Assembly: GCA_016169945.1 (NCBI GenBank)
Contig: JADLSH010000113.1
Coordinates: forward strand, 3,181,001 to 3,245,000
Reading direction: 5' to 3'
Source of the DNA: Trachythela sp. YZ-2020
Lineage: Eukaryota; Cnidaria; Anthozoa; Malacalcyonacea; Clavulariidae
DNA length: 64,000 bases
Position numbers and translations under genes: made by a program. The notes under the pieces were generated by a model. The model made no database searches, was not told the origin of the DNA, and worked only from the letters and a program-made list of their open reading frames with translations. Each line of letters opens with the position of its first letter. Within the stretch, counting starts at the first letter, position 1. Below are positions 1-64,000 of the stretch, piece by piece.

Positions 1-307
1 TCCATCAGAATGTTAATTATCTTAATATTAATTAAAGCTATCTTAACAATATTTTCCGACTATGTATTTATGAACGTACTAGAGTAAATTGCGCACAGCT
101 GAATTACCTTAAATAATAACTAAATAATAGCTTAAGTTAACAATGTCGGGCTATCAGCTGTTCCCTTAATGACCTTAATACCTCAGCTCACCCGTAGGTG
201 GAGCTAGAAAACGCCTGGTCGGGCGTCTTGTACAAACTGATTTTCTCAAAGTTAAATCAATACAAATCAGCTTTTAATTCAACATGAATATTAATGAAAC
301 GTCATAG

Positions 308-1716
308 TCAATTGTAGTAACAATCTAAAAATTTGTTAAAGCTGTCTTCAATCATCTCAATTGCTGGACTGTTAAGTTTGTATTGTTTGATTCGACCCTT
401 TGTGACCTGCAGCGGCTCTTGCACGGTACATAGCACATGCTCAAAAGGAATCCAACATTCATCTCGTGTTGATGGCCATACGAACGAGTGGATTGTAGTG
501 CCGGGATTACGAGATCTCATGAAGTTTACGAGGACGTCTTCATTCTCGTGCGATATATCTTCCACGACACCCAGGATTGCGTCAAGGTCTGTGCACTTTA
601 GACATGTTTGAAGTTCATTGGAGTCAACATTTAAAGGGCTTATGCAGCGAAAATTCGGTTCAAGTGAAACTCTCTTATTGAAGAGAACTTTTGAAGTTAT
701 GAAGATTGACGTTTAGAGCTTTTCCATATCCCACTTCGTTCTTGAGATATTAAGATGTGTTTGATATGTAAATAACATCACTGTCACATCACACTGCATA
801 ATGATTGTTGGAAAATCACGAATATCTTTGAAATAATTGAATTAAATTACTTGAAACTCTGCATGTGCATGTGGTGTCCTGCGATAGGCAGAAACAAACG
901 ACAGTTTAAAGGCGATTGGTTAAATAATCTCAGAGGTATTCGTGATTTTCCAACAATTCATTATGCAGTGTGATGTCACAGTGATGTTATTTACATATCA
1001 AACACATCTTAATATCTCAAGAACGAAGTGGGATATGGAAAAGCTCCAAACGTCAATCTTCATAACTTCAAAAGTTCTCTTCAATAAGAGAGTTTCACTT
1101 GAACCGAATTTTCGCTGCATAAGCCCTTTAAATGACGAGCAACTTCGTCAGTAATAGCCGTCTGCGCTTCTTGAGCCTTTCGTTTGGCATACACCGCACG
1201 GTGTCTCTGTGCGAATTTAGTCTTAACTGGAGTGAAACCAAGGGAGCTAAATGTGGCGGCAAGATTATGTAACTCATCCTCGTCTTCAGGCTTATACTCT
1301 TCATCTTCTTCGATGCAACTTTCATCGATGCTTCCAAGATGAGATGAACATTTTGGGCACAGCTTTTGACCAGGCTTGATATCTTTTACAACGAGTTTGT
1401 TAATTTTGTCCGCGTTTGCAATATCTATTCTGGGTAAAGACTTTTTCCTCGCCGTTGTTGGATACATTTCAAAGGGATCACAACAACTTTTTTGCAAAAA
1501 TTCATACTTGCGTAAATAAACCATTTCATGATGAAAACAGATAACGCTATCATTCTCTGCCTTTAAACCGCTCCTTCGTACAATTAGTTCGACGTCGTCC
1601 GCCAGTAGAGCTGCCAACTTGTTTATTCCAACTTTCCTTGCGTAAGTGGTCTTGTGGCAATCTTCAGTTGAGCCGAGTAAAATACCTATTGAACAAGGTT
1701 CAAGCTTGCTTGCCAT
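308..1716 (-). pseudogene. Uncharacterised CCDPF/CPKC-motif protein gene, interrupted by a MITE
   Basis: The reading frame starts at the ATG at 1716 and is open for about 195 codons to 1132, where a foldback element begins. It resumes at about 630 in the frame that would be collinear without the insert and stops at 308. Without the insert (635-1131, element plus one TTAA copy) the coding length is 912 nt, about 303 residues, with no stop. Visible features are a Cys-Cys-Asp-Pro-Phe motif at residues 78-82, a CPKC pair at 120-123 that could be half of a zinc ribbon, an acidic stretch at about 134-149, and a basic, probably helical segment at 168-195. The Cys motifs remind me of uncharacterised, often multicopy invertebrate proteins (some annotated as ARL14-effector-like); that is memory, not a search. 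No intron is evident. The function is unknown. As it stands, a transcript would give a product truncated soon after residue 195 with a short MITE-encoded tail. Confidence 0.6.
635..1127. mobile_element. Foldback MITE with ~195-bp inverted arms, TTAA-type target
   Basis: The arms at about 636-833 and 938-1126 are inverted copies about 98% identical by eye, with a spacer of roughly 100 bp. The ends read AGGGCTTATGCAGCG and its complement. The flanks are TTAA at 631-634 and 1128-1131; the surrounding sequence is palindromic (TTTAAA), so the exact duplication could be TTAA or TTTAAA. No coding capacity is visible. TTAA targets are typical of piggyBac and some other DNA transposons; assignment to a superfamily is inference. 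Confidence 0.8.
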
Positions 1717-2692
1717 TCGACGTATAATTAATTAATTATTCAGCAATATAATCTTCTCTATATCTCCAATATTTAGCTTACGTACTTTTATAATTCACTT
1801 TTTATTTTATATACATACACTTAACGTTTTATTTTATTTATATTACGTCACTAAGTATGGTTATGACATCACAATTGTGTAATAATGTAATCACTATATA
1901 TATAAATACATTTTGTGATGCGTGTGTACGTACAATTTGGACGCGTTGTGTAATTGTTATTTTTAAAGAGGTAGTCAGTACTGCTTCATAGTCATAGAAG
2001 TATGTTCCGTTCCAGTATTTTCAATATTTTGGCGATATGTTGTATGGCTTTTGGTGAAATTGACATCAATGTCAATTTAGTTAATAAATCACTATTATTA
2101 TATGGCAAGTGCTTGTTTTGGTGAATCTCGCAATCTGATTGGTCGCTGACGAGGCAGGATTTTCCCGTATTGCCCACGGGCAATACGGTGTTCTTAATTC
2201 TTATTGCCCTGCGACGACTTGAACACATTTCAAACCAATAAAAGCATTAAAAAATCCTTAAAAATAATTTAAAACAATGAAAGATAAACGGAAAATACGG
2301 AAAGGGGATAACTACAAGGGATAAAATCAAGTTTTGTTGGCTCAAGTCGAAATATTAAGGTAAATTTTACGATGTTTTCTAAAACAGTCAAGAATATTTT
2401 TTGTTTTTTCGAACATGCAAACTTGTTTTTGTCCTTGATCCGATAGCTCAATATCACTATATTTTCTATTAATTTTATATTTTATTCTATAAATGGTACT
2501 GTAGAGTAGTTTTACTAAGCTAAGATTAGATAAATTTGTAAAAAACTAAGACAAATTCGTATCATTGAAATTATTTTGACATTTGAAAATGATCGGCTTT
2601 GAGTTTCGGACTTTATACTTTGCCCTCCTCGCGTGACCAATTTTTGGCAAAATGAATTGTTTTTTGTTGTCTGAAATGCCAGATAATAAACA
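1717..2692. other. Non-coding stretch, nothing recognised
   Basis: AT-rich sequence upstream of the minus-strand gene. The short open frames (1992-2228, 2269-2457) have no recognisable domain and look like chance. No TATA box or other element could be supported. Confidence 0.5.
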
Positions 2693-2834
2693 ACTTACTA
2701 ACTTCGACTGTTCGGTCTGTACGGTAAAATATCAAGCCTCGGTCTTGCTGTATTGACCTCGCTATCGCTCGGTCAATACAGCAAGACCTCAGCTTGATAT
2801 TTTACCGTACAGACCTCACGCTCAGTTAGTAAGT
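2693..2834. repeat. Near-perfect ~140-bp hairpin element
   Basis: The left arm (about 2693-2760) and right arm (about 2769-2834) are inverted copies around a short loop: TATTGACC ... GGTCAATA at the centre, CTGTACGGTAAAATAT and its complement further out, TTACTAAC at the edges. It has no coding capacity. Similar hairpins lie at 42.05, 45.2 and 62.6 kb. Confidence 0.8.
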
Positions 2835-5437
2835 AGTTATTATTTATTTATTAATTAATTATAATAATAATAATTTGTTTATTTACATTTGAATTCAATT
2901 AGTGAAAAACACCAATTTTTAGATCGCTCGTTAATATCGAACCAGTCAGAGGACAATAATGAAATTTCTACCACAGGTTTAGCTTAAGATCTACTTCAAT
3001 GCATCGAAATCTTGAGTTTGTCGGATTAGTCCCACATGCTTATTTCCCTCGTCGAAAAGAAGACACTTCTAAATATTGCCGCAATTTAAATCGGTATTTT
3101 TAATGTCTGACTAATTATAACGGGCTATTATTGCTAACAAGAATTCTTTGAAGGCTTGTTTTTATGTGTGGATAACATGAATGTACCTAGACAGATATCT
3201 ACCAAGATACTATAGTTCAAATCTACGACAAATTTGTATTTTTTCCATTTTGCCAGTATGTTGATCCTCCGTTATTTACGATATCCTTTACCACATACAT
3301 TAAACGATGTATTGGTTGAGAAGAGCAGTCTCAGATTTACTACTGTACAAATTTTCGTGTTAATAGGTGGAGTGATCAACGAGATATTGATGTGCGAATT
3401 ATGCCGAAATTACAAATTCTGTCAAAATGGCGACTTCCGCCGCTGACAATCACGCAGTGCTTTGCTTATATTTCCTGAAATACTTAATGTCATCTACTGA
3501 AAATTCACAGAAATTCTAATTATATAATGATCTAAAAGTGTACCAAAAATCAACTAAATCTGTAATGCTTGTGGAGGAAGTTTAGTCGATTTGACGTGGA
3601 ATGACCCATATATGATGTTACTGGTTGGAATATGTGTCTATTTTTGCCTGTGTGTAACTGCAAATGGTTGCAACTTGTAAGCAGAGGAGAGAAGCTGTGA
3701 CTTGTGAGAATGAGCAACACGTCTATGCTGAATACGCCTAGAAAAAAACTAGTTTAATGGTGATTTACTCTAGCCAACGGGCCAGGAATACCTGTTTTAT
3801 GAATATTTTCATGAAGCTTCAATACAATTGAAACCTCATCTGCACACTACAGTTGATTTAACGGGTAGGGTCGCAGTGGGTCAGAAGATTCTCTCCAATT
3901 GGAAGCTGGTTTTCTAAAGACCGAAGCAATCTCATTGTTATGAACACCAAAGCAATTGTCAAATCTAGCCAAAGAGAACCACTCTTCCGAGCAACTGCGA
4001 GGCTTCCCGATTTAACTTAAGTGGTGTACCATTAGAAATTGGGGGAGGGGGTGGCAATTTTCTTGTGCAGGCTTTTTTTCGACAAAATAGTTGTGCAAGA
4101 TATTTTTTAAGAGGTGTGTGTATTACACCCCTTTTTGTATTGTAGAGTTATATTTATATCTGAAATGAATATTATTGGTACCATGCACCATGGTCAAACA
4201 ACAATGCTATAAATATTCTTCTCATTAAATTTTAAAACAGGAGTGTATTATCTTTAAGATTATGTTAAAAATTTAGAGGATATTTTAATATATATTAGTT
4301 TGATAATATATATATTTTTAATATATACCAGTTTGATGATTTGATCCTCGAGATTATTAACAGTAATCCATCCATTTTTATGCATATTTCGTCTTCCTAC
4401 TCAGGATGATCCAAGGTAATAAGAAATCCAACCAGCTATTCCTCCACGAGTCTAGTAACACTTATCGTGATAATTTATAGATTTCCCGCTCAAATGCTCA
4501 ATGTCCTCCATCACAAATTCGGACAATAAAATCAAAATGCTTTACAAATTAACTACAAATCTCTTTCCTGTTTGTCAATGTCGTTCACAAACTTGACAAG
4601 AACAAAAAATCAATAGTTTCAGCAAGTTTACAAACCCTTTCTGGTATTTTGACCCAAGTTTCGTACCCGTGTTTGCGGTTTTTCAACTCCCAAAACGCGC
4701 CGTCATCTTGATTGTTTTTTTGGGGGTATGGCGGATTTTTCCGAAAAAGCTCTTACGCCGACATGTATGTAATTACTCTGTGGCAACACGATCAGTAATA
4801 AGATTTCTTTTACAGTTTTTAGCGTAAAAATTACACTACAAAACGGCAATGTAGTTAAAATATTAATAGTTTTAACAATAGAATACTGAAATATATCATG
4901 TAAGTATGTTATTATGCATTCTAATATGTAAAATTAAAAAATTCAACGGTCCTTTCACTATAAAAGTTTCGTAAAGTTCATAAAACAAAACTGCATAATT
5001 TTACTTATGAATTATTTTTTGAAATAAAATTTTGCGTTTAAAAGTATACAATTCTCTCGTAAAAATGTTCGCTTTCCTTCAAATTATAGCTTTTTGTAAC
5101 ATAAAATATAGGATAAATAAACTGGAATTAAAAAAACGGACTACTTATATAAAGAAACAGTTTTTAGGGCAACAATGCCACTATGCCATGAACAGATACA
5201 TCAACAATTATAACAAACTCGCTTAATTTTCTTTTTTCGCTCGTACATCTCTTCCTATCCTTTTATATAAAACAAAAGCGATAAAATTTGCCCCACGGCT
5301 CCTCTTTATAAAGTCCCTAAAGCGATTTTTTAATATTAAGAATTTCTCGTGTTTATTAAATCTTCGCTCATTCCCTTCCTGACACTAACAGCCTACGTGA
5401 TATCCACGAAACGTTCGCAAAAACGCCCACCCATGAC
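2835..5437. other. Long non-coding stretch
   Basis: AT-rich DNA with short chance open frames only (for example 3234-3446 and 5032-5226). There is a run of GGGGGAGGGGG near 4040 and AT dinucleotide-rich DNA at 4280-4330. No gene, RNA or bounded repeat was recognised. Confidence 0.5.
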
Positions 5438-5825
5438 ACACTGTTAATTTTAGAGTGTTAAAATAGCACCTCGACTGGTGTTAGATTGACACCTAAGGGT
5501 GGTGCTAAATAGAAAGTGTCATTTTAGCACCTAATTCAGTGCTAATTTAACACCAAAGAAATACAAATATTTCCAAAGGGTCAATTTAACACTCGATTTG
5601 TTTAACACCACTTTAGAAGTGTTAAATTAGCACCTACAAGAGGAGTGCAAGTGTTACAATAACACCGGTTTCTGGTGCTAATTTTTGGGTTTTAAAATAA
5701 CACCTCTACGGGTGTTAAATATTTGTTATTCGTAGTGCTAAATTAGCACCGTTTCTGGAGGTAGAACATGGGTGTTAAAGTAACACCTATATTGGTATTG
5801 CTAAGTTAACTCCGTTTCTTGGGGT
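5438..5825. repeat. Palindrome array, class A (GGTGTTA...ACACC units)
   Basis: It begins ACACTGTTAATTTT and continues as about 18-25-bp units, each a short palindrome such as GGTGTTAAA...TTTAACACC or GGTGCTAAATTAGCACC, with variable spacers. No matching right terminus (AAATTAACAGTG) was found, so the copy may be truncated near 5825. Related arrays lie at 14.42, 15.05 and, with different arms, 20.4 kb. Confidence 0.75.
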
Positions 5826-6440
5826 CACTGAAAATATGAAAATGTTTGAATATTTTCGCGCAACCCTCTTGATACCACAAACGACATGGAAATTCGGTTC
5901 ATTTCGATGAATCCTGCCAATATGCTTTACTAATGTTTGGATAGATTATGACACAAATTCGAGGCAAATGCTGCAACGAAAGCAAGCCATTAGGCCATAT
6001 TTTTGTCAGAAACACAAAAATATTCTCAGTGGATGTGCTATACGAGACGTGACGCACAATACCGGGTTCCGAGGCCCCACGCGCTCCAACAACTCCGGTA
6101 ACTCTCTATATGGCATGGAATACCATATTAGGCATAACATGAGATCAAATTTCGTGCGGCAAGATTGAAATTATTCATTTCATCGCTGGCGACTTAATCG
6201 TTTGGTTATATTCCGCTTCGAGTTGGGTTTTTTTTTATACTTTCTGGTGTTGTCGCGGCTGTTAGTTCGTATGTTAAACTGCACATTGGCATTCTTACGA
6301 AGAGCAAAAAGGAATCGACTTTGTTGTTAAATTGGTATGTTCCACACGAGTTGATAAAACGCGATTTATGTATGATATTCTCAAAGTATTTTTATATCAA
6401 ACATAATCAAATATTTAATTGTGATTTCCTTTCGTTTCAG
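5826..6440. other. Sequence upstream of the SAM-type gene's first recognised exon
   Basis: No exon was recognised. The acceptor at 6440 implies that an untranslated 5' exon lies somewhere upstream, but its donor could not be chosen with confidence. The 66-codon frame at 5968-6168 has no recognisable features. Confidence 0.4.
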
Positions 6441-6521
6441 AAGATGGATTCTTCTTTACGCGAAACTCTAATAAATGCGGGTTTGAAGGAGATTACCATC
6501 TCTATTCTTGAGGATGAAGAG
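6441..6521 (+). CDS. First coding exon of a SAM-like gene
   Basis: The acceptor TTTCGTTTCAG at 6430-6440 is strong and pyrimidine-rich. The ATG is at 6444, and the donor GAG|GTACTG follows 6521, giving 26 codons that end in phase 0. The peptide MDSSLRETLINAGLKEIT continues with an acidic helix-like stretch, which resembles the first helix of SAM domains in invertebrate SAMD3-like proteins. The rest of the SAM domain should be in a following exon that I did not find: the next good exon (8101) enters in phase 1, so at least one exon is missing from the model. Gene and strand are inferred from splice signals and from the downstream exons. Confidence 0.5.
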
Positions 6522-8100
6522 GTACTGTATTTATGCCATTTATATTGTTGAAATATATTTAGGATATCGTGATCGTCCCCGTGCCAGCGCTTGAATCATA
6601 ATATATAAAGTATGGAGTTGCGTTCATCAGTCGGAAAAAACATTGAATATTTGCTAGTCGAAGGCCATATTTTATACAATAACACAACATGATTCACGAA
6701 CTCATTTTATTTTAACTCAATAAAGTGCAAGATCAAAACATTGTCGTAGATCGTATAAAAACTATAAATTTCGTGTCAAAAAATTTCTTCCATATTTGCG
6801 TCCTAGCAAAAGCCACAAAGCATGCTGGTAATTCATGGTAATATTTATGTTTGAATCACTGATATATTAAAATACAAACGACATAACGACACGGATTTAG
6901 ATTTCTCCAAAAATAACCTCAAAAAGCAGGTAATTAAAATTAAATAATAATTTGAGATTTCAATTTATAATATTAATAGGATTGAGTATAAAGACTTAGA
7001 TAAAATATTATTTTAAAATATGGATGCCAGGCCCCACACCCATGTGTCTCTGTCAGAAAAATATAAATATTTTGAAAATGTTTTCATGGTAAAGTATTAT
7101 GAAATGTTATTATATAATTTAGCAGAGTATAGGCCTCTTGAATTGTTCTGTTTTAGTACTGTAAATATCAGGCTTATAGAGAGAGCCAACACTCCAACAG
7201 ACTTGGCCTCAATAAGCCTGGGTATACATGTAGTGATGTACTGATGTACTGAGTTGGCTTGGCCATGGGATTGTATTGAGGGGCTTATTGCATGAGGTGA
7301 CTAGGTGAGTTGACCCGGTGAATAGGGGCAACTCGGAAAGCCAGACTGGCTCAGCTTCTTTATGTAAATAACATTATTTTTTCAAGTTGGGTTTTATACA
7401 TGGCAAGCAAGCAATTTTGCCATGTCTGGTATCCTGCTAGAACAAAGATAGCTGTCTACTACTGTAAGGGGCTGATTACATGGAGCTTTTTCAACCCAGG
7501 GGCCAAATTCGGCCCTTGGGCTGAAATGCCCTTAGTTTCTGCAGAAACGATTGGAAACTTCTGGGTCATATATATACAAATCCTATGGTGAGAATCTTTC
7601 ATCTGTACTGTCTAGTCGTATAATAATAATATTAAAATGGGTTTAACACTCTAAGCCGCACTTCACCCAAAAGAACCCCACCTTGGTACAGGTTATAGCA
7701 AATATAATATTTTGTACTCATGACGATGACGTATGAATTAATTAAGATTTAAAATGAATTCTTATGTCATCGTCACACGTCACAAAGCGCCTGCGATACA
7801 CGGTGTATACCACTTTATTTTCAAATGGCAGTCGAACAAAAGAAATTTAATATACAGATATCGCTGTGAATTGAATAAAAGGTTAGTGACTCAAACAACT
7901 CTGGCATGCTCCCTTGCTTGACATTGTTGTTTCAGTTACACTATCTCGGGCTGATTGGCTTTGCTCTAACTTGATTGGTCTGACGTATTGTCTAGTGATC
8001 AAGTTTATGTATTTTTATTTTAATGATATAAAAAGTGACCCTCGACTTTTGTTTCTCGACTTATGTTTTACTAATTATAGTTATCCTTTATTTTTTCCAG
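6522..8100 (+). other. Intron(s) of the SAM-type gene
   Basis: Mostly AT-rich. It must hold at least one further exon if 6441-6521 and 8101-8189 belong to one transcript, because their phases do not join. Open frames at 7020-7244 and 7400-7591 show no domain and no convincing splice pair. Confidence 0.4.
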
Positions 8101-8189
8101 AAATTGAGAGCACTGTTACGGCATTGGTTCTCCAATCCTGTTTGAAAGAGAAGACCATTTCAAAAAATCTCTTTTTCATGATTTGCACA
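8101..8189 (+). CDS. Internal exon of the SAM-type gene
   Basis: The acceptor (a run of pyrimidines ending TTTTTTCCAG at 8100) and the donor GCACA|GTAAGTAT after 8189 both match consensus closely. Read in entry phase 1 the exon has 29 open codons, starting IESTVTALVLQSCLKEK and ending FFMICT. It exits in phase 0, which is the phase in which the next exon (8506) is open. No domain is recognised in this piece alone. In phase 0 or 2 it would be less consistent: phase 0 meets a stop. Confidence 0.5.
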
Positions 8190-8505
8190 GTAAGTATATT
8201 TTAATAAAAAATTTGACACACTTCATGCAGAGGGGAAGTGTTGGGCATAGATGAGTTAACTATATACTATATATTTCTATGCCTCTTGTTAAATCATTAC
8301 TTGACCCTTTCGATAATTACGTCATACAGTAAACACTTTTTTGGCCTGGAGGCCTGATTCTAGATCCGATTGCCTTATAATATTTATGACATAATTATTT
8401 AAAGATGCAACAATGTGACTTAAGCTCAGTGTTAAGGGGCGAGGTTAAGGGCCTAAGGTAGTCGATATTGAACTTATAAGCTAAAATCAAAATGAATATT
8501 TTCAG
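8190..8505 (+). other. Intron of the SAM-type gene
   Basis: Bounded by GTAAGT at 8190 and by TATTTTCAG at 8505. Nothing else recognised. Confidence 0.45.
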
Positions 8506-8549
8506 GATGATTGCATTGACGAAGAAGTAGAGAAATCTACCTATCCACG
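8506..8549 (+). pseudogene. Terminal exon of SAM-type gene, 5' piece, cut by LTR element
   Basis: The exon follows AATATTTTCAG and reads in phase 0 as DDCIDEEVEKSTYP before the LTR element begins at 8550. The last four bases, CACG (8546-8549), are the target duplication, repeated at 13875-13878. With one CACG copy the codon series runs straight into the downstream piece (CCA CGG ATT ATA), so the two pieces are one exon. As the sequence stands, a transcript would read into the LTR. Confidence 0.7.
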
Positions 8550-8759
8550 TGTAGCGTGCCGATACTCAATAGACTTCACGAACTCGGTTTTAAACTCTTT
8601 ATTTCCCAGTTATATTACAGAGGCTGTAGCCTTTCATGTGCGACCCTCTCGCTCTGAGGTGCGCGTTCACTCCCTCGTCATCGGCTCAAGTCATTGTCTA
8701 GATCATCCACTGTCCGGAAACCACATCGGTTTCACATTACATATTGTATACACGTTACA
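8550..8759 (-). repeat. 3' LTR (relative to element)
   Basis: 210 bp, plus-strand start TGTAGCGTGCC and end ACACGTTACA. It matches 13665-13874 at every position I compared. Flanked outside by CACG (8546-8549). Confidence 0.93.
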
Positions 8760-8769
8760 CCATCTCCCT
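8760..8769 (-). other. Polypurine tract of the LTR element
   Basis: On the minus strand the ten bases just before the 3' LTR read AGGGAGATGG, all purine except one T. This is the expected position for plus-strand DNA priming. Confidence 0.7.
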
Positions 8770-10163
8770 ACATAAAATTCTTGCCCACAAGAATTGTACA
8801 TTTACAGAATTATGAATTATATAAATTACTACAACAGAGTTTGTTCTGGGAGTCTTATTACGCAGCAAACCCATACCGATCAGGCGCATGGACATCTTGC
8901 CTGAGATTCCTAGGCCTAACCCGAGGGACATGTGGAGCATTTTCGCAATTAGGTTGAACGTTGTTTGCGGGAACATTGTAAACCACCTGATCGCCCCAAT
9001 TTCTCGCGCAGGGCAGACAATGTCTCCACAGTTTAATGGTGCATAACCACGCTTCAATCGATCATGATGTACCACCGTAATCTTACCTTCGATCGATTTG
9101 ATTTTATAATCAACGCCTAACCGACAAACAACTTCAAACGGCCCGATCCACTTGGCCCCAAATTTCCATCCTTTGGTCTACGCAAGTAAACTGTTTCACC
9201 TGACCCGAATGGGCGCCACTTTTGCATTCTCTCTTCATTACCTTTCATTTGTTTCTCCCTTGCTCTCTCTAAGTTTACCTTTGCTACCTCTCTCACCTCC
9301 TTAAATATCTTCCTAAGAGACTGTGTGTATTCGGATTGTGTGCTAGGTCTTTCAGTGGGAGGCCTAGCTCTAATTCTAAGGGCAATCTCGGCGTACGACC
9401 AAAAACTATCTCATATGGAGATGTTTGCAATGACTCTTGTCGACTCGTGTTGTAGGCGAAAACTACTGCGTCTAGCCATAAATCCCAATCGTTATCGTGT
9501 TTTGTACAAAATGCCGCTAACATATCTTGCAGTGTCCTATTTTGCCGCTCTACTTGGCCGTCGCATTGAGGATGATACGCCGTTGTTCGCGTCTTGGTGA
9601 TTCCACTTAAATCGCACACTTCGTGCATTAAATTACTTTCGAAGCTCGCCCCTTGATCAGACTGTAAGACAACTGGGGCCCAAATCGACTGAAAACTTTA
9701 TCGACAAGTATTTTAGCTACTGTGGACGCTTTTGATCTGCAGTGGGAAACGCTTCACACCATTTTGTAAAGTGGTCCATTAAAACCAATATGTGGCGATT
9801 GCCACGACTAGTTTCAGGCAAGGGGCCCATATAGTCTAAAGCCCAAAATGTAAATGGTGTGCTCACTTCTAAACTTTGCAATGGGGCAGTTCCACTATTT
9901 GCCGTCGGCGCTGGCGCTTTTCTTTTGATGCATACGTCGCAATGGCGGATATAATCTTCAACAGATTTTCGCATATGTGGCCAAAAGAAACGTTTCCTAA
10001 TACGGTCTAGTGTTCGTGTGACGCCTAGGTGTCCGGTAAATGGGCTATCATGGGTACCCTTAAGTATTTCGTTTTCTAGTGCTTTGGGTACAACTACAAC
10101 CGGATCGGGATGCGTATTTCGTGTCTTAAGTGACCGATAAAGCAACCCATCTCGAACAAACAA
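8770..10163 (-). pseudogene. Integrase domain of the LTR element (frameshifted)
   Basis: Integrase inserts the cDNA into host DNA. The frame at 10163-9717 has the N-terminal HHCC zinc module (H in HDSPFTGH, H in GHLGV, then CDVC) and the first catalytic Asp in LDYMGPLPE. A frameshift follows near 9,700. The second Asp is in a QSDQG stretch at about 9,660, and the third residue (Glu) in RTTAYHPQCDGQVERQN within 9628-9293. Past a further break near 9,172, which lies next to a run of G, a WIGPFEVV...DYKIKSIEG segment gives the C-terminal GPY/F-like module. All three catalytic residues are present, but in different frames. Confidence 0.88.
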
Positions 10164-10189
10164 CTTTTTGTAATGATGCCAAAATGTTA

Positions 10190-11640
10190 CTAAGTGACGG
10201 TCATGTCGCCATGTCGCAAGCTTCTGTTTTGGTGTGCCGCTAATTTTAAGTTGGATAATTTGAGAAATAATCGGTCTTCTTGTTGCGCAGTCCGTAAGTT
10301 AATTGTTGGATTAACGCTTATTGCACAATTAGGTTTATCTTCGACAGAGTCCTGTAAATACGATGTCGCAGTGGTATCAGTTTGGCATTCTTGGACTGTG
10401 TTTTCATGCATGTGAGATTCGCTAGGAATAGGTGCTACAAGACGAGACAGAGCATCGGCATTATTGTGGAGTTTACCTGGCTTATGAATGACTGAAAATT
10501 GAAATTCTTGTAACTCCATTTACCACCTTTCTAACCGTCCTTTAAGACGTATACTATGTAGCCATTTTAAGGCACTATGGTCTGTTATAACCTTGAACGG
10601 GCGGCCTAATAAGTACGTCCGAAAAGTGCGGATACCAAATACAATCGCGAATGCTTCTTTTTCTGTTGTGCAGTATTTTCGCTCCCGGGCGGACAAAATT
10701 TTAGACGCATATGCTATGGGTCGTTCTTCGCCATTGTCATCAATCTGTGACAATACCGCACCTAGTCCTATATCCGATGCGTCTGTTTGTAGGATAAATT
10801 CTCGGTCAAATTTGGGATGGACTAGTACCGGCGAATTGCACAGACATGTCTGAAGCGTTGTAAAAGCATTTTCACAATCTTGGTTCCATTCAAACTGTTT
10901 TGTACTGGTTGTTGAGGTCAATTTAGTCAGAGGTGCCGAAATGGCTGCGTAATTCTTAATAAAACGGCGATAATACCCCGATAAACCTAGGAAACTTCGG
11001 ACTTCCTTGACTGTCTTTGGCACCGGAATTTGCTTGATTGCTTCGACCTTTGACGGAACCGGGCTTATACCGTCTTCGGATATCATATGTCCAAAATAGT
11101 GAACCTTCTTTGCCGCAAAAGTACATTTTGACACATTTAACCGCAGATTTTGCTGCTGGAAACGAGTTAAAACCGTTCTTAACCTACCACAGTGTTCGGT
11201 AACGCTGTTACTAAATATAATTATGTCGTCCAAATAGCAAAGACATATACTATAAGTAAGACCAGCTAAAACTAGTTCCATGGCTCGCTGGAACGTTGCG
11301 GGCGCAGTTGCGAGGCCAAAAGGCATTCGGTTGAACTCGTATAAGCCGCTATGCGTGATAAAGCGGTTTTCACGATCGTCAGGATGAACTGGAATTTGCC
11401 AATAGCCGCTTTTTAGGTCCAAAGTGGAAAAATACTTCGCGTTTCCCACCGAGTCGAGTAAATCGTCTACCCTTGGCAAGGGATGTGCGTCATGACGAGT
11501 AATCTGATTAAGTTGCCGGTAATCAATGCAAAGCGAATATCACCTGATTTTTTCGCACTAAAACAATTGGGCTAGCCCATGGGCTGGTGCTAGGACTTAT
11601 AATTCCTTGATCTAACATGTCCGAAATTTGTTTGTTTGAC
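10190..11640 (-). pseudogene. Reverse transcriptase-RNase H of the LTR element
   Basis: The RT begins near 11,640 with the SPTSPWASPIVLV-like palm entry region (here GIISPSTSPWASP). It changes frame near 11,545 and then runs in the long open frame 11479-10520. Motifs in order are a SGYWQIPVHP block, FGLATAPATFQRAM, the catalytic CYLDDIIIFS, and the connection FLGLSGYYRRFIKNYA. RNase H follows with LQTDASDIGLGAVLS and TDHSALKWL. The frame stops at 10520 and continues at 10519-10190 with FSVIHKPGKLHNNADALSRL, the usual end of RNase H. It makes cDNA from the element RNA and removes the RNA strand. Confidence 0.93.
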
Positions 11641-11802
11641 TCTTCGCGAAATGCGTATGGCATTCGTCTGGCTCGCTGCCTAATTGGAGAATTGTCACCG
11701 GTGTCAATTTTGTGCTGCGCTACGTTTGTTTTGCTAATTTCACCGCTAAAAGTTCCTCAAACTCTTCTAACACTCGTTTCACTTGTTGTTTTTCAGAATT
11801 AC

Positions 11803-12857
11803 TTAAACCGGGTCTAGACTAGAATCAATTTTTGACGCCACGTGATCTGCTTTGACGGCATTACAGTTAACCGGATCGTTGTTGTTAGCAACGGTCTCTT
11901 TCTCGACTAGAGGACAAAATTCCGCCAATTTACAACCTTGTGTTAATTCAATTTCGTTGTCCGTAGTGTTAGCTATTCGAATTGGCACTATTTTACCTAC
12001 AGGAGTAACAACTAAATGAGCTACATGCAAGCCTTTTAAATGTCTAACACTATCTGATTGACTACCTGATATCATACCAACCTGTGAAATGTTTTTCACC
12101 AGCACCTTACCGTCAATTATTATTTCCGATCGAGCCGGAATTGCAATGCCCTTAGGAAGAATAACTTTGTTAACACCTTTCAACTGAGATTGGACAAGAA
12201 GCATGCTTGTTTCAGTGGTTTTACTCGAGTCATCGGGGGAAGCAACAGGCGGATTTGCCTCTGTGATCACAACTCCGCTCGACTGTACCTTCATTGTTGG
12301 ATGCTCCGCATGTAATGGGAATTTCCCATAGGGCCCCACTAACTGAAAACTACTTCGACCTCCCCGAAAATCCCCTTGAATACCTAATTTGTGCTGCGTA
12401 ATAAAGTCCCATCCCAAAACACAATCGTAGGGTATATTACTACTTACAAGAAAACAACTATTATATATACGTTGAGAATGAGGAAAAGTGACACTTGTCA
12501 CAATGTTGCCTTGAATATCTAATTCCCCACCTGTAATTGAAGTGCAACGCTGTGATTGCGATTTATCTAATAGAATACAGTCAAAATCGAGAATATTATG
12601 AATGTTATCATTAATAAAGACTTCATTGATCCAGTATCTAGAAGAGCATTGACCGGTACACCGTCAATGAAACATGTTACGAATGGGTGTGCAGGCAAGC
12701 TCTCATTACAAACATTAGTACTATTAGCATTAAGAGAGTCACAGTGCTTACTTGTTTCGGGGCTGTCTACCGGCCTGTAGTTCCTCGAGACGCCCCTTGG
12801 AAGTTTAAAGGTGCATAGTTTCCACAATCGCGAGCAAAATGTCCATATCTTTGACAT
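11803..12857 (-). pseudogene. Aspartic protease region of the LTR element
   Basis: The frame 12857-12567 contains VNALLDTGS, the catalytic D-T/S-G motif of retropepsins, preceded by FVTCFIDGVP. After a break near 12,560 the next frame (12501-11803) opens with the second conserved protease motif, YDCVLGWDFI, about 60-70 residues downstream as expected. The remainder, about 180 residues up to the RT, has no motif I recognise. The protease would cut the Gag-Pol precursor in the particle. Confidence 0.85.
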
Positions 12858-13694
12858 TCATAGCACCGTACATTGGAATGGTTTTGACGTTGGCGTGGAC
12901 TGCGGCAATCACGAGCAAGGTGACCTGGTTTTCCACATTGAAAACATGTAGCTTTCGATCGCTGTCGATTTATAGGTTGGTTAACTGCGGCGGCATAGAA
13001 CTGTTCTGAAGTGGCCATCTGATCTTCGAGCGCCTTCTGTCGAGTGGCAAGTTCGTTCATGAGACCCACGAGTTGGTCCATGTCGGCGTTCGGTTTGGGT
13101 GTTGCGGAGCTGGCGTTGGTTGTAAAGGATGAGTCGTGTTCTTCAATCGCACGATAACGCTGAACAAAGCCTAGCATTTCGTTCACGTTTGGTGTGGGGT
13201 TATGAGCCAAAGCTTCCCTCTCATTGGTTTGGGTAGACCACGCATAAATTGGCGCGACAAAAGTGCAGATGTGGCTTCGTCACCGAGCGTTGGGTCGGCT
13301 TTTTCCAGAAGTTGTTCCAGCTCCCACTTGAAAACTGATGGGTCTTCACCGCTCCGAAGCATTCGGGCCTCAAACTTGGCATAATAATTTTCCTCTCGAC
13401 TGGTGGGCACAGGGCTTGTTTCAAGCGCTTCGTCGCGGCGTCGTATGTGGCTCTCTCCTCGGCAGGAATGGCGTAGAAATGACTAGACGCGCGGCCACGG
13501 AGAAACGCAGGTAATTTCTTGATCTTGTCGTCGTCTTTCCAACCATTGGCTACAGCACATGCATCAAACTCTCTTAGCCAGGCGACAACGTCGTCTCCGT
13601 CGAATTTTGTTGGCAGAATGCTCGTTGACATGATTTCGTTTTTTGTTTTACCGCTGCCACCAATTGTAGCGTGCCGATACTCAATAGACTTCAC
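12767..13694 (-). pseudogene. Gag of the LTR element (three overlapping frames)
   Basis: A capsid-like region (LPTKFDGDDVVAWLREFDA at about 13,620; LPAFLRGRASSHFY) is followed by two CX2CX4HX4C zinc knuckles, CFQCGKPGHLARDC and CYECQRYGHFARDC, near 12,830-12,950. This is a nucleocapsid layout. The coding is spread over frames 13694-13221, 13410-13183 and 13210-12767. Both changes of frame lie beside short homopolymers (CCC near 13,408 and GGG near 13,215). Gag forms the particle and packages RNA. Confidence 0.88.
13651..13662 (-). other. Candidate primer-binding site
   Basis: On the minus strand, two bases inside the 5' LTR, the sequence reads TGGTGGCAGCGG. A TGG start at this place is what a tRNA 3'-CCA primer requires. 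Which tRNA is used was not determined. Confidence 0.6.
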
Positions 13695-13874
13695 GAACTC
13701 GGTTTTAAACTCTTTATTTCCCAGTTATATTACAGAGGCTGTAGCCTTTCATGTGCGACCCTCTCGCTCTGAGGTGCGCGTTCACTCCCTCGTCATCGGC
13801 TCAAGTCATTGTCTAGATCATCCACTGTCCGGAAACCACATCGGTTTCACATTACATATTGTATACACGTTACA
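13665..13874 (-). repeat. 5' LTR (relative to element)
   Basis: 210 bp, same sequence as 8550-8759. Flanked outside by CACG (13875-13878), the target duplication. Confidence 0.93.
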
Positions 13875-14152
13875 CACGGATTATAGCTTCTGGAGACCTG
13901 GCAATCTTGGATCCTTTTTACATCGCTGCTGATGGACAAATCTATTTAAACTTCTCAGGCAAAAACATTCCAGTGGCTATGGTGGTGACCATGCTTCTCG
14001 CCAGTTTTTATGTGCTGAATATGGAGTACACTCCAGGAGTTTCGAATATCTACGCCTTCCTGGAAGCGGTTTTGATGAACAAGCGCGCTGATGCTAAGGA
14101 AATAATTTCTGTCCATAAATTTGTCAATGAGCTCGGACTCCAATGGAAATAG
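13875..14152 (+). pseudogene. Terminal exon of SAM-type gene, 3' piece
   Basis: After the CACG duplication the frame continues RIIASGDLAILDPFYIAADG and is open for about 90 codons to TAG at 14150-14152, ending ELGLQWK. The layout (P-R-I-x-x-x-G-D, then a short strand with an aliphatic core, then ASFYVLNMEYTPG and a terminal helix) resembles, from memory, the C-terminal domain of the large invertebrate and fish family annotated as SAM domain-containing protein 3-like. Together with the SAM-like first exon this supports one gene, but the middle is incomplete. The LTR element separates this piece from its splice acceptor, so the allele is probably null. Confidence 0.65.
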
Positions 14153-14423
14153 TATATATACAACATTTACATTAAACTTCATTTAATGCATGCATAATGG
14201 TTAGTTAAAAGTTTTGTTGAAAGGATATTTCAATTGGAAGAATATTAACAATTGTTAAACTTAATCATGAACAGCTAAGGAAAATGAACCCAAAAACTTT
14301 TAACTTAATTTAATAATAATCATGAAACTAATCTAAATGTGTAATATTATGAGGCCATTTGGGCGCACTAAATCACTTTAGTGCAGTGTAAACTAATCAC
14401 AAAATTAAGTTTTATTTTCACCA
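14153..14423. other. 3' flank of the SAM-type gene
   Basis: AT-rich, probably the 3' UTR and beyond. No clear AATAAA was found close to the stop codon. Confidence 0.4.
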
Positions 14424-14712
14424 GGGTTAACAGTTAAACTTAAAAACTGGTGTGACTTTAGCACCGAAAAGGCGTGTTACTTTAACACCAAAACAAAGTG
14501 TTATTTTAGCGCTACACAACAAGTGTTAAATTAACTACAAAAACCAGTGCTAATGTCACACTAGGAAAGGTGTTGTTTTAGCACCGTAACTAGTGTTAAA
14601 TCAACACCATCAAAGGCGGTGTTAAAATAGCACCCAAAAAAGGTGTCATTTTTTACCTAATTTTTTAGCACCACTTTTTGGTGTTAAATTGACACCCTAA
14701 AATTAACAGTGC
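14424..14712. repeat. Palindrome array, class A, left arm of a foldback
   Basis: Units such as GGTGTTAAATTGACACC and GGTGCTAAA-type palindromes, ending TAAAATTAACAGTG at 14712. It is the inverted copy of 15045-15290, mismatched at only a few positions over the inner ~200 bp. Confidence 0.8.
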
Positions 14713-14767
14713 ACCCATGAAACATAGGCATACGGGAGGAACTTTGGTTTCGCATAGCTTCCAATTT

Positions 14768-14962
14768 TGGAGTAAATTTTACTCCACAAGTGGAGTGAAA
14801 TTTATTCCAGTAGGAGTAAAAACTACTCTAAGAATGGAGTAAAAATTACTCCAGAAATGGGGTTAAAAAACTGGAGTAAAGTTTACTCCACAAAAGGAGT
14901 CATTCTGTACCTTTTCCCTTTACTCCAATTTGGGAGTCAAAATAACTCCTATAGATTAGAGT
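14768..14962. repeat. Palindrome array, class B (GGAGTAA...TTACTCC units)
   Basis: About nine units of the type GGAGTAAAATTTACTCC with spacers of a few bases. It lies between the two inverted class A arrays. The arms are GGAG/CTCC here instead of GGTG/CACC. Confidence 0.8.
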
Positions 14963-15044
14963 AAGGAAGGGCTCTTAATTAAGGTTAGAAATCAATAAAA
15001 ACAATTTAAGGTCAAAATAATATATTTTCTCAGCAAAATATGCA

Positions 15045-15290
15045 CTGTTAATTTTGTGGTGTCAATTTAACACCAAAAAGTGGTGCTAAAAAATTAGGTA
15101 AAAAATTACACCTTTTTTGGGTGCTATTTTAACACCGATGTTGATGGTGTTGATTTAACACTAGTTACGGTGCTAAAACTACACCTTTTGTACTGTTAAA
15201 ATAGCACTGATTTAGGAGTTGTTTTAACACCCGAATATTCTCATCAAAATAGCACCTGATTTAGGTGCTATTTTAGCACTAGTGTGAACA
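15045..15290. repeat. Palindrome array, class A, right arm of a foldback
   Basis: Starts GCACTGTTAATTTT and reads as the reverse complement of 14712 back to about 14,424. With 14424-14712 it forms a foldback of about 870 bp. Confidence 0.8.
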
Positions 15291-16586
15291 AAAACTTGCT
15301 CATTGCTACAAAGCAAATCCAAGATATATACTCCACTTTTTAACAAAGGGACAACACAATCTGAAAATATATGAACATCCTTTAATTGAATTAATAATAA
15401 TATATTTGCTGATTCCAAAATTACTTTGCAGCTGAACATTAAAATGGTAATAAATTTAGGAAAATCTTGCCATGCTCATGCAATGTTCTCACCAATTACC
15501 TATTAAAACCAGGTTATTCTGTGTCACTCCAATGCTTAAGTTAACCCATTAACAACTAACAATTTTCCTTAGCAGGTGAAGTTGTCTGGCATTAGACAGA
15601 GTAAACTTGCAATATAAGATGCACAATCAGGAATTTATACAAGCACTTTATCCTACTGTCGTTTTTCAGATGAAGAAAATGAATTATTTACAACCGTTTA
15701 CGGGTAGCAGAAAGGTGCTTCTATATAAATCCCTGATAATCATTGTGGTTTAATGGGTTACAAATTTGTTATTAGGTAAAGTCAACAGTTATAGAGTCTG
15801 ATGATTACTACACTAATTTCCCCATAGTCTATAGACATGCCAAAAGACTGCAACTCCACATTTTCTGAGATCAGAATACCTCTATTCTTTTGCTCCTGTC
15901 AGTATGGCCAATATCAAACACACACAACTTGACGCAGACCATTAACTCCTTGCGTTATCTTCCTCAGCGATACAAAGTTGCTCTATTACTTTAGTCGTGA
16001 TGCCAAGGTGAACCATACATAAATATCAATATTTTTCCAGCTTCACAATCACATATAATTACAGTAGGTTATCTATAAAATACATTGAAAGTAAGGTACA
16101 TAAGTAAATACAAAATTCAGATTAACTTAAAATATTTGCTAATAGTGTCTGCTAATAATACATAATTATGATATTCTCTTTCATTAGGCAGGACATAGCT
16201 GATTTAACTACTATTTGACGAGATCACAGTTGCATAAAAAATAATCAATTCTCACACAATAATAAATATTCTTGCAGTGAGTTCCATATCAAAATCACCC
16301 CTAGTGACCCCACTAGAAGTGGGTAAGGTCCAGTGTTACCATAGAGCACACAGGTTATAATTATAATACAATTAGCTATTGCTTATGTACAGTTAGCCTC
16401 CTGAGATTGCAAAACTCCCTTAGGCATGATGCGCATGTCTATGTAAATGCTTTCTTCACCCTACTCTCCTGGGCAGCACACTTTGGAGGAACAAGCAGGG
16501 TATAGTTAAAAGAGAACTAGGCTTGTACCACATGACCGTGGTATTTTTCAGTGAATACCTGTACCCTGAGTCGTTTCCCCGGGGAA
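15291..16586. other. Non-coding stretch
   Basis: No gene or bounded repeat recognised. At its right end, 16587-16607, there is a 21-base palindrome (TGGTATTCGA, G, TCGAATACCA) just before the LINE coding sequence, possibly an insertion-site feature. Confidence 0.4.
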
Positions 16587-16607
16587 TGGTATTCGAGTCG
16601 AATACCA

Positions 16608-18782
16608 CGCTTGAGCTGGGAATTTGAGTTTTTAATGCCATTCAGTGCAGTCTATGCCTTCAGCGATCCTGAAGATATGCTTGAGTCATTTAACACCCTA
16701 ATCCAAGACTGCATTAATCGTCACGCGCCAATAAAGCGAATAAAAGTTACTCGTCCCCCATGTCCGTGGCTCAAAACTGGCGATATACAAGCCCTCCAAA
16801 TCCAACGCAACAAGTTACGCTTTGAAGCACACAAGACCTCTCTTGATAGTATATGGAATGCTTTCAGAAAGGTTCGTAACAGTCTAAAAACCAAGATCAA
16901 GGCGGCTAAACGATCCTTCTATCAAACAGTCTTATCCTCCAAAAACTCCAAAAAGATCTGGAAAGTAATTCATTCTATTTTAAACCCCCCTTCGCAGCCA
17001 CTTCGACATGACCCAAACTAATTAAATTTGCATTTTTCTGGTACTGTTCAGCGGACACTGGGCTACACGAATAACGTTAGCGAAAACGATCTTTACGCTT
17101 ACACTGATTCTTTGCCTATTTCCGCTGAGCCAAATCTCAGTTTGAACAAGGTCAGCCAAGCCGAAGTACTAAGAGAATTGCATAATCTTGGTAATGATAG
17201 CTCGACAGGTCCTGATCGAATTCCATCAAAGTATATTAAACCAGTTGCTGATATAATCGCAGCTCCTCTGACACACATTATAAACTCTTGTATTGATGCT
17301 AACTTATTTCCCTGTATTTGGAAGATCTCAAGAATATGTCCCATTCCCAAAACGGAAGCGCCAAAGACCTACGATGATTTTAGACGTATCGCAATCCTAC
17401 CTGTCTTATCCAAGATATACGAAAGACTCGTCCTCAAACAGCAGCTGCCTTTTATCGACAACTGTCTCAATGACAATATGCCTGGTTTTAGGAAAGGCCA
17501 CTCTACTGCCACGATCTTGATGGCCATGAGAGACGATATTAAGAGTGCTATGAAAAAAGGAGAACCTTGCTTTTAGCAGATTTTTCGAAAGAATTCGATA
17601 CCATAAACTTCAAGACCGTTTTAAAAAAATTACACCGACTAATTTTCTCCCATGGCTTTTTATATTGGATAACGAGCTATCTAACAAATCGCTTCCAATA
17701 TGTTCAAATTGATGACAAGAAATCCAACCTAACCCCCGTATGCTTTGGAGTACCACAAGGATCCATACTTGGTCCCTTTATTTTTAACCTATATGTATCT
17801 GATGTTGATGTCCCTCAAACTTGTTATCAATACGCGGATGACACTTCGCTGTATGAACATTGTAAAACTGCTAAACTCGATCAATCAATCGATAATGTGC
17901 AACAATCATTGGATTCCCTGAATCATTGGTCCTCACTTTCGAATTTGTCATTAAATCCAAAAAAAACTAAATCAATGCTGTTTTCTACAGCTCAAATGTC
18001 ACGAGCCCATTCCCTCGACAAAGTTAAACTAGATCTTACCTGTGTTAACAGGAAATAAAACGCGAAACTGCTACATTACTGCGTCATTTTTACTGATCAC
18101 TTAAACTGGAACGAACATATAAAGTATTTGACGTCTTCCTGTTGTGCTGTCTTGGCAGTCTTGTGTAAGTTAAAGCATATGGCCCCGTATAACTTACGTA
18201 AACAATTGGTCGAAATGCTTGTTACATCAAAACTAGATTGCTGCGACACAGTATATAGTCCTGTACACGACTACCAAATAAAGAGACTACAGCGCGTCCA
18301 AAATGCATGCGCTGGTTTTGTTAAAGGCTCTTACGCTAAAGTTACTGACGTCATTAATATTGGTTGGCTCCCCATTAAGGAGAGACGCGATTGGCATATG
18401 CTAAAGATGGCCCACAAAGCATTACATCAATCCCCATGGCCAGCATATCTCCCGCTGAAAATTCAATCAAGTGAGAGGGTACTTCGCTCAAACGCAGCAT
18501 TGAAACTTCAAGTACCGCTAGAAAGTGGAACTTTTCAAGATACAGCCTCGCAATTGTTCAATGCTTTACCGGCTGAACTTAGGAACTGTGATCATTTTGC
18601 TCATTTCTCACGACAGTGCAAAGACCTTTTAATGAGTAACGCAAGAGACAAATATTTTGTATAACCATATTTTCAAACCTTAGTTTTAAATTTTTATAGA
18701 GACTTTCTATTACATAGACATAGTACTGTATTTTAATGTAAATTATTTGCAGATGTAGAGCCACGCCGTGGAAAAGCTGCAA
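16608..18782 (+). mobile_element. 5'-truncated non-LTR retrotransposon (CR1/jockey-like)
   Basis: Coding sequence starts in the linker between endonuclease and reverse transcriptase, so the 5' half, including all of the endonuclease, is missing. The 3' end runs into GCAATAAATAATAATAAT, a microsatellite tail. 5' truncation and a simple-repeat tail are typical of target-primed reverse transcription. The clade assignment is by motif style only. Confidence 0.88.
16620..18664 (+). pseudogene. LINE reverse transcriptase, broken
   Basis: The N-terminal part (16620-17021) contains RHAPIKRIKVTRPPCPWL, the usual entry to the RT of jockey/CR1-type LINEs. One in-frame TAA at 17019-17021 interrupts it, and the frame continues at 17028-17576 with SSTGPDRIPSKYIKP and NDNMPGFRKGHSTATIL. 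A frameshift near 17,570 leads to 17567-18058, which holds the DFSKEFDTI block, GVPQGSILGPFIFNLY and the catalytic QYADDTSLY. After another stop (near 18,058) the C-terminal thumb region continues in the same frame to 18664 (SKLDCCDTVYSP, RLQRVQNACAGFV). The catalytic residues are present but the frame is broken at least three times. Confidence 0.88.
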
Positions 18783-18797
18783 TAAATAATAATAATA

Positions 18798-18829
<32 letters not shown>

Positions 18830-18831
18830 TT
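18783..18831. repeat. (AAT/ATT)n microsatellite at the LINE 3' end
   Basis: AATAATAATAATTATTATTATT and so on, about 48 bp, directly after the LINE. It is both the LINE tail and an expandable simple repeat. Confidence 0.9.
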
Positions 18832-20242
18832 TAACCGCGTTTGTCTTTACACAGCAGCGGCAGCACTCCTCAATCAGACCGTCGATTGCCTAAATCAAAA
18901 TTTGGGAAACAATAAACTAAGTTATATACTTCTGCTGGAAGAAATTACTCGAAAATTTACTCTATACAACTCAAGACGATTTCATTTTGACCACAGTGCG
19001 TCGAAGTGATTTGTATACAGTCTTCAATAGAAAATATAACCACCTATCGAGTAAATAATCGTACACAAAATAGCAAATAACAATAAACATACCTTCGCAA
19101 CAAAGTCCGTGTAATTTGTCCGGTTTTCGTGAAAATTTGGGTAAAACTCTCCTCTCCTTGAACCTTTGAAAGCAAAATATTAAAAATATCGAATTTGGCG
19201 CATGATGTGAATATAGAATCAATTACTATAACACGTGATACATCCCTAACGCGTTGATTGGTGCAGACACGAGTGTTTCCACTTGTCAAGTTAACAGAGG
19301 GAAGCATTCTTCTCAGCAGAAAAAATATCAATCCAATCCAAAAATGTAAATAAATCCTTTGACCTTGAGTGAATATAACGAGAAAAGTACGTTGGCGATT
19401 CTCGACAGACCCGGCTTCGATTACCGCTCGTGGTTTAAGGTGGCTCGATACAGTTTTCAAAAATTCAGGTGATCAACAATTTGAAATGATTAAACTCCAT
19501 ATTTTTAGGTTTTATACATCAGGTATCAGGGTTTTCATATATTTTGATGTTTCTACTTTCAAATTATGTTAGTTTTAGTAACACATAGTTCGTTGCTATG
19601 GCAACATACGCGTACGAAATTCACTCTAAAATAGCCTATCGCCTCGTGTAGTTGGAAAAAAAGCACGGTGACACACAATTTTTTTGGTGCATTATTATAC
19701 TTGCAGGACAGACTAGCAATAAGGAAAGTATAAAAAAATTCTGTAATGCCATTTTTTTGAAAAAGCGGAAAATGTCGTTTTCTTCGATAAAATTTTTTTA
19801 GCATTAAAGAATTTTTTTATTTTTGGTACAATGAAAGATTTTTGCGGTGCAATACAGCATGCAAAATTTGAACATAGGTCACCAGACAAAATAATGAGAT
19901 ATAGCGCATTGTTTTTCAAAAATGGAATACTTTAATGACGTCAGCAATTGACATGAGAACGGTATATAACACACGCAATGACGCCAGATGGCGCGAGCAC
20001 CTGCTTACGTCAGTTCATTTTATAAGTTCTTTCGTTAATATTCCCGCGCGCACAAATGGTCACACGGATTTGTTCATAGTGTATGAAGTTTTGTTTTCGC
20101 GATTCTTGAATAAGGTTTTTGTGATTACTATATCGAGCAACCTTAACAGTAAAGAATGTATAAAGCCAATGCATAATACAGCATTCCGCCATTCCCACTT
20201 GGCGACGTTATCGGAGCTAAATTTTATTTTATTTAATTGATT

Positions 20243-20274
<32 letters not shown>

Positions 20275-20374
20275 CGTCAGCTAATTAAATAGCACGAACT
20301 TCTTGCTTCTTAATTTTGTATCACTAGCAAAAATCTTAACTAGTCCCTACGCCCAGTGAAAGAATCTCATAATG
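18832..20374. other. Non-coding stretch with a short microsatellite
   Basis: Overlapping minus-strand open frames at 18971-19460 have no recognisable domain and an unremarkable composition, so I do not call a gene. An (AAT)n tract lies at 20246-20272. Confidence 0.4.
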
Positions 20375-20664
20375 TTGGAGTTAAATAACTTTGGCCGCGG
20401 TAAAATTCAGGAGTTAAAACGACTCCTAGAGTAATATTAATGGGTAAAAAGTACTCCATTATTTCTACTCCTTTGCTGGAGTAAGTTTTACTCCTTCAGT
20501 GGAGTTAAAATGACACCCAAGGAGTAAATTCTGGAATGCGTACCGAAATGGAGTAGTTTTAACTCCATTTTTGGAGTAGATTTTACTCCAAAATTCTTAC
20601 CTCCCACAGGGAGTAATTTTAACTCCTATGGCGGAGTTAAAATAACTCCTTGAAATTAACAGTG
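20375..20664. repeat. Palindrome array, class B, with terminus
   Basis: Units such as GGAGTTAAAATAACTCC and GGAGTAGATTTTACTCC. It ends CCTTGAAATTAACAGTG at 20664, the same terminus found at 14712 (class A) and 63303 (class B). Confidence 0.8.
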
Positions 20665-20960
20665 TGGCGCATCAGATAAGGGGAAGATGAAACAGCTTAT
20701 CTTCTTTAAACACTTGCGCACCAAATACGAGATCAATTTGCAATTAATAATCATCTTTAAACAGCAGTGCACTAGATATAAAGAAGGAAATTTGGTTAAT
20801 GAATATAAAATATGTGAATTTTCATTTCATTTTACGTTTTAGAAAAACAAAAACATAAGTCTTTAAAAATAAATATTTTCGGCAAATTGCGTGAATTGTG
20901 GCTGAACAAATTTTCAAAATATTCCCATACAGAAGAATCTATGAATACAGTGGATATATA
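20665..20960. other. Non-coding spacer
   Basis: Nothing recognised between two palindrome arrays. Confidence 0.4.
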
Positions 20961-21285
20961 CACTGCAAAAAATCAAAGTCTAGCCTAGAATAAAATTCTT
21001 ATTTTTTAGATTATTTTTCTTATTTTTAGAAATTATTTCTTGTCAAGAAAAATTATAAGAAAAAAGTTCTTGTTTTAAGAAAACATTTCTTAAAATAAGA
21101 AAATTAATCTAGGAAAGATAATCCGGAAGACTTTTTTTCTTATTTCAAGAATGATATTCTTGCGTCATAGAATAATATTCTGAATATTATTGAAACAAGA
21201 AAATTATTCTTGTTGAACTAAAAATCTATAAATTCGGTAAACAATGATATTTTCACGTTCATTTTTCTTAGTTTCAAGAATACTT
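20961..21285. repeat. Palindrome array, class C (TTCTTA...TAAGAA units)
   Basis: Starts CACTGCAAAAAATC and continues with units like TTCTTGTTTTAAGAA and TTCTTATTTTAAGAA. A second array of this class at 30224-30609 ends with the complementary terminus GATTTTTTGCGGTG. Confidence 0.75.
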
Positions 21286-22109
21286 GTAATGTTATTGACT
21301 CTCCGGGAAGCTCGTCAAGTAATTCGACCGATTAGATCAATTTAATATGTTTTGCATCCCATCAAAGAACATGTATTTTTAAAGATCCTACTGTATATTT
21401 TCAATTGCAAATTAAACGTAAAAATCTATCTGGCTTTCGACATAATTATATGATTGAGTTGAAAGAACTTTGTTTCAGTTGAGTTGTGGCCTCGTACGCG
21501 AGATTCAAATACAATGGTGAAAAACACATGGAACTGTGTAGTCATACAAATAAAGATTAATGAATTATTTTGGGGATATAATGAAGAGTTTTCGTCAGAA
21601 AGTCAGAGATTACGTGGCTGATTATTATTGCTTATATGCTGGACTGTTCAGAAATTTGAGATCAGTGCCTTCAGTGGTATGCAGACGAGTGGCATATATG
21701 GGTAGCGAGGGTACTCTCACAGCGCGTCCTTTCAAAAATCTTGTTGAATTCAAGCTTTATACATCCAAGTCTTCCGCAAATTTTAACGAAAGTAGGAATA
21801 AATATTCCAATATTTGAAGATTCAAACAATAACTTGAAAAGTAAGTGTTAAACTATGTAAATATTTTTACATTTTGCGTGTAAATATAGGGTATATAATC
21901 GATTGTTTTCACGTATAATTTTAGCCGTCCCTGGTCGAATATTTTGGCTTCAGGAATATGTTTAATAGACATTAAAAACTTTCTATATGCCTTTGTATTT
22001 ACAGATTATAATTTCAAGCGATAGATACTGAAATAATATGTGGTCAAAGCGAGTCGAACTGTCTAAAACAATACAGGCTACTGTACACTTGTCTGTTACA
22101 AGGTATGAA
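21286..22109. other. Non-coding stretch
   Basis: The 85-codon plus-strand frame at 21560-21817 has no recognisable features. Nothing else seen. Confidence 0.4.
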
Positions 22110-22950
22110 AATTATCCCCGAGCCTGCGCGAAGCGCCGTGCGAGGGTACTGATTACGCTCGGAGATTTACACCCGGGTATGTGAAAACATTGTGGAATGC
22201 AAAGTCGTCCGCCATTTTTTTGTCATGGACGGGACGGTTTTGTAAGTTATGCGCATGCGCAAGTTCAAGCCGAGAGAAGACTTCCATTTTGCAAACCTTT
22301 TTTGAAAAATAGTTTTGCACTCATTTTATAAGTAAGTCTCTATGTAAGTAAGTATATATGTTAAGTCTCCAAAACAAGATAAATGAAAATTACTTAGAGG
22401 ACAAATTAACAAGAGGAAAAACAGTCGAAAGACCGAAAAAGGAGCGTTTTAAACAGGCAAGTGTCTATTTTGCATGTTTGCTTAATTGCTTTGCCGATTT
22501 TATAACATAGCATGCAGTATAGTTTGTGAATTTTGAAAATGTGTAGATCATTCTGTGTGGTCAATACAACATTGATTGATCTTTAAGAGCATTTTAGTAT
22601 CGATTCAAATATGTTATGGAAAAATAAAAAAAATTAAATCTCAAAAACTTCATTGCAAAAGCAAGTGCGAAGCTAAAAATACTCCTCGAAAAGCAGTTGA
22701 AGTTTTTTGAAAATTTCGAAACATTTTGTGAACATCTAAGGTTGAATGTTACAGTAAATCAAAGCTAAAGGAGTACATAATAGCATATACGCACTTTATA
22801 TAGTTGGCAATTGATAATTTTATAGTTAAAAACAAAATAATATTTTGTACAAAATAAAATATAAAAAATATACAATGTTTCGTGTTACCATGGTTACATT
22901 CGTCGACTCAAATGGTCGAGGGGATTCTGCATGCATGTATTTCTAGTATT
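22110..22950 (+). repeat. Dispersed repeat R1, copy 1
   Basis: About 840 bp, starting GAGCCTGCGCGAAGCGCCGT and ending near CTGCATGCATGTATTTCTAGT. It is closely similar to 27355-28718 apart from an insertion there. The first ~210 bp also occur inverted at 52040-52245. No coding capacity. Confidence 0.8.
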
Positions 22951-23326
22951 GTTGATGATCATGAATTAATACTTTTAAAAGAATATGAAATATTGACTCA
23001 TTTAGCTTTGATGTTAATACAATCACCAAAACAAAATCTTTAGCTTTCTATGAGAGGAGAACAATCCTTTGTAATAATATAGTACATTGTGCTATCATAA
23101 TATCATTTCTGTCGAGAACCTGGAATGGCATTAATGAATAGAATATAATAGAATCTTTATTTACCCACGGTGAACTTATCAGGATTTACATATATGGTAC
23201 ACTAACTAATTACAAAATTTTACAAACTAACAAATTACAGTTATAGCTCAATATAGAAATAATTATAAAATAAAAATACCTGCTTTCCATAAGTGCCGTG
23301 CAATAATATAATTTGTTAAAATTCAA

Positions 23327-25008
23327 TCATTTAAAAAACCTACTACAGCCCGATTTAAACACGCTGAGATTATTTGTTTTGCGTAACTCAGTAGGAATGC
23401 TATTCCAAAGCACAGCACCACTATAACCAAAGCTATTCTTTAGGTAGTTGGTCCGTGGCTTTGGAATAGCTAGTTTGCCTTCGGTGTCTCTCATTGAGTA
23501 GTTCGTGATGCTGCTACGGTCTATGAACATGGGACGCAAGTAATCGGGAGCGAGCCCATTAAGTGATTTATAGACCATAACAGCTTTTTCAAGCTTGCGC
23601 TGGGTATCGAGTTTTCTCCAGCCAAGCTTCTCTAGTAGAAAATCAGCAGCAATGTCATAGCTAGAAGATGTTAACACTCTTGCTGCACGATTTTGAAGCT
23701 TATCAGCATAGGTTTTGTTACAATTATCCCAGACGACGCAGCAATAATTAAAATGCGGTTGCACTAACGAATTGTAAATATACTGCAGAGTCGTAAATGG
23801 AACAAAAGGCATTACACGTTTTATAGCTCCAATGCTTGATGCAATCTTTTTAATTAGCTTATTGATATGCATATTCCAAGACAGATTTTCATCAATCAGT
23901 ACACCTAGAGACTTTGTAAGCGAAACCTGATTAACAGGGAACCCATCAATTTCCAGAGATGGTAATGGGCTCAACGTACATAATCTTTGCCTTGAACCGA
24001 TCAACATGAACTCTGTCTTGGATTGATTTAAAGTAAGCTTGTTTGCGATAAGCCACTCACTAACGTTCACAAGGTCTTGATTCAGATTCTGATTAATATC
24101 ACGAACGTTATTGCTTGCCAACGTCAAATGAGTGTCGTCTGCATACATACGTGCCTGGGAATGTTCGAGGCAATTAGGCAAATCATTTATATAAATTAAA
24201 AATAGTAATGGCCCCAGATAGTCTCCTGCGGATACCACAGGACAGTGAGCGGTTCGGTGATAGAAAACCGTTCACGAAGCATTTTTTATTACGATCGCTT
24301 AGGTAAGATTTAAACCATTCACTTCCTATACCATATGCATTTAATTTAGATAAAAGAATTGCATGATCTACGGTGTCAAACGCATTTTTGAGATCTAAGA
24401 AAACTACTGCGTTTACGTTACCGTGATCGATGTTGTACGCCCAGTCGTTTGTGGCTTCGAGAAGAGCAGTAACTGTGGAATGTAGGCTTCGGAATCCTGA
24501 TTGACTAGTTGAAAGTAATTTGTTATCCGTAAGAAAAATTGACTTGATCATAAATAATCCTCTCAAAAACTTTGTACAATAGGAATAATAGAGATGGGCC
24601 GATAGTTATTGAGATCCTTACATTCCCTTGTTTAAATAATGGTATGACCTTTGAACATTTCCAATCGTCGGGGAATATACCCGTGATAATGGAGCGGTTA
24701 AAAATTATACTTAGAGAATCTGAAATCAAATCAGGGCATTCACGAAGAAGCCTAGCTGAAATTTTATCCAAACCAGTTGCTTTAGATTTGCTAAGTTTGG
24801 ATAGAAGAGAAAAGACTATAGACGAACTTGTTGTCTTCAGTTGAAAACTAGTACTAGCTCCACTTTCGTTACTTGAAAGGTAATCTAAATGAGAACGACT
24901 GTTTTCGTTACAAGGTATTTTATCGGCAAGCTTTGGCCCAATATCAGCGAAATGATCGTTAAACGCTTCAGGTAATTTTTGAGAGCCGCTTATAGAACAG
25001 CCGTTCAA
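23327..25008 (-). pseudogene. RT of the minus-strand LINE, frameshifted
   Basis: The coding is in three frames: 25008-24523 (KATGLDKISARLLRECPDLI), 24566-24183 (QSGFRSLHSTVTALLE and VFLDLKNAFDTVDHAIL) and 24238-23327 (GPLLFLIYINDLPNC, then the catalytic MYADDTHLT, and a thumb region with HFNYCCVVWDNC). Two breaks lie in or beside short homopolymers (a run of T near 24,530, a CC pair near 24,230). The catalytic Asp pair is intact. RT primes on nicked target DNA and copies the LINE RNA. Confidence 0.9.
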
Positions 25009-25061
25009 TTCAATTTCCTTTACGTGCGAGATGTGTTGTTTTCTTGAAGTTAGTTCATTAA

Positions 25062-26159
25062 TTATATTCCAAGTCTTTTTCGAATTGCTTTTATTTTCGT
25101 GAAAAGCGCTCGTATGTACATTTCTTTGGCATGTTTGATTTCAGTATTTACAATATTGCGAGTTCTCCTAAAAGCGTGCCAATCAGCTGGGTCATTAGAG
25201 CTGCACGCTTTTATCTTCAAAATATCTCGATCATGCATGCGTTGGTTTAAGTAAGGGGTAATCCAAGGCGATTTAGAAGCCCTAATACGCTTTGTACACA
25301 AAGGCGCATGTCTTTCAACAACACTATTAAATATATTTTTCCAAACATGCCACATGTCACTTGGGTTATCATGTGCCCTAATTTCATCCGTTCCCACCCT
25401 GCAGCCAGATATCGTTTCTGAAACTTGCAGAATCAAATTCTTAAACTTTCTATAGGTCACAGTAGAGTGGCCCTTAGTAAATAAACCAGTTGAAAGTTTA
25501 CGAAAAGCATAAATTAGGCTATGATCACTGATACTGATATGAGAGACCCCGGAGCAAACAATCTTATCAGGCGAATTGGTAAATATCAAGTCAATTAGTG
25601 TTGAAGATGACTTGGTTATGCGAGTTGGTTCGCTTATTAACTGTTGTAAGCCATAAAGATCAGTGATGCTAGTCAAAATGGTTGAATTATGATCCATTAC
25701 GGTTGACCCAAAATTGCAGTTCAGGTCACCCATTAAGTAATATTCAACATTTTCTGCGTCGAGTCTACCTACTAGAGTTTCAAAATAGTTGAATTTGTCG
25801 ACGGGTGAATCTGGAGGTCTATACCAAGTTGTAACGAGAAAAGGCTTGGATCTAGGTTTACGAATTTCGATACATAAATTTTCTAGTTGATCAATTGACA
25901 TATCGAAACGTGGTAGAAAATTGATATTGCATCGAACATAAAAACATACACCACCCCCAAATCTGCCATTGACGCTTCTGTCGCGACGTACAATTTCATA
26001 ACCAGATATATGAACCTCATTGTCATTTATAGTAGAATCAAGCCTTGTCTCGTTAATTGCCAAAACATCGATTGAATGGTCAATAAGCAAAACTCTAAGC
26101 TCGTCGATATGCTTTATTATACTAGTAACATTAAGTGATGCTAGTTTGAAGCCCCGCAT
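25062..26159 (-). pseudogene. AP-type endonuclease of the minus-strand LINE
   Basis: An open frame of 365 codons from the ATG at 26159. Motifs of the exonuclease-endonuclease-phosphatase fold are LNVTSIIKHIDEL at the start, AINETRLDS with the catalytic Glu, TWYRPPDS, the GDLNCNF block with Asp and Asn, and the SISDHSLI block with Asp and His. All catalytic positions are present. The frame is lost near 25,090 at a run of four A, after which the peptide is open in another frame into the RT, so this is the N-terminal half of one large ORF2. The enzyme nicks target DNA. Confidence 0.92.
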
Positions 26160-26210
26160 AATAGGTATTGTTGACTGTTTATGTTGGGGATGGTTAGAGG
26201 GTGTGGAACC

Positions 26211-26925
26211 CTAGCCAGCATAGCTACCAGAGCTAGCCTAGCTCGCTTTCCCAAGAGGAATTTATTCATAAGACTTTTCAGGTATTTCAGCAGTACACGT
26301 ACCAGTGTTTAGCACAATATATAATATCGGAAGAAATATATTTATCAGATTTATGCATGCTTATTGCTTGGACTACCTATTTACAAGGGCCAAGCACAGG
26401 TAAATTTGGTGAATGAATGAATTAAACTTTTATTTGAATAGGGTAATCCAATCAGTTTACAAAAAAAACTGTTATCAATTGATAGGAGCCCTATAAAGTT
26501 CGGGTGCTGTTTCTATTTGTGTCGTACCAAACCTGAAATCACATTTTCATGAGCAGTGACAATATTTCACAGCCATAGCCCATAGAAATGATAAGTCACT
26601 TACAGCATTATATTAATTTAAATACAGCATTAATACTTTGCCCAGATCCTGGCAGGATATTCCATATGCTGGGCAGCTTAGTTCCCAAATAGACAAAAAT
26701 GAAAATTATTAGCAAATAATAGCAAATGCCTGGTTGAGGTAAACCAAGTTAGCCCTGCTGCCCGACCCACCTCCAATACCCTAGATATCTTATGTTTATG
26801 GTTTCTGTTAAAACACTCAAAAGACTTTGAAATATATAACTTAAAATGCGTAACTTTTCCCCTGATATTGACTGCCATTATTAGTGAGGGTAAAATTACA
26901 CTTGAGAAAGAGTATATTGTGACTT
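26211..26925. other. Non-coding stretch
   Basis: Possible remnant of the LINE 5' region at the left edge. A stretch near 26,680 (CCCAAATAGACAAAA) recurs near 29,308, so part of it is repetitive. No gene. Confidence 0.4.
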
Positions 26926-27314
26926 ACAGTCAGACCGGATGTTCTCTTGCGAGGAACATTGCAATATATTATCATGCAATATTGCAATTTTGACTTGGAG
27001 ATTGCTATGAGCAATTTACAACCGATATGATGCGAACAAATTGCAAATTTAAATTCGGAACCAGGTATGTAAACAAAGCCTCTGATTGGCTTCTAGCAAA
27101 AGAAGAAACCAATCAAGTGCTCCGAGGAATTGGATTGGAGCTTCCTTTTTGCTAGTAGGCAATCAGAGGTTTTGTTTACAAAACTGGTTGTGAATTTCAA
27201 TTTGCAATTTTTCGCACCGGTTGCAAAATGCTCAGAACAATCTCCAAATCAAAATTGCAATATTGCGTGACAATATTGCAATGTTCCTCGCAAGAGAACA
27301 TCCTGTTTGACTGT
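26926..27314. mobile_element. Tc1/mariner-like MITE with TA duplication
   Basis: 389 bp between TA dinucleotides. Ends are CAGTCAGACCGGATGTTC and, in complement, CAGTCAAACAGGATGTTC, and inverted similarity continues inward (CTTGCGAGGAACATTGC, TTGCAATATTG, the AATCAGAGG/CCTCTGATTGGC block). CAGT ends with a TA target are the Tc1/mariner hallmark. No transposase. Confidence 0.8.
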
Positions 27315-27354
27315 AATGGTTAACAAGAGATACTGTAGGTATTCACCATTGTGT

Positions 27355-28718
27355 TTTCCCCTAGCCGGTTCGAAGCGCCGTGCGAGGGTACTAATTCCGC
27401 TCGGATATTTACACCCGGGTATGTGAAAACATTGTGGAATGCAAAGTCGTCCGCCATTTTCTTTTGTCATGGACGGGACGGTTTTGTAAGTTATGCGCAT
27501 GCGCGAGTTCAAGCCGAGAGAAGACTTCCTTTTTGCAAACTTTTTTCAAAAATAGTTTTGCACTCATTTTATAAGCAAGTCTTTTATAAGCAAGTATCCA
27601 AAACAAGATAAATGAAAATTATTTAGAGGACAAATTAACAAGAGAAAAAACAGTCGAAAGACCGAAAAAGGAGCGCTTTAAACGGGCAAGTGTATATTTT
27701 GCATGCTTGCTTTGCCGATTTTATATAGCATGCAGTATAGTTTGTGAATTTGAAAATGTGATGAGCATTCTGTGTGGTCAATACAACATTGATTGATCTT
27801 AAGAGTATTTTAGTATTGATTCAAATACGTTATAGAAAAAAAAAACATATTAAATCTCAAACACTTCATTTCAAAAGCAAGTGCGAAGTATAAAAATACT
27901 GCTCGAAAAGTAGTATGAAAATTTCGAAACGTTTTGTGAAGGTCTAAGGTTGAATGTTACAGTAAATAAAAGCTAAAAGAGTACATAATAGCATACCCAC
28001 TTTATATTGTTGGGCTTTTAGTTGGGCAATTGATAATTTTATAGTTAAAAACAAAATAACAATATTTTGTACAATTTAAAATATAAAAAATATACAGTGT
28101 TGCGTCACAGCGTAGACACTATAAAGAGGCCTCGCTGTGTATCAAATCCTAATGTTTTGAGAGGCTCAACCCCCTCCCCTGAAAACATTCAAAATGGCGG
28201 GCATTTTTAGACGTAAAAATACCGCAAAAATTCGAGTTAACTATTTAATGTTGTTAATCACAACTTCAGTCAAGGTAAACCGTTATAAAGAAAATAACAA
28301 GGGTCTCTTGTGCCGGTTATTTTCCGAAAATATCGGCCGCCATCTTGTTCGGGGGGGTGAATGCCTCTCGTTACAGCACTGGCTAGGAACATGGCGGCCG
28401 GCCGATAATTTAAGAAAATAAGGAAAAAAAACAAATGCCGGAGAGTAATGTCATTTTGAAATTCAAAATATGAATAAAACAAGACGAGTTTGAGAGACTG
28501 TAAATTTGCCACTCTATTTTAAAGTCATCATCAGACAGAATAGCGGCCGGTTACGCATTTTGCCTGAAGTGAAACCTCTGTATATATCTACTCTGTGGTT
28601 GCGTGTTACCATGGTTACATTCGTCGACTCAGTACTTCATGTTACAATAACTTTTGGGGAGTAAATTGTTTGGTTCAAATGGGCGAGGGGTTCTGCATGC
28701 ATGTATTTCTAGTAACCT
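27355..28718 (+). repeat. Dispersed repeat R1, copy 2, with an insertion
   Basis: Same order of blocks as 22110-22950, but interrupted by a 492-bp insertion at 28106-28597. The minus-strand frame 27249-27512 is a by-product of the repeat. Confidence 0.8.
28106..28597. mobile_element. MITE inserted in R1 copy 2, 7-bp duplication
   Basis: Ends are CACAGCGTAGACA and, in complement, CACAGAGTAGATA. The flanks GTTGCGT at 28099-28105 and 28598-28604 form a perfect 7-bp target duplication, and copy 1 of R1 shows the empty site (a GTTTCGT variant). The superfamily is not assigned. It contains several ATGGCGG/CCGCCAT motifs. Confidence 0.8.
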
Positions 28719-30223
28719 CTTAATTAACTACAATGTGCCTTTTATATATTTTATAATCCTAACCTGTCTAGAGTAAGACATTTTTTAACCCATCAATGCC
28801 CAACAATTTTCCGTAAAAATAGCAACGAAAACACAGTGAGTGGCTGAATGTATTGACAAGAAACATGTGTAGAATGGTAGATATGTACATGTAGTCTGGT
28901 TAACTGTCAATTTCCAATATCTTTCATTGTGAAAGTAAATTATTTGTTTGGTTTTTCTGTTGGGGGATTACCACTGTATTGGTTAGTGACAACTTATGAA
29001 CACCATTGGTATAGTACCTAACTGAAGATTGGATAGGACAAGGAATCTTTTGGACATATTTGTATGACATGATTTAACAGACCGTTTTTTATTTTTGCCT
29101 GACCTTGTCTCAGTTAAGACCACACTGTTAGACATAACATGTTCAGATCCAATGCACCTTGAATCACTGATCCAACTTTGGCTTAGAGGGGGCTCTCGGC
29201 CTTAATTGGAAAGAAACCCTAGGTGCATTGGGTCCGGTCCCAGTGGCTCAGGTCTCCCAGGGGCTCTTTCGAACAAGATCCCATAGGTAGGTCAGCCTTG
29301 CTCCCAAATAGACAAAAGTTGAAAATTACTAAGTTCTCCCTTGATCTCCCTTTAACTGTTAAAGTACACTTGAGGAAGAATACATTTTTAATTTGCTGAA
29401 TTACTTTTAACCCTTTAATTACAATGTGCCCTGTTTAATTTATTATCCTAACCTTGTCAAGGAAACTTGTTTGGTTTTATTGTGAGGGTGATTGCCACTG
29501 TATAGGTTACTGACAACTTATGCCACAGACACAAAAAAGAGCTCTATGGCCCTTTGTGCATGGGGTGTGAGGCTCTCAATTAGTCAAACCTCATTGTAGT
29601 TCCCTCCGGCTCAAAGGCCCTTTCAACTAAGCCCCCCAGTTTTTGTCGGTCATAGGAGTTACAACATTGTCTTTTAAAACCTCAAATTGCACTTAAGTGT
29701 ACCATACTGTTTTAGTCTATTATCTATAGTAATTGTCACCATTTCTTGTTTTAAGATGATTTGAAAGTTGACTCATCATGCAAGGCAACCAGTTATCTAC
29801 AAAAACATTCTAGCCAACTGGATCTGTTCAATGAAGGAATAAACTGTCTTGTGAGCTCATTCCACTGTTCAACAAATGCATAAGTTCATCGAATCGTGTA
29901 GATTACCAATGAATGCGATTTCAAATTGAACATTTGACATCGAATGAGAACTTTAATACATAGCATTCTGTTTATATATCCATGTGGTGTGAAAATCCGT
30001 TGTCTACATGCATGTATAATAAAACTTAAAATATTGGAACAAATGTACTCTGTTTTTTTAGATTACAAAAATAATTTGTTGGATGGAAGGAGACGAAATA
30101 ATGCCAAGAAATTTTTGTAGTTTTGCCCCAACATTCAGGTATTTTGTTTCAAAACGTTCGGGGAAACTGGAATATTTTTCTCTGCAAGACTTTTTCGTTC
30201 CTTCGATTCAAGAAAGAAATTCT
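28719..30223. other. Non-coding stretch
   Basis: No exon or bounded repeat recognised. Partial internal similarity was noticed (about 28,740-28,980 against 29,400-29,520), suggesting an old duplication. Confidence 0.4.
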
Positions 30224-30609
30224 CGTTTTGTCCCGTGGGTAAGAAAATTATTCTTATTAAGAAAGTTTTTCTTATTTCAAGAATATGTTATAGAAAAGAA
30301 GTCTTAAATCAAGAAAATAATTCTTAGGCATTTAAAAATATTTTTCTTGATATAAGATATTTTTTCTAGAAGGTATTCTTGAAAAAAGAAAAATTTTCTT
30401 AGCTAGAATATTTTACTTACCCACGGGACAAAATTAGAAAAATTTTCTTGCCAAGATTTTTTTTCTAACAAGAATAATTTTCTTATTTTAAGAATAATTT
30501 TCTTGAAATAAAATTCTTGTCAAGGATATTTTACTTACCCACGGGACAAGCCAAATTTTCTTAAAATAAGAATTATTTTCTTAAAATAAGAAATCGATTT
30601 TTTGCGGTG
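30224..30609. repeat. Palindrome array, class C, with terminus
   Basis: Units such as TTCTTATTTTAAGAA and TTCTTAAAATAAGAA, with three copies of a CCCGTGGGTAAG-type block (near 30,225, 30,420 and 30,540, in both orientations). Ends GATTTTTTGCGGTG at 30609. Confidence 0.75.
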
Positions 30610-30922
30610 TATATATTAAAAACTACTCTATAAAACAGAATAAAACAATATAAATAATTAATAATCTCTCCATCCTGCCCTTCTTGAATAAGCCCTCCCC
30701 CCCAACGTTTCTAAAATTAGCAATCTCAACAACCTTCATTCCCTGGGAACGTGTGTTAAGGCTTTTCTTTGGTGTGTTCAGGTGATTTAAAGCGAGTTTA
30801 GGCGATTTAAAAGAAATTTTTCGAATTTTCAGTCGCGATTATATTTAGCGGAACGTAACTCGATTTAAGGTGAGTTGAGTCCCAGAGTAGGCCTGACAAT
30901 ACTCAAAGTGCATAAGTGCATG

Positions 30923-31299
30923 CAGGGGCGTAGCCAGGGCCGTGACTTTGGGGGGGCAAGCGTATTTAAGGGATCTAAAAATTTTCCCCGGTAACTATTA
31001 CCTTTATCTTCTCTTTTCAAGTACAAAACCTGCATTTTTATAATATAAACCAGTGTTTTTATCAAAAAAATCACATTTAACACACCGATACTTAATTTTT
31101 TTTTTTTTGGAAGATGTACAATTGCGCCAGGGGGCCACAGGGGGGGCACAAATATTCGCCAGGGGGGACCTTCTTTCACCATGACATACCCCCCCCCTCC
31201 AACAATTTTCTACCCGGATTTCAACGTTTTGGAAAAATGGTTTCTGGAATGATTGGGGGGGCGACCGCCCCCCCTTGCCCCCCCTTGGCTACGCCCCTG
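30923..31299. mobile_element. hAT-like MITE with perfect 8-bp duplication
   Basis: 377 bp. Ends are CAGGGGCGTAGCCAGG and, in complement, CAGGGGCGTAGCCAAGG. The flanks AGTGCATG at 30915-30922 and 31300-31307 are identical. 8-bp duplications with CAGGG ends are characteristic of hAT elements. The interior is G-rich near the ends and has no transposase; the open frames here are chance. Confidence 0.88.
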
Positions 31300-31307
31300 A
31301 GTGCATG

Positions 31308-32703
31308 CGAACAAGACTCAATAACACATATGATGCTCTCTGCGTTTCAATTATACACGAAAGAATATTATAGTGCTCTTACTCATTGCAATTGTTCACT
31401 GCAAATTGCACGTGCTGAACCATTTTCCGACTTAAAAATATTCCGACATAGTACACACATGTCCATTATAACAGAAAATATGAAAGTAAATCAGATGGTA
31501 CAATGGTGCAAAGATCGATAACGAGGAACTGAAGCAACATACTGTAACAGAAAGTCGGAAAATTTCGTCAATACGTTCAGTCGTGAATGGAATTCGACCA
31601 GGAGTAAATGTAGTAAATTTACTTAAACTAGACTACTTGAGCGTCCGAAGACATAGCTGACTCTCTCCTTGAAGAAAGTATATACCATGCACACTACCAA
31701 TTGCACCGTTTGTACGACTGCTTGAAGAAAACTGTGAAATTGTTTTATGACATTTTGACATCTTCAACGGTATTATTCATAATAATCGGCCTAAAATAGC
31801 CAGTCGCGAAAACGTCTATAATCCAGTTATGTTAAATTTTAATTGAGTCGGACAGATTATGTACACAAAAAGGTAATAGACTGAGGATTCTGTAGGCATT
31901 CCAAACGAAGGGACACAAATCATTCACATGCGATGATTCATTCCATTTCAGCTGTTTATATAGCATTCGACTATTTCAACCAAATTATATTACTAGCAAA
32001 ATCTATTTTTATCATGAAGGGAATTGCGCATGGTCACTTTGCTTGTCTTCAATCTAAACCATAACCAGTTGCACTCTACAGCTACATTGGGTCAACTCTT
32101 CCAAATACCGTATACCTACAGCATTTTCATTTAATTGCAACAATGTCAACGGTTACTAAAAAAACTAAGTTAACATTTCATCCTACATTCCAGCCAACGT
32201 TTCGACCATATCAGATCATCTGCCATGAGGATTGCAAATTCGCCATTTTGTTTTCTCAAGGTTACATGCACCCAACCTGAAAATGTATCGACCTATGGTC
32301 ACGCGTAGATACTAATACCCCCAGGGATTACCACCGTCACTTGAAAGGATTATATCGTATTAATACCATGAATTATCCAGCAAAATATAATACTGCTAAT
32401 GCTCAAAATTACTGTGATGTATTTAATTTTTTGCTTCCAAGTTTTACAGTGCGATATTATACACGCTTAAATTTATATATATATATATATTTATGGTTTC
32501 ATTCATGCATGCGTTCGTTGATCGTTCATTCATTCTTTCATATTCTGACCTACAACCCTCTGTCAAAATTTCACATATAAACGTCTGTCAAGATATAAAC
32601 TACAAGATATATAGTTAAAAAGGAACGTAGTTCATCAAGTTATCTATTTTCTATGCTATAAAACTTCTTGAGGGACGTGTGAAAGCTAATTAATTGTCAG
32701 TGC
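31308..32703. other. Non-coding stretch downstream of the pentraxin gene
   Basis: The part near 32,700 would be the 3' UTR of the minus-strand gene. A (TA)n tract lies at about 32,475-32,491. No clear polyadenylation signal was picked out. Confidence 0.4.
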
Positions 32704-33082
32704 TCATTTGCACCAAGGTGGTTGGAATCTAACAACATTTCCATTGATAATAAAATCGCTGAACGCCACATAGTTGCCTTTCATATTTTCAACACAAGAA
32801 GAGGCAAGACTCTCAATTTCGGCAGAAGAAAGGACTTTGTTCCAGATATGGACTTCAGCCAATTCACCAAGGAACGTCTGACTTGATTCGAAATCGTCTC
32901 CTATTGAATCTTGATCTTGCCCAATGACCCATTCCCCCCCACCTACAAGAGTTTTTCCAGCCATTTTGTTCGTTTCATCAACGTTCGATCCATTTACGTA
33001 AACGACGAGCTGTCCATCAGAAGACTGCCATGTAACACATACATGCTGAAATTTTTCAGTTTTAGCCAAATTCAATCCACTC
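32704..33082 (-). CDS. PAN-EGF-pentraxin gene, last exon (pentraxin C-terminal part)
   Basis: The acceptor TTCTCTTTTCAG ends at 33083. The exon enters in phase 2 (AG|G gives Arg across the junction with 33359), is open for 125 codons and ends in TGA at 32706-32704 after FQPPWCK. It carries the pentraxin signature H-x-C-x-[ST]-W-x-S (HVCVTWQS) and the calcium-loop segment GQDQDSIGDDFESSQTFLG, where the Asp/Gln/Asp, Glu and Gln positions of the C-reactive protein calcium site line up, with one Glu replaced by Asp. ELAEVHIWNKVLSSAEIESL is the usual final strand and helix. Pentraxin domains bind ligands such as phosphocholine in a calcium-dependent way and oligomerise; the ligand here is unknown. 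Confidence 0.85.
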
Positions 33083-33358
33083 CTGAAAAGAGAATAATAG
33101 ATATTGGATTCTTGCGTATAGGTCATGAAATATTTGGTTAACATTGGGATGAAATATTTGGTTAACAATGTGTTAAAATAATTATCTCTAAATGGGCAAG
33201 TCACATATCTTGTAGCTAGTAAAGGTGCACAAATCATTTGTCTTATATTTCAATACAATATTTAAAAATTACGGATGGTCGCTTCGTTATACAAAAAGAT
33301 ACATCCACTCGTCGTAAAAGTGTCCAAGTTTCCATGAAGGTTGACCAAAACACAGTAC
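33083..33358 (-). other. Intron between the pentraxin exons
   Basis: 276 bp, GTACTG at the 5' end (33358 downward) and TTTTCAG at the 3' end. A 20-base segment (TATTTGGTTAAC...) is tandemly duplicated near 33,130-33,165. Confidence 0.75.
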
Positions 33359-33620
33359 CTTAAAGCAGGCTGATTAGGTTCACCAGGGTATGGGTGGAAA
33401 TAGATTTCCAGACCTGCCGGTCGCACTAGAATAAGTAATCCGTTGGGAAAGTATTTATCGTTGAAGGTGTAGGCATACGATAAGATTGTGGAACAGGGAT
33501 TATCAGTTAGGTCTACATTCATCCAAAAACATGCAGTAATGGAAGTCAAGTTAGTCAATGGTCCAGTGAATATTCCAAAATCCTCGATATTTTTTCCATG
33601 AAAACGTAAGGCATCAGCAC
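33359..33620 (-). CDS. PAN-EGF-pentraxin gene, pentraxin N-terminal exon
   Basis: Enters in phase 1 after an AG at 33622-33621. The first two bases complete a Cys codon with the EGF exon (T|GT), giving NESCADALRFHGKNIEDF. Then follow SITACFWMNVD, the early strand of pentraxins, and ILSYAYTFNDKYFPNGLLIL, where SYA and the following Asn/Asp correspond to the first calcium-ligand region. The donor GCTTTAAG|GTACTG leaves phase 2, matching the next exon. 262 nt. The strand pattern and the match of both splice phases make this a firm exon. Confidence 0.85.
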
Positions 33621-34690
33621 CTTAAATCATAAATATTGGAAGAAAATTCAATATGTGGTGCAACTTCTCAATAATTTGTCGACACAACACAATGGCTTTG
33701 AAAATCCGCCTGAAAACACGTAAAGGAAAAATATACGAAATGAGAGCATCATCGAAAACATAATAATAATAATAATAATAAGATAAATAGAGATACATGC
33801 ATGTAGCAAACCCTTCGCATTTTCTAACCAAAAAACGTATATCTCGCCAATATGTTGCAGACTTGCAGTCTAAATATTATAACTGTAGCTCAATCAGTGA
33901 TAACCATGATACATTTTTACACAAAAATGGCAAAACAATGCAAAGATTAAAGGTTTCAACTGTATATCGAATTATAAATTGTCGAAATAAGAACACAATA
34001 TACAATATAAATTAACATAAAGCATTCTGTCATGTGAAATTGAATATAAAATTCAACCTTCAACGTTCCGTATAACGTCTCGAAATTTTCATAAAACTTA
34101 ACTGCATTGTTCTATGCCCGCTTACTCCACTCGTGAAAAACCGCCATATTTTTGTTTCAATGGATGACCATCCGTTAGATTAATGCATGCCGTTTAAGTC
34201 CTAGTTAGACCATACTGAAATGCTTTTTGTTCTCTAGGAATATTAAATATAACGACTATGAATATTCTTGTTTCGCTCCAATTAGATTGAAACAGATTTT
34301 CCTGATATGTTCAAAACTAATATTTTGTACCAAATAGTGTACGTTGTCACAATACTCAAAACTGAAAAAAGTTACACAAAAATTATGAAAAAAAACAAAT
34401 TACAGAAAACATACCGGGTTTAGCAAATAAATTGATGTTTGGAATAATATATGTTCGCTATTGAAATACTCATGTTACCCATATAATTAATTCGAAAAAT
34501 AGACCTTATGCATAATACGCAATACGGGCCCCGTATCCAAGGAATCCGGAATAAACGCGGGAAAACCACTGTCAAACTCTTTTTTTTCCAGCCTGAAATC
34601 GTGAATAAAATATCATTTTTTCCAGTCTTAATTTTGTTTCAAAGCCATAACTTTTGCATAGGTTATATTTGAGTATATCTTCTGTTGAAG
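33621..34690 (-). other. Intron sequence
   Basis: Part of the ~5.6-kb intron between the EGF exon and the first pentraxin exon. Holds an (AAT)n tract at about 33,762-33,781. No gene. Confidence 0.5.
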
Positions 34691-36460
34691 CAGTAATATA
34701 CAGGCCGATCAACCCCCTTTTGTAGAGGGGGGGGGCAGGGGAAAGGGGAGCACATCATTAAAAATTCAAATATCATTAACATATGGTACATTAACATAAA
34801 TGGGGTAGCAGCGTCATTAATAGGGGGGAGCAAGGGGAAGCACATCATTAAATATTCAAACTTCATTAGCATATGGTACAGTAACATACAGGGGGTGCAG
34901 CGTCATTAACAGGGGGGAGCAAGGTGGGAGCACATCATTAAGAATTCATTAACATCAACATTAATTATGTATTGACGTCATAATGATATGCAAGGCCAGT
35001 TTGGACAAAACAGTCATTATGTTGAGTTCAGCATATTTTGTGCGCAACAAAATATGGGTTTGTTGTCGCGAGATTTATAAACTCCTTCAATCTCGTATCT
35101 AGTGAGCATTTCTTTGAGAGTCGACCAATACTAATAAGTTTACAAAGTTTTCAAGCGTTTATTTAGTAAAGCCTATACAAGCGAGATTTACAAACATTGT
35201 CGTTTTGGCGTTAGAAACATAAATAGTTTGATGAATTTATTGCTAATGTAAACTAAAGACACAATAGCTTAACTCATTAAGGGATTAAGTCAAAAGGCTT
35301 GTTCGGGCGAAACATCATTAAACTGAACCATCACAACAGCTAAGCATCCGTATAAAGTTCCCAAGCATCGCGTTCGAAACACAGTTCCGGTTTCGATATA
35401 TTTTCGTATCTAATATCACCTTATACGAAACGGCTTAGACAACTAATATAGCGACGCTTAACCTAACAAAATATTATTACCTTAAACGAAGTAACAACAA
35501 GCAGAAATATAGCATTCTAAAACGAGAAGATCTTAAAGTTTGTCGGCATAGTAAGCGTTGTTTAGGTCTTATAGAGCAATACAAATATATTTTTGCTAAG
35601 CGATTGTATAAACATAGTTCTTACAGGGATTTAAACCTTCCAAATTTCAAGCGTTTTAGATGTGGCAGAGTGGGAAAAGCAGTGATATTTAAGCGAGCAT
35701 ATACAAACATATACAAGCATTGTATATACATTTAACATTGCACTATGTAAAATCCGCGAGACATATATACGATAAATTTAAAAGAGAAAGCTAACATAAT
35801 TCCATGCGTTGCCATGTCTTGTTAGTTGTTAGGTGAAAGCAATTAAATCTAGTTTTGCATAGTACATTTTGTACTTTAAATCATTCAACCGGCGATTAAC
35901 ACAGCCAAACAGTCATCTCCCAGACATACCTGAGCGAACACCAACCAGATAACTTTAAGCAAACAGGTTTTACTTTTGTAAGATACTGTATGATGTCCTA
36001 AGATATTGTATGATATCCTAAGATACTGTATGATATCCTAAGATACTGTATGATATCCTAAAATGATATTCTAAGATACTCTATGATATCCTAAGATACT
36101 GTATGATATTCTAAAATGATATCCTAAGATACTCTATGATATCCTAAGATACTGTATGATATCCTAAAATGATATCCTAAGATACTCTATGATATCCTAA
36201 ATGATATCCTAAGATACTGTATGATATCCTAAAATGATATCCTAAGATACTCTATGATATCCTAAAATGATATGCTAAGATACCGCATGATATCCTAAGA
36301 TACTCTATGATATCCTAATATACTGTATGTTATCGCTGCTCCCCCCCTGTATGTTAATGTACCATATGCTAATGATGTTTGAATTTTTAATGATGTGCTC
36401 CCCCCTTGCTCCCCCTGCTCCCCCTACAAAACGGGGTTGATCGGCCTGTATATTACTACT
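34691..36460. mobile_element. 1.77-kb non-autonomous element with inverted ends
   Basis: The left end CAGTAATATACAGGCCGATC (34691) and the right end, in complement CAGTAGTAATATACAGGCCG (36460), start inverted arms of about 120 bp. These arms contain the G-run, AGCACATCATTAAAAATTCAAA and CATATGGTACATTAACAT. The left arm holds two to three tandem copies of an ~88-bp unit of the same sequence. The interior has no open frame of note and includes a 20-bp minisatellite. The superfamily is not recognised. Confidence 0.7.
35977..36330. repeat. 20-bp minisatellite (GATATCCTAAGATACTGTAT)
   Basis: About 20 imperfect units of a 20-bp repeat, mixed with shortened 13-14-bp units (AAAATGATATCCT). It lies next to the right inverted arm of the 34691-36460 element. 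Confidence 0.9.
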
Positions 36461-37456
36461 GATGGAATATTCGATCGAAAATTTATATACATTTTTAGAC
36501 CTAACCAGGAGTAGTGGCGAAAATGCAACTTAGGCATTCTGGCAGGAATCGAACATGCGGCTCTGCGATTTATCTTTAAAAAATAAATATTTCCTTGCAT
36601 TAACCTCTTCATTTTTGTACCGAATAAGCTTTCAACATCTATCTTAGTCTATTTCTCTGGTATTTGACGTTAAAATCTCAATATAATACTGTTTTTCACC
36701 TTTGGTAGTTTCTATAAACACCATCGCTACGTTGTAACATTTCCCGACACTGAAAACTCGCAAAAGGCTGGTCTTTTTCATTGTAAAAACGTTTAAATCA
36801 ACAACGAGAAAAGGCTTTTTCAACACTGCAGAGAAAACGAATAGCAGAGAAAACGAATGTTTTGCGTCGTGTTAATGAGTGTCATGGGTGAAGATACGAT
36901 ACAGACTCGCCAATTGAGGCCAACAGGAGAAGGATTATGTGATATTTAAATGTTGGACCATTTAGTTAACAATACTGATTTAGAGTACAAACGTTCAGCG
37001 ACAAATTTGAATATTTACTTCGCAACTTGACTAACTTAGGCCTAAATGGTTACAATTGCTGTGGTAAGTTTTGAATATTTATGTTTAAAATGGTTGTCAA
37101 AATATAATCCTACCATTCTATTACTACTGTAAGTATTGCAATGAGTTTATATTTGAATCATATTAATCTGTGGCTTTGCCTTTTTATACATTGATGCCAG
37201 GAATTGTATTTGTTTATTGATTTGTTAGCAGTTTCATGCTTTTGTTGCATTTGGTGGTTGTATATAAACTCGTAGTTCATAAGCTCAGCTAGGGCACTGT
37301 CTGAAGAGCTCAATCAGGTAACATTATTGATAGTTGAAGAGAACCAAATTGCTTAATTAGCGTTTCGGATTTTTATAGGATAAACTTGCTGTGATCTCCT
37401 TGCCATGATGGTGGTAGAGCTGCACATTGCAATAGCACTTGACAATTCTGTGAATA
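36461..37456 (-). other. Intron sequence
   Basis: Contains a short tRNA-like T-arm segment on the minus strand near 36,530-36,565 (see findings). No gene. Confidence 0.4.
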
Positions 37457-38080
37457 TTATAATGATGACACATTAAAAGCACCCAGAACAAATGTATCAA
37501 TTGTATCAAGCATTCTTTCAAAGCTTTTTTCACCAATATTAATGAGGCTCTGTGAAGGCTTATATAAATTGTCCTTTTCTTTTATTGCAGGAATTGGGAA
37601 GAGAGAATCTGGGTCAAGAACATTGCAGCACTCGCGGCAGTGGAGTTTCTTCTGCACCCTTCTAAACTGTCTGTTGAATATTAATGCTGATTTTTTGGAC
37701 ATTGAAACTACTTGCTAATGATATCTTGAAAAAGTTGGTTTATTAGTTACTCCTTTCAGCCTTTTCTCCCAATTTTCCTTATCTGGAACAGTCAAATGCA
37801 GAACACTCTGATCCAGTAATGGCAGAATATGAGTTTGATAGGGGGACGAAGCTAAATATATTTTAGAGCAAATTTTGAAATCTGGAGTCTGACATGAAAC
37901 CTTTCTTGGGAAAGTTAATTTTGTTAATCTTCTGCGGTGAATATATCTAGCAGATATGTAGGTCATAGCACGCAGCCACAGGGATTGACATGCGGTGGTT
38001 TCATTTTCATATAACACTAACACATAAAAGACTGAGATATTCAGCATTGGGCTTGATTGATATAGCGTGTGGTTGATCAA
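37457..38080 (-). pseudogene. Transposase relic, possibly P-element/THAP9-like, one in-frame TAG
   Basis: One reading frame runs from 38080 to 37457 with a single TAG at about 37,715, so about 207 codons in two parts. The C-terminal part has KKLHCRECCNVL followed by IKEKDNLYKPSQSLINIGEK. This recalls the C-terminal region of P-element and THAP9-type transposases, where a CxxC is followed by a K-x-x-x-G/N-L-x-x-P-S pattern. The identification is by pattern and is tentative. The N-terminal part has no motif I recognise. It lies in an intron of the pentraxin gene, on the same strand. Confidence 0.4.
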
Positions 38081-39243
38081 CTAGGTTTTGATATACATGG
38101 ACGCCTCTCTCAAAACACGACGCACTTTCGGCTTTAATTGCTATTAGGGCTCTGTATTACGATGCTCTATCCAGTCTTAGTACATATCAGTGAGTAGGAT
38201 TGCGTATAATGCATAAGGTCTATTTTCTCTACGTAATATAGATTAAAGCGCTTGTACATTAATAAATTTCCTTAATAACTCTCTCTCTTATTCCAAAATT
38301 GATTACATGTTAATTGTAATTAATTTGGACATGCCAATATTGACAATAATTTTATTATTACTATTTCAGAATAAGCCGGCCTAAAAAGGTTACTAGCTTT
38401 TGTTATTTTAATATTCACCGGATGTAAATATACGAATAGTAACCTCAGCAAAGGCTTCGCCCGAAACAGATCATACGCTCCGTTAACGAAGGCTATAATA
38501 AATGTTAATGTTTTATAACATTCACGTATATTTCACGTTCATGATACATGACCTTTTGTCTACAAACACAAACAAAATGATATATTTCTAAATTGTTCCG
38601 TTCTTCAGGTTTAGACTATCCCACAGCTCGAAGTCCCGTACTCATGTGCCTAAAACCAGGCCTGGGTAAGAAGATTAGCTAAGGGGAAGTTTTAACATTT
38701 TGTAATCTCAGGCTTAGGCAATTTGCGACGAATGCAGCCAGATGAAACCTGAAGGAGACCTAATGTTTGTTGGACTGTCCATCGAACCAATCGTTGCGGG
38801 ATTGAAAATAATTTGTATACGGAGTGAAAATTTTAACGTTCCCATCAATTGACGGACGACAGGTTTTTCTATCGTATAAAATATTGGTAAAGGAGGTACT
38901 TGGGCATGCAATTGACAGTAGAGTCGAACTTAGCTTCCCTATATAATGGGACAGTTTAGTATGTCCCATTGCTTAATAATACCGTGAATTATAAATATTA
39001 ATAAGGGGAACAATATCTTGGCCTAAGAAAAAATATACATGCTCACTTAATATTTATATTACGGACACTCCGGGAATCTAGAGATGATAAATTTGTTTAT
39101 GTTATACATTTTTCCCTTAGCAGTTACACAAAATATATATTTTGGGGTTAAATTGCGTTGTATACTTATTGGTGACCTATTGTATAAAGACATTGTGCTT
39201 CGACCCTTCGGTGTCTGTATTTTGTACCTAATTGTATACTTAC
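38081..39243 (-). other. Intron sequence
   Basis: Overlapping minus-strand frames at 38714-38969 have no recognisable domain and no splice pair that fits the neighbouring exons. Not called. Confidence 0.4.
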
Positions 39244-39373
39244 AAGATTCGTTGCAATGATTTCCTCCATAATTACGAGAACAGTTACAATATGAAGTAC
39301 TATTTCCACATCTACCAACACATCTTCCACCGTTTAAGCATCGAGAATCAGGACACTTGAAGGTTGTCGGGTC
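39244..39373 (-). CDS. PAN-EGF-pentraxin gene, EGF-like exon
   Basis: The chosen acceptor is TTTTAACCAG ending at 39374, preceded by a CCTAAC branch-point-like sequence. Entry is in phase 0 and the donor CTT|GTAAGT after 39244 leaves phase 1; 130 nt. The peptide DPTTFKCPDSRCLNGGRCVG continues to YCNCSRNYGGNHCN. It has six cysteines in EGF spacing, with the CLNGG-C and C-x-C-x...G-G-x-x-C marks. The frame is open further upstream (to 39460), so an earlier acceptor with the same frame is possible. EGF modules act as spacers or protein-binding units in secreted proteins. Confidence 0.8.
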
Positions 39374-40931
39374 CTGGTTAAAACATTTATATGAAAGGTT
39401 AGGAACGAGTCCTTCGCTACTTTCCCAAAGACTTTGTTCAAAAGGTTGTAGTCTTTTAATCTATTTCAATATCACGGTACACGAATGAATACCGGAAGAA
39501 ATCACATTCACGACAAGGCATTTCCACACGACATCCGGTCTAATTTTACCAACGACCAGATATACTAGGGCCGCAACGGATTATGATGGATAATTATATT
39601 CAATGGATAACTTCATCGGTATGTATCAATTTGGGCCATATATAGATGTAATATATTTGGGGATTACATCGATTTATTGAATAAGAATGGCGAGTGAAAA
39701 TTGTCTCATCTTATCCCATGCTATCGTGAGTTCACAAATTTTTCCAGATTCCTCTTACACATGTCATGGCATATTTTTGTAGAATATACACCCCTCCGTG
39801 TGAGAGAGAATGATAGCATTAACAGACCGCTTGAAATTAGAAAAGAGAGAAATCGTCTTTGGTGAAGTGAAGGATTTGATAGATGCATTATATTGAATGT
39901 TCGATATAAGATCTGGCCGAGCATTTTACGAGTTTCGAACGTATTTTCCGAGAAATGAGGAAAATGCTTGCCATTGTATGGAAAACCTCAAAACTATATA
40001 AATATTTTGATTTGTATGCATTAGGCGTATTAAATCGAATTAAAAAGTGGAAGGTACTTCAAAGAGTACACATCCGCCAAAAAAATCAGTTAAGTATCGT
40101 CCATAAAGTATGCATGCACTAATTACGCATTCATTCTCGTTCGGAAGGAAAGACAAACGTTTACAAATTTCGCATATAATTTTCATCCAAATTGAGAAAA
40201 TATAATTTCAGTTGACCATTGGCCTATGGCGATTAACTATACAAACTTTCGTATAAAAATGTTGGATATTTTTTAGTTATCGGGCTCATCAAAGACAAAC
40301 AAACACATAAGAAACAAACAAACCCAGGTTAAAATGTAACCTTCAGGCGGAGGTATAATAAGGAATAACCTAACACTGACGTCATCAATCTTTGATCTGA
40401 TTTTCAGTCAGAACAGGTTGAATGAGCCATAAAAATGTCGCTGTCGTCTTTAGTCTATACTCGTGCTTCTGCGTCCAAAATATAATATTATTCCTTTCGT
40501 GCAAACAAGAACAAACAAGTTGGAAATAGTGCGGCTTCATAGTGAGTATTGCGCTTTCATATTTATATCCCACATTTCGAGGCAATCGCATGTTTTCCTT
40601 AGGAGATGTGATCGACGAACCGGTTTTAACTTTAGGCAAGCGAACGCCGATTATATGTGCCAAGCAAACATGTGCATGATTGCATGGGTCGCGGATTGCA
40701 TGGATCGCGGATTGCAAGGATCGCGGATGCTTACCGCTAACCTTCATTATAGCAAGAGACTTTGCTCCATGTAGCGAGCGAAATGAATTTCTCTAATTCA
40801 ACATATATTAATCTATCAAATTGCTCGAAAGATATAATTGATTTGAGTTCTTCTGAATGTTTACGGGTACTAGCTCACAATTTCTTCTCGGTCAAGTTAG
40901 TTAATTACATATATGCATAAGAACAACTTAC
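39374..40931 (-). other. Intron sequence with a short tandem repeat
   Basis: At 40,683-40,729 a 16-bp unit (GGATCGCGGATTGCAT) is repeated about three times. Open frames on both strands at 40385-40774 overlap each other and have no recognisable domain. Confidence 0.45.
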
Positions 40932-41080
40932 TCTTATTGGCTGTAGTAAAACGTAATGATCATAATCTGAATGCTCGACTAAAAGGCCAGGTTCTTCAGC
41001 TACTGTGTCATCAAGTAATTCACAGTAATTCACAGTTCTCTGTGAATTCTTCCTGAAGTTAACAGACCTACAACATTCAT
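40932..41080 (-). CDS. PAN-EGF-pentraxin gene, second half of a second PAN domain
   Basis: The acceptor GTTTGGTCCAG ends at 41081, entry is in phase 1, and the donor AAGA|GTAAGTTG leaves phase 0, which fits the EGF exon. 149 nt. The peptide (D)ECCRSVNFRKNSQ, then VNYCELLDDT and YDHYVLLQPIR, has the layout of the C-terminal half of PAN/apple domains (Cys-x-SxNF, then NxCEL, then a YxxL end). The first half, with its C-x-x-x-C, should be in an upstream exon ending in phase 1. I did not find it between 41.1 and 43.35 kb. Confidence 0.65.
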
Positions 41081-43354
41081 CTGGACCAAACACAGCAAAA
41101 TACATTCAGTTCCGGACTTCACGTGCAGATGTTGTAGTATATGAAAGCTGTTTAAACGACGACCTGGATGAAAATAATCAATGAAGCATTTGTTTTAAAT
41201 ACAATACAGGTATGTGAATGATTAAAACCTAAAGCTTGATTTACGAGTATTTATTAGTTGTAGACCTAGGGCGTGAGATATTCCAGCAAAATTTCATTGA
41301 TTCTCACATGTAAGATGTGAAATATTCTTCTTTAGTTTTCAGTACGTAAATAGAAAACAACAATTGTTTCCGTTTTGTTGTTTCCTCCATGTCGAACCTC
41401 CAGCAAGAGTAAGCAGCGAATATTGGATAAGGTGGAAGTCCAATTTCCCAAGGTAGTTATAATCTAGGTGGTATTGAAGGTCGAATAACTGAATATGATG
41501 TATACGGTTTCTATTAAATAATTATGTTGTCAGCTAAAAACCCTAGGAGTCATTATTTGTATTAAAAATTGATTATTGTGTTTCAGACATTTACTAGTTT
41601 GGGGCGCATCCCTGGATTAAGGTCGCCCTCGAATAAGCGTCCCGTGACAGAACACTATTGAAGAGCGTCGCACTCAAATCAGCTCAACTTTAGGCGTTTC
41701 GTAAAACGTTTGGAGATATCCATCATCAAATCTAAACTGCCTCTCGCTTGTAAGAATACATTAATTTTGCTCTTTTTTCAATTTTAAGCCCTTTTTGATA
41801 TATTAAATTGGCCAATTTTAGAAACTTTCGCCTACTCTGGAATTAAATGGAAAAATGTGTATAAGCAACACTTCATAGAGGAACAATTACCTAAATATAT
41901 GAAAAACATTTGCCGTCAATTTCTCGCACGATCCTGTTGTATTGTTTTAGCACTTTTAATATCGTGTATACAAGAGCTTTGGCCGGTATCTGTAAATTTA
42001 TGTTTTAGAGGAGTGCGCTATTGAACTTTCAATAGATGAGGCTGAGGATGTCATCAATAATTATTCAGACCGGGGTCAATCTGATCTACCGAAGCGAAGC
42101 GAAGCTGAGGCGGATAGCATTGACCGAGGTCTGAATATTTCTCAATATCATGCGTAAGCGAAATCCAATGATTGTTTTATTATACTTTAAAAAAAAACAG
42201 ACAAATGAGCCAAGGCTTGCGGCCAGTGAAAAGTGAACAAAACACGTAAGTGAAGAATAAGTAAAACAATAAATATATATTGTTGAAAATGGTTTTGTAT
42301 TGTTTCGCTGAAAATGTTTTTTATTGTCTTGTTGCCTTTTTGTTGCAGTCAATGTTTCTTTCTGATAATAATTTGGACATTTTCTCTTCGTTTAGAAAGG
42401 AAAATTTACTGGAAATAATTTTGTTTTGGATTTCAAAACCGACCGCGTACGGTCTTTGGCGTTACAGCGTGCAATAATAGCTTTTCTTAAATGATTGCAC
42501 GCTGATGACGTCAGCAGCGGAAATAACGTGAGAACCACTGGATATTGGGAATTATCCGGGGCTTTTTGACCAAGCATGAACGAGAATAAAGTTTGAATGT
42601 AAAATAATTTTAATTATCATCAATACTATTTTTTAAATATCGGTAACACACAAACGAGACCGCTAAACGATATTAAACGCGGCTCAAGTCGGCGAACGGC
42701 CATAACATGTGAAATACGTCTGGCTTCTACACTGATATTCATTATATCATAACTTATTGTATTTAAAATTTTAGGATGTAGGCTATATCCAGCATAAGCA
42801 ACTAATCAGAACACTAGCATTCGTGACCGACATGAGAAAACCTTTATCAGGAAATTAAAAACAATTTAGTTTCATGAACATTTCGAAATGTTTTACTTTA
42901 AATCGAGGCTTATGCATTATGACATTCCTGCATCATATCTTTTGGTAATTAACAATTCTACGAAGAAAATTATTAATCTTTTTTACTATTTTTTCCGTTT
43001 TTTTACTATACAATAATATACAAGATATAAGAGCGTGTTACCATGACCACCACTTGAATATTGCTGCTGTTACTCCACGTTGAAAAAATGACTGGGAACT
43101 ATAATAGTTTGATTGGGAGAGGAGTTGCTGCATGCTTGTACTTCTAGTTTTGCCTATAATTATTTAGATTTACAAATTACTTGTTGTTCGTTCTCGATAT
43201 CCTGTGCTTGGAGGGTTTTTCTCCCGGTGCTTCGTTTTTTCCATCAGTAGAAACTAGACCTTTCATGTCATGGCTTTCCGCCTATCTTTGAGTGTCACAC
43301 ACGTTAAACTATACATTTAAATTTTAAGCTGTATATATCATATTCGACTTATAC
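41081..43354 (-). other. Intron sequence with hairpin elements
   Basis: Contains a hairpin at 42046-42145, an 11-bp inverted pair (CAGCGTGCAAT) at about 42,466-42,503, and an R1-like end at about 43,030-43,150 (CTGCATGCTTGTACTTCTAGT). The missing PAN2 first-half exon would be expected here. Confidence 0.45.
42046..42145. repeat. Hairpin element
   Basis: TATTCAGACCGGGGTCAATC ... TTGACCGAGGTCTGAATATT, with a GAAGCGAAGCGAAG centre. About 95 bp, no coding capacity. Confidence 0.75.
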
Positions 43355-43415
43355 CTGTGGCGACGGTTGTTGATGTCTGTGGAGTGCTTGTGCGTGGAAC
43401 TGGTTTTGGAGATTT
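43355..43415 (-). CDS. Possible Ser/Thr/Pro-rich linker exon of the PAN-EGF-pentraxin gene
   Basis: The acceptor ATTTATAG is at 43416 and the donor CCACAG|GTATAAG follows 43355; 61 nt, phase 0 in and phase 1 out. The peptide KSPKPVPRTSTPQTSTTVAT looks like a glycosylated linker. The entry phase matches the end of the PAN1 exon (phase 0) and the exit phase matches the PAN2-half exon (phase 1). It is short and could be chance; the phase agreement on both sides is the main support. Confidence 0.4.
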
Positions 43416-43549
43416 CTATAAATTATAGAGAGACAATATCTTAAATCCTCAATTAGTCCCTCCGGATCTTTTCTGCCCCAAGCACGATTGTGCATAGGGG
43501 CGTATTGGAAAGAGTTCCGTAAATTCCCGAAGAGTTATAAAAATGTAGA

Positions 43550-43760
43550 GTCCCTTGGAAATAATTATGAACTTTTCAAAAAGAAAAGACATGAAAATGT
43601 ACAATTTCTAAAATGTAGGTAATAGCTTGAAAATGTAAAGTCTTGAAAATTAATATGGAGTCTAAAAATACATGTAGTACAGAGTATTGAAGGTGTATAC
43701 TAAATTAAAGCATTTTGCCAACTCGCGGCCTTATCTTTGAGGGAATAGTCAATTTGGTCG
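43550..43760 (+). repeat. Copy of the TCTTGAAAATGTA dispersed repeat
   Basis: Degenerate TTGAAAATGTAAAGTC units, then a tail TTTGCCAACTCGCGGCC ... TTTGAGGGAATAGTC. The same tail follows the large tandem array at 58,680. Confidence 0.7.
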
Positions 43761-43799
43761 GCAGCATTCGCCTACAATACGATATTCGGTGATGCATAT

Positions 43800-43985
43800 T
43801 TAACGATTAAAGCACTCAGTGAGTGCATTATCGGGATTTACAAGCACGAGTTCACGAACTAGGAACGAGAGTTTCATACTGCACGAGACGCAGTCTAGTA
43901 CAGTGTTAAACTTCGAGTTCCTTGTTCGTGAACGAGTGCTTGTAAATCACGATAATGCACGAACAAAGAGTGCTTTAAACGTTTT
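43800..43985. repeat. Hairpin element
   Basis: Inverted blocks: ATTAAAGCACTC / GAGTGCTTTAA at the ends, GTGCATTATCGGGATTTACAAG against CTTGTAAATCACGATAATGCAC, and CGAGTTCACGAACTAGGAAC against GTTCCTTGTTCGTGAACG. About 185 bp. Confidence 0.75.
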
Positions 43986-44825
43986 AATATAATATTCAAT
44001 TTGAGTAAACGCTTTGGCGGTATAATTTTATTTATGAATTATGAGCAAAATCATTCTATAAACTTTGTTGAACTAACTGTTATAGGCCTATATAAGAAAC
44101 AACCTGTTGTTGTTGTGAATCTGTCTGCCGAATTACGAATATATTTTCAACCAGCTTCGCCGCTTCGCCACTCATTCACAACTTATGTTCCGTAAATTCG
44201 TAAAATAGACTATTCGTAAACAACACATGTTTACGTTTAAATACGAAATTATTTTAGAAATTTGGCCACTTCGTTGTTTTGGGATTGTCTTCGATTTAAA
44301 ATAAACGAAATCTTATAAACTTTTCATTCGCGCCATCTTGCGGTGCTGATATTACTATAACGGCACGACCGTGCGTTGTTGCTATATAAAATGCACACAC
44401 GTGGTACAAATTGACCAATAAGAACGCGAGTTTATGAAAATTGAATATTAATTATAGATTACCGCATGCATAACTTCCTAATACACCTTAAATAATGCAT
44501 ACACTACTGAAAGGAAAAGGGAAAAAAATTACACTAAGGGAAAAAATTGTGCGAAAATTAATATTACATTATTTAGATATTTTTGTAAGAGATAATAATG
44601 CTTTATTTAGGAAAACAAACATACTAGTATATAAAAGATCACTGTCATAATTTTAAGGTCTAGGCAATATTGTTATGGTTTTCTTCGAGTGTGGAACTGC
44701 ATGTCTGTTCAGTGTTAACAACGTGACAAAAATGATTTCATTCGAATTCTATCTGGTCATTTTATTTACCGGGCTAGGTGTACTGTATATACACATATAC
44801 ACACACACACTACCTGCAGACATAC

Positions 44826-45033
44826 ATGCAAATCTGCAGACATGCATGTTTCGCCGTTCAACGGCTCGTCAGTGCAGCTTGTAACGCAGTCTAGATGCGA
44901 GTGACTTCGTATTTATACACCATACTCTTGCCCTCACCAAGCGCATGTGGTACAATACTCAGACACATGCGCATTTAGACATGCGCGAAGTGTCTTGGGG
45001 CCAGAGTGCTCAAACGACCACAAGGGAAATATA
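44826..45033 (-). mobile_element. Hammerhead-ribozyme repeat unit, minus-strand copy
   Basis: On the minus strand this reads from CCCTTGTGGTCGTTTGAGC to the ribozyme at 44877-44834. It is the inverted counterpart of 46193-46402, nearly the same throughout. It lacks the first ~85 nt of the 284-nt monomer defined on the plus strand. No ORF. Confidence 0.75.
44834..44877 (-). ncRNA. Hammerhead ribozyme, type I, intact core
   Basis: The minus strand has all invariant parts in order: stem I strand CTGCA (44877-44873), CTGACGA core, stem II GCCGT-TGA-ACGGC, GAAA, a very short stem III (A-C-A with a TGCA loop and T-G-T), the cleavage triplet GTC with the scissile position between 44839 and 44838, then TGCAG closing stem I. 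The Watson-Crick pairs in stems I and II are complete. Short-stem-III type I hammerheads are known from Penelope-like elements and metazoan retrozymes. It would self-cleave tandem RNA into monomers. Activity was not tested; the structure was read by eye. Confidence 0.8.
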
Positions 45034-45195
45034 TATATATATTTCTAAAATTAATTAATTATTCACAAGCAAAATACAAAGGAAACTCATGACCCATTGC
45101 TCAAATTTTCTCCTTTAATTTTTACAGCGTTGATAACATCAATCTACAAAATTCCAACGCCAGTGAAAGTACAAAACGAGTCATTTTAGAAGTCA

Positions 45196-45292
45196 TATAC
45201 AAACCTTGCAGTTCGGCCTTTATCAGATCTAAAACACTCGGCTGCGCCTCGATGTTTTAAATCAGATAAAGACCTCACGCGCGGTTTGTATA
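45196..45292. repeat. Hairpin element
   Basis: ATACAAACC ... GGTTTGTAT at the ends and CTTTATCAGATCTAAAACA against TGTTTTAAATCAGATAAAG, with a CTGCGCCTCG centre. It resembles the 2693-2834 hairpin in style. Confidence 0.75.
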
Positions 45293-45294
45293 TA

Positions 45295-46028
45295 CAGTCG
45301 AACCTCCCGTAAGCGGGCACCCTCGGGACCACGACCTGGTGTCCGCTTACGGGAGGTGTCCGCTTATGAGAGGTTGGTTAATATTTAACTGATTACGTAA
45401 TTGCTGAAACATGATTCTTTTAATAATGATGTTAATATGACTATATTATTGACAGCTATTATTGCAAATTTACTCTAAAAACCCCACCGTAAAACCTTTG
45501 CGCCCCTAGATTATATACAAACATTACCAATTTAATATCTATATTTCATGCCGTTGTAAATATGAGACTATAGTTCAGCTAAGATGGCTTGAAAAAATCT
45601 GTTATGTGCGCTTGCTTTTGTCCCGCTAAACGTATGTCTGTAAGAATGTCATTAACATTTAAGACAGCTCGGCAAAGTTCTTCGTTGCCCGTGAAATACG
45701 CGAAATATTTTCTGCAATATTTGAAGCTTTGGCCGTTGTTTTAATGTCGGGTTCTCTCAAAGGGACGTATTCTAATACTGTAGTAAGTCAACTAGGCGGC
45801 ATAATTATTAATTTAACAGAAAACAAATCAAGTGTGTCCGCTTACAAGAGGTTATAATGTTGTTTGGGAAGGTTGTTTTGGTGTCCGCGTCCGCTTACGG
45901 GAGCTGTCCGCCTAGGAGAGGTTGTAAATATAGTAATATAATAGCGTATTGGCTGGGACACAAAAAACAGTGTCCGCCTACAAGAGGTGTCCGCTTCCGG
46001 GAGGTGTCCGTAAGTAGAGGTTCGACTG
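45295..46028 (-). mobile_element. pogo/Tigger-like element, internally deleted
   Basis: 734 bp between TA dinucleotides (45293-45294 and 46029-46030). Ends are CAGTCGAACCTC and, in complement, CAGTCGAACCTCTACTTAC. Near both ends there are repeated GTGTCCGCTTACGGGAGG units. A relic of the transposase C-terminus lies inside on the minus strand. Confidence 0.8.
45579..45775 (-). pseudogene. C-terminal transposase relic with PCNA-binding-like motif
   Basis: Minus-strand reading gives REPDIKTTAKASNIAENIS and then, after one frameshift near 45,665, DILTDIRLAGQKQAHITDFFKPS and a stop at 45579-45581. QAHITDFF fits the PIP-box pattern Q-x-x-[IL]-x-x-F-F. A C-terminal PCNA-binding motif is established for the pogo transposase. 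The upstream catalytic region is gone. Confidence 0.6.
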
Positions 46029-46070
46029 TATTACATTACGAAGTCACTCGCATCTAGACTGCGTTACAAG

Positions 46071-46113
46071 CTGACTGACGAGCCTTTGAACGGCGAAACA
46101 TGCATGTCTGCAG
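46071..46113 (+). ncRNA. Hammerhead ribozyme motif, degenerate copy b
   Basis: The CTGACGAG core and CGAAAC are kept and GTC is at 46106-46108, but stem I is weakened (CTGA instead of CTGCA) and stem II has a mismatch (GCCTTTGAACGGC). Probably inactive or weak. Confidence 0.6.
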
Positions 46114-46392
46114 ATTTGACTATACATGCTCCTTCACTTTGTGTTGTTGAGCACTCTGTGAGGTTAATTGGTGGCTATTAGCTATAATGCAAAAAGCTCA
46201 CTTCCCTTGTGGTCGTTTGAGCACTCTGGCCCCAAGACACCTCACGCATGTCTGGATGCGCATGTGTCTGAGTATTGTACCACGTGCGCTTGGTGAGGGC
46301 AAGAGTTTGGTGTATAAATACGAAGTCACTCGCATCTAGACTGCGTTACTAAGCTGCACTGACGAGCCGTTGAACGGCGAATCATGCATGTC
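46109..46392 (+). mobile_element. 284-nt hammerhead-bounded monomer (retrozyme-like)
   Basis: The interval between the predicted cleavage points of copies b and c. It holds the CACTCTGGCCCCAAGACA block, a TATAAATAC stretch and ACTCGCATCTAGACTGCG before the ribozyme. It has no ORF. The size and the ribozyme-monomer-ribozyme layout match non-autonomous retrozymes and Penelope-type terminal repeats; the second explanation needs a Penelope ORF, which is not in the window. Confidence 0.6.
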
Positions 46393-46397
46393 TGCAG
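46354..46397 (+). ncRNA. Hammerhead ribozyme motif, copy c with one core change
   Basis: Stem I (CTGCA/TGCAG), CTGACGA, stem II (GCCGT-TGA-ACGGC) and GTC are intact, but the third A of GAAA is T at 46382. That A pairs with the U of the cleavage triplet, so this copy should be impaired. Confidence 0.65.
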
Positions 46398-46635
46398 ATT
46401 TTACTACATATATATATACATATGCTCTCAACGAGTGATCTCTATACGGCAATTGAACGCGTCAAAAGTTACGCTACACTACTAAAATAGCTCTGTATAT
46501 AGGGTTTAGCCTGATAATGATTTCGTTTTTTTCTCTCAATTTCGTAACGATGGCCCAGCAATTGCTAACCGTCTCCGATAGCCCGCAAAATGTTGGAATA
46601 TTAATGTGAATTGCCGTTTCATAAAGCAAATCCTG
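46398..46635. other. Non-coding spacer
   Basis: Flank of the hammerhead locus; only a short TATATATATA run was noticed. Confidence 0.4.
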
Positions 46636-47280
46636 TTACCAGTCACGTTGGGGATTTTTACCGTGAGAACGCTCGCGCACGAAAGCGAGGATACGTTCGC
46701 CACTTCGCCACATCAAGAAATTTAAAAACAAAGCGGCGGCTAGTACTCCTGTTGGCAATAATCTAAGTTTGTTTGTTAAGGAAGTATTATCAAACGGTAA
46801 AGCAAAATACCTGATAAACTTAGGATAGGATTCCAAAATATGTAGAATCTTTGAAAATGTTCGAGAATCTGTTAAAGATAGCGGGTGGCCTTTGCAAAGA
46901 AGTGAATGCCGAGGACGAATTCGAAAAATTGGAGCATCATATTGTGGAAATGCATCCGTTTGCGTGAAATATCCATTTGGCATTCTCAAATTACGAGAAG
47001 AAAGAAAGCCCTTGTCCAAACTGGGTGGAAAATAGTTCTTGTAAGAGCTTTGCCGTGCAAGTTTTTTGAACATGTTGGGCGTATATGCACAGCAAGTACT
47101 TGCTTTGCAACCAAAACAACTCAAACAACAGTGCAATACGTCGTCGAATTTACGGACACAAGGAAAACTATTTATATATTTAAACAAGCTGCTGGTATCC
47201 TCAAAGATTTGAGGAAAACCTTTGCCAACTTGTGTGTAGCTATAAACCTATTGTATCTCCAGAAAAACCATTCACTATGG
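46636..47280 (-). CDS. Orphan Cys-rich open frame (unrecognised)
   Basis: An open frame of 183 codons below the first usual start (47187). The frame is open further upstream to an AATAG|GTTTAT acceptor-like site near 47,243, giving about 200 codons. The N-terminal part is rich in cysteine (CCLSCFGCKASTCC), followed by a Pro/Ser-rich middle and a hydrophobic stretch LLPTGVLAAALFLNFL. It ends RERSHGKNPQRDW and TAA. I recognise no family. It may be a piece of a decayed transposon, being next to one at 47.98-49.9 kb, or chance, although this length is unusual for AT-rich DNA. Confidence 0.25.
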
Positions 47281-47984
47281 ATACTACAGTTTTAGAACAA
47301 TGCTTTTTAAAATGAGAATATACAAAGCCAACTTTTTGTATTGTTGTTTGAGTTTCGGGTTATTCTAAAAATTAAACTTCTTGGTCTTTATATTGCTTTA
47401 TTCCAATATATATTGCGCAATAAATTTCAGTGATTTTTAGCAAGCAATTAAGCTTGGTACACGAGGGTTAGCTAATAAATGTACTAGTCAATACCCACCC
47501 AATCCATACTTAACTTATCCCTGTTTGTTCAAACAGACTCTGCACGATATTTTCATTCCTATTTGATGATGGTGCTACTACATATCTCACGGAGAGTCGT
47601 TGACCTTTTAGATTCCTAGCAAGCCCTAGGAAACAGCTGTTTTTCAGGTTGTTTTTTTATAATTGTTCCGACTGATCTTTCCTAGTGTCTTTCAAACCAC
47701 TACCAAGCCCCCATGGACACCATTGAGATGGGGGGATTCATACTGACTGGTGTGTGAGGATTTAATTATTCAAGCGAGTATCATTGTTTACCAAACACAT
47801 TGCACACATATATTGCATAGTCACACATACTTTATTAATAAATCTTCATATGCATATATAAATAACATTTTTTTAAAATATAAATAACATTTTTTTTAAA
47901 TATTTTTTAAATACACTTTCTTAACATCGTTTCATAAATAGTTTATTTACATAAGTATACCTGAATAATATAATTCATTCACCC
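47281..47984. other. Non-coding stretch
   Basis: AT-rich; nothing recognised. Confidence 0.4.
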
Positions 47985-49887
47985 AACCGTTGGTGTTTTA
48001 CCACCCGGCCTTGCATGGTGTTTAAACCTAAGCCAGTTTTGAACTTCTCAAACAATTTCTTAGCATGCACTGGGACAAAATAGCCCATTGTAATCCAAAC
48101 ACTTACTGTAATTAAAAGAAATAATGCAGCTGCATTAAAATAGTTAACAAAACATCTATTTCACTTAGCAAGTAGCTCCTGTTTCATGTCCGTTATTCGT
48201 GAAAATATAGACACTGCATCCCTGAGATTAACTGCCATAAATGCTATAGCATGGACAATAAGGTCTTCCTAACAGTCTAAATCGTTTGGCAGTAAAACTT
48301 TCATTAAATTTGAAAAACCATTACACATCAATCTGGTTTCTTGACCAGTGAATCTGAAGTGAAAAGCAATGCCACTTTTACGACCTTCTCTAAACCACCG
48401 TAGGATTGAGTTGTACAGCCTGTTTGCTTTTACTTTCTTTTTTAAGCACAACAAACCTTTCTCAAACAACAGCTCTTTGGTAAATCTGTTATTTTTTGGC
48501 ACTACTTGGAGTAACTGTTTTTGAGTATATCGCATATTTCAACAATTCTGTGAATAGAAATTGCCAATTATTGTTTGCCAAATGTAATGGTTCTACAACA
48601 GCCTTGTTTAAAAAAGGTCATAAAATAGGTTCAAATTCTTGTTGACTTGCAATTAATTGAGTTACCTTAGTCTGCTTTTGTTTAAACTTATACTTTCGTG
48701 TTTTTCAAAACATTTTATTTACAACCTGCAAACGTTTTTGGTAGTTCCATGGTTTAAAATAATCATCACGAGTTGTCCCACAAGTTTCACCCATTTCACC
48801 CTCTTCGGATCCTGAAACATTGGCAAATGATGAAAAATAGGTGGCTGAGTTTGGAAGCTCCCCGGAGATAAATGCTAACCACTTCATATCCGCTTGTAAT
48901 AACTCAAATGAAGAAGAGACGGAAATTCCCCCAATGATGTATGACTTATTTTCAATCATTTTCATCTCTTTTCTAATTAGCTTACCATAGTCAACCATTG
49001 ATGGGTGCTCTTCTGAGCAATTTGCCCGCCATATTAAATGGTTTTCATCACAGCTTGCCACCCTATCTGGAACATTTAAAAATGAAATAAGGCAAGCTGT
49101 CGACACGTTATATTAACCAAATGGGACCCCATCTGCTCCTATTGATACCTGAAACATGCCTTTAGGGGAACAACCTACGTTGTGCATTATCTATAACTAA
49201 ATACAGGTTTGCTAGGCTGCTAGGTTAAGTAAGGTGGACTCTAAGTCTCTATAACAGCATGCTCACAACTGTCTTCATTGTCTGATTGTTGATACAACTG
49301 TCTGTCAAGAGCTGATTTTTTTGCTCTTGGAATCTCTTTGAGTTCACCAATATCGATAGAATTTACAAATTAGAGAACTTTGCATCCTTTCATGTATGCT
49401 ATGTGGTGCTTCTTACCATGTTGATCAGTTTCAAATGTTTCCCGACTTCGCTTCCTGGTGTACCGCTTCTTGCTTGATATGCCACCAGCATAAAGGACTT
49501 CCAGTGAGCACACGTACCATGTTCTTTTGGCTATGTTCATATTAACGAATGCGTCGTTAACGATAGAAGGGATAACATTCGTAAGAACCAATGGAGATTT
49601 CTCCATGTACTGTACGATTTCATTTCATGTGCACTAGAAGAATTAATTAAAGTGCTCCACATGTCATTCAAAGCAGACTTCCGTTTGAAGCTCTCATTGT
49701 CAGAAGACCTAGCGTTTATTCTTTCTGCATGATCGAACATCAACTTCTCTTCTTTTGCATGGAATACTCTCAGGAATATCGAGCTTTTCGCTACAGGATT
49801 GGTTAATAACTGATGAAGTTTTTGGATGGGAATTACGAGGTACTTGACTTTTTCATTTACCAAAAATTCCCTGTGGAAAATGAACAT
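47985..49887 (-). pseudogene. Decayed copy of a multicopy invertebrate coding family (probably transposon)
   Basis: Minus-strand blocks in order: 49887-49537 (KVKYLVIPIQKLHQLL), 49606-49370 (IPSIVNDAFVNMNIAKRTW), a VSIGADGVPFG segment near 49,140 followed by a stop, 49106-48705 (LISFLNVPDRVASCDENHL, WLAFISGELPNSATYFSSFA, DYFKPWNYQKRL), 48535-48269 (KANRLYNSILRWFREGRKSG), and near 48,050 GYFVPVHAKKLFEKFKTG with GLGLNTMQGR. I remember this motif set from many uncharacterised, highly repeated proteins in cnidarian genomes. The copy number and the Asp in GADGVPFG suggest a transposase, but I cannot name the superfamily. At least five breaks. Confidence 0.5.
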
Positions 49888-50113
49888 AAAGTTTTTCTTT
49901 TTATACGAGGTTCACATAAAATTATATTAGGTACTCATTTTTAATAACTAGCAAATCACTGGGTGTTGATATGTATACAGATACCCGGGCAAGCCTAGTT
50001 TGTGTTTACATGGGAGGGCTGGCTCGCCTACCCTGCCTGGTTTGCTTGTATGCTAATAATAGTACACCATATTGTCAATAGTTTCAAATATGAACTGTGG
50101 GCTACATGAATAA
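49888..50113. other. Spacer with Harbinger-like end fragments
   Basis: The segment near 49,980-50,045 (ACCCGGGCAAGCC, GGCTGGCTCGCC) resembles internal parts of the element at 50114-50618. Confidence 0.4.
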
Positions 50114-50618
50114 GAGGCTGTTTATATGGACGCGAGCCAGTCTGGGTACCCGGGCTAGCTCGCTTTGCCTAGGTCTAACGCTGCAATGTAATTTAAAGTA
50201 ATATTATCTTGCGTGTGTATGGGAACCGAGCTGGCCCGCCTAGACCAGATCCCCACTCGACTGACCCAAGTTCTCGCCTAGGCGGACTGGAAATTTCCCA
50301 TATAAACGTAACTACCCGGGCTGGCCCGTCTAAGCAAGCAAGCTGAGTGTTATTGCTCTGTTCACAATAATGTATTGTTGGAAATAAGATTCTCGACAGA
50401 TTTCCATCTTAAAAGCTGTCTGTGAACGATTCTGTGGGTTCTAATCGTGAAAGTTGCACATGAAAGAGCGAATTTCAGGTTTGGGAGAAAATATTACTAT
50501 TTAAAGCGGTGAGACCAGTGGTTTGTTTTGGCCAGCCAGCTAACACGGGATGAAATCAGCTCGGCAAAGCGAGCTAGTTCCGGTACCCGGATTGGCCCGC
50601 CTCCATATAAACAGCCCC
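50114..50618. mobile_element. PIF/Harbinger-like MITE with TAA duplication
   Basis: 505 bp, ends GAGGCTGTTTATATGGACGC and, in complement, GGGGCTGTTTATATGGAGGC, arms about 60 bp. Flanked by TAA at 50111-50113 and 50619-50621. 3-bp TAA/TTA duplications and G-rich ends suit PIF/Harbinger. The interior carries further inverted GGGCTGGCCCGYCTA-type pieces, pointing to nested copies. No transposase. Confidence 0.7.
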
Positions 50619-50896
50619 TAAGTAGATATTGTGAATTGTTAATACCGGTATGCCAAATTGCATGCTATGTACAAGGGAAACACCCAGTCCACAAAGTTAT
50701 CGATAAGGTGAGCTGTTCCAGCTCTCAATAAATGTAAAATGAAAATAACCCTTCTAGTTTGCAATCTCATCAACAGAATTGGAAATTGAGCATCTAATCA
50801 AAACAGACTTTTACAAGAAAAACATTTTTAAATTTAGCTACGTACCTTCCTCTTGAGATCTTTCATTTCTGTCTCACTTGCTTGAATGCAATCTTT

Positions 50897-51265
50897 CAAC
50901 TCAATGTTGAGTCTGTGTCTTGATTAATTGTCAAAAGTTGTTTCGGCGTTGTTCACAACATTGAACTGGGGGAGAGGGGATCACGGAAATTGTTTTGTCA
51001 GCGTACATTAACTTTGCAATATTGCAAGTTATGATCTCAAGGGTTATGTCCAAGACTGAATCTTGGACATAACTTGTTGAGACTACTTTTCCATCTGTGC
51101 AAAATTCGCATTCTCCTTATAGTAATTTCCCTATAAAATCGTATTGCGCTCTTACGCCCCCACTCCCCCAACTCAATGTTGAGCTTGTGTCTTGATTAAT
51201 TGTCAAAAGTTGTTTCGGGGTTATTCACAACATTGAATTGGGGGAGGGGGATTCACGAAAATAAC
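50897..51265. repeat. Pair of ~95-bp direct repeats around a hairpin
   Basis: 50,897-50,995 and 51,170-51,265 share ACTCAATGTTGAG, TTGATTAATTGTCAAAAG and CACAACATTGAA. Between them, 51,041-51,071, is a hairpin GTTATGTCCAAGA ... TCTTGGACATAAC. Confidence 0.8.
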
Positions 51266-51659
51266 CTGACTGCGCTAAATATACCCATGCAAGAATGGTT
51301 GAACGGGAAAGCCCTGAGCATGTGCACGTGTAAGTTCAATACTCAGTTTAACATTGATATTTGAGTTATCCAAACAAATCTGCCCACGGTCTAAGGTGTT
51401 TATCAGGCTTTGACAGTTAAAGTATAATTTATCTAAAATTATCATGCCTAATGGAAAAGGTAATTGACAGTTTTGCGGGAAGTTTGAAATGGTATTTACT
51501 TTATCTGTCTTCTGTGGCAAAGAATGTCCATTATTTTTCCTCTTGAGGCAATAAATGTTTATATGCATGCCCTGGCGTGCAAACTGAACAATTTTTGTAA
51601 CAATTATTATAACAAGATAAAATGCCCGCTTTTACGAAATATGACTGAGTCCTTGAATG

Positions 51660-52030
51660 GGAATTTGACAGAGTCCTGCGGCGAAGCCTGCAAAATTTGT
51701 TTTTATCCGTATACGTGTCTCAAAGGACATATATCTGTTTATGTATCACATAAAAAAGATCTATGTTTATATAGCAACGCTAAGTGCTGGAATGCAAAGT
51801 CGAAAGGAGAATGTCATGAAGCCAAGAAAAACGTGTCTATGTTTAAACTATCATTAAAGTCTAATTGGAAATGTAGAGACTTAAAAATGTAGAGTCTATA
51901 GCTTATATGCAAATTCTTGAAATTGTAAATTCTTTGAAAATGTAAATCTTGAAAATGCAAAGTTTTAAAAATGAATAAAGTCTTGAAAATATGAAGTCTT
52001 GAAAATGTGAAGTATTAACTCCTGAATATA
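51660..52030 (+). repeat. Dispersed repeat: head block plus TCTTGAAAATGTA body
   Basis: The head (GCCTGCAAAATTTGT, TATAGCAACGCTAAGTGC) is followed by degenerate TTGAAAATGTAAAGTC units. Same order as at 54,315 and 54,890. The Cys-rich 122-codon frame across it (51524-51892) is probably a by-product of the repeat. Confidence 0.7.
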
Positions 52031-52039
52031 TTATAAAAT

Positions 52040-52245
52040 GAGTGCAAAACAATTTTTGAAACAAGTTTGCAAAATGGAAGTCTTCTCTCGGTCTGAACTC
52101 GCGCATCCGCATAACTTAAAAAACCACACAGTCCAGTCCATGACAAAAAAATGGCGGACGACTTTCCATTCCGCTATGTTTTCGCATACCCGGGTGTAAA
52201 TATCCGAGCCGAATTAGTACCCTCGCACGGCGCTTCGCGCCGGCT
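52040..52245 (-). repeat. Dispersed repeat R1, truncated inverted copy
   Basis: On the minus strand it starts GAGCCGGCGCGAAGCGCCGT and matches the first ~210 bp of R1 copies 1 and 2. Confidence 0.8.
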
Positions 52246-53118
52246 CGAGATAATTACTGTGCCAGCAACACTGTTATGGATAGAATCAACTTTCAACATC
52301 CTTGGGAAATTAAACCGATTTTAATTAACATTAAAGTAATAAAAATAGTTAAAGTTGTGGTGTTTTATTTTCTTGGGCGAACAAATGTCCAAAATTCTAC
52401 CGCATAATTTAGATTGATCTCTAATTGGAAACAATTTGAATTGTATTGTGTACGTCACAAAACAAGTACTGTCGTGTAATTCAGATACATAATTATATGC
52501 AAAAGATCATTACTTTTTTCGCAAATTGGGCAGTTACATGTTTGTGCAGTGTTATAACGCAAGAAATTTTTTATCATTCGAATTCGATCATTGGCATGGT
52601 ACTTAAAGGAATAGATTTACCATTGGCATAATTGCCTATCTAAATTCTGCAAAAAACAAAATAGTAAAATATACATTTTAGTTAAGCCTTGAGTTAAGAC
52701 TTTGGTGGAAGATTACTACAAGTCATGTTCGCAATACGCTCAAGGATTCCATTTCCCCCTAGCTCTATATTGGTAGAAATTAGAAAAAGTGGTCACCATG
52801 GATATCCCTGGAGAAACCTGAGTTTCCTGGAAAATTTCAGTGGTTTTATATCTTGAACTAAATTGGAAGAACGACAGTTGCACGATCATATAATTATTCA
52901 TGTAGAGCCATGCACGCAAACTCTTGATGTATAGATAGAATATAGGTTTAATAAAAAAATTAATTTACATCGCAGTCCAAAGGTTGAGTTGCGTGATTTG
53001 AATGATTTAAAGCATTACAGTTCAATTATCTACAATTTTATGCAATACCCATCCACTAACCACTATGCCATTAACATGCAACAATATAGCAGTTAAAATG
53101 GTGCTCCTATTTTCTTAC
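52246..53118 (-). other. Intron sequence
   Basis: First intron of the PAN-EGF-pentraxin gene near its donor. No gene recognised. Confidence 0.5.
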
Positions 53119-53445
53119 CTTTTTGATTATATAAAGATGGTTGAACTCAGGGTTATGCATATTTCCATCAGCGTCAGATGTCTCTTGAATCGCGTTACTG
53201 TTGAGCTCACATAGACCTTTACCAACTCCAGATGTTTTGTAATTCACGGACGCACATGTTGCATGTCGAACGCAATGATTACCACATTCTACCTCGCTCG
53301 CTGCCTGTTTTGTTTCGATTACATGATTCGCCAAGTATTTGTGCTTATTCGTGCGAAAGACGGCTTGCTTATTAATTGAGCATTCACCTGGCTGTGGAAT
53401 TTTTGAGATAAAAATTAGCGCACAAATGCTTAATAAGAGAACCAT
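53119..53445 (-). CDS. PAN-EGF-pentraxin gene, first coding exon (signal peptide and PAN1)
   Basis: The ATG at 53445 starts a signal peptide (MVLLLSICALIFISKIPQPG; cleavage probably near residue 20-22). A PAN/apple domain covers residues about 22-108: VECGNHCVRHATCASVNY gives the C-x3-C...C-xSxNY core, and LCELNS with the final HLYIIKK gives the last strand. The donor AAG|GTAAGA follows 53119 in phase 0. With the EGF and pentraxin exons the recognised parts sum to about 435 codons if the linker and PAN2 half are included, without the missing exon. The product should be a secreted or extracellular multidomain lectin-like protein, perhaps in recognition of glycans or microbes; that role is inferred from domains alone. 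The gene spans about 20.7 kb, because its introns are full of mobile DNA. Confidence 0.78.
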
Positions 53446-53499
53446 TGTGAGACTGCCGACAGGCCTTTGAATACGCTGTCTTAAATTAATAGGTAAAAG

Positions 53500-53510
53500 C
53501 TATTTATAGT
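53500..53510 (-). promoter_or_regulatory. TATA box of the PAN-EGF-pentraxin gene
   Basis: The minus strand reads ACTATAAATAG, about 55 bp upstream of the ATG. A start about 30 bp downstream would leave a 5' UTR of roughly 25-30 nt. Position and match are good; use is not shown. Confidence 0.5.
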
Positions 53511-54314
53511 TTATAACTCTGAAACACCTGCTCGTCAAGCATGCATAAACCTTATGGACGTATTTTTCTTCAAAATGATTGGCTACGGAAATTATTGGCT
53601 ACTAGTCCAGGGCAGAGTTTTAGTAAAACATAAATAAAACGTTTGCCCATCTGAACAGGGTAATTGTATTAAAACAGGCCAAATTTCTAGTATTGCTTTC
53701 CATGGGCTACTGGACATTAAAAAATCCTAAATATTGGGGAATTTTTGCATGTTGGATTAATGAAAATGATACTATGCACGGAAATGACCCATACATGCGC
53801 ATATACAATTAACAAAATTAATGTTTGTACAGCTATATACATTCCAACTCACTCCATGCCAGTTTAGTTTCGATCACATTTGTTTCTGTGAAACACGTCT
53901 TGAACTGGTCATTAGCTATTTGGGTGTGGCTATTTTGCGAAAAGTCTGATTATATAGTTCAACTTATTTCTCTTGAAAGCATGACAATCATAAATTATAA
54001 ATTTAAATAAAAGATTATCCTGCATGCAATAATATTATTTATTATATATACATTCAAATTTCCATTATCCACTGATAAACTCATTTTAAATTATTTGCTG
54101 CTCAATATATTAATTATGAGATTCCGGCAGAAAAATATGTAACTTAACATAACTGGCATATAATAATAATTTCCACAGCTTATAATTATATATATTAACA
54201 CTGTATAAAATAATTTTACATGCAGAGTGTATTTTCAAGAATGTTGAAAAGGTTCATTCTTGAAGAAGTAGAGACTTGAAAATGTAAAGTTTTAAAATGT
54301 AGAATCTTAAAAGT
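53511..54314. other. Upstream flank
   Basis: AT-rich; short frames only. No regulatory motif other than the TATA box was supported. Confidence 0.4.
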
Positions 54315-54997
54315 GTTGTCAATTTGACAAAAGCCTGCAAAATTTGTGTCTAATCCGTTTGTGCCTAAAAATACATATCTATTTGTATACAGTATATAAT
54401 ATAAAACAATGGTCTATGTTTACATAGAAACGTTGAGTGCGGGAGTGCAAATTCGAACTGAGATGTTAAGCCAAGAAAATACCTGTCTATTCAAACTATC
54501 TTTAACGTCCAATTAAAAATGCAGAGTCTACAGGTATAAAGTCTTGTATAGAGAGTCTTGAAAATTTTGAATATTACTATTATAGAGTCTTGAAATCAAA
54601 GCAACAAAAGAGTTGAAAATGTAGAGTATAGAAAATGTATGGCCTGCAGAACATATGTAGATTCTATAATTGAGAATGTAGTGTCTTCAAATAACAAATT
54701 TTGAGAATGAAGCCTTGAATATATAGGCTATATGTATACCGTCGTAATGACTTTAATGTATTTAATGAAAATATTCAGTCTAAAAATTGTCGAGTTTTCA
54801 AAACGTATGGAGTCATTTAAATGTATACATGAAGTCTTGAAAATGTAGAGTCTTGAAATTTGACATACATGCAATGACTCTCGACGTCCTACGCGCAAGA
54901 CTGCCAAATTGGTGTCCTATTCATACGTGCTTCAAAGGACAACATCTGTTTATATATCATACAAACGAGGGTATATATATGTTTACATATAGCAACG
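54315..54997 (+). repeat. Two head-body copies of the dispersed repeat
   Basis: Head blocks at about 54,315-54,450 and 54,890-54,998, separated by degenerate TTGAAAATGTAGAGTC units. These are diverged relatives of the tandem array that follows. Confidence 0.7.
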
Positions 54998-57900
54998 CTA
55001 AGTGCGGGAGTGCAAAATCGAAAGGAAAATATCAAGTCAAGAAAATTAGTATCTATTTAAATCATTAAAGTCTATTTTTGTATAATTGAAAATGTAGGGT
55101 CTTGAAAATGTAAAGTCTTGGAAATGTAGTCTTGAAAATGTCAAGCCATGAAAATGTAGAGAATTTTTAATAATGTAAAGTGTCTTGAAAATTTTGACTA
55201 TTTATTTTATAGCATTGAAATCCAAAGCCTACAAATTGTTGAAAATGTAGAGTCTGAAGAATATATATATAGGACCTGCAGAACGTCTAATTGAAAGTGT
55301 AGAGTCTTGACGCTAAGAATTGAGAGCCTTCATATGAAGCCTTGAATATATAGCCTATGTATACATAAGTCGTAATGACTTTAATGTATAGTCTGGCTTT
55401 AAAATGTAAAATCTAGACAATGCATGCAGAGCACATAGAGTCTTGAAAAACATATACGGTCTTGAAAATGTAAAGTATATTGATATTATATTGCGTCTTG
55501 AAATTCAGAGCGTTTAAAATATTTAGTATTAAAAAGAATCATGTCAATGTATATACATGCAGTCTTGAAAAGGTAGAAATGGAAATCTTCAGTCGCGAAG
55601 TTCTCAAAATAGAGAGTCTATAAAACGTGACAGTCTTGGAGTCTCATAAATGCATTTCCCTGAAAAGGCAAACGCTTTTGAAAATGTAAAGTCTTCAAAA
55701 ATACAGTTTTGAAAATGTACGGAGCCTTGAAAAGGTCTTGAAAATGTGGAATCTTGAATATTTTCGTTTTTAGAAACTGAAATTCTAATAAAAAATGGGC
55801 CGCGAAAATCGAACGAAGTCCTTCAAAATAGGCAAATGCTCTTACATTTATTTTATGCACCCCTTTTACTTGTCGTTTGCATGTAGCCTACATATATACT
55901 AGACTAGAATGCGTACACTGAAGCACGCGGCTAAGTGCGGGAGTGCAAAATCGAAAGGAAAATGTCAAGTCAAGAAAATTAGTGTCTATTTAAATCATTA
56001 AAGTCTATTTTTGTATAATTGAAAATGTAGGGTCTTGAAGATGTAAAGTCTTGGAAATGTAGTCTTGAAAATGTCAAGCCATGAAAATGTAGAGAATTTT
56101 TAATAATGTAAAGTGTCTTGAAAATTTTGACTATTTATTTTATAGCATTGAAATCCAAAGCCTACAAATTGTTGATAATGTAGAGTCTGAGGAATATAGC
56201 CTATAGGACCTGCAGAACGTCTAATTGAAAGTGTAGAGTCTTGACGCTAAGAATTGAGAGCCTTCATATGAAGCCTTGAATATATATGCATACATAAGTC
56301 GTAATGACTTTAATGTATATATAGTCTGGCTTTAAAATGTAAAATCTAGACAATGCATGCAGAGCACATAGAGTCTTGAAAAACATATACGGTCTTGAAA
56401 ATGTAAAGTATATTGATATTATATTGCGTCTTGAAATTCAGAGCGTTTAAAATATTTAGTATTAAAAAGAATCATGTCAATGTATATACATGCAGTCTTG
56501 AAAAGGTAGAAATGGAAATCTTCAGTCGCGAAGTTCTCAAAATAGAGTCTATAAAACGTGACAGTCTTGGAGTCTCATAAATGCATTTCCCTGAAAAGGC
56601 AAACGCTTTTGAAAATGTAAAGTCTTCAAAAATACAGTTTTGAAAATGTACGGAGCCTTGAAAAGGTCTTGAAAATGTGGAATCTTGAATATTTTCGTTT
56701 TTAGAAACTGAAATTCTAATAAAAAATGGGCCGCGAAAATCGAACGAAGTCCTTCAAAATAGGCAAATGCTCTTACATTTATTTTATGCACCCCTTTTAC
56801 TTGTCGTTTGCATGTAGCCTACATATATACTAGACTAGAATGCGTACACTGAAGCACGCGGCTAAGTGCGGGAGTGCAAAATCGAAAGGAAAATGTCAAG
56901 TCAAGAAAATTAGTGTCTATTTAAATCATTAAAGTCTATTTTTGTATAATTGAAAATGTAGGGTCTTGAAGATGTAAAGTCTTGGAAATGTAGTCTTGAA
57001 AATGTCAAGCCATGAAAATGTAGAGAATTTTTAATAATGTAAAGTGTCTTGAAAATTTTGACTATTTATTTTATAGCATTGAAATCCAAAGCCTACAAAT
57101 TGTTGATAATGTAGAGTCTGAGGAATATAGCCTATAGGACCTGCAGAACGTCTAATTGAAAGTGTAGATTCTTGACGCTAAGAATTGAGAGCCTTCATAT
57201 GAAGCCTTGAATATATATGCATACATAAGTCGTAATGACTTTAATGTATAGTCTGGCTTTAAAATGTAAAATCTAGACAATGCATGCAGAGCACATAGAG
57301 TCTTGAAAAACATATACGGTCTTGAAAATGTAAAGTATATTGATATTATATTGCGTCTTGAAATTCAGAGCGTTTAAAATATTTAGTATTAAAAAGAATC
57401 ATGTCAATGTATATACATGCAGTCTTGAAAAGGTAGAAATGGAAATCTTCAGTCGCGAAGTTCTCAAAATAGAGAGTCTATAAAACGTGACAGTCTTGGA
57501 GTCTCATAAATGCATTTCCCTGAAAAGGCAAACGCTTTTGAAAATGTAAAGTCTTCAAAAATACAGTTTTGAAAATGTACGGAGCCTTGAAAAGGTCTTG
57601 AAAATGTGGAATCTTGAATATTTTCGTTTTTAGAAACTGAAATTCTAATAAAAAATGGGCCGCGAAAATCGAACGAAGTCCTTCAAAATAGGCAAATGCT
57701 CTTACATTTATTTTATGCACCCCTTTTACTTGTCGTTTGCATGTAGCCTACATATATACTAGACTAGAATGCGTACACTGAAGCACGCGGCTAAGTGCGG
57801 GAGTGCAAAATCGAAAGGAAAATGTCAAGTCAAGAAAATTAGTGTCTATTTAAATCATTAAAGTCTATTTTTGTATAATTGAAAATGTAGGGTCTTGAAA

Positions 57901-58680
57901 ATGTAAAGTCTTGGAAATGTAGAGAATTTTTAATAATGTAAAGTGTCTTGAAAATTTTGACTATTTATTTTATAGCATTGAAATCCAAAGCCTATACAAA
58001 TTGTTGATAATGTAGAGTATGAGGAATATAGCCTATAGGACCTGCAGAACGTCTAATTGAAAGTGTAGAGTCTTGACGCTAAGAATTGAGAGCCTTCATA
58101 TGAAGCCTTGAATATATATGCATACATAAGTCGTAATGACTTTAATGTATAGTCTGGCTTTAAAATGTAAAATCTAGACAATGCATGCAGAGCACATAGA
58201 GTCTTGAAAAACATATACGGTCTTGAAAATGTAAAGTATATTGATATTATATTGCGTCTTGAAATTCAGAGCGTTTAAAATATTTAGTATTAAAAAGAAT
58301 CATGTCAATGTATATACATGCTGTCTTGAAAAGGTAGAAATGGAAATCTTCAGTCGCGAAGTTCTCAAAATAGAGAGTCTATAAAACGTGACAGTCTTGG
58401 AGTCTCATAAATGCATTTCCCTGAAAAGGCAAACGCTTTTGAAAATGTAAAGTCTTCAAAAATACAGTTTTGAAAATGTACGGAGCCTTGAAAAGGTCTT
58501 GAAAATGTGGAATCTTGAAATTTTCGTTTTTAGAAACTGAAATTCTAATAAAAAATGGGCCGCAAAAATCGAACGAAGTCCTTCAAAATATAGGCAAATG
58601 CTCTTACATTTATTTTATGCACCCCTTTTACTTGTCGTTTGCATGTACATATACTAGACTAGAATGCGTACACTGAAGCA
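54998..58680 (+). repeat. Tandem array of four ~930-bp units
   Basis: CTAAGTGCGGGAGTGCAAAA starts units at 54,998, 55,931, 56,862 and 57,791, so spacings are 933, 931 and 929. Units 2-4 are nearly identical; unit 1 is slightly diverged and unit 4 is shortened by a small internal deletion near 57,920. Each unit is built of degenerate TCTTGAAAATGTA subunits. The identical 80-codon minus-strand frames at 55618, 56549 and 57478 are by-products of the repeat: they read back the subunits (periodic FKT/LK patterns) and have no domain. Confidence 0.95.
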
Positions 58681-59339
58681 ATTTGACAACTCGGCTACAT
58701 TGTCTTTGAGGGAATGGTCTCTACTTTGACTATTCCCTGATACCGCACATATACTGTATATAGACTATCGCATGCAGGACTTCATCTAGTTTGTCTAATG
58801 TGCTATAGTACGGCGGTTAAAAAACTACCTGAAAAATGCAATAAGAACTTCGACATTTCGAGCGAAGGCCCTGCATTTGTCTATCAAAATGTTTCCGTTG
58901 TTATTCCTCATGCTGTTGCTTGCGTAATAGGCCATGTCAAAGAAGAAAGCCGTATGGCCATTAACCAATCATCGATCGCGAAATCTACGCGAACTGCGAC
59001 GCGGCATATTCAAACATTTAGACTGCAATATATATACAATCTTTTAGCTGAATATGTAGCTTAATCATGGTATATTTGTGTGTAAAATGCCTATTTATAA
59101 ATCCTGCCCTTTAACTGCAATCTATTAAATAGCCTATATAAATACTGGCGCGAGCGCTGGACAATATTTAAGCGTTGTAACATATATGAATATGTCCCTA
59201 ACGTTTACCATACTTGGAGTAATTGTGTATTAACAACTAAATTAGTTCAAAGAGACAATTCTACATCTCAAAAATCGATTACTAAAAATCCGTTCATACT
59301 TAGACAAAGCTCATCAATATAAGTAAGAAATTGCCCGCC
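58681..59339. other. Tail of the dispersed repeat and spacer
   Basis: 58,680-58,745 holds the tail (CAACTCGGCTACATTGTCTTTG, here split over the boundary) shared with 43,705-43,745. 58,797-58,880 matches one arm of the 62.6-kb hairpin. The 88-codon plus frame at 58798 includes that arm and is not called. Confidence 0.55.
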
Positions 59340-59830
59340 TTCACAGTAATTTTTTGGGGCCATTTTGGCCCCAGGGGGCCGTTTTGGCACTTTAAAACAG
59401 GGGCCGATTTGGCCCTGACAGGGGCCAAAAGACAACTCTGGGGCCGTTTTAGCCCCAAGGGGCCGTTTGGGCTCTTCTAAACAGGGGCCGTTTTGGCCCT
59501 GAAAGGGGTTAAAACACAACTCTGGGGCCGTTTTAGCCCCTGGGAGCCGTTTGGGCTCTTTTAAACAGGGGCCGTTTTGACACCCTGAAAGGGGCCAAAA
59601 CGCAACACTGGGGCTGTTTTAGCCATGGGGAGCCGTTTTGGGCCAATTTGAAAGGGGGTCGTTTTGGCTCTGAGGGAGCCAAGACACAACTCTGGGACCG
59701 TCTTGTCACATTATGGGCTGTATAGCCCCTTTTAGAATTTAGAGCTGTTTTTGCCACGACATTATTTTGAGTAATTTTTTTATTTTTAAACACGGAAGCC
59801 GTTATTGGCCAACTTGCCAAAACAGGAGAG
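59340..59830. repeat. Palindrome array, class D (GGGGCC...GGCCCC units)
   Basis: Units such as GGGGCCGTTTTGGCCCC and GGGGCCGTTTTAGCCCC, alternating with ACAACTCT and CTTTTAAACAG spacers; a longer period of about 115 bp is also visible. The minus-strand frames here only translate the repeat. Confidence 0.85.
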
Positions 59831-60146
59831 CAGTTTGTTTACAAATCTCTTCAAATGACGAATTCAACATGGAATGTCTTTTTAAAAATGTGATGCTTGG
59901 TCACTACCAAAAGAAATAACAAGGCTGTACTATTACTACACAATTACTACAGAAATGCTATTTTTAACCCATTTGCTTCTCTTATATGACCCCATTTGCT
60001 TCTCCTTATAGGGGACCACCTTAATATCTATGTTAATAATCTTATACTGAGAAATCCACATGTATGCTATAATATTTCTACGAAAATATTGAAATATATC
60101 GGGAAATTTATATCGGTATGCTCAAGTTCGAATTTAAGAGCTCTAT
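59831..60146. other. Non-coding spacer
   Basis: Short direct repeat of CCATTTGCTTCTC near 59,970-60,005; nothing else. Confidence 0.4.
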
Positions 60147-60342
60147 AGACCACTTTCATAATTAAGATGAGTTTAAATATTCTTTTATGTGCATCTTAAT
60201 AAGCCTCATTGACCTCGTTCAGGTTAATAAATTATATTCAATTCAGTCACAGAAACGAGGCTGATAAGGCTTATTAAGATGCACATAAAAGAATATTTAA
60301 ACTCATCTGAATATTCATCTGAATTATGAAAGTGGTCAAAAC
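60147..60342. repeat. Hairpin element with ~65-bp arms
   Basis: GACCACTTTCATAATT...GAGTTTAAATATTCTTTT on the left and the complement on the right, with a 14-base extra copy (ATCTGAATATTC) in the right arm. About 195 bp. Confidence 0.8.
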
Positions 60343-61428
60343 ACAAAATCTTAAACATTTACTGGTGATTGCAGTTTTGTCACTATCAAAGCCAATGAAC
60401 GAAAAATGAATAAATTCCGCAATGCGCGCTGACTGACAGACTGGTGCCTAGTCTTCTTACTACACGCGTAGAGGTTCTTGGGATAGAGTCATCACACCTC
60501 CATATTTGAATTTTTTTTATTTATGTTCTGTTAATCGAATCGAGCTCGAAATTTTATTTTTTTGACCCAAGATAAACTGGATTTTCAGAAGCAATACATC
60601 GGCAACTATTGAATAATATTCAGGTAAGGTTATTGTTATGTTTTATATGTAATAGAGCGATTTTGTTAGAAAATATTTTCAATCTTCGTTCGTGAATGTT
60701 AAGCATGTTGTCCCCATTTAAAATTTGAATTTTCCGCGACAATATATGAATTAAAACGCTGAAAATAATACAGTTCCAATTTAAAATTACTTCAGCAAAT
60801 GCTACTATGCAAAATCTTCAATTTTATTTGGGCTTTCAATGTTTATATTTACCAACTGTATATGACAGATTGGCAGTTAAACACTCAGAGTCCATCTTGT
60901 CCTCAAAAATCAGGTACAAATTTCATATAAGATTTTAATATACTTATGTTGATACATATGCAGTGAAAATGGAGAAAAAACAAAGTATTGCCTATTCTAA
61001 ATATATTATTTGAGTTCAAGAGATTGCATCCTTGTGACCTTGTCATCACTAACTGGTATACTGTCAATCAGAGTCGTGTATCTAAATTATGCTGTATTTT
61101 GTAAGCTGAAATGTTTCTTCGATACTAATAGGTCAGATTCGTATGACTTTTATATATTTTCACATATCCGAAACCTCTCCAAGAATGTAAAATCATTGTC
61201 CAACTACATGTAAATGTTCAAATGCCTGGTTGATATATTTTGATTGTGAGAAGTTTATGCACCAGTCAATGTAAATCCATGATGCTCTCATGCTACCGAT
61301 AAGTGGATATTTGGCAGTACCAGGAACATAATTTTACACAAAAATAGCTTGCTTCAATGATAGATGTTAAATTATATCAAGCCTATGTTCCAAGAGTAGA
61401 GAAGACTAACACTATGCCCTGCTTATCC
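60343..61428. other. Non-coding stretch
   Basis: AT-rich, nothing recognised. The open frame at 61010-61213 has no domain. Confidence 0.4.
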
Positions 61429-61825
61429 ATGTATCAGCAGCTTCCCCCTAGGGTTGACCCCTGGGGACCCAGAGACATTTCCCAAACTGTGTTTGCATCC
61501 CATGGGGGTGGGAGGAATGTCAAATTTGGTTCTCAAGCCGAAAACCCAGAGGAAAGTACCCAGGAGATTTTGATTTAGAAACTCCCGAGTGTGACTTTGA
61601 CGCATTGAATTTATTATGAATTTATAGGATTGGTCTAGGGCCATTCATATTATACATTTCCTATCTTTTGCTACAAGTCATTGTTGATGTTTTTAGTGCT
61701 GATGTTTTTAGTGTTGATGTTTTTAGTGTTGATAAGTCAGTCAATAAAGGTTTGACTGAGTGAAAAGACCAATCCCCCTGTATCCCCGGGGGTCGACCCC
61801 AGGGGGAAGCCACTGATACAACATG
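61429..61825. repeat. Inverted-repeat element with ~45-bp ends
   Basis: TATCAGCAGCTTCCCCCTAG and GGTTGACCCCTGGGG at the left, matched in complement by CCCCGGGGGTCGACCCC and GGGGGAAGCCACTGATA at the right. Between them is a triple repeat of GATGTTTTTAGTG (61,687-61,732). No coding domain. Confidence 0.7.
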
Positions 61826-62597
61826 GCTGTGGTACAACATATCTATTTCTCACTCTACACTATGTGGTATCGACTAGTACTTCCTTCCCACATTCTAATG
61901 GGGCCAGACAGAAACAATTTGTGGATATGGATATGGAACTTATTGCCAGTGCGGACACTTCGTGAAATATTGGGGGTGCAAACTTAGGTTGCCAACATAT
62001 AACTATCCTTTTGTTACTGCAAATCTCCAATCTTAAAACCTTTTTCACTTAAATTTCATGCAAATTTACTTAAATTACAGTCTATCAAGGCTTTCGTGGT
62101 TGTAAAATCATAAATTGATACAGCTTTGTTACACAGTTAACTAGCTATCATTCAAAGGCTTTGAGAAATTATTCGGGGGGCAACTGGCCCCTCTACCGAC
62201 TACCGCCACTGCTTATTGCAAAATACTTTATTATTATATACTCTGTCTCAGTGATGAAGCTAGACATAGCAACTGGTTGTGCTATAGATGCATTTGCAAA
62301 TTGTTGATTCTTTAATTATTGAAACCTTCAGAAATGCATTGTCTTTAGGCTATTTTAATGCATGCTTATTTGAATAGTAAGAGCAGATTCCATGGCTTCA
62401 CCCAGACAATTTGAGTAATCAAAGGGAGAGTAGGAGACTGCCTAGACATTATGTGCAGGTAATGCCATAAGCTATCTCTCTTGGTTGAGAAAACCTCTGG
62501 TTGCAATAGGGACTTACAAAAATAACAATTATTATAATTTTTGTATTTTTATGCTGTGAGAAGATTTGATACAGTATGTAGTTAACTAATTCAAGAT
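61826..62597. other. Non-coding stretch
   Basis: Nothing recognised. Confidence 0.4.
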
Positions 62598-62733
62598 TAT
62601 GGCGGTTGACTGTTATGTAAAACTACCTGAAAAATACAATAAGATATTCCACATTTCGAGCGAAGGCCTTCGCTCGAAACGTCGAACTTCTTGTATTTTT
62701 CAGGTAGTATTACAAAACAGTCAACCGCCGTAT
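62598..62733. repeat. Hairpin element
   Basis: TGGCGGTTGACTGTTATGTA ... and the complement at 62,700-62,733, centre CGAGCGAAGG-CCTTCGCTCG. One arm also occurs at 58,797-58,880. Confidence 0.85.
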
Positions 62734-63093
62734 TTGCTATACTCTACCCACACTGGCACCGCACAATCGAGATAATTCAAGGTTAACCGATTAATGTCCA
62801 ATGCATTTTAAAATAGTGTATTAATTTTTATTCTCCTAAGATTCTATTGTGGCCAGATGTTTTGCTTAATCCAAGATAGCTAGCTTATACTGTAGCACTA
62901 CATAATGTCCAGGGAGTCTCCCAATCTAGCTTGCTTTCTGCAGGACTTTGATGTTTGGCAAGTGCTATTTACTGTGGTAGCCTAGATTTATGTTTTGCAA
63001 GTGCTCTGACATCATACTTCATATTCTATGTTGGATGTGTAATCGTATTCTAGTTGAGTAGTTGTCTCTTACACCAATATCTACATTGACACT
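62734..63093. other. Non-coding stretch
   Basis: Nothing recognised. Confidence 0.4.
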
Positions 63094-63262
63094 CACAATA
63101 TTTTTTCCCATAGCCCTCGTCAAAAATGGAGAGTATGGTCCGGACACTGGGTACCCGGAGGATGTAGACCAGTTAATGATTATTTGGGAGAACCAAGTGT
63201 TTGTTGAATGCCCTGGTACTGATGTGATCAACGCTGGTCGAGTCAACTGGTACCTTTTTTTA
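63094..63262 (+). pseudogene. Exon-like open segment, cut by a palindrome array
   Basis: After TTTCCCATAG (63,104-63,113) the plus frame ALVKNGEYGPDTGYPEDVDQ continues to MIIWENQVFVECPGTD and VINAGRVNWY, with a coding-like composition unlike the surroundings. It then runs into a class B array at 63,263. The family is not recognised. It may be one exon of a gene that extends beyond the window or a relic. Confidence 0.35.
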
Positions 63263-63304
63263 CTCCATTTTTGGAGTAAAATTAACTCCTTGAAATTAAC
63301 AGTG
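63255..63304. repeat. Short class B palindrome element with terminus
   Basis: TTTTTACTCCATTTTTGGAG followed by TAAAATTAACTCC and the terminus CTTGAAATTAACAGTGT. It is nearly the same as parts of the 20.4-20.66-kb array. Confidence 0.75.
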
Positions 63305-63849
63305 TATACAATCATATAGCCATCTGACAAGATACATGTATTTCAAAATATGGGGTAAATGGGTGTTGACTACCATCAACTTGCAAAGTACAATATAACT
63401 CATTAGTTTATGTTTATGCAAGAATGTGATTTTTTAGTTTCGACATTGGTTGTTTGGATGTGATAAAATCACATTCTAGCAGAAACCTGGACAATAATAT
63501 AGAAACTGAGTTATAATGTACTTCATGGAGTTTCCAAACCATATATGATGAGTTATATTAGCTGCGATGACAATTACTGGTCATGAAATTAAATGCTAGT
63601 AAACCTGCATCGAGTTTAAGGCAATAGATTAAGTTTTGTAAGTTTTTAATAACACAAATAATTTAAAATTTGCATAGCATGCATGCATGCTAGTTTGCCA
63701 TTGTTAGTTTTGCCACTGTTAACTTGCATGTATATATGTGTGTGTAAACTAAGATTAATGTCAAACATATACATATTTTTTAACTCTTAAATTGTTGTGT
63801 AACTCACTATTATATTTTATCTTCACCAATTTTAGTTCCTATTAACAAG
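63305..63849. other. Non-coding stretch
   Basis: Contains inverted blocks at about 63,392-63,440 and 63,465-63,530 (GTACAATATAACTCA / TGAGTTATAATGTAC; AATGTGATTTT / AAAATCACATT), a weak hairpin element. No gene. Confidence 0.45.
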
Positions 63850-64000
63850 GGTCAATTTAGCTCTATTTGAAGTTATTATTATTTATTATATATTACGAAC
63901 GAAAATAACCTCAACGAAAGCTAAATTGGCCCTTTGATGGGGCCAAAGCTGGGACTGTTTTGGCCCCATCAAGAGGGCTGTAAATTTGGCCCCAGTTTGG
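63850..64000. repeat. Start of a class D palindrome array, runs off the window
   Basis: AGGGTCAATTTAGCTC, then GGGGCCAAAGCTGGGACTG and TTTTGGCCCCATC units. It continues past the end. Confidence 0.65.

Follow-up and report, generated by a model that had tools for sequence, protein, structure and literature searches.

The hammerhead motif in the 64,000-nucleotide stretch analysed here (the window) belongs to a large, young, non-coding family whose placement among metazoan non-LTR retrozymes is supported by its layout, and whose copies usually end at one fixed 3′ point beside a (TA)n target. Both the fixed end and the target are new here. A family of GIY-YIG Penelope-like elements (PLEs) in the same genome is, judged from sequence, the likely partner of these retrozymes. 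Animal retrozymes, their circRNAs and a suspected mobilisation by PLEs are already published (PMC7229834); the relevant passages of a 2020 review describe the animal repeats as showing no conserved motif that betrays an autonomous element (PMC7761336), and those of a 2024 review still name LINEs or PLEs as movers (PMC11722881). Our literature search, mostly of freely readable papers, found no demonstration of an autonomous partner. To the question of how animal retrozymes move, the fixed start point, the (TA)n target in common with one PLE family and the PLE–retrozyme joints described below bring a concrete candidate partner and a directly testable reaction and, if true, the genome alone would reveal which autonomous element an animal retrozyme uses.

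Three copies of the motif were recovered when the window was searched with a pattern drawn from these copies (mean of 0.00 in 100 shuffles), at the positions given by a sequence-only reading of the same DNA. The observation is confirmed, with damage in both plus-strand copies: the minus-strand copy (44877-44834) alone among the three passed a structural scan that found 0 such motifs on both strands of a simulated 20 Mb first-order Markov sequence. Inspection of the minus copy reveals it to be intact, as claimed, since none of its conserved letters is changed and no stem is lost. It comprises a 5-bp stem I, CTGACGA, a 5-bp stem II closed by TGA, GAA, a stem III of ACA/TGT around TGCA, then GTC and TGCAG. 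Stem I is without an evident loop and stem II ends in a triloop in both the structural scan and the folds, and the motif looks minimal. Judged by these letters and stems, the minus copy is a minimal type I hammerhead with no part missing, and the small DNA unit that carries it specifies a probable self-cutting RNA. The core and stem changes reported for the plus-strand copies are present: in copy 1 (46075-46108) stem I is 2 nt short and stem II contains a mismatch, and copy 2 (46359-46392) has A changed to T directly after GAA. This T is at position 15.1 in hammerhead numbering and breaks the pair closing stem III. A distance of 284 nt separates the predicted plus-strand cut sites (46108/46109 and 46392/46393), and the monomer between them is without a long ORF (longest 50 aa in four joined copies of the window unit), both in agreement with the earlier description.

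The view that the hammerheads bound a monomer stands only where the right-hand dimer is concerned. To the left lies a separate, inverted copy, and the locus is broken up by a putatively mariner-like insert. This left copy (44829-45028, minus strand) is 5′-truncated and covers unit positions 93-292, with its 3′ end at the low coordinate and a (TA)n tract at the other end; complementarity of its two arms to 46202-46349 and 46351-46401 is 96% and 98%, respectively. Its 3′ end is without clean (TA)n (TA/AT fraction of 0.21), and the 3′ flank (44780-44828, minus) consists of a short repeat of the hammerhead 3′ side followed by a TG/TA simple repeat. Two inserts separate this copy from the right-hand units. 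The first, read from the sequence as a small foldback (TATACAAACC...GGTTTGTATA; 45185-45294), lies outside the retrozyme, and the second is the mariner-like insert itself (45295-46028), 734 bp with inverted ends CAGTCGAACC/GGTTCGACTG and TA on both sides; 17-bp GTCCGCTTACGGGAG repeats occur inside it. On the plus strand there follow a 5′-truncated unit that runs from unit position ~210 to cut site 1 (46037-46108), a complete unit of 284 nt that spans from one predicted cut site to the next (46109-46392), both units ending in damaged hammerheads, and the array terminus (46393-46425), which reads TGCAGATTTTACTA and then a TA-rich tract, as is usual in the family. Within the complete unit, a TATA-box-like GTATAAATA (46312-46320, plus) may serve as a promoter. 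To judge from these changes, the window locus is an old, damaged member of a young retrozyme family. The assembly holds both haplotypes of the locus, on contigs C327 and C256, which differ in a ~270-bp insert and a ~525-bp stretch. The C256 copy was considered as a second insertion and rejected, being the other haplotype with the ~270-bp insert difference.

The earlier description of the locus as retrozyme-like, and the search that it proposed for further copies of the same layout, are answered by the rest of the genome, where exact motifs and tandem, non-coding, head-to-tail units of ~282 nt abound. The exact 44-mer hammerhead of 44834-44877 occurs 3,159 times (1,568 + 1,591) in the 578 Mb genome, a whole-genome count that is free of similarity-ranking bias, and the reversed-pattern control returned 0. 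Counts of units, arrays, array ends, folds and hammerhead variants come from the best 40 of 726 candidates and are biased toward query-like copies. Overlapping loci (L017, L022, L028, L030, L036) and a second haplotype (L038) were excluded, seven loci (L008, L009, L016, L018, L024, L034, L037) were swapped for longer cuts, and L010/L011 (99% alike) are not independent. Within this similarity-ranked set, 44 arrays hold 93 complete units, mostly of 281-284 nt and head-to-tail, 49 of them exactly 282 nt and 26 letter-identical. Arrays range from 1 to about 7 units (1 to 6 complete, plus partials). The longest ORF of the commonest unit is 54 aa. Hammerheads in the 39 similarity-ranked loci comprise 117 letter-identical copies and 23 variant or partial ones with GAA(A/T)CATG..TGTC.

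A type I hammerhead around a non-coding unit of 150-450 nt, in many tandem copies from dimers to multimers, is the layout of a metazoan non-LTR retrozyme. Such retrozymes also have no LTR, PBS or PPT, and no LTR was noticed in the present family. Metazoan non-LTR retrozymes share with the present family the type I hammerhead, non-coding head-to-tail units of ~170-400 nt, many copies and an occurrence in cnidarians (PMC7229834). The unit GC of 0.47 is under 50% and over 45%; the same paper gives metazoan retrozyme GC as <50% in its text and <45% in its Figure 1. Published work attributes minimal hammerheads to PLEs and Terminons, and the canonical form to the retrozymes of corals (PMC7229834). 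The present family differs from the coral retrozymes in its minimal-looking hammerhead, a difference made non-absolute by mussel retrozymes, which are without most loop contacts (PMC7229834). Through the combination of a predicted minimal hammerhead with retrozyme layout, the family is a new variant. Set beside the metazoan non-LTR retrozymes of PMC7229834, the features described here for the window family are a 3′ end anchored at (TA)n and a PLE family as candidate partner. Plant LTR retrozymes are alike in non-autonomy, a hammerhead-bounded unit and a circRNA model (PMC4918200, PMC7229834, PMC7761336) and differ in having a type III hammerhead, LTRs, PBS/PPT and a length of 600-800 nt (PMC7229834, PMC7761336).

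Among the refuting conditions set by the sequence-only reading, a lack of significant covariance-model hits is what the window showed, but a lack of further genomic copies of this layout is strongly contradicted. No Rfam model matched the window at gathering score, and Hammerhead_1 (RF00163) had no match in 44600-46600 even at E up to 10. Ribozyme models that matched this interval at E up to 10 were limited to RAGATH-1-hammerhead (E of 0.022) and Hammerhead_3 (E of 0.82 and 1.4), and the seven genome matches to Hammerhead_1 are all of other sequence than the window motif. A degenerate form of the motif had 0 matches in each of the viral and prokaryote collections. Folding of a single strand places the hammerhead at -10.4 kcal/mol, which is not the minimum-energy structure (-15.0 kcal/mol), whereas two strands paired via the palindrome ACATGCATGT reach -41.7 kcal/mol against -15.0 for one strand. 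The hammerheads of newt and axolotl satellites are similar in a weak stem III with a palindromic tetraloop and in likely acting as dimers, and their unit of ~330-350 nt is a further likeness (PMC7229834); axolotl hammerheads keep loop 1–loop 2 contacts, in contrast to the 5-bp stem I of the window family, which has no evident loop. The commonest unit folded as a circle gives -92.2, compared with -77.4 (sd 4.6) for 100 shuffles. In a diverged subfamily, stem II GCCGT/ACGGC is replaced by GGCGT/ACGCC, which is one compensatory pair. With that single pair the covariation score is weak, reached by 33 of 500 shuffles in an alignment of 9 rows, the variants of exactly 44 nt; variants of other lengths were excluded.

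The ends of the arrays carry the argument about movement. With BLAST pieces <40 nt or <94% identity left out, 47 of 53 arrays reach the query end TGCAGATTTGAC, 12 nt beyond the cut, which marks one common 3′ point. In 35 of the 53, the next 20 nt have a TA/AT-dinucleotide fraction of ≥0.8, a level found in 0.5% of background 20-mers, and TA-tract length varies between copies. Forty of the 3,159 exact motifs, sampled in listing order (one site per cluster, contigs C2-C11, clusters C2:192206 and C8:1158702 omitted; L119/L122 and L140/L141, alike in their flanks, are not independent), agree: 36 motifs are terminal and four have a further unit next, and TA-rich sequence directly follows 33 of the 36 terminal units. 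The 5′ ends are scattered, with one cluster in the range 61-87 of the unit, which itself reads TATAA there. None of the 53 arrays starts at the cut; four start at unit 272-274, which is 9-11 nt ahead of it, and three start 5-14 nt past it (units 6, 10 and 15). A satellite spreading at the DNA level by unequal exchange and TA-tract slippage, with the hammerhead as a relic, would fit the tandem layout and the variable TA tracts. Such a satellite is very improbable given the usual single 3′ end with scattered 5′ ends across 53 arrays and 36 terminal units, and given how far the letter-identical hammerheads outnumber the variant or partial ones in the similarity-ranked loci.

These ends place the predicted start of copying 12-19 nt beyond the site of cleavage. 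On a linear RNA that the hammerhead has released, such a start would yield a copy of only ~19 nt, and the template would therefore be circular or uncut. A start point so soon after the ribozyme cut could also explain the need for a circular or uncut template. We think it likely that such RNA is copied at (TA)n by the reverse transcriptase of the candidate PLE. In the proposed reaction, head-to-tail units would be transcribed, perhaps from the internal TATA box, and the minimal hammerhead, probably acting in dimeric form via the palindromic stem III ACATGCATGT as the folds suggest, would cleave the transcript at GTC. A host ligase would then circularise the 282-nt piece, as published work in other species suggests, and a GIY-YIG PLE of the same genome would provide reverse transcriptase and endonuclease. 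At the observed target and end, the (TA)n tract would be opened and copying would begin at ATTTGACTATATA, 12-19 nt past the cut. Copying would pass the cut point and go round the template, presumably a circle, and its products would be the arrays observed, which hold 1 to about 7 units and have a fixed 3′ end but 5′ ends that are scattered. For a PLE, too, reverse transcription is described as starting downstream of the site where the hammerhead cleaves (PMC11167929).

An uncut multimeric transcript as template, with arrays copying arrays and the hammerhead merely trimming, has a lesser though real chance of being correct: insertion by a purified PLE system is unaffected by hammerhead mutants, which suggests unprocessed RNA as the main substrate (PMC11167929), and shared variants segregate within some arrays. 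Against it, scattered 5′ ends, arrays of up to about 7 units and many identical units would be natural for a circle, and circRNAs of related units are published (PMC7229834). Substitution distance is 0.0083 within arrays and 0.0208 between them. Substitutions fixed through all units of an array comprise 6 private and 2 shared, and those unfixed comprise 47 private and 32 shared. Array variation does not separate a circle from an uncut multimer as template.

The candidate partner emerged from a genome search for GIY-YIG sequences, which gave at least 46 matches (best 150 of 921 candidates scored), falling into several PLE families; the stretches at 18 of the 46 were examined. The candidate family has RT and GIY-YIG domains and carries a different minimal hammerhead of its own, CTGAAGAAGCCTTGA..CGAAACGT. 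Its 3′ end reads ACTA or CAAGTTCA, or extends into a ~36-nt tail with an AC-rich end. Such ends and tail resemble the two start sites and 'tail' of the anole PLE, an anatomy published together with two-strand cleavage from in vitro work (PMC11167929). A TA tract of ≥8 nt lies within 70 nt of 19 of the 23 candidate PLE ends that have the end motif, a set that includes two near-identical pairs, compared with 0.023 such tracts per 70 nt in the window background. The PLE copies examined carry stops or frame breaks, and head-to-head copies are present in the family, with at least eight pairs listed.

Retrozymes recur beside these elements. Seven of the 23 PLE ends have a retrozyme within the examined stretch, as does L077, which is without the end motif; at C303 the retrozyme is on the other side of the PLE. 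Ten GIY-YIG stretches outside this PLE family (L062-L064, L070-L076) contain no retrozyme. A pattern for the PLE tail has 22 matches in the whole genome and 0 for the reversed control, among which the C349 and C354 pairs are not independent. Fifteen of the 22 have (TA)n within 40 nt and seven have a retrozyme within 330 nt, five of these in the same orientation and 3-17 nt on. An exact retrozyme motif within 300 bp of a random point is expected at 0.0033, a figure that ignores the shared (TA)n target. A taste for (TA)n common to two separate machines would also place PLE and retrozyme side by side, and nested insertion would explain most of these neighbours. From the retrozyme side, one of 39 loci (L055, 1172-1347) shows a 3′ end of this PLE family, of the A3 kind, 20 nt upstream of an array made of seven retrozyme pieces; the gap is filled by a TA tract plus a few further letters.

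Close inspection of the joints reveals that TA is kept between PLE and retrozyme at C288, C309, C95 and C230, and ATA at C246. Two tail–retrozyme joints are without TA, at C303 (TTTTCC between) and C22 (a 4-nt AGAC overlap). The joint at retrozyme unit 193 is common to C246 and C309, whose 3′ flanks differ, and either a chimera was mobilised as a single RNA or the flanks were altered afterwards. Because the same joint recurs with different 3′ flanks, we also weighed a broader reaction in which the candidate PLE would copy retrozyme RNA in trans at (TA)n, jumping between retrozyme RNA and its own within one reaction, and PLE–retrozyme chimeras with the retrozyme terminus would themselves be mobile; we hold this reading at a little below an even chance. 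Two readings of single loci were rejected. L060 was considered as a PLE with the retrozyme's hammerhead, but the PLE's own hammerhead differs and the retrozyme is a neighbour, and L091 was considered as a TA-free PLE–retrozyme fusion, but C309 has the same joint with a TA tract.

The window locus resembles a PLE terminus in its minimal hammerhead, its inverted and direct arrangement and its AT-rich target, yet it is not a PLE. PLEs have been described in inverted as well as direct arrangements (PMC3846280); among 14 neighbouring retrozyme pairs, the window included, three are head-to-head, four tail-to-tail and seven same-strand. In accord with the earlier statement that no Penelope ORF is present at the locus, two PLE pieces had no match in the window (tblastn, E up to 1). 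PLE hammerheads and pseudo-LTRs share with the window family a minimal hammerhead, inverted and direct terminal copies and an AT-rich target (PMC3846280, PMC11167929), from which the window family differs in tandem 282-nt units, a 3-bp stem III and the lack of an ORF. The units might then be solo pseudo-LTRs, the terminal repeat of a PLE itself, with no independent retrozyme. PLE pseudo-LTRs match on all three shared points (PMC3846280, PMC6155905), and PLE copies do adjoin retrozyme DNA. We nonetheless judge this origin unlikely, since the candidate PLE has a different 3′ end, tail and hammerhead of its own, none of the PLE pieces examined, which are without a complete PLE 5′ end, is framed on both sides by a same-orientation unit, and no DNA match to the candidate PLE family occurs in the examined stretches of 38 of the 39 retrozyme loci. 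Among the same 39 loci, L012 has a weak protein match to PLE (25%). Because 38 of 39 loci are without a nearby PLE DNA match, the explanation by a PLE partner was itself weighted slightly lower. Movement by a LINE, with (TA)n as a common landing pad, draws on the LINE-type ORFs in the window and on a literature that names LINEs or PLEs as candidates (PMC7229834, PMC11722881). We consider a LINE as mover unlikely as well, as it is PLE 3′ ends that share the (TA)n target and are fused to or beside retrozymes, in a comparison that covers PLE ends alone.

Several further observations concern neighbouring repeats. One repeat, beginning ACGTGTAGGTTTAGGTCTACGAAACG, recurs just after (TA)n near retrozymes (L010, L011, L118, L136, L143) and is perhaps a second user of the target. 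Two further PLE families (L063/L064/L075 and L070/L073/L074) have different minimal hammerhead-like motifs, and their examined stretches contain no (TA)6 or longer. At L065, a PLE end is closely followed downstream by two hammerhead-like motifs of another type (~527 and ~658, reverse complement). L001, L002 and L007, on other contigs, carry a second hammerhead family, CTGATGAGCCCCAAAAGGGCGAAACAGCTGTC, whose stem III is palindromic and whose scores exceed or come close to the Rfam cut-off for type I, and L003, L005 and L006 hold more hammerhead-bearing repeats, of the CTGATGAGTGCTACATTGCACGAAACAGCTGTAGTGGAC and CTGAAGAGTCC... kinds. Elsewhere in the window, 8755-13724, 16536-18664 and 23327-26210 contain Gypsy-type ORFs and two LINE-type elements, and tandem arrays with units of 84 bp and 53 bp occupy 59355-59701 and 36010-36318, respectively. 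The host is probably a cnidarian, such as a coral or anemone, since the named relatives of a window LINE ORF, a minority among at least 120, are cnidarians (e.g. Oculina, Pocillopora, Montipora and Nematostella).
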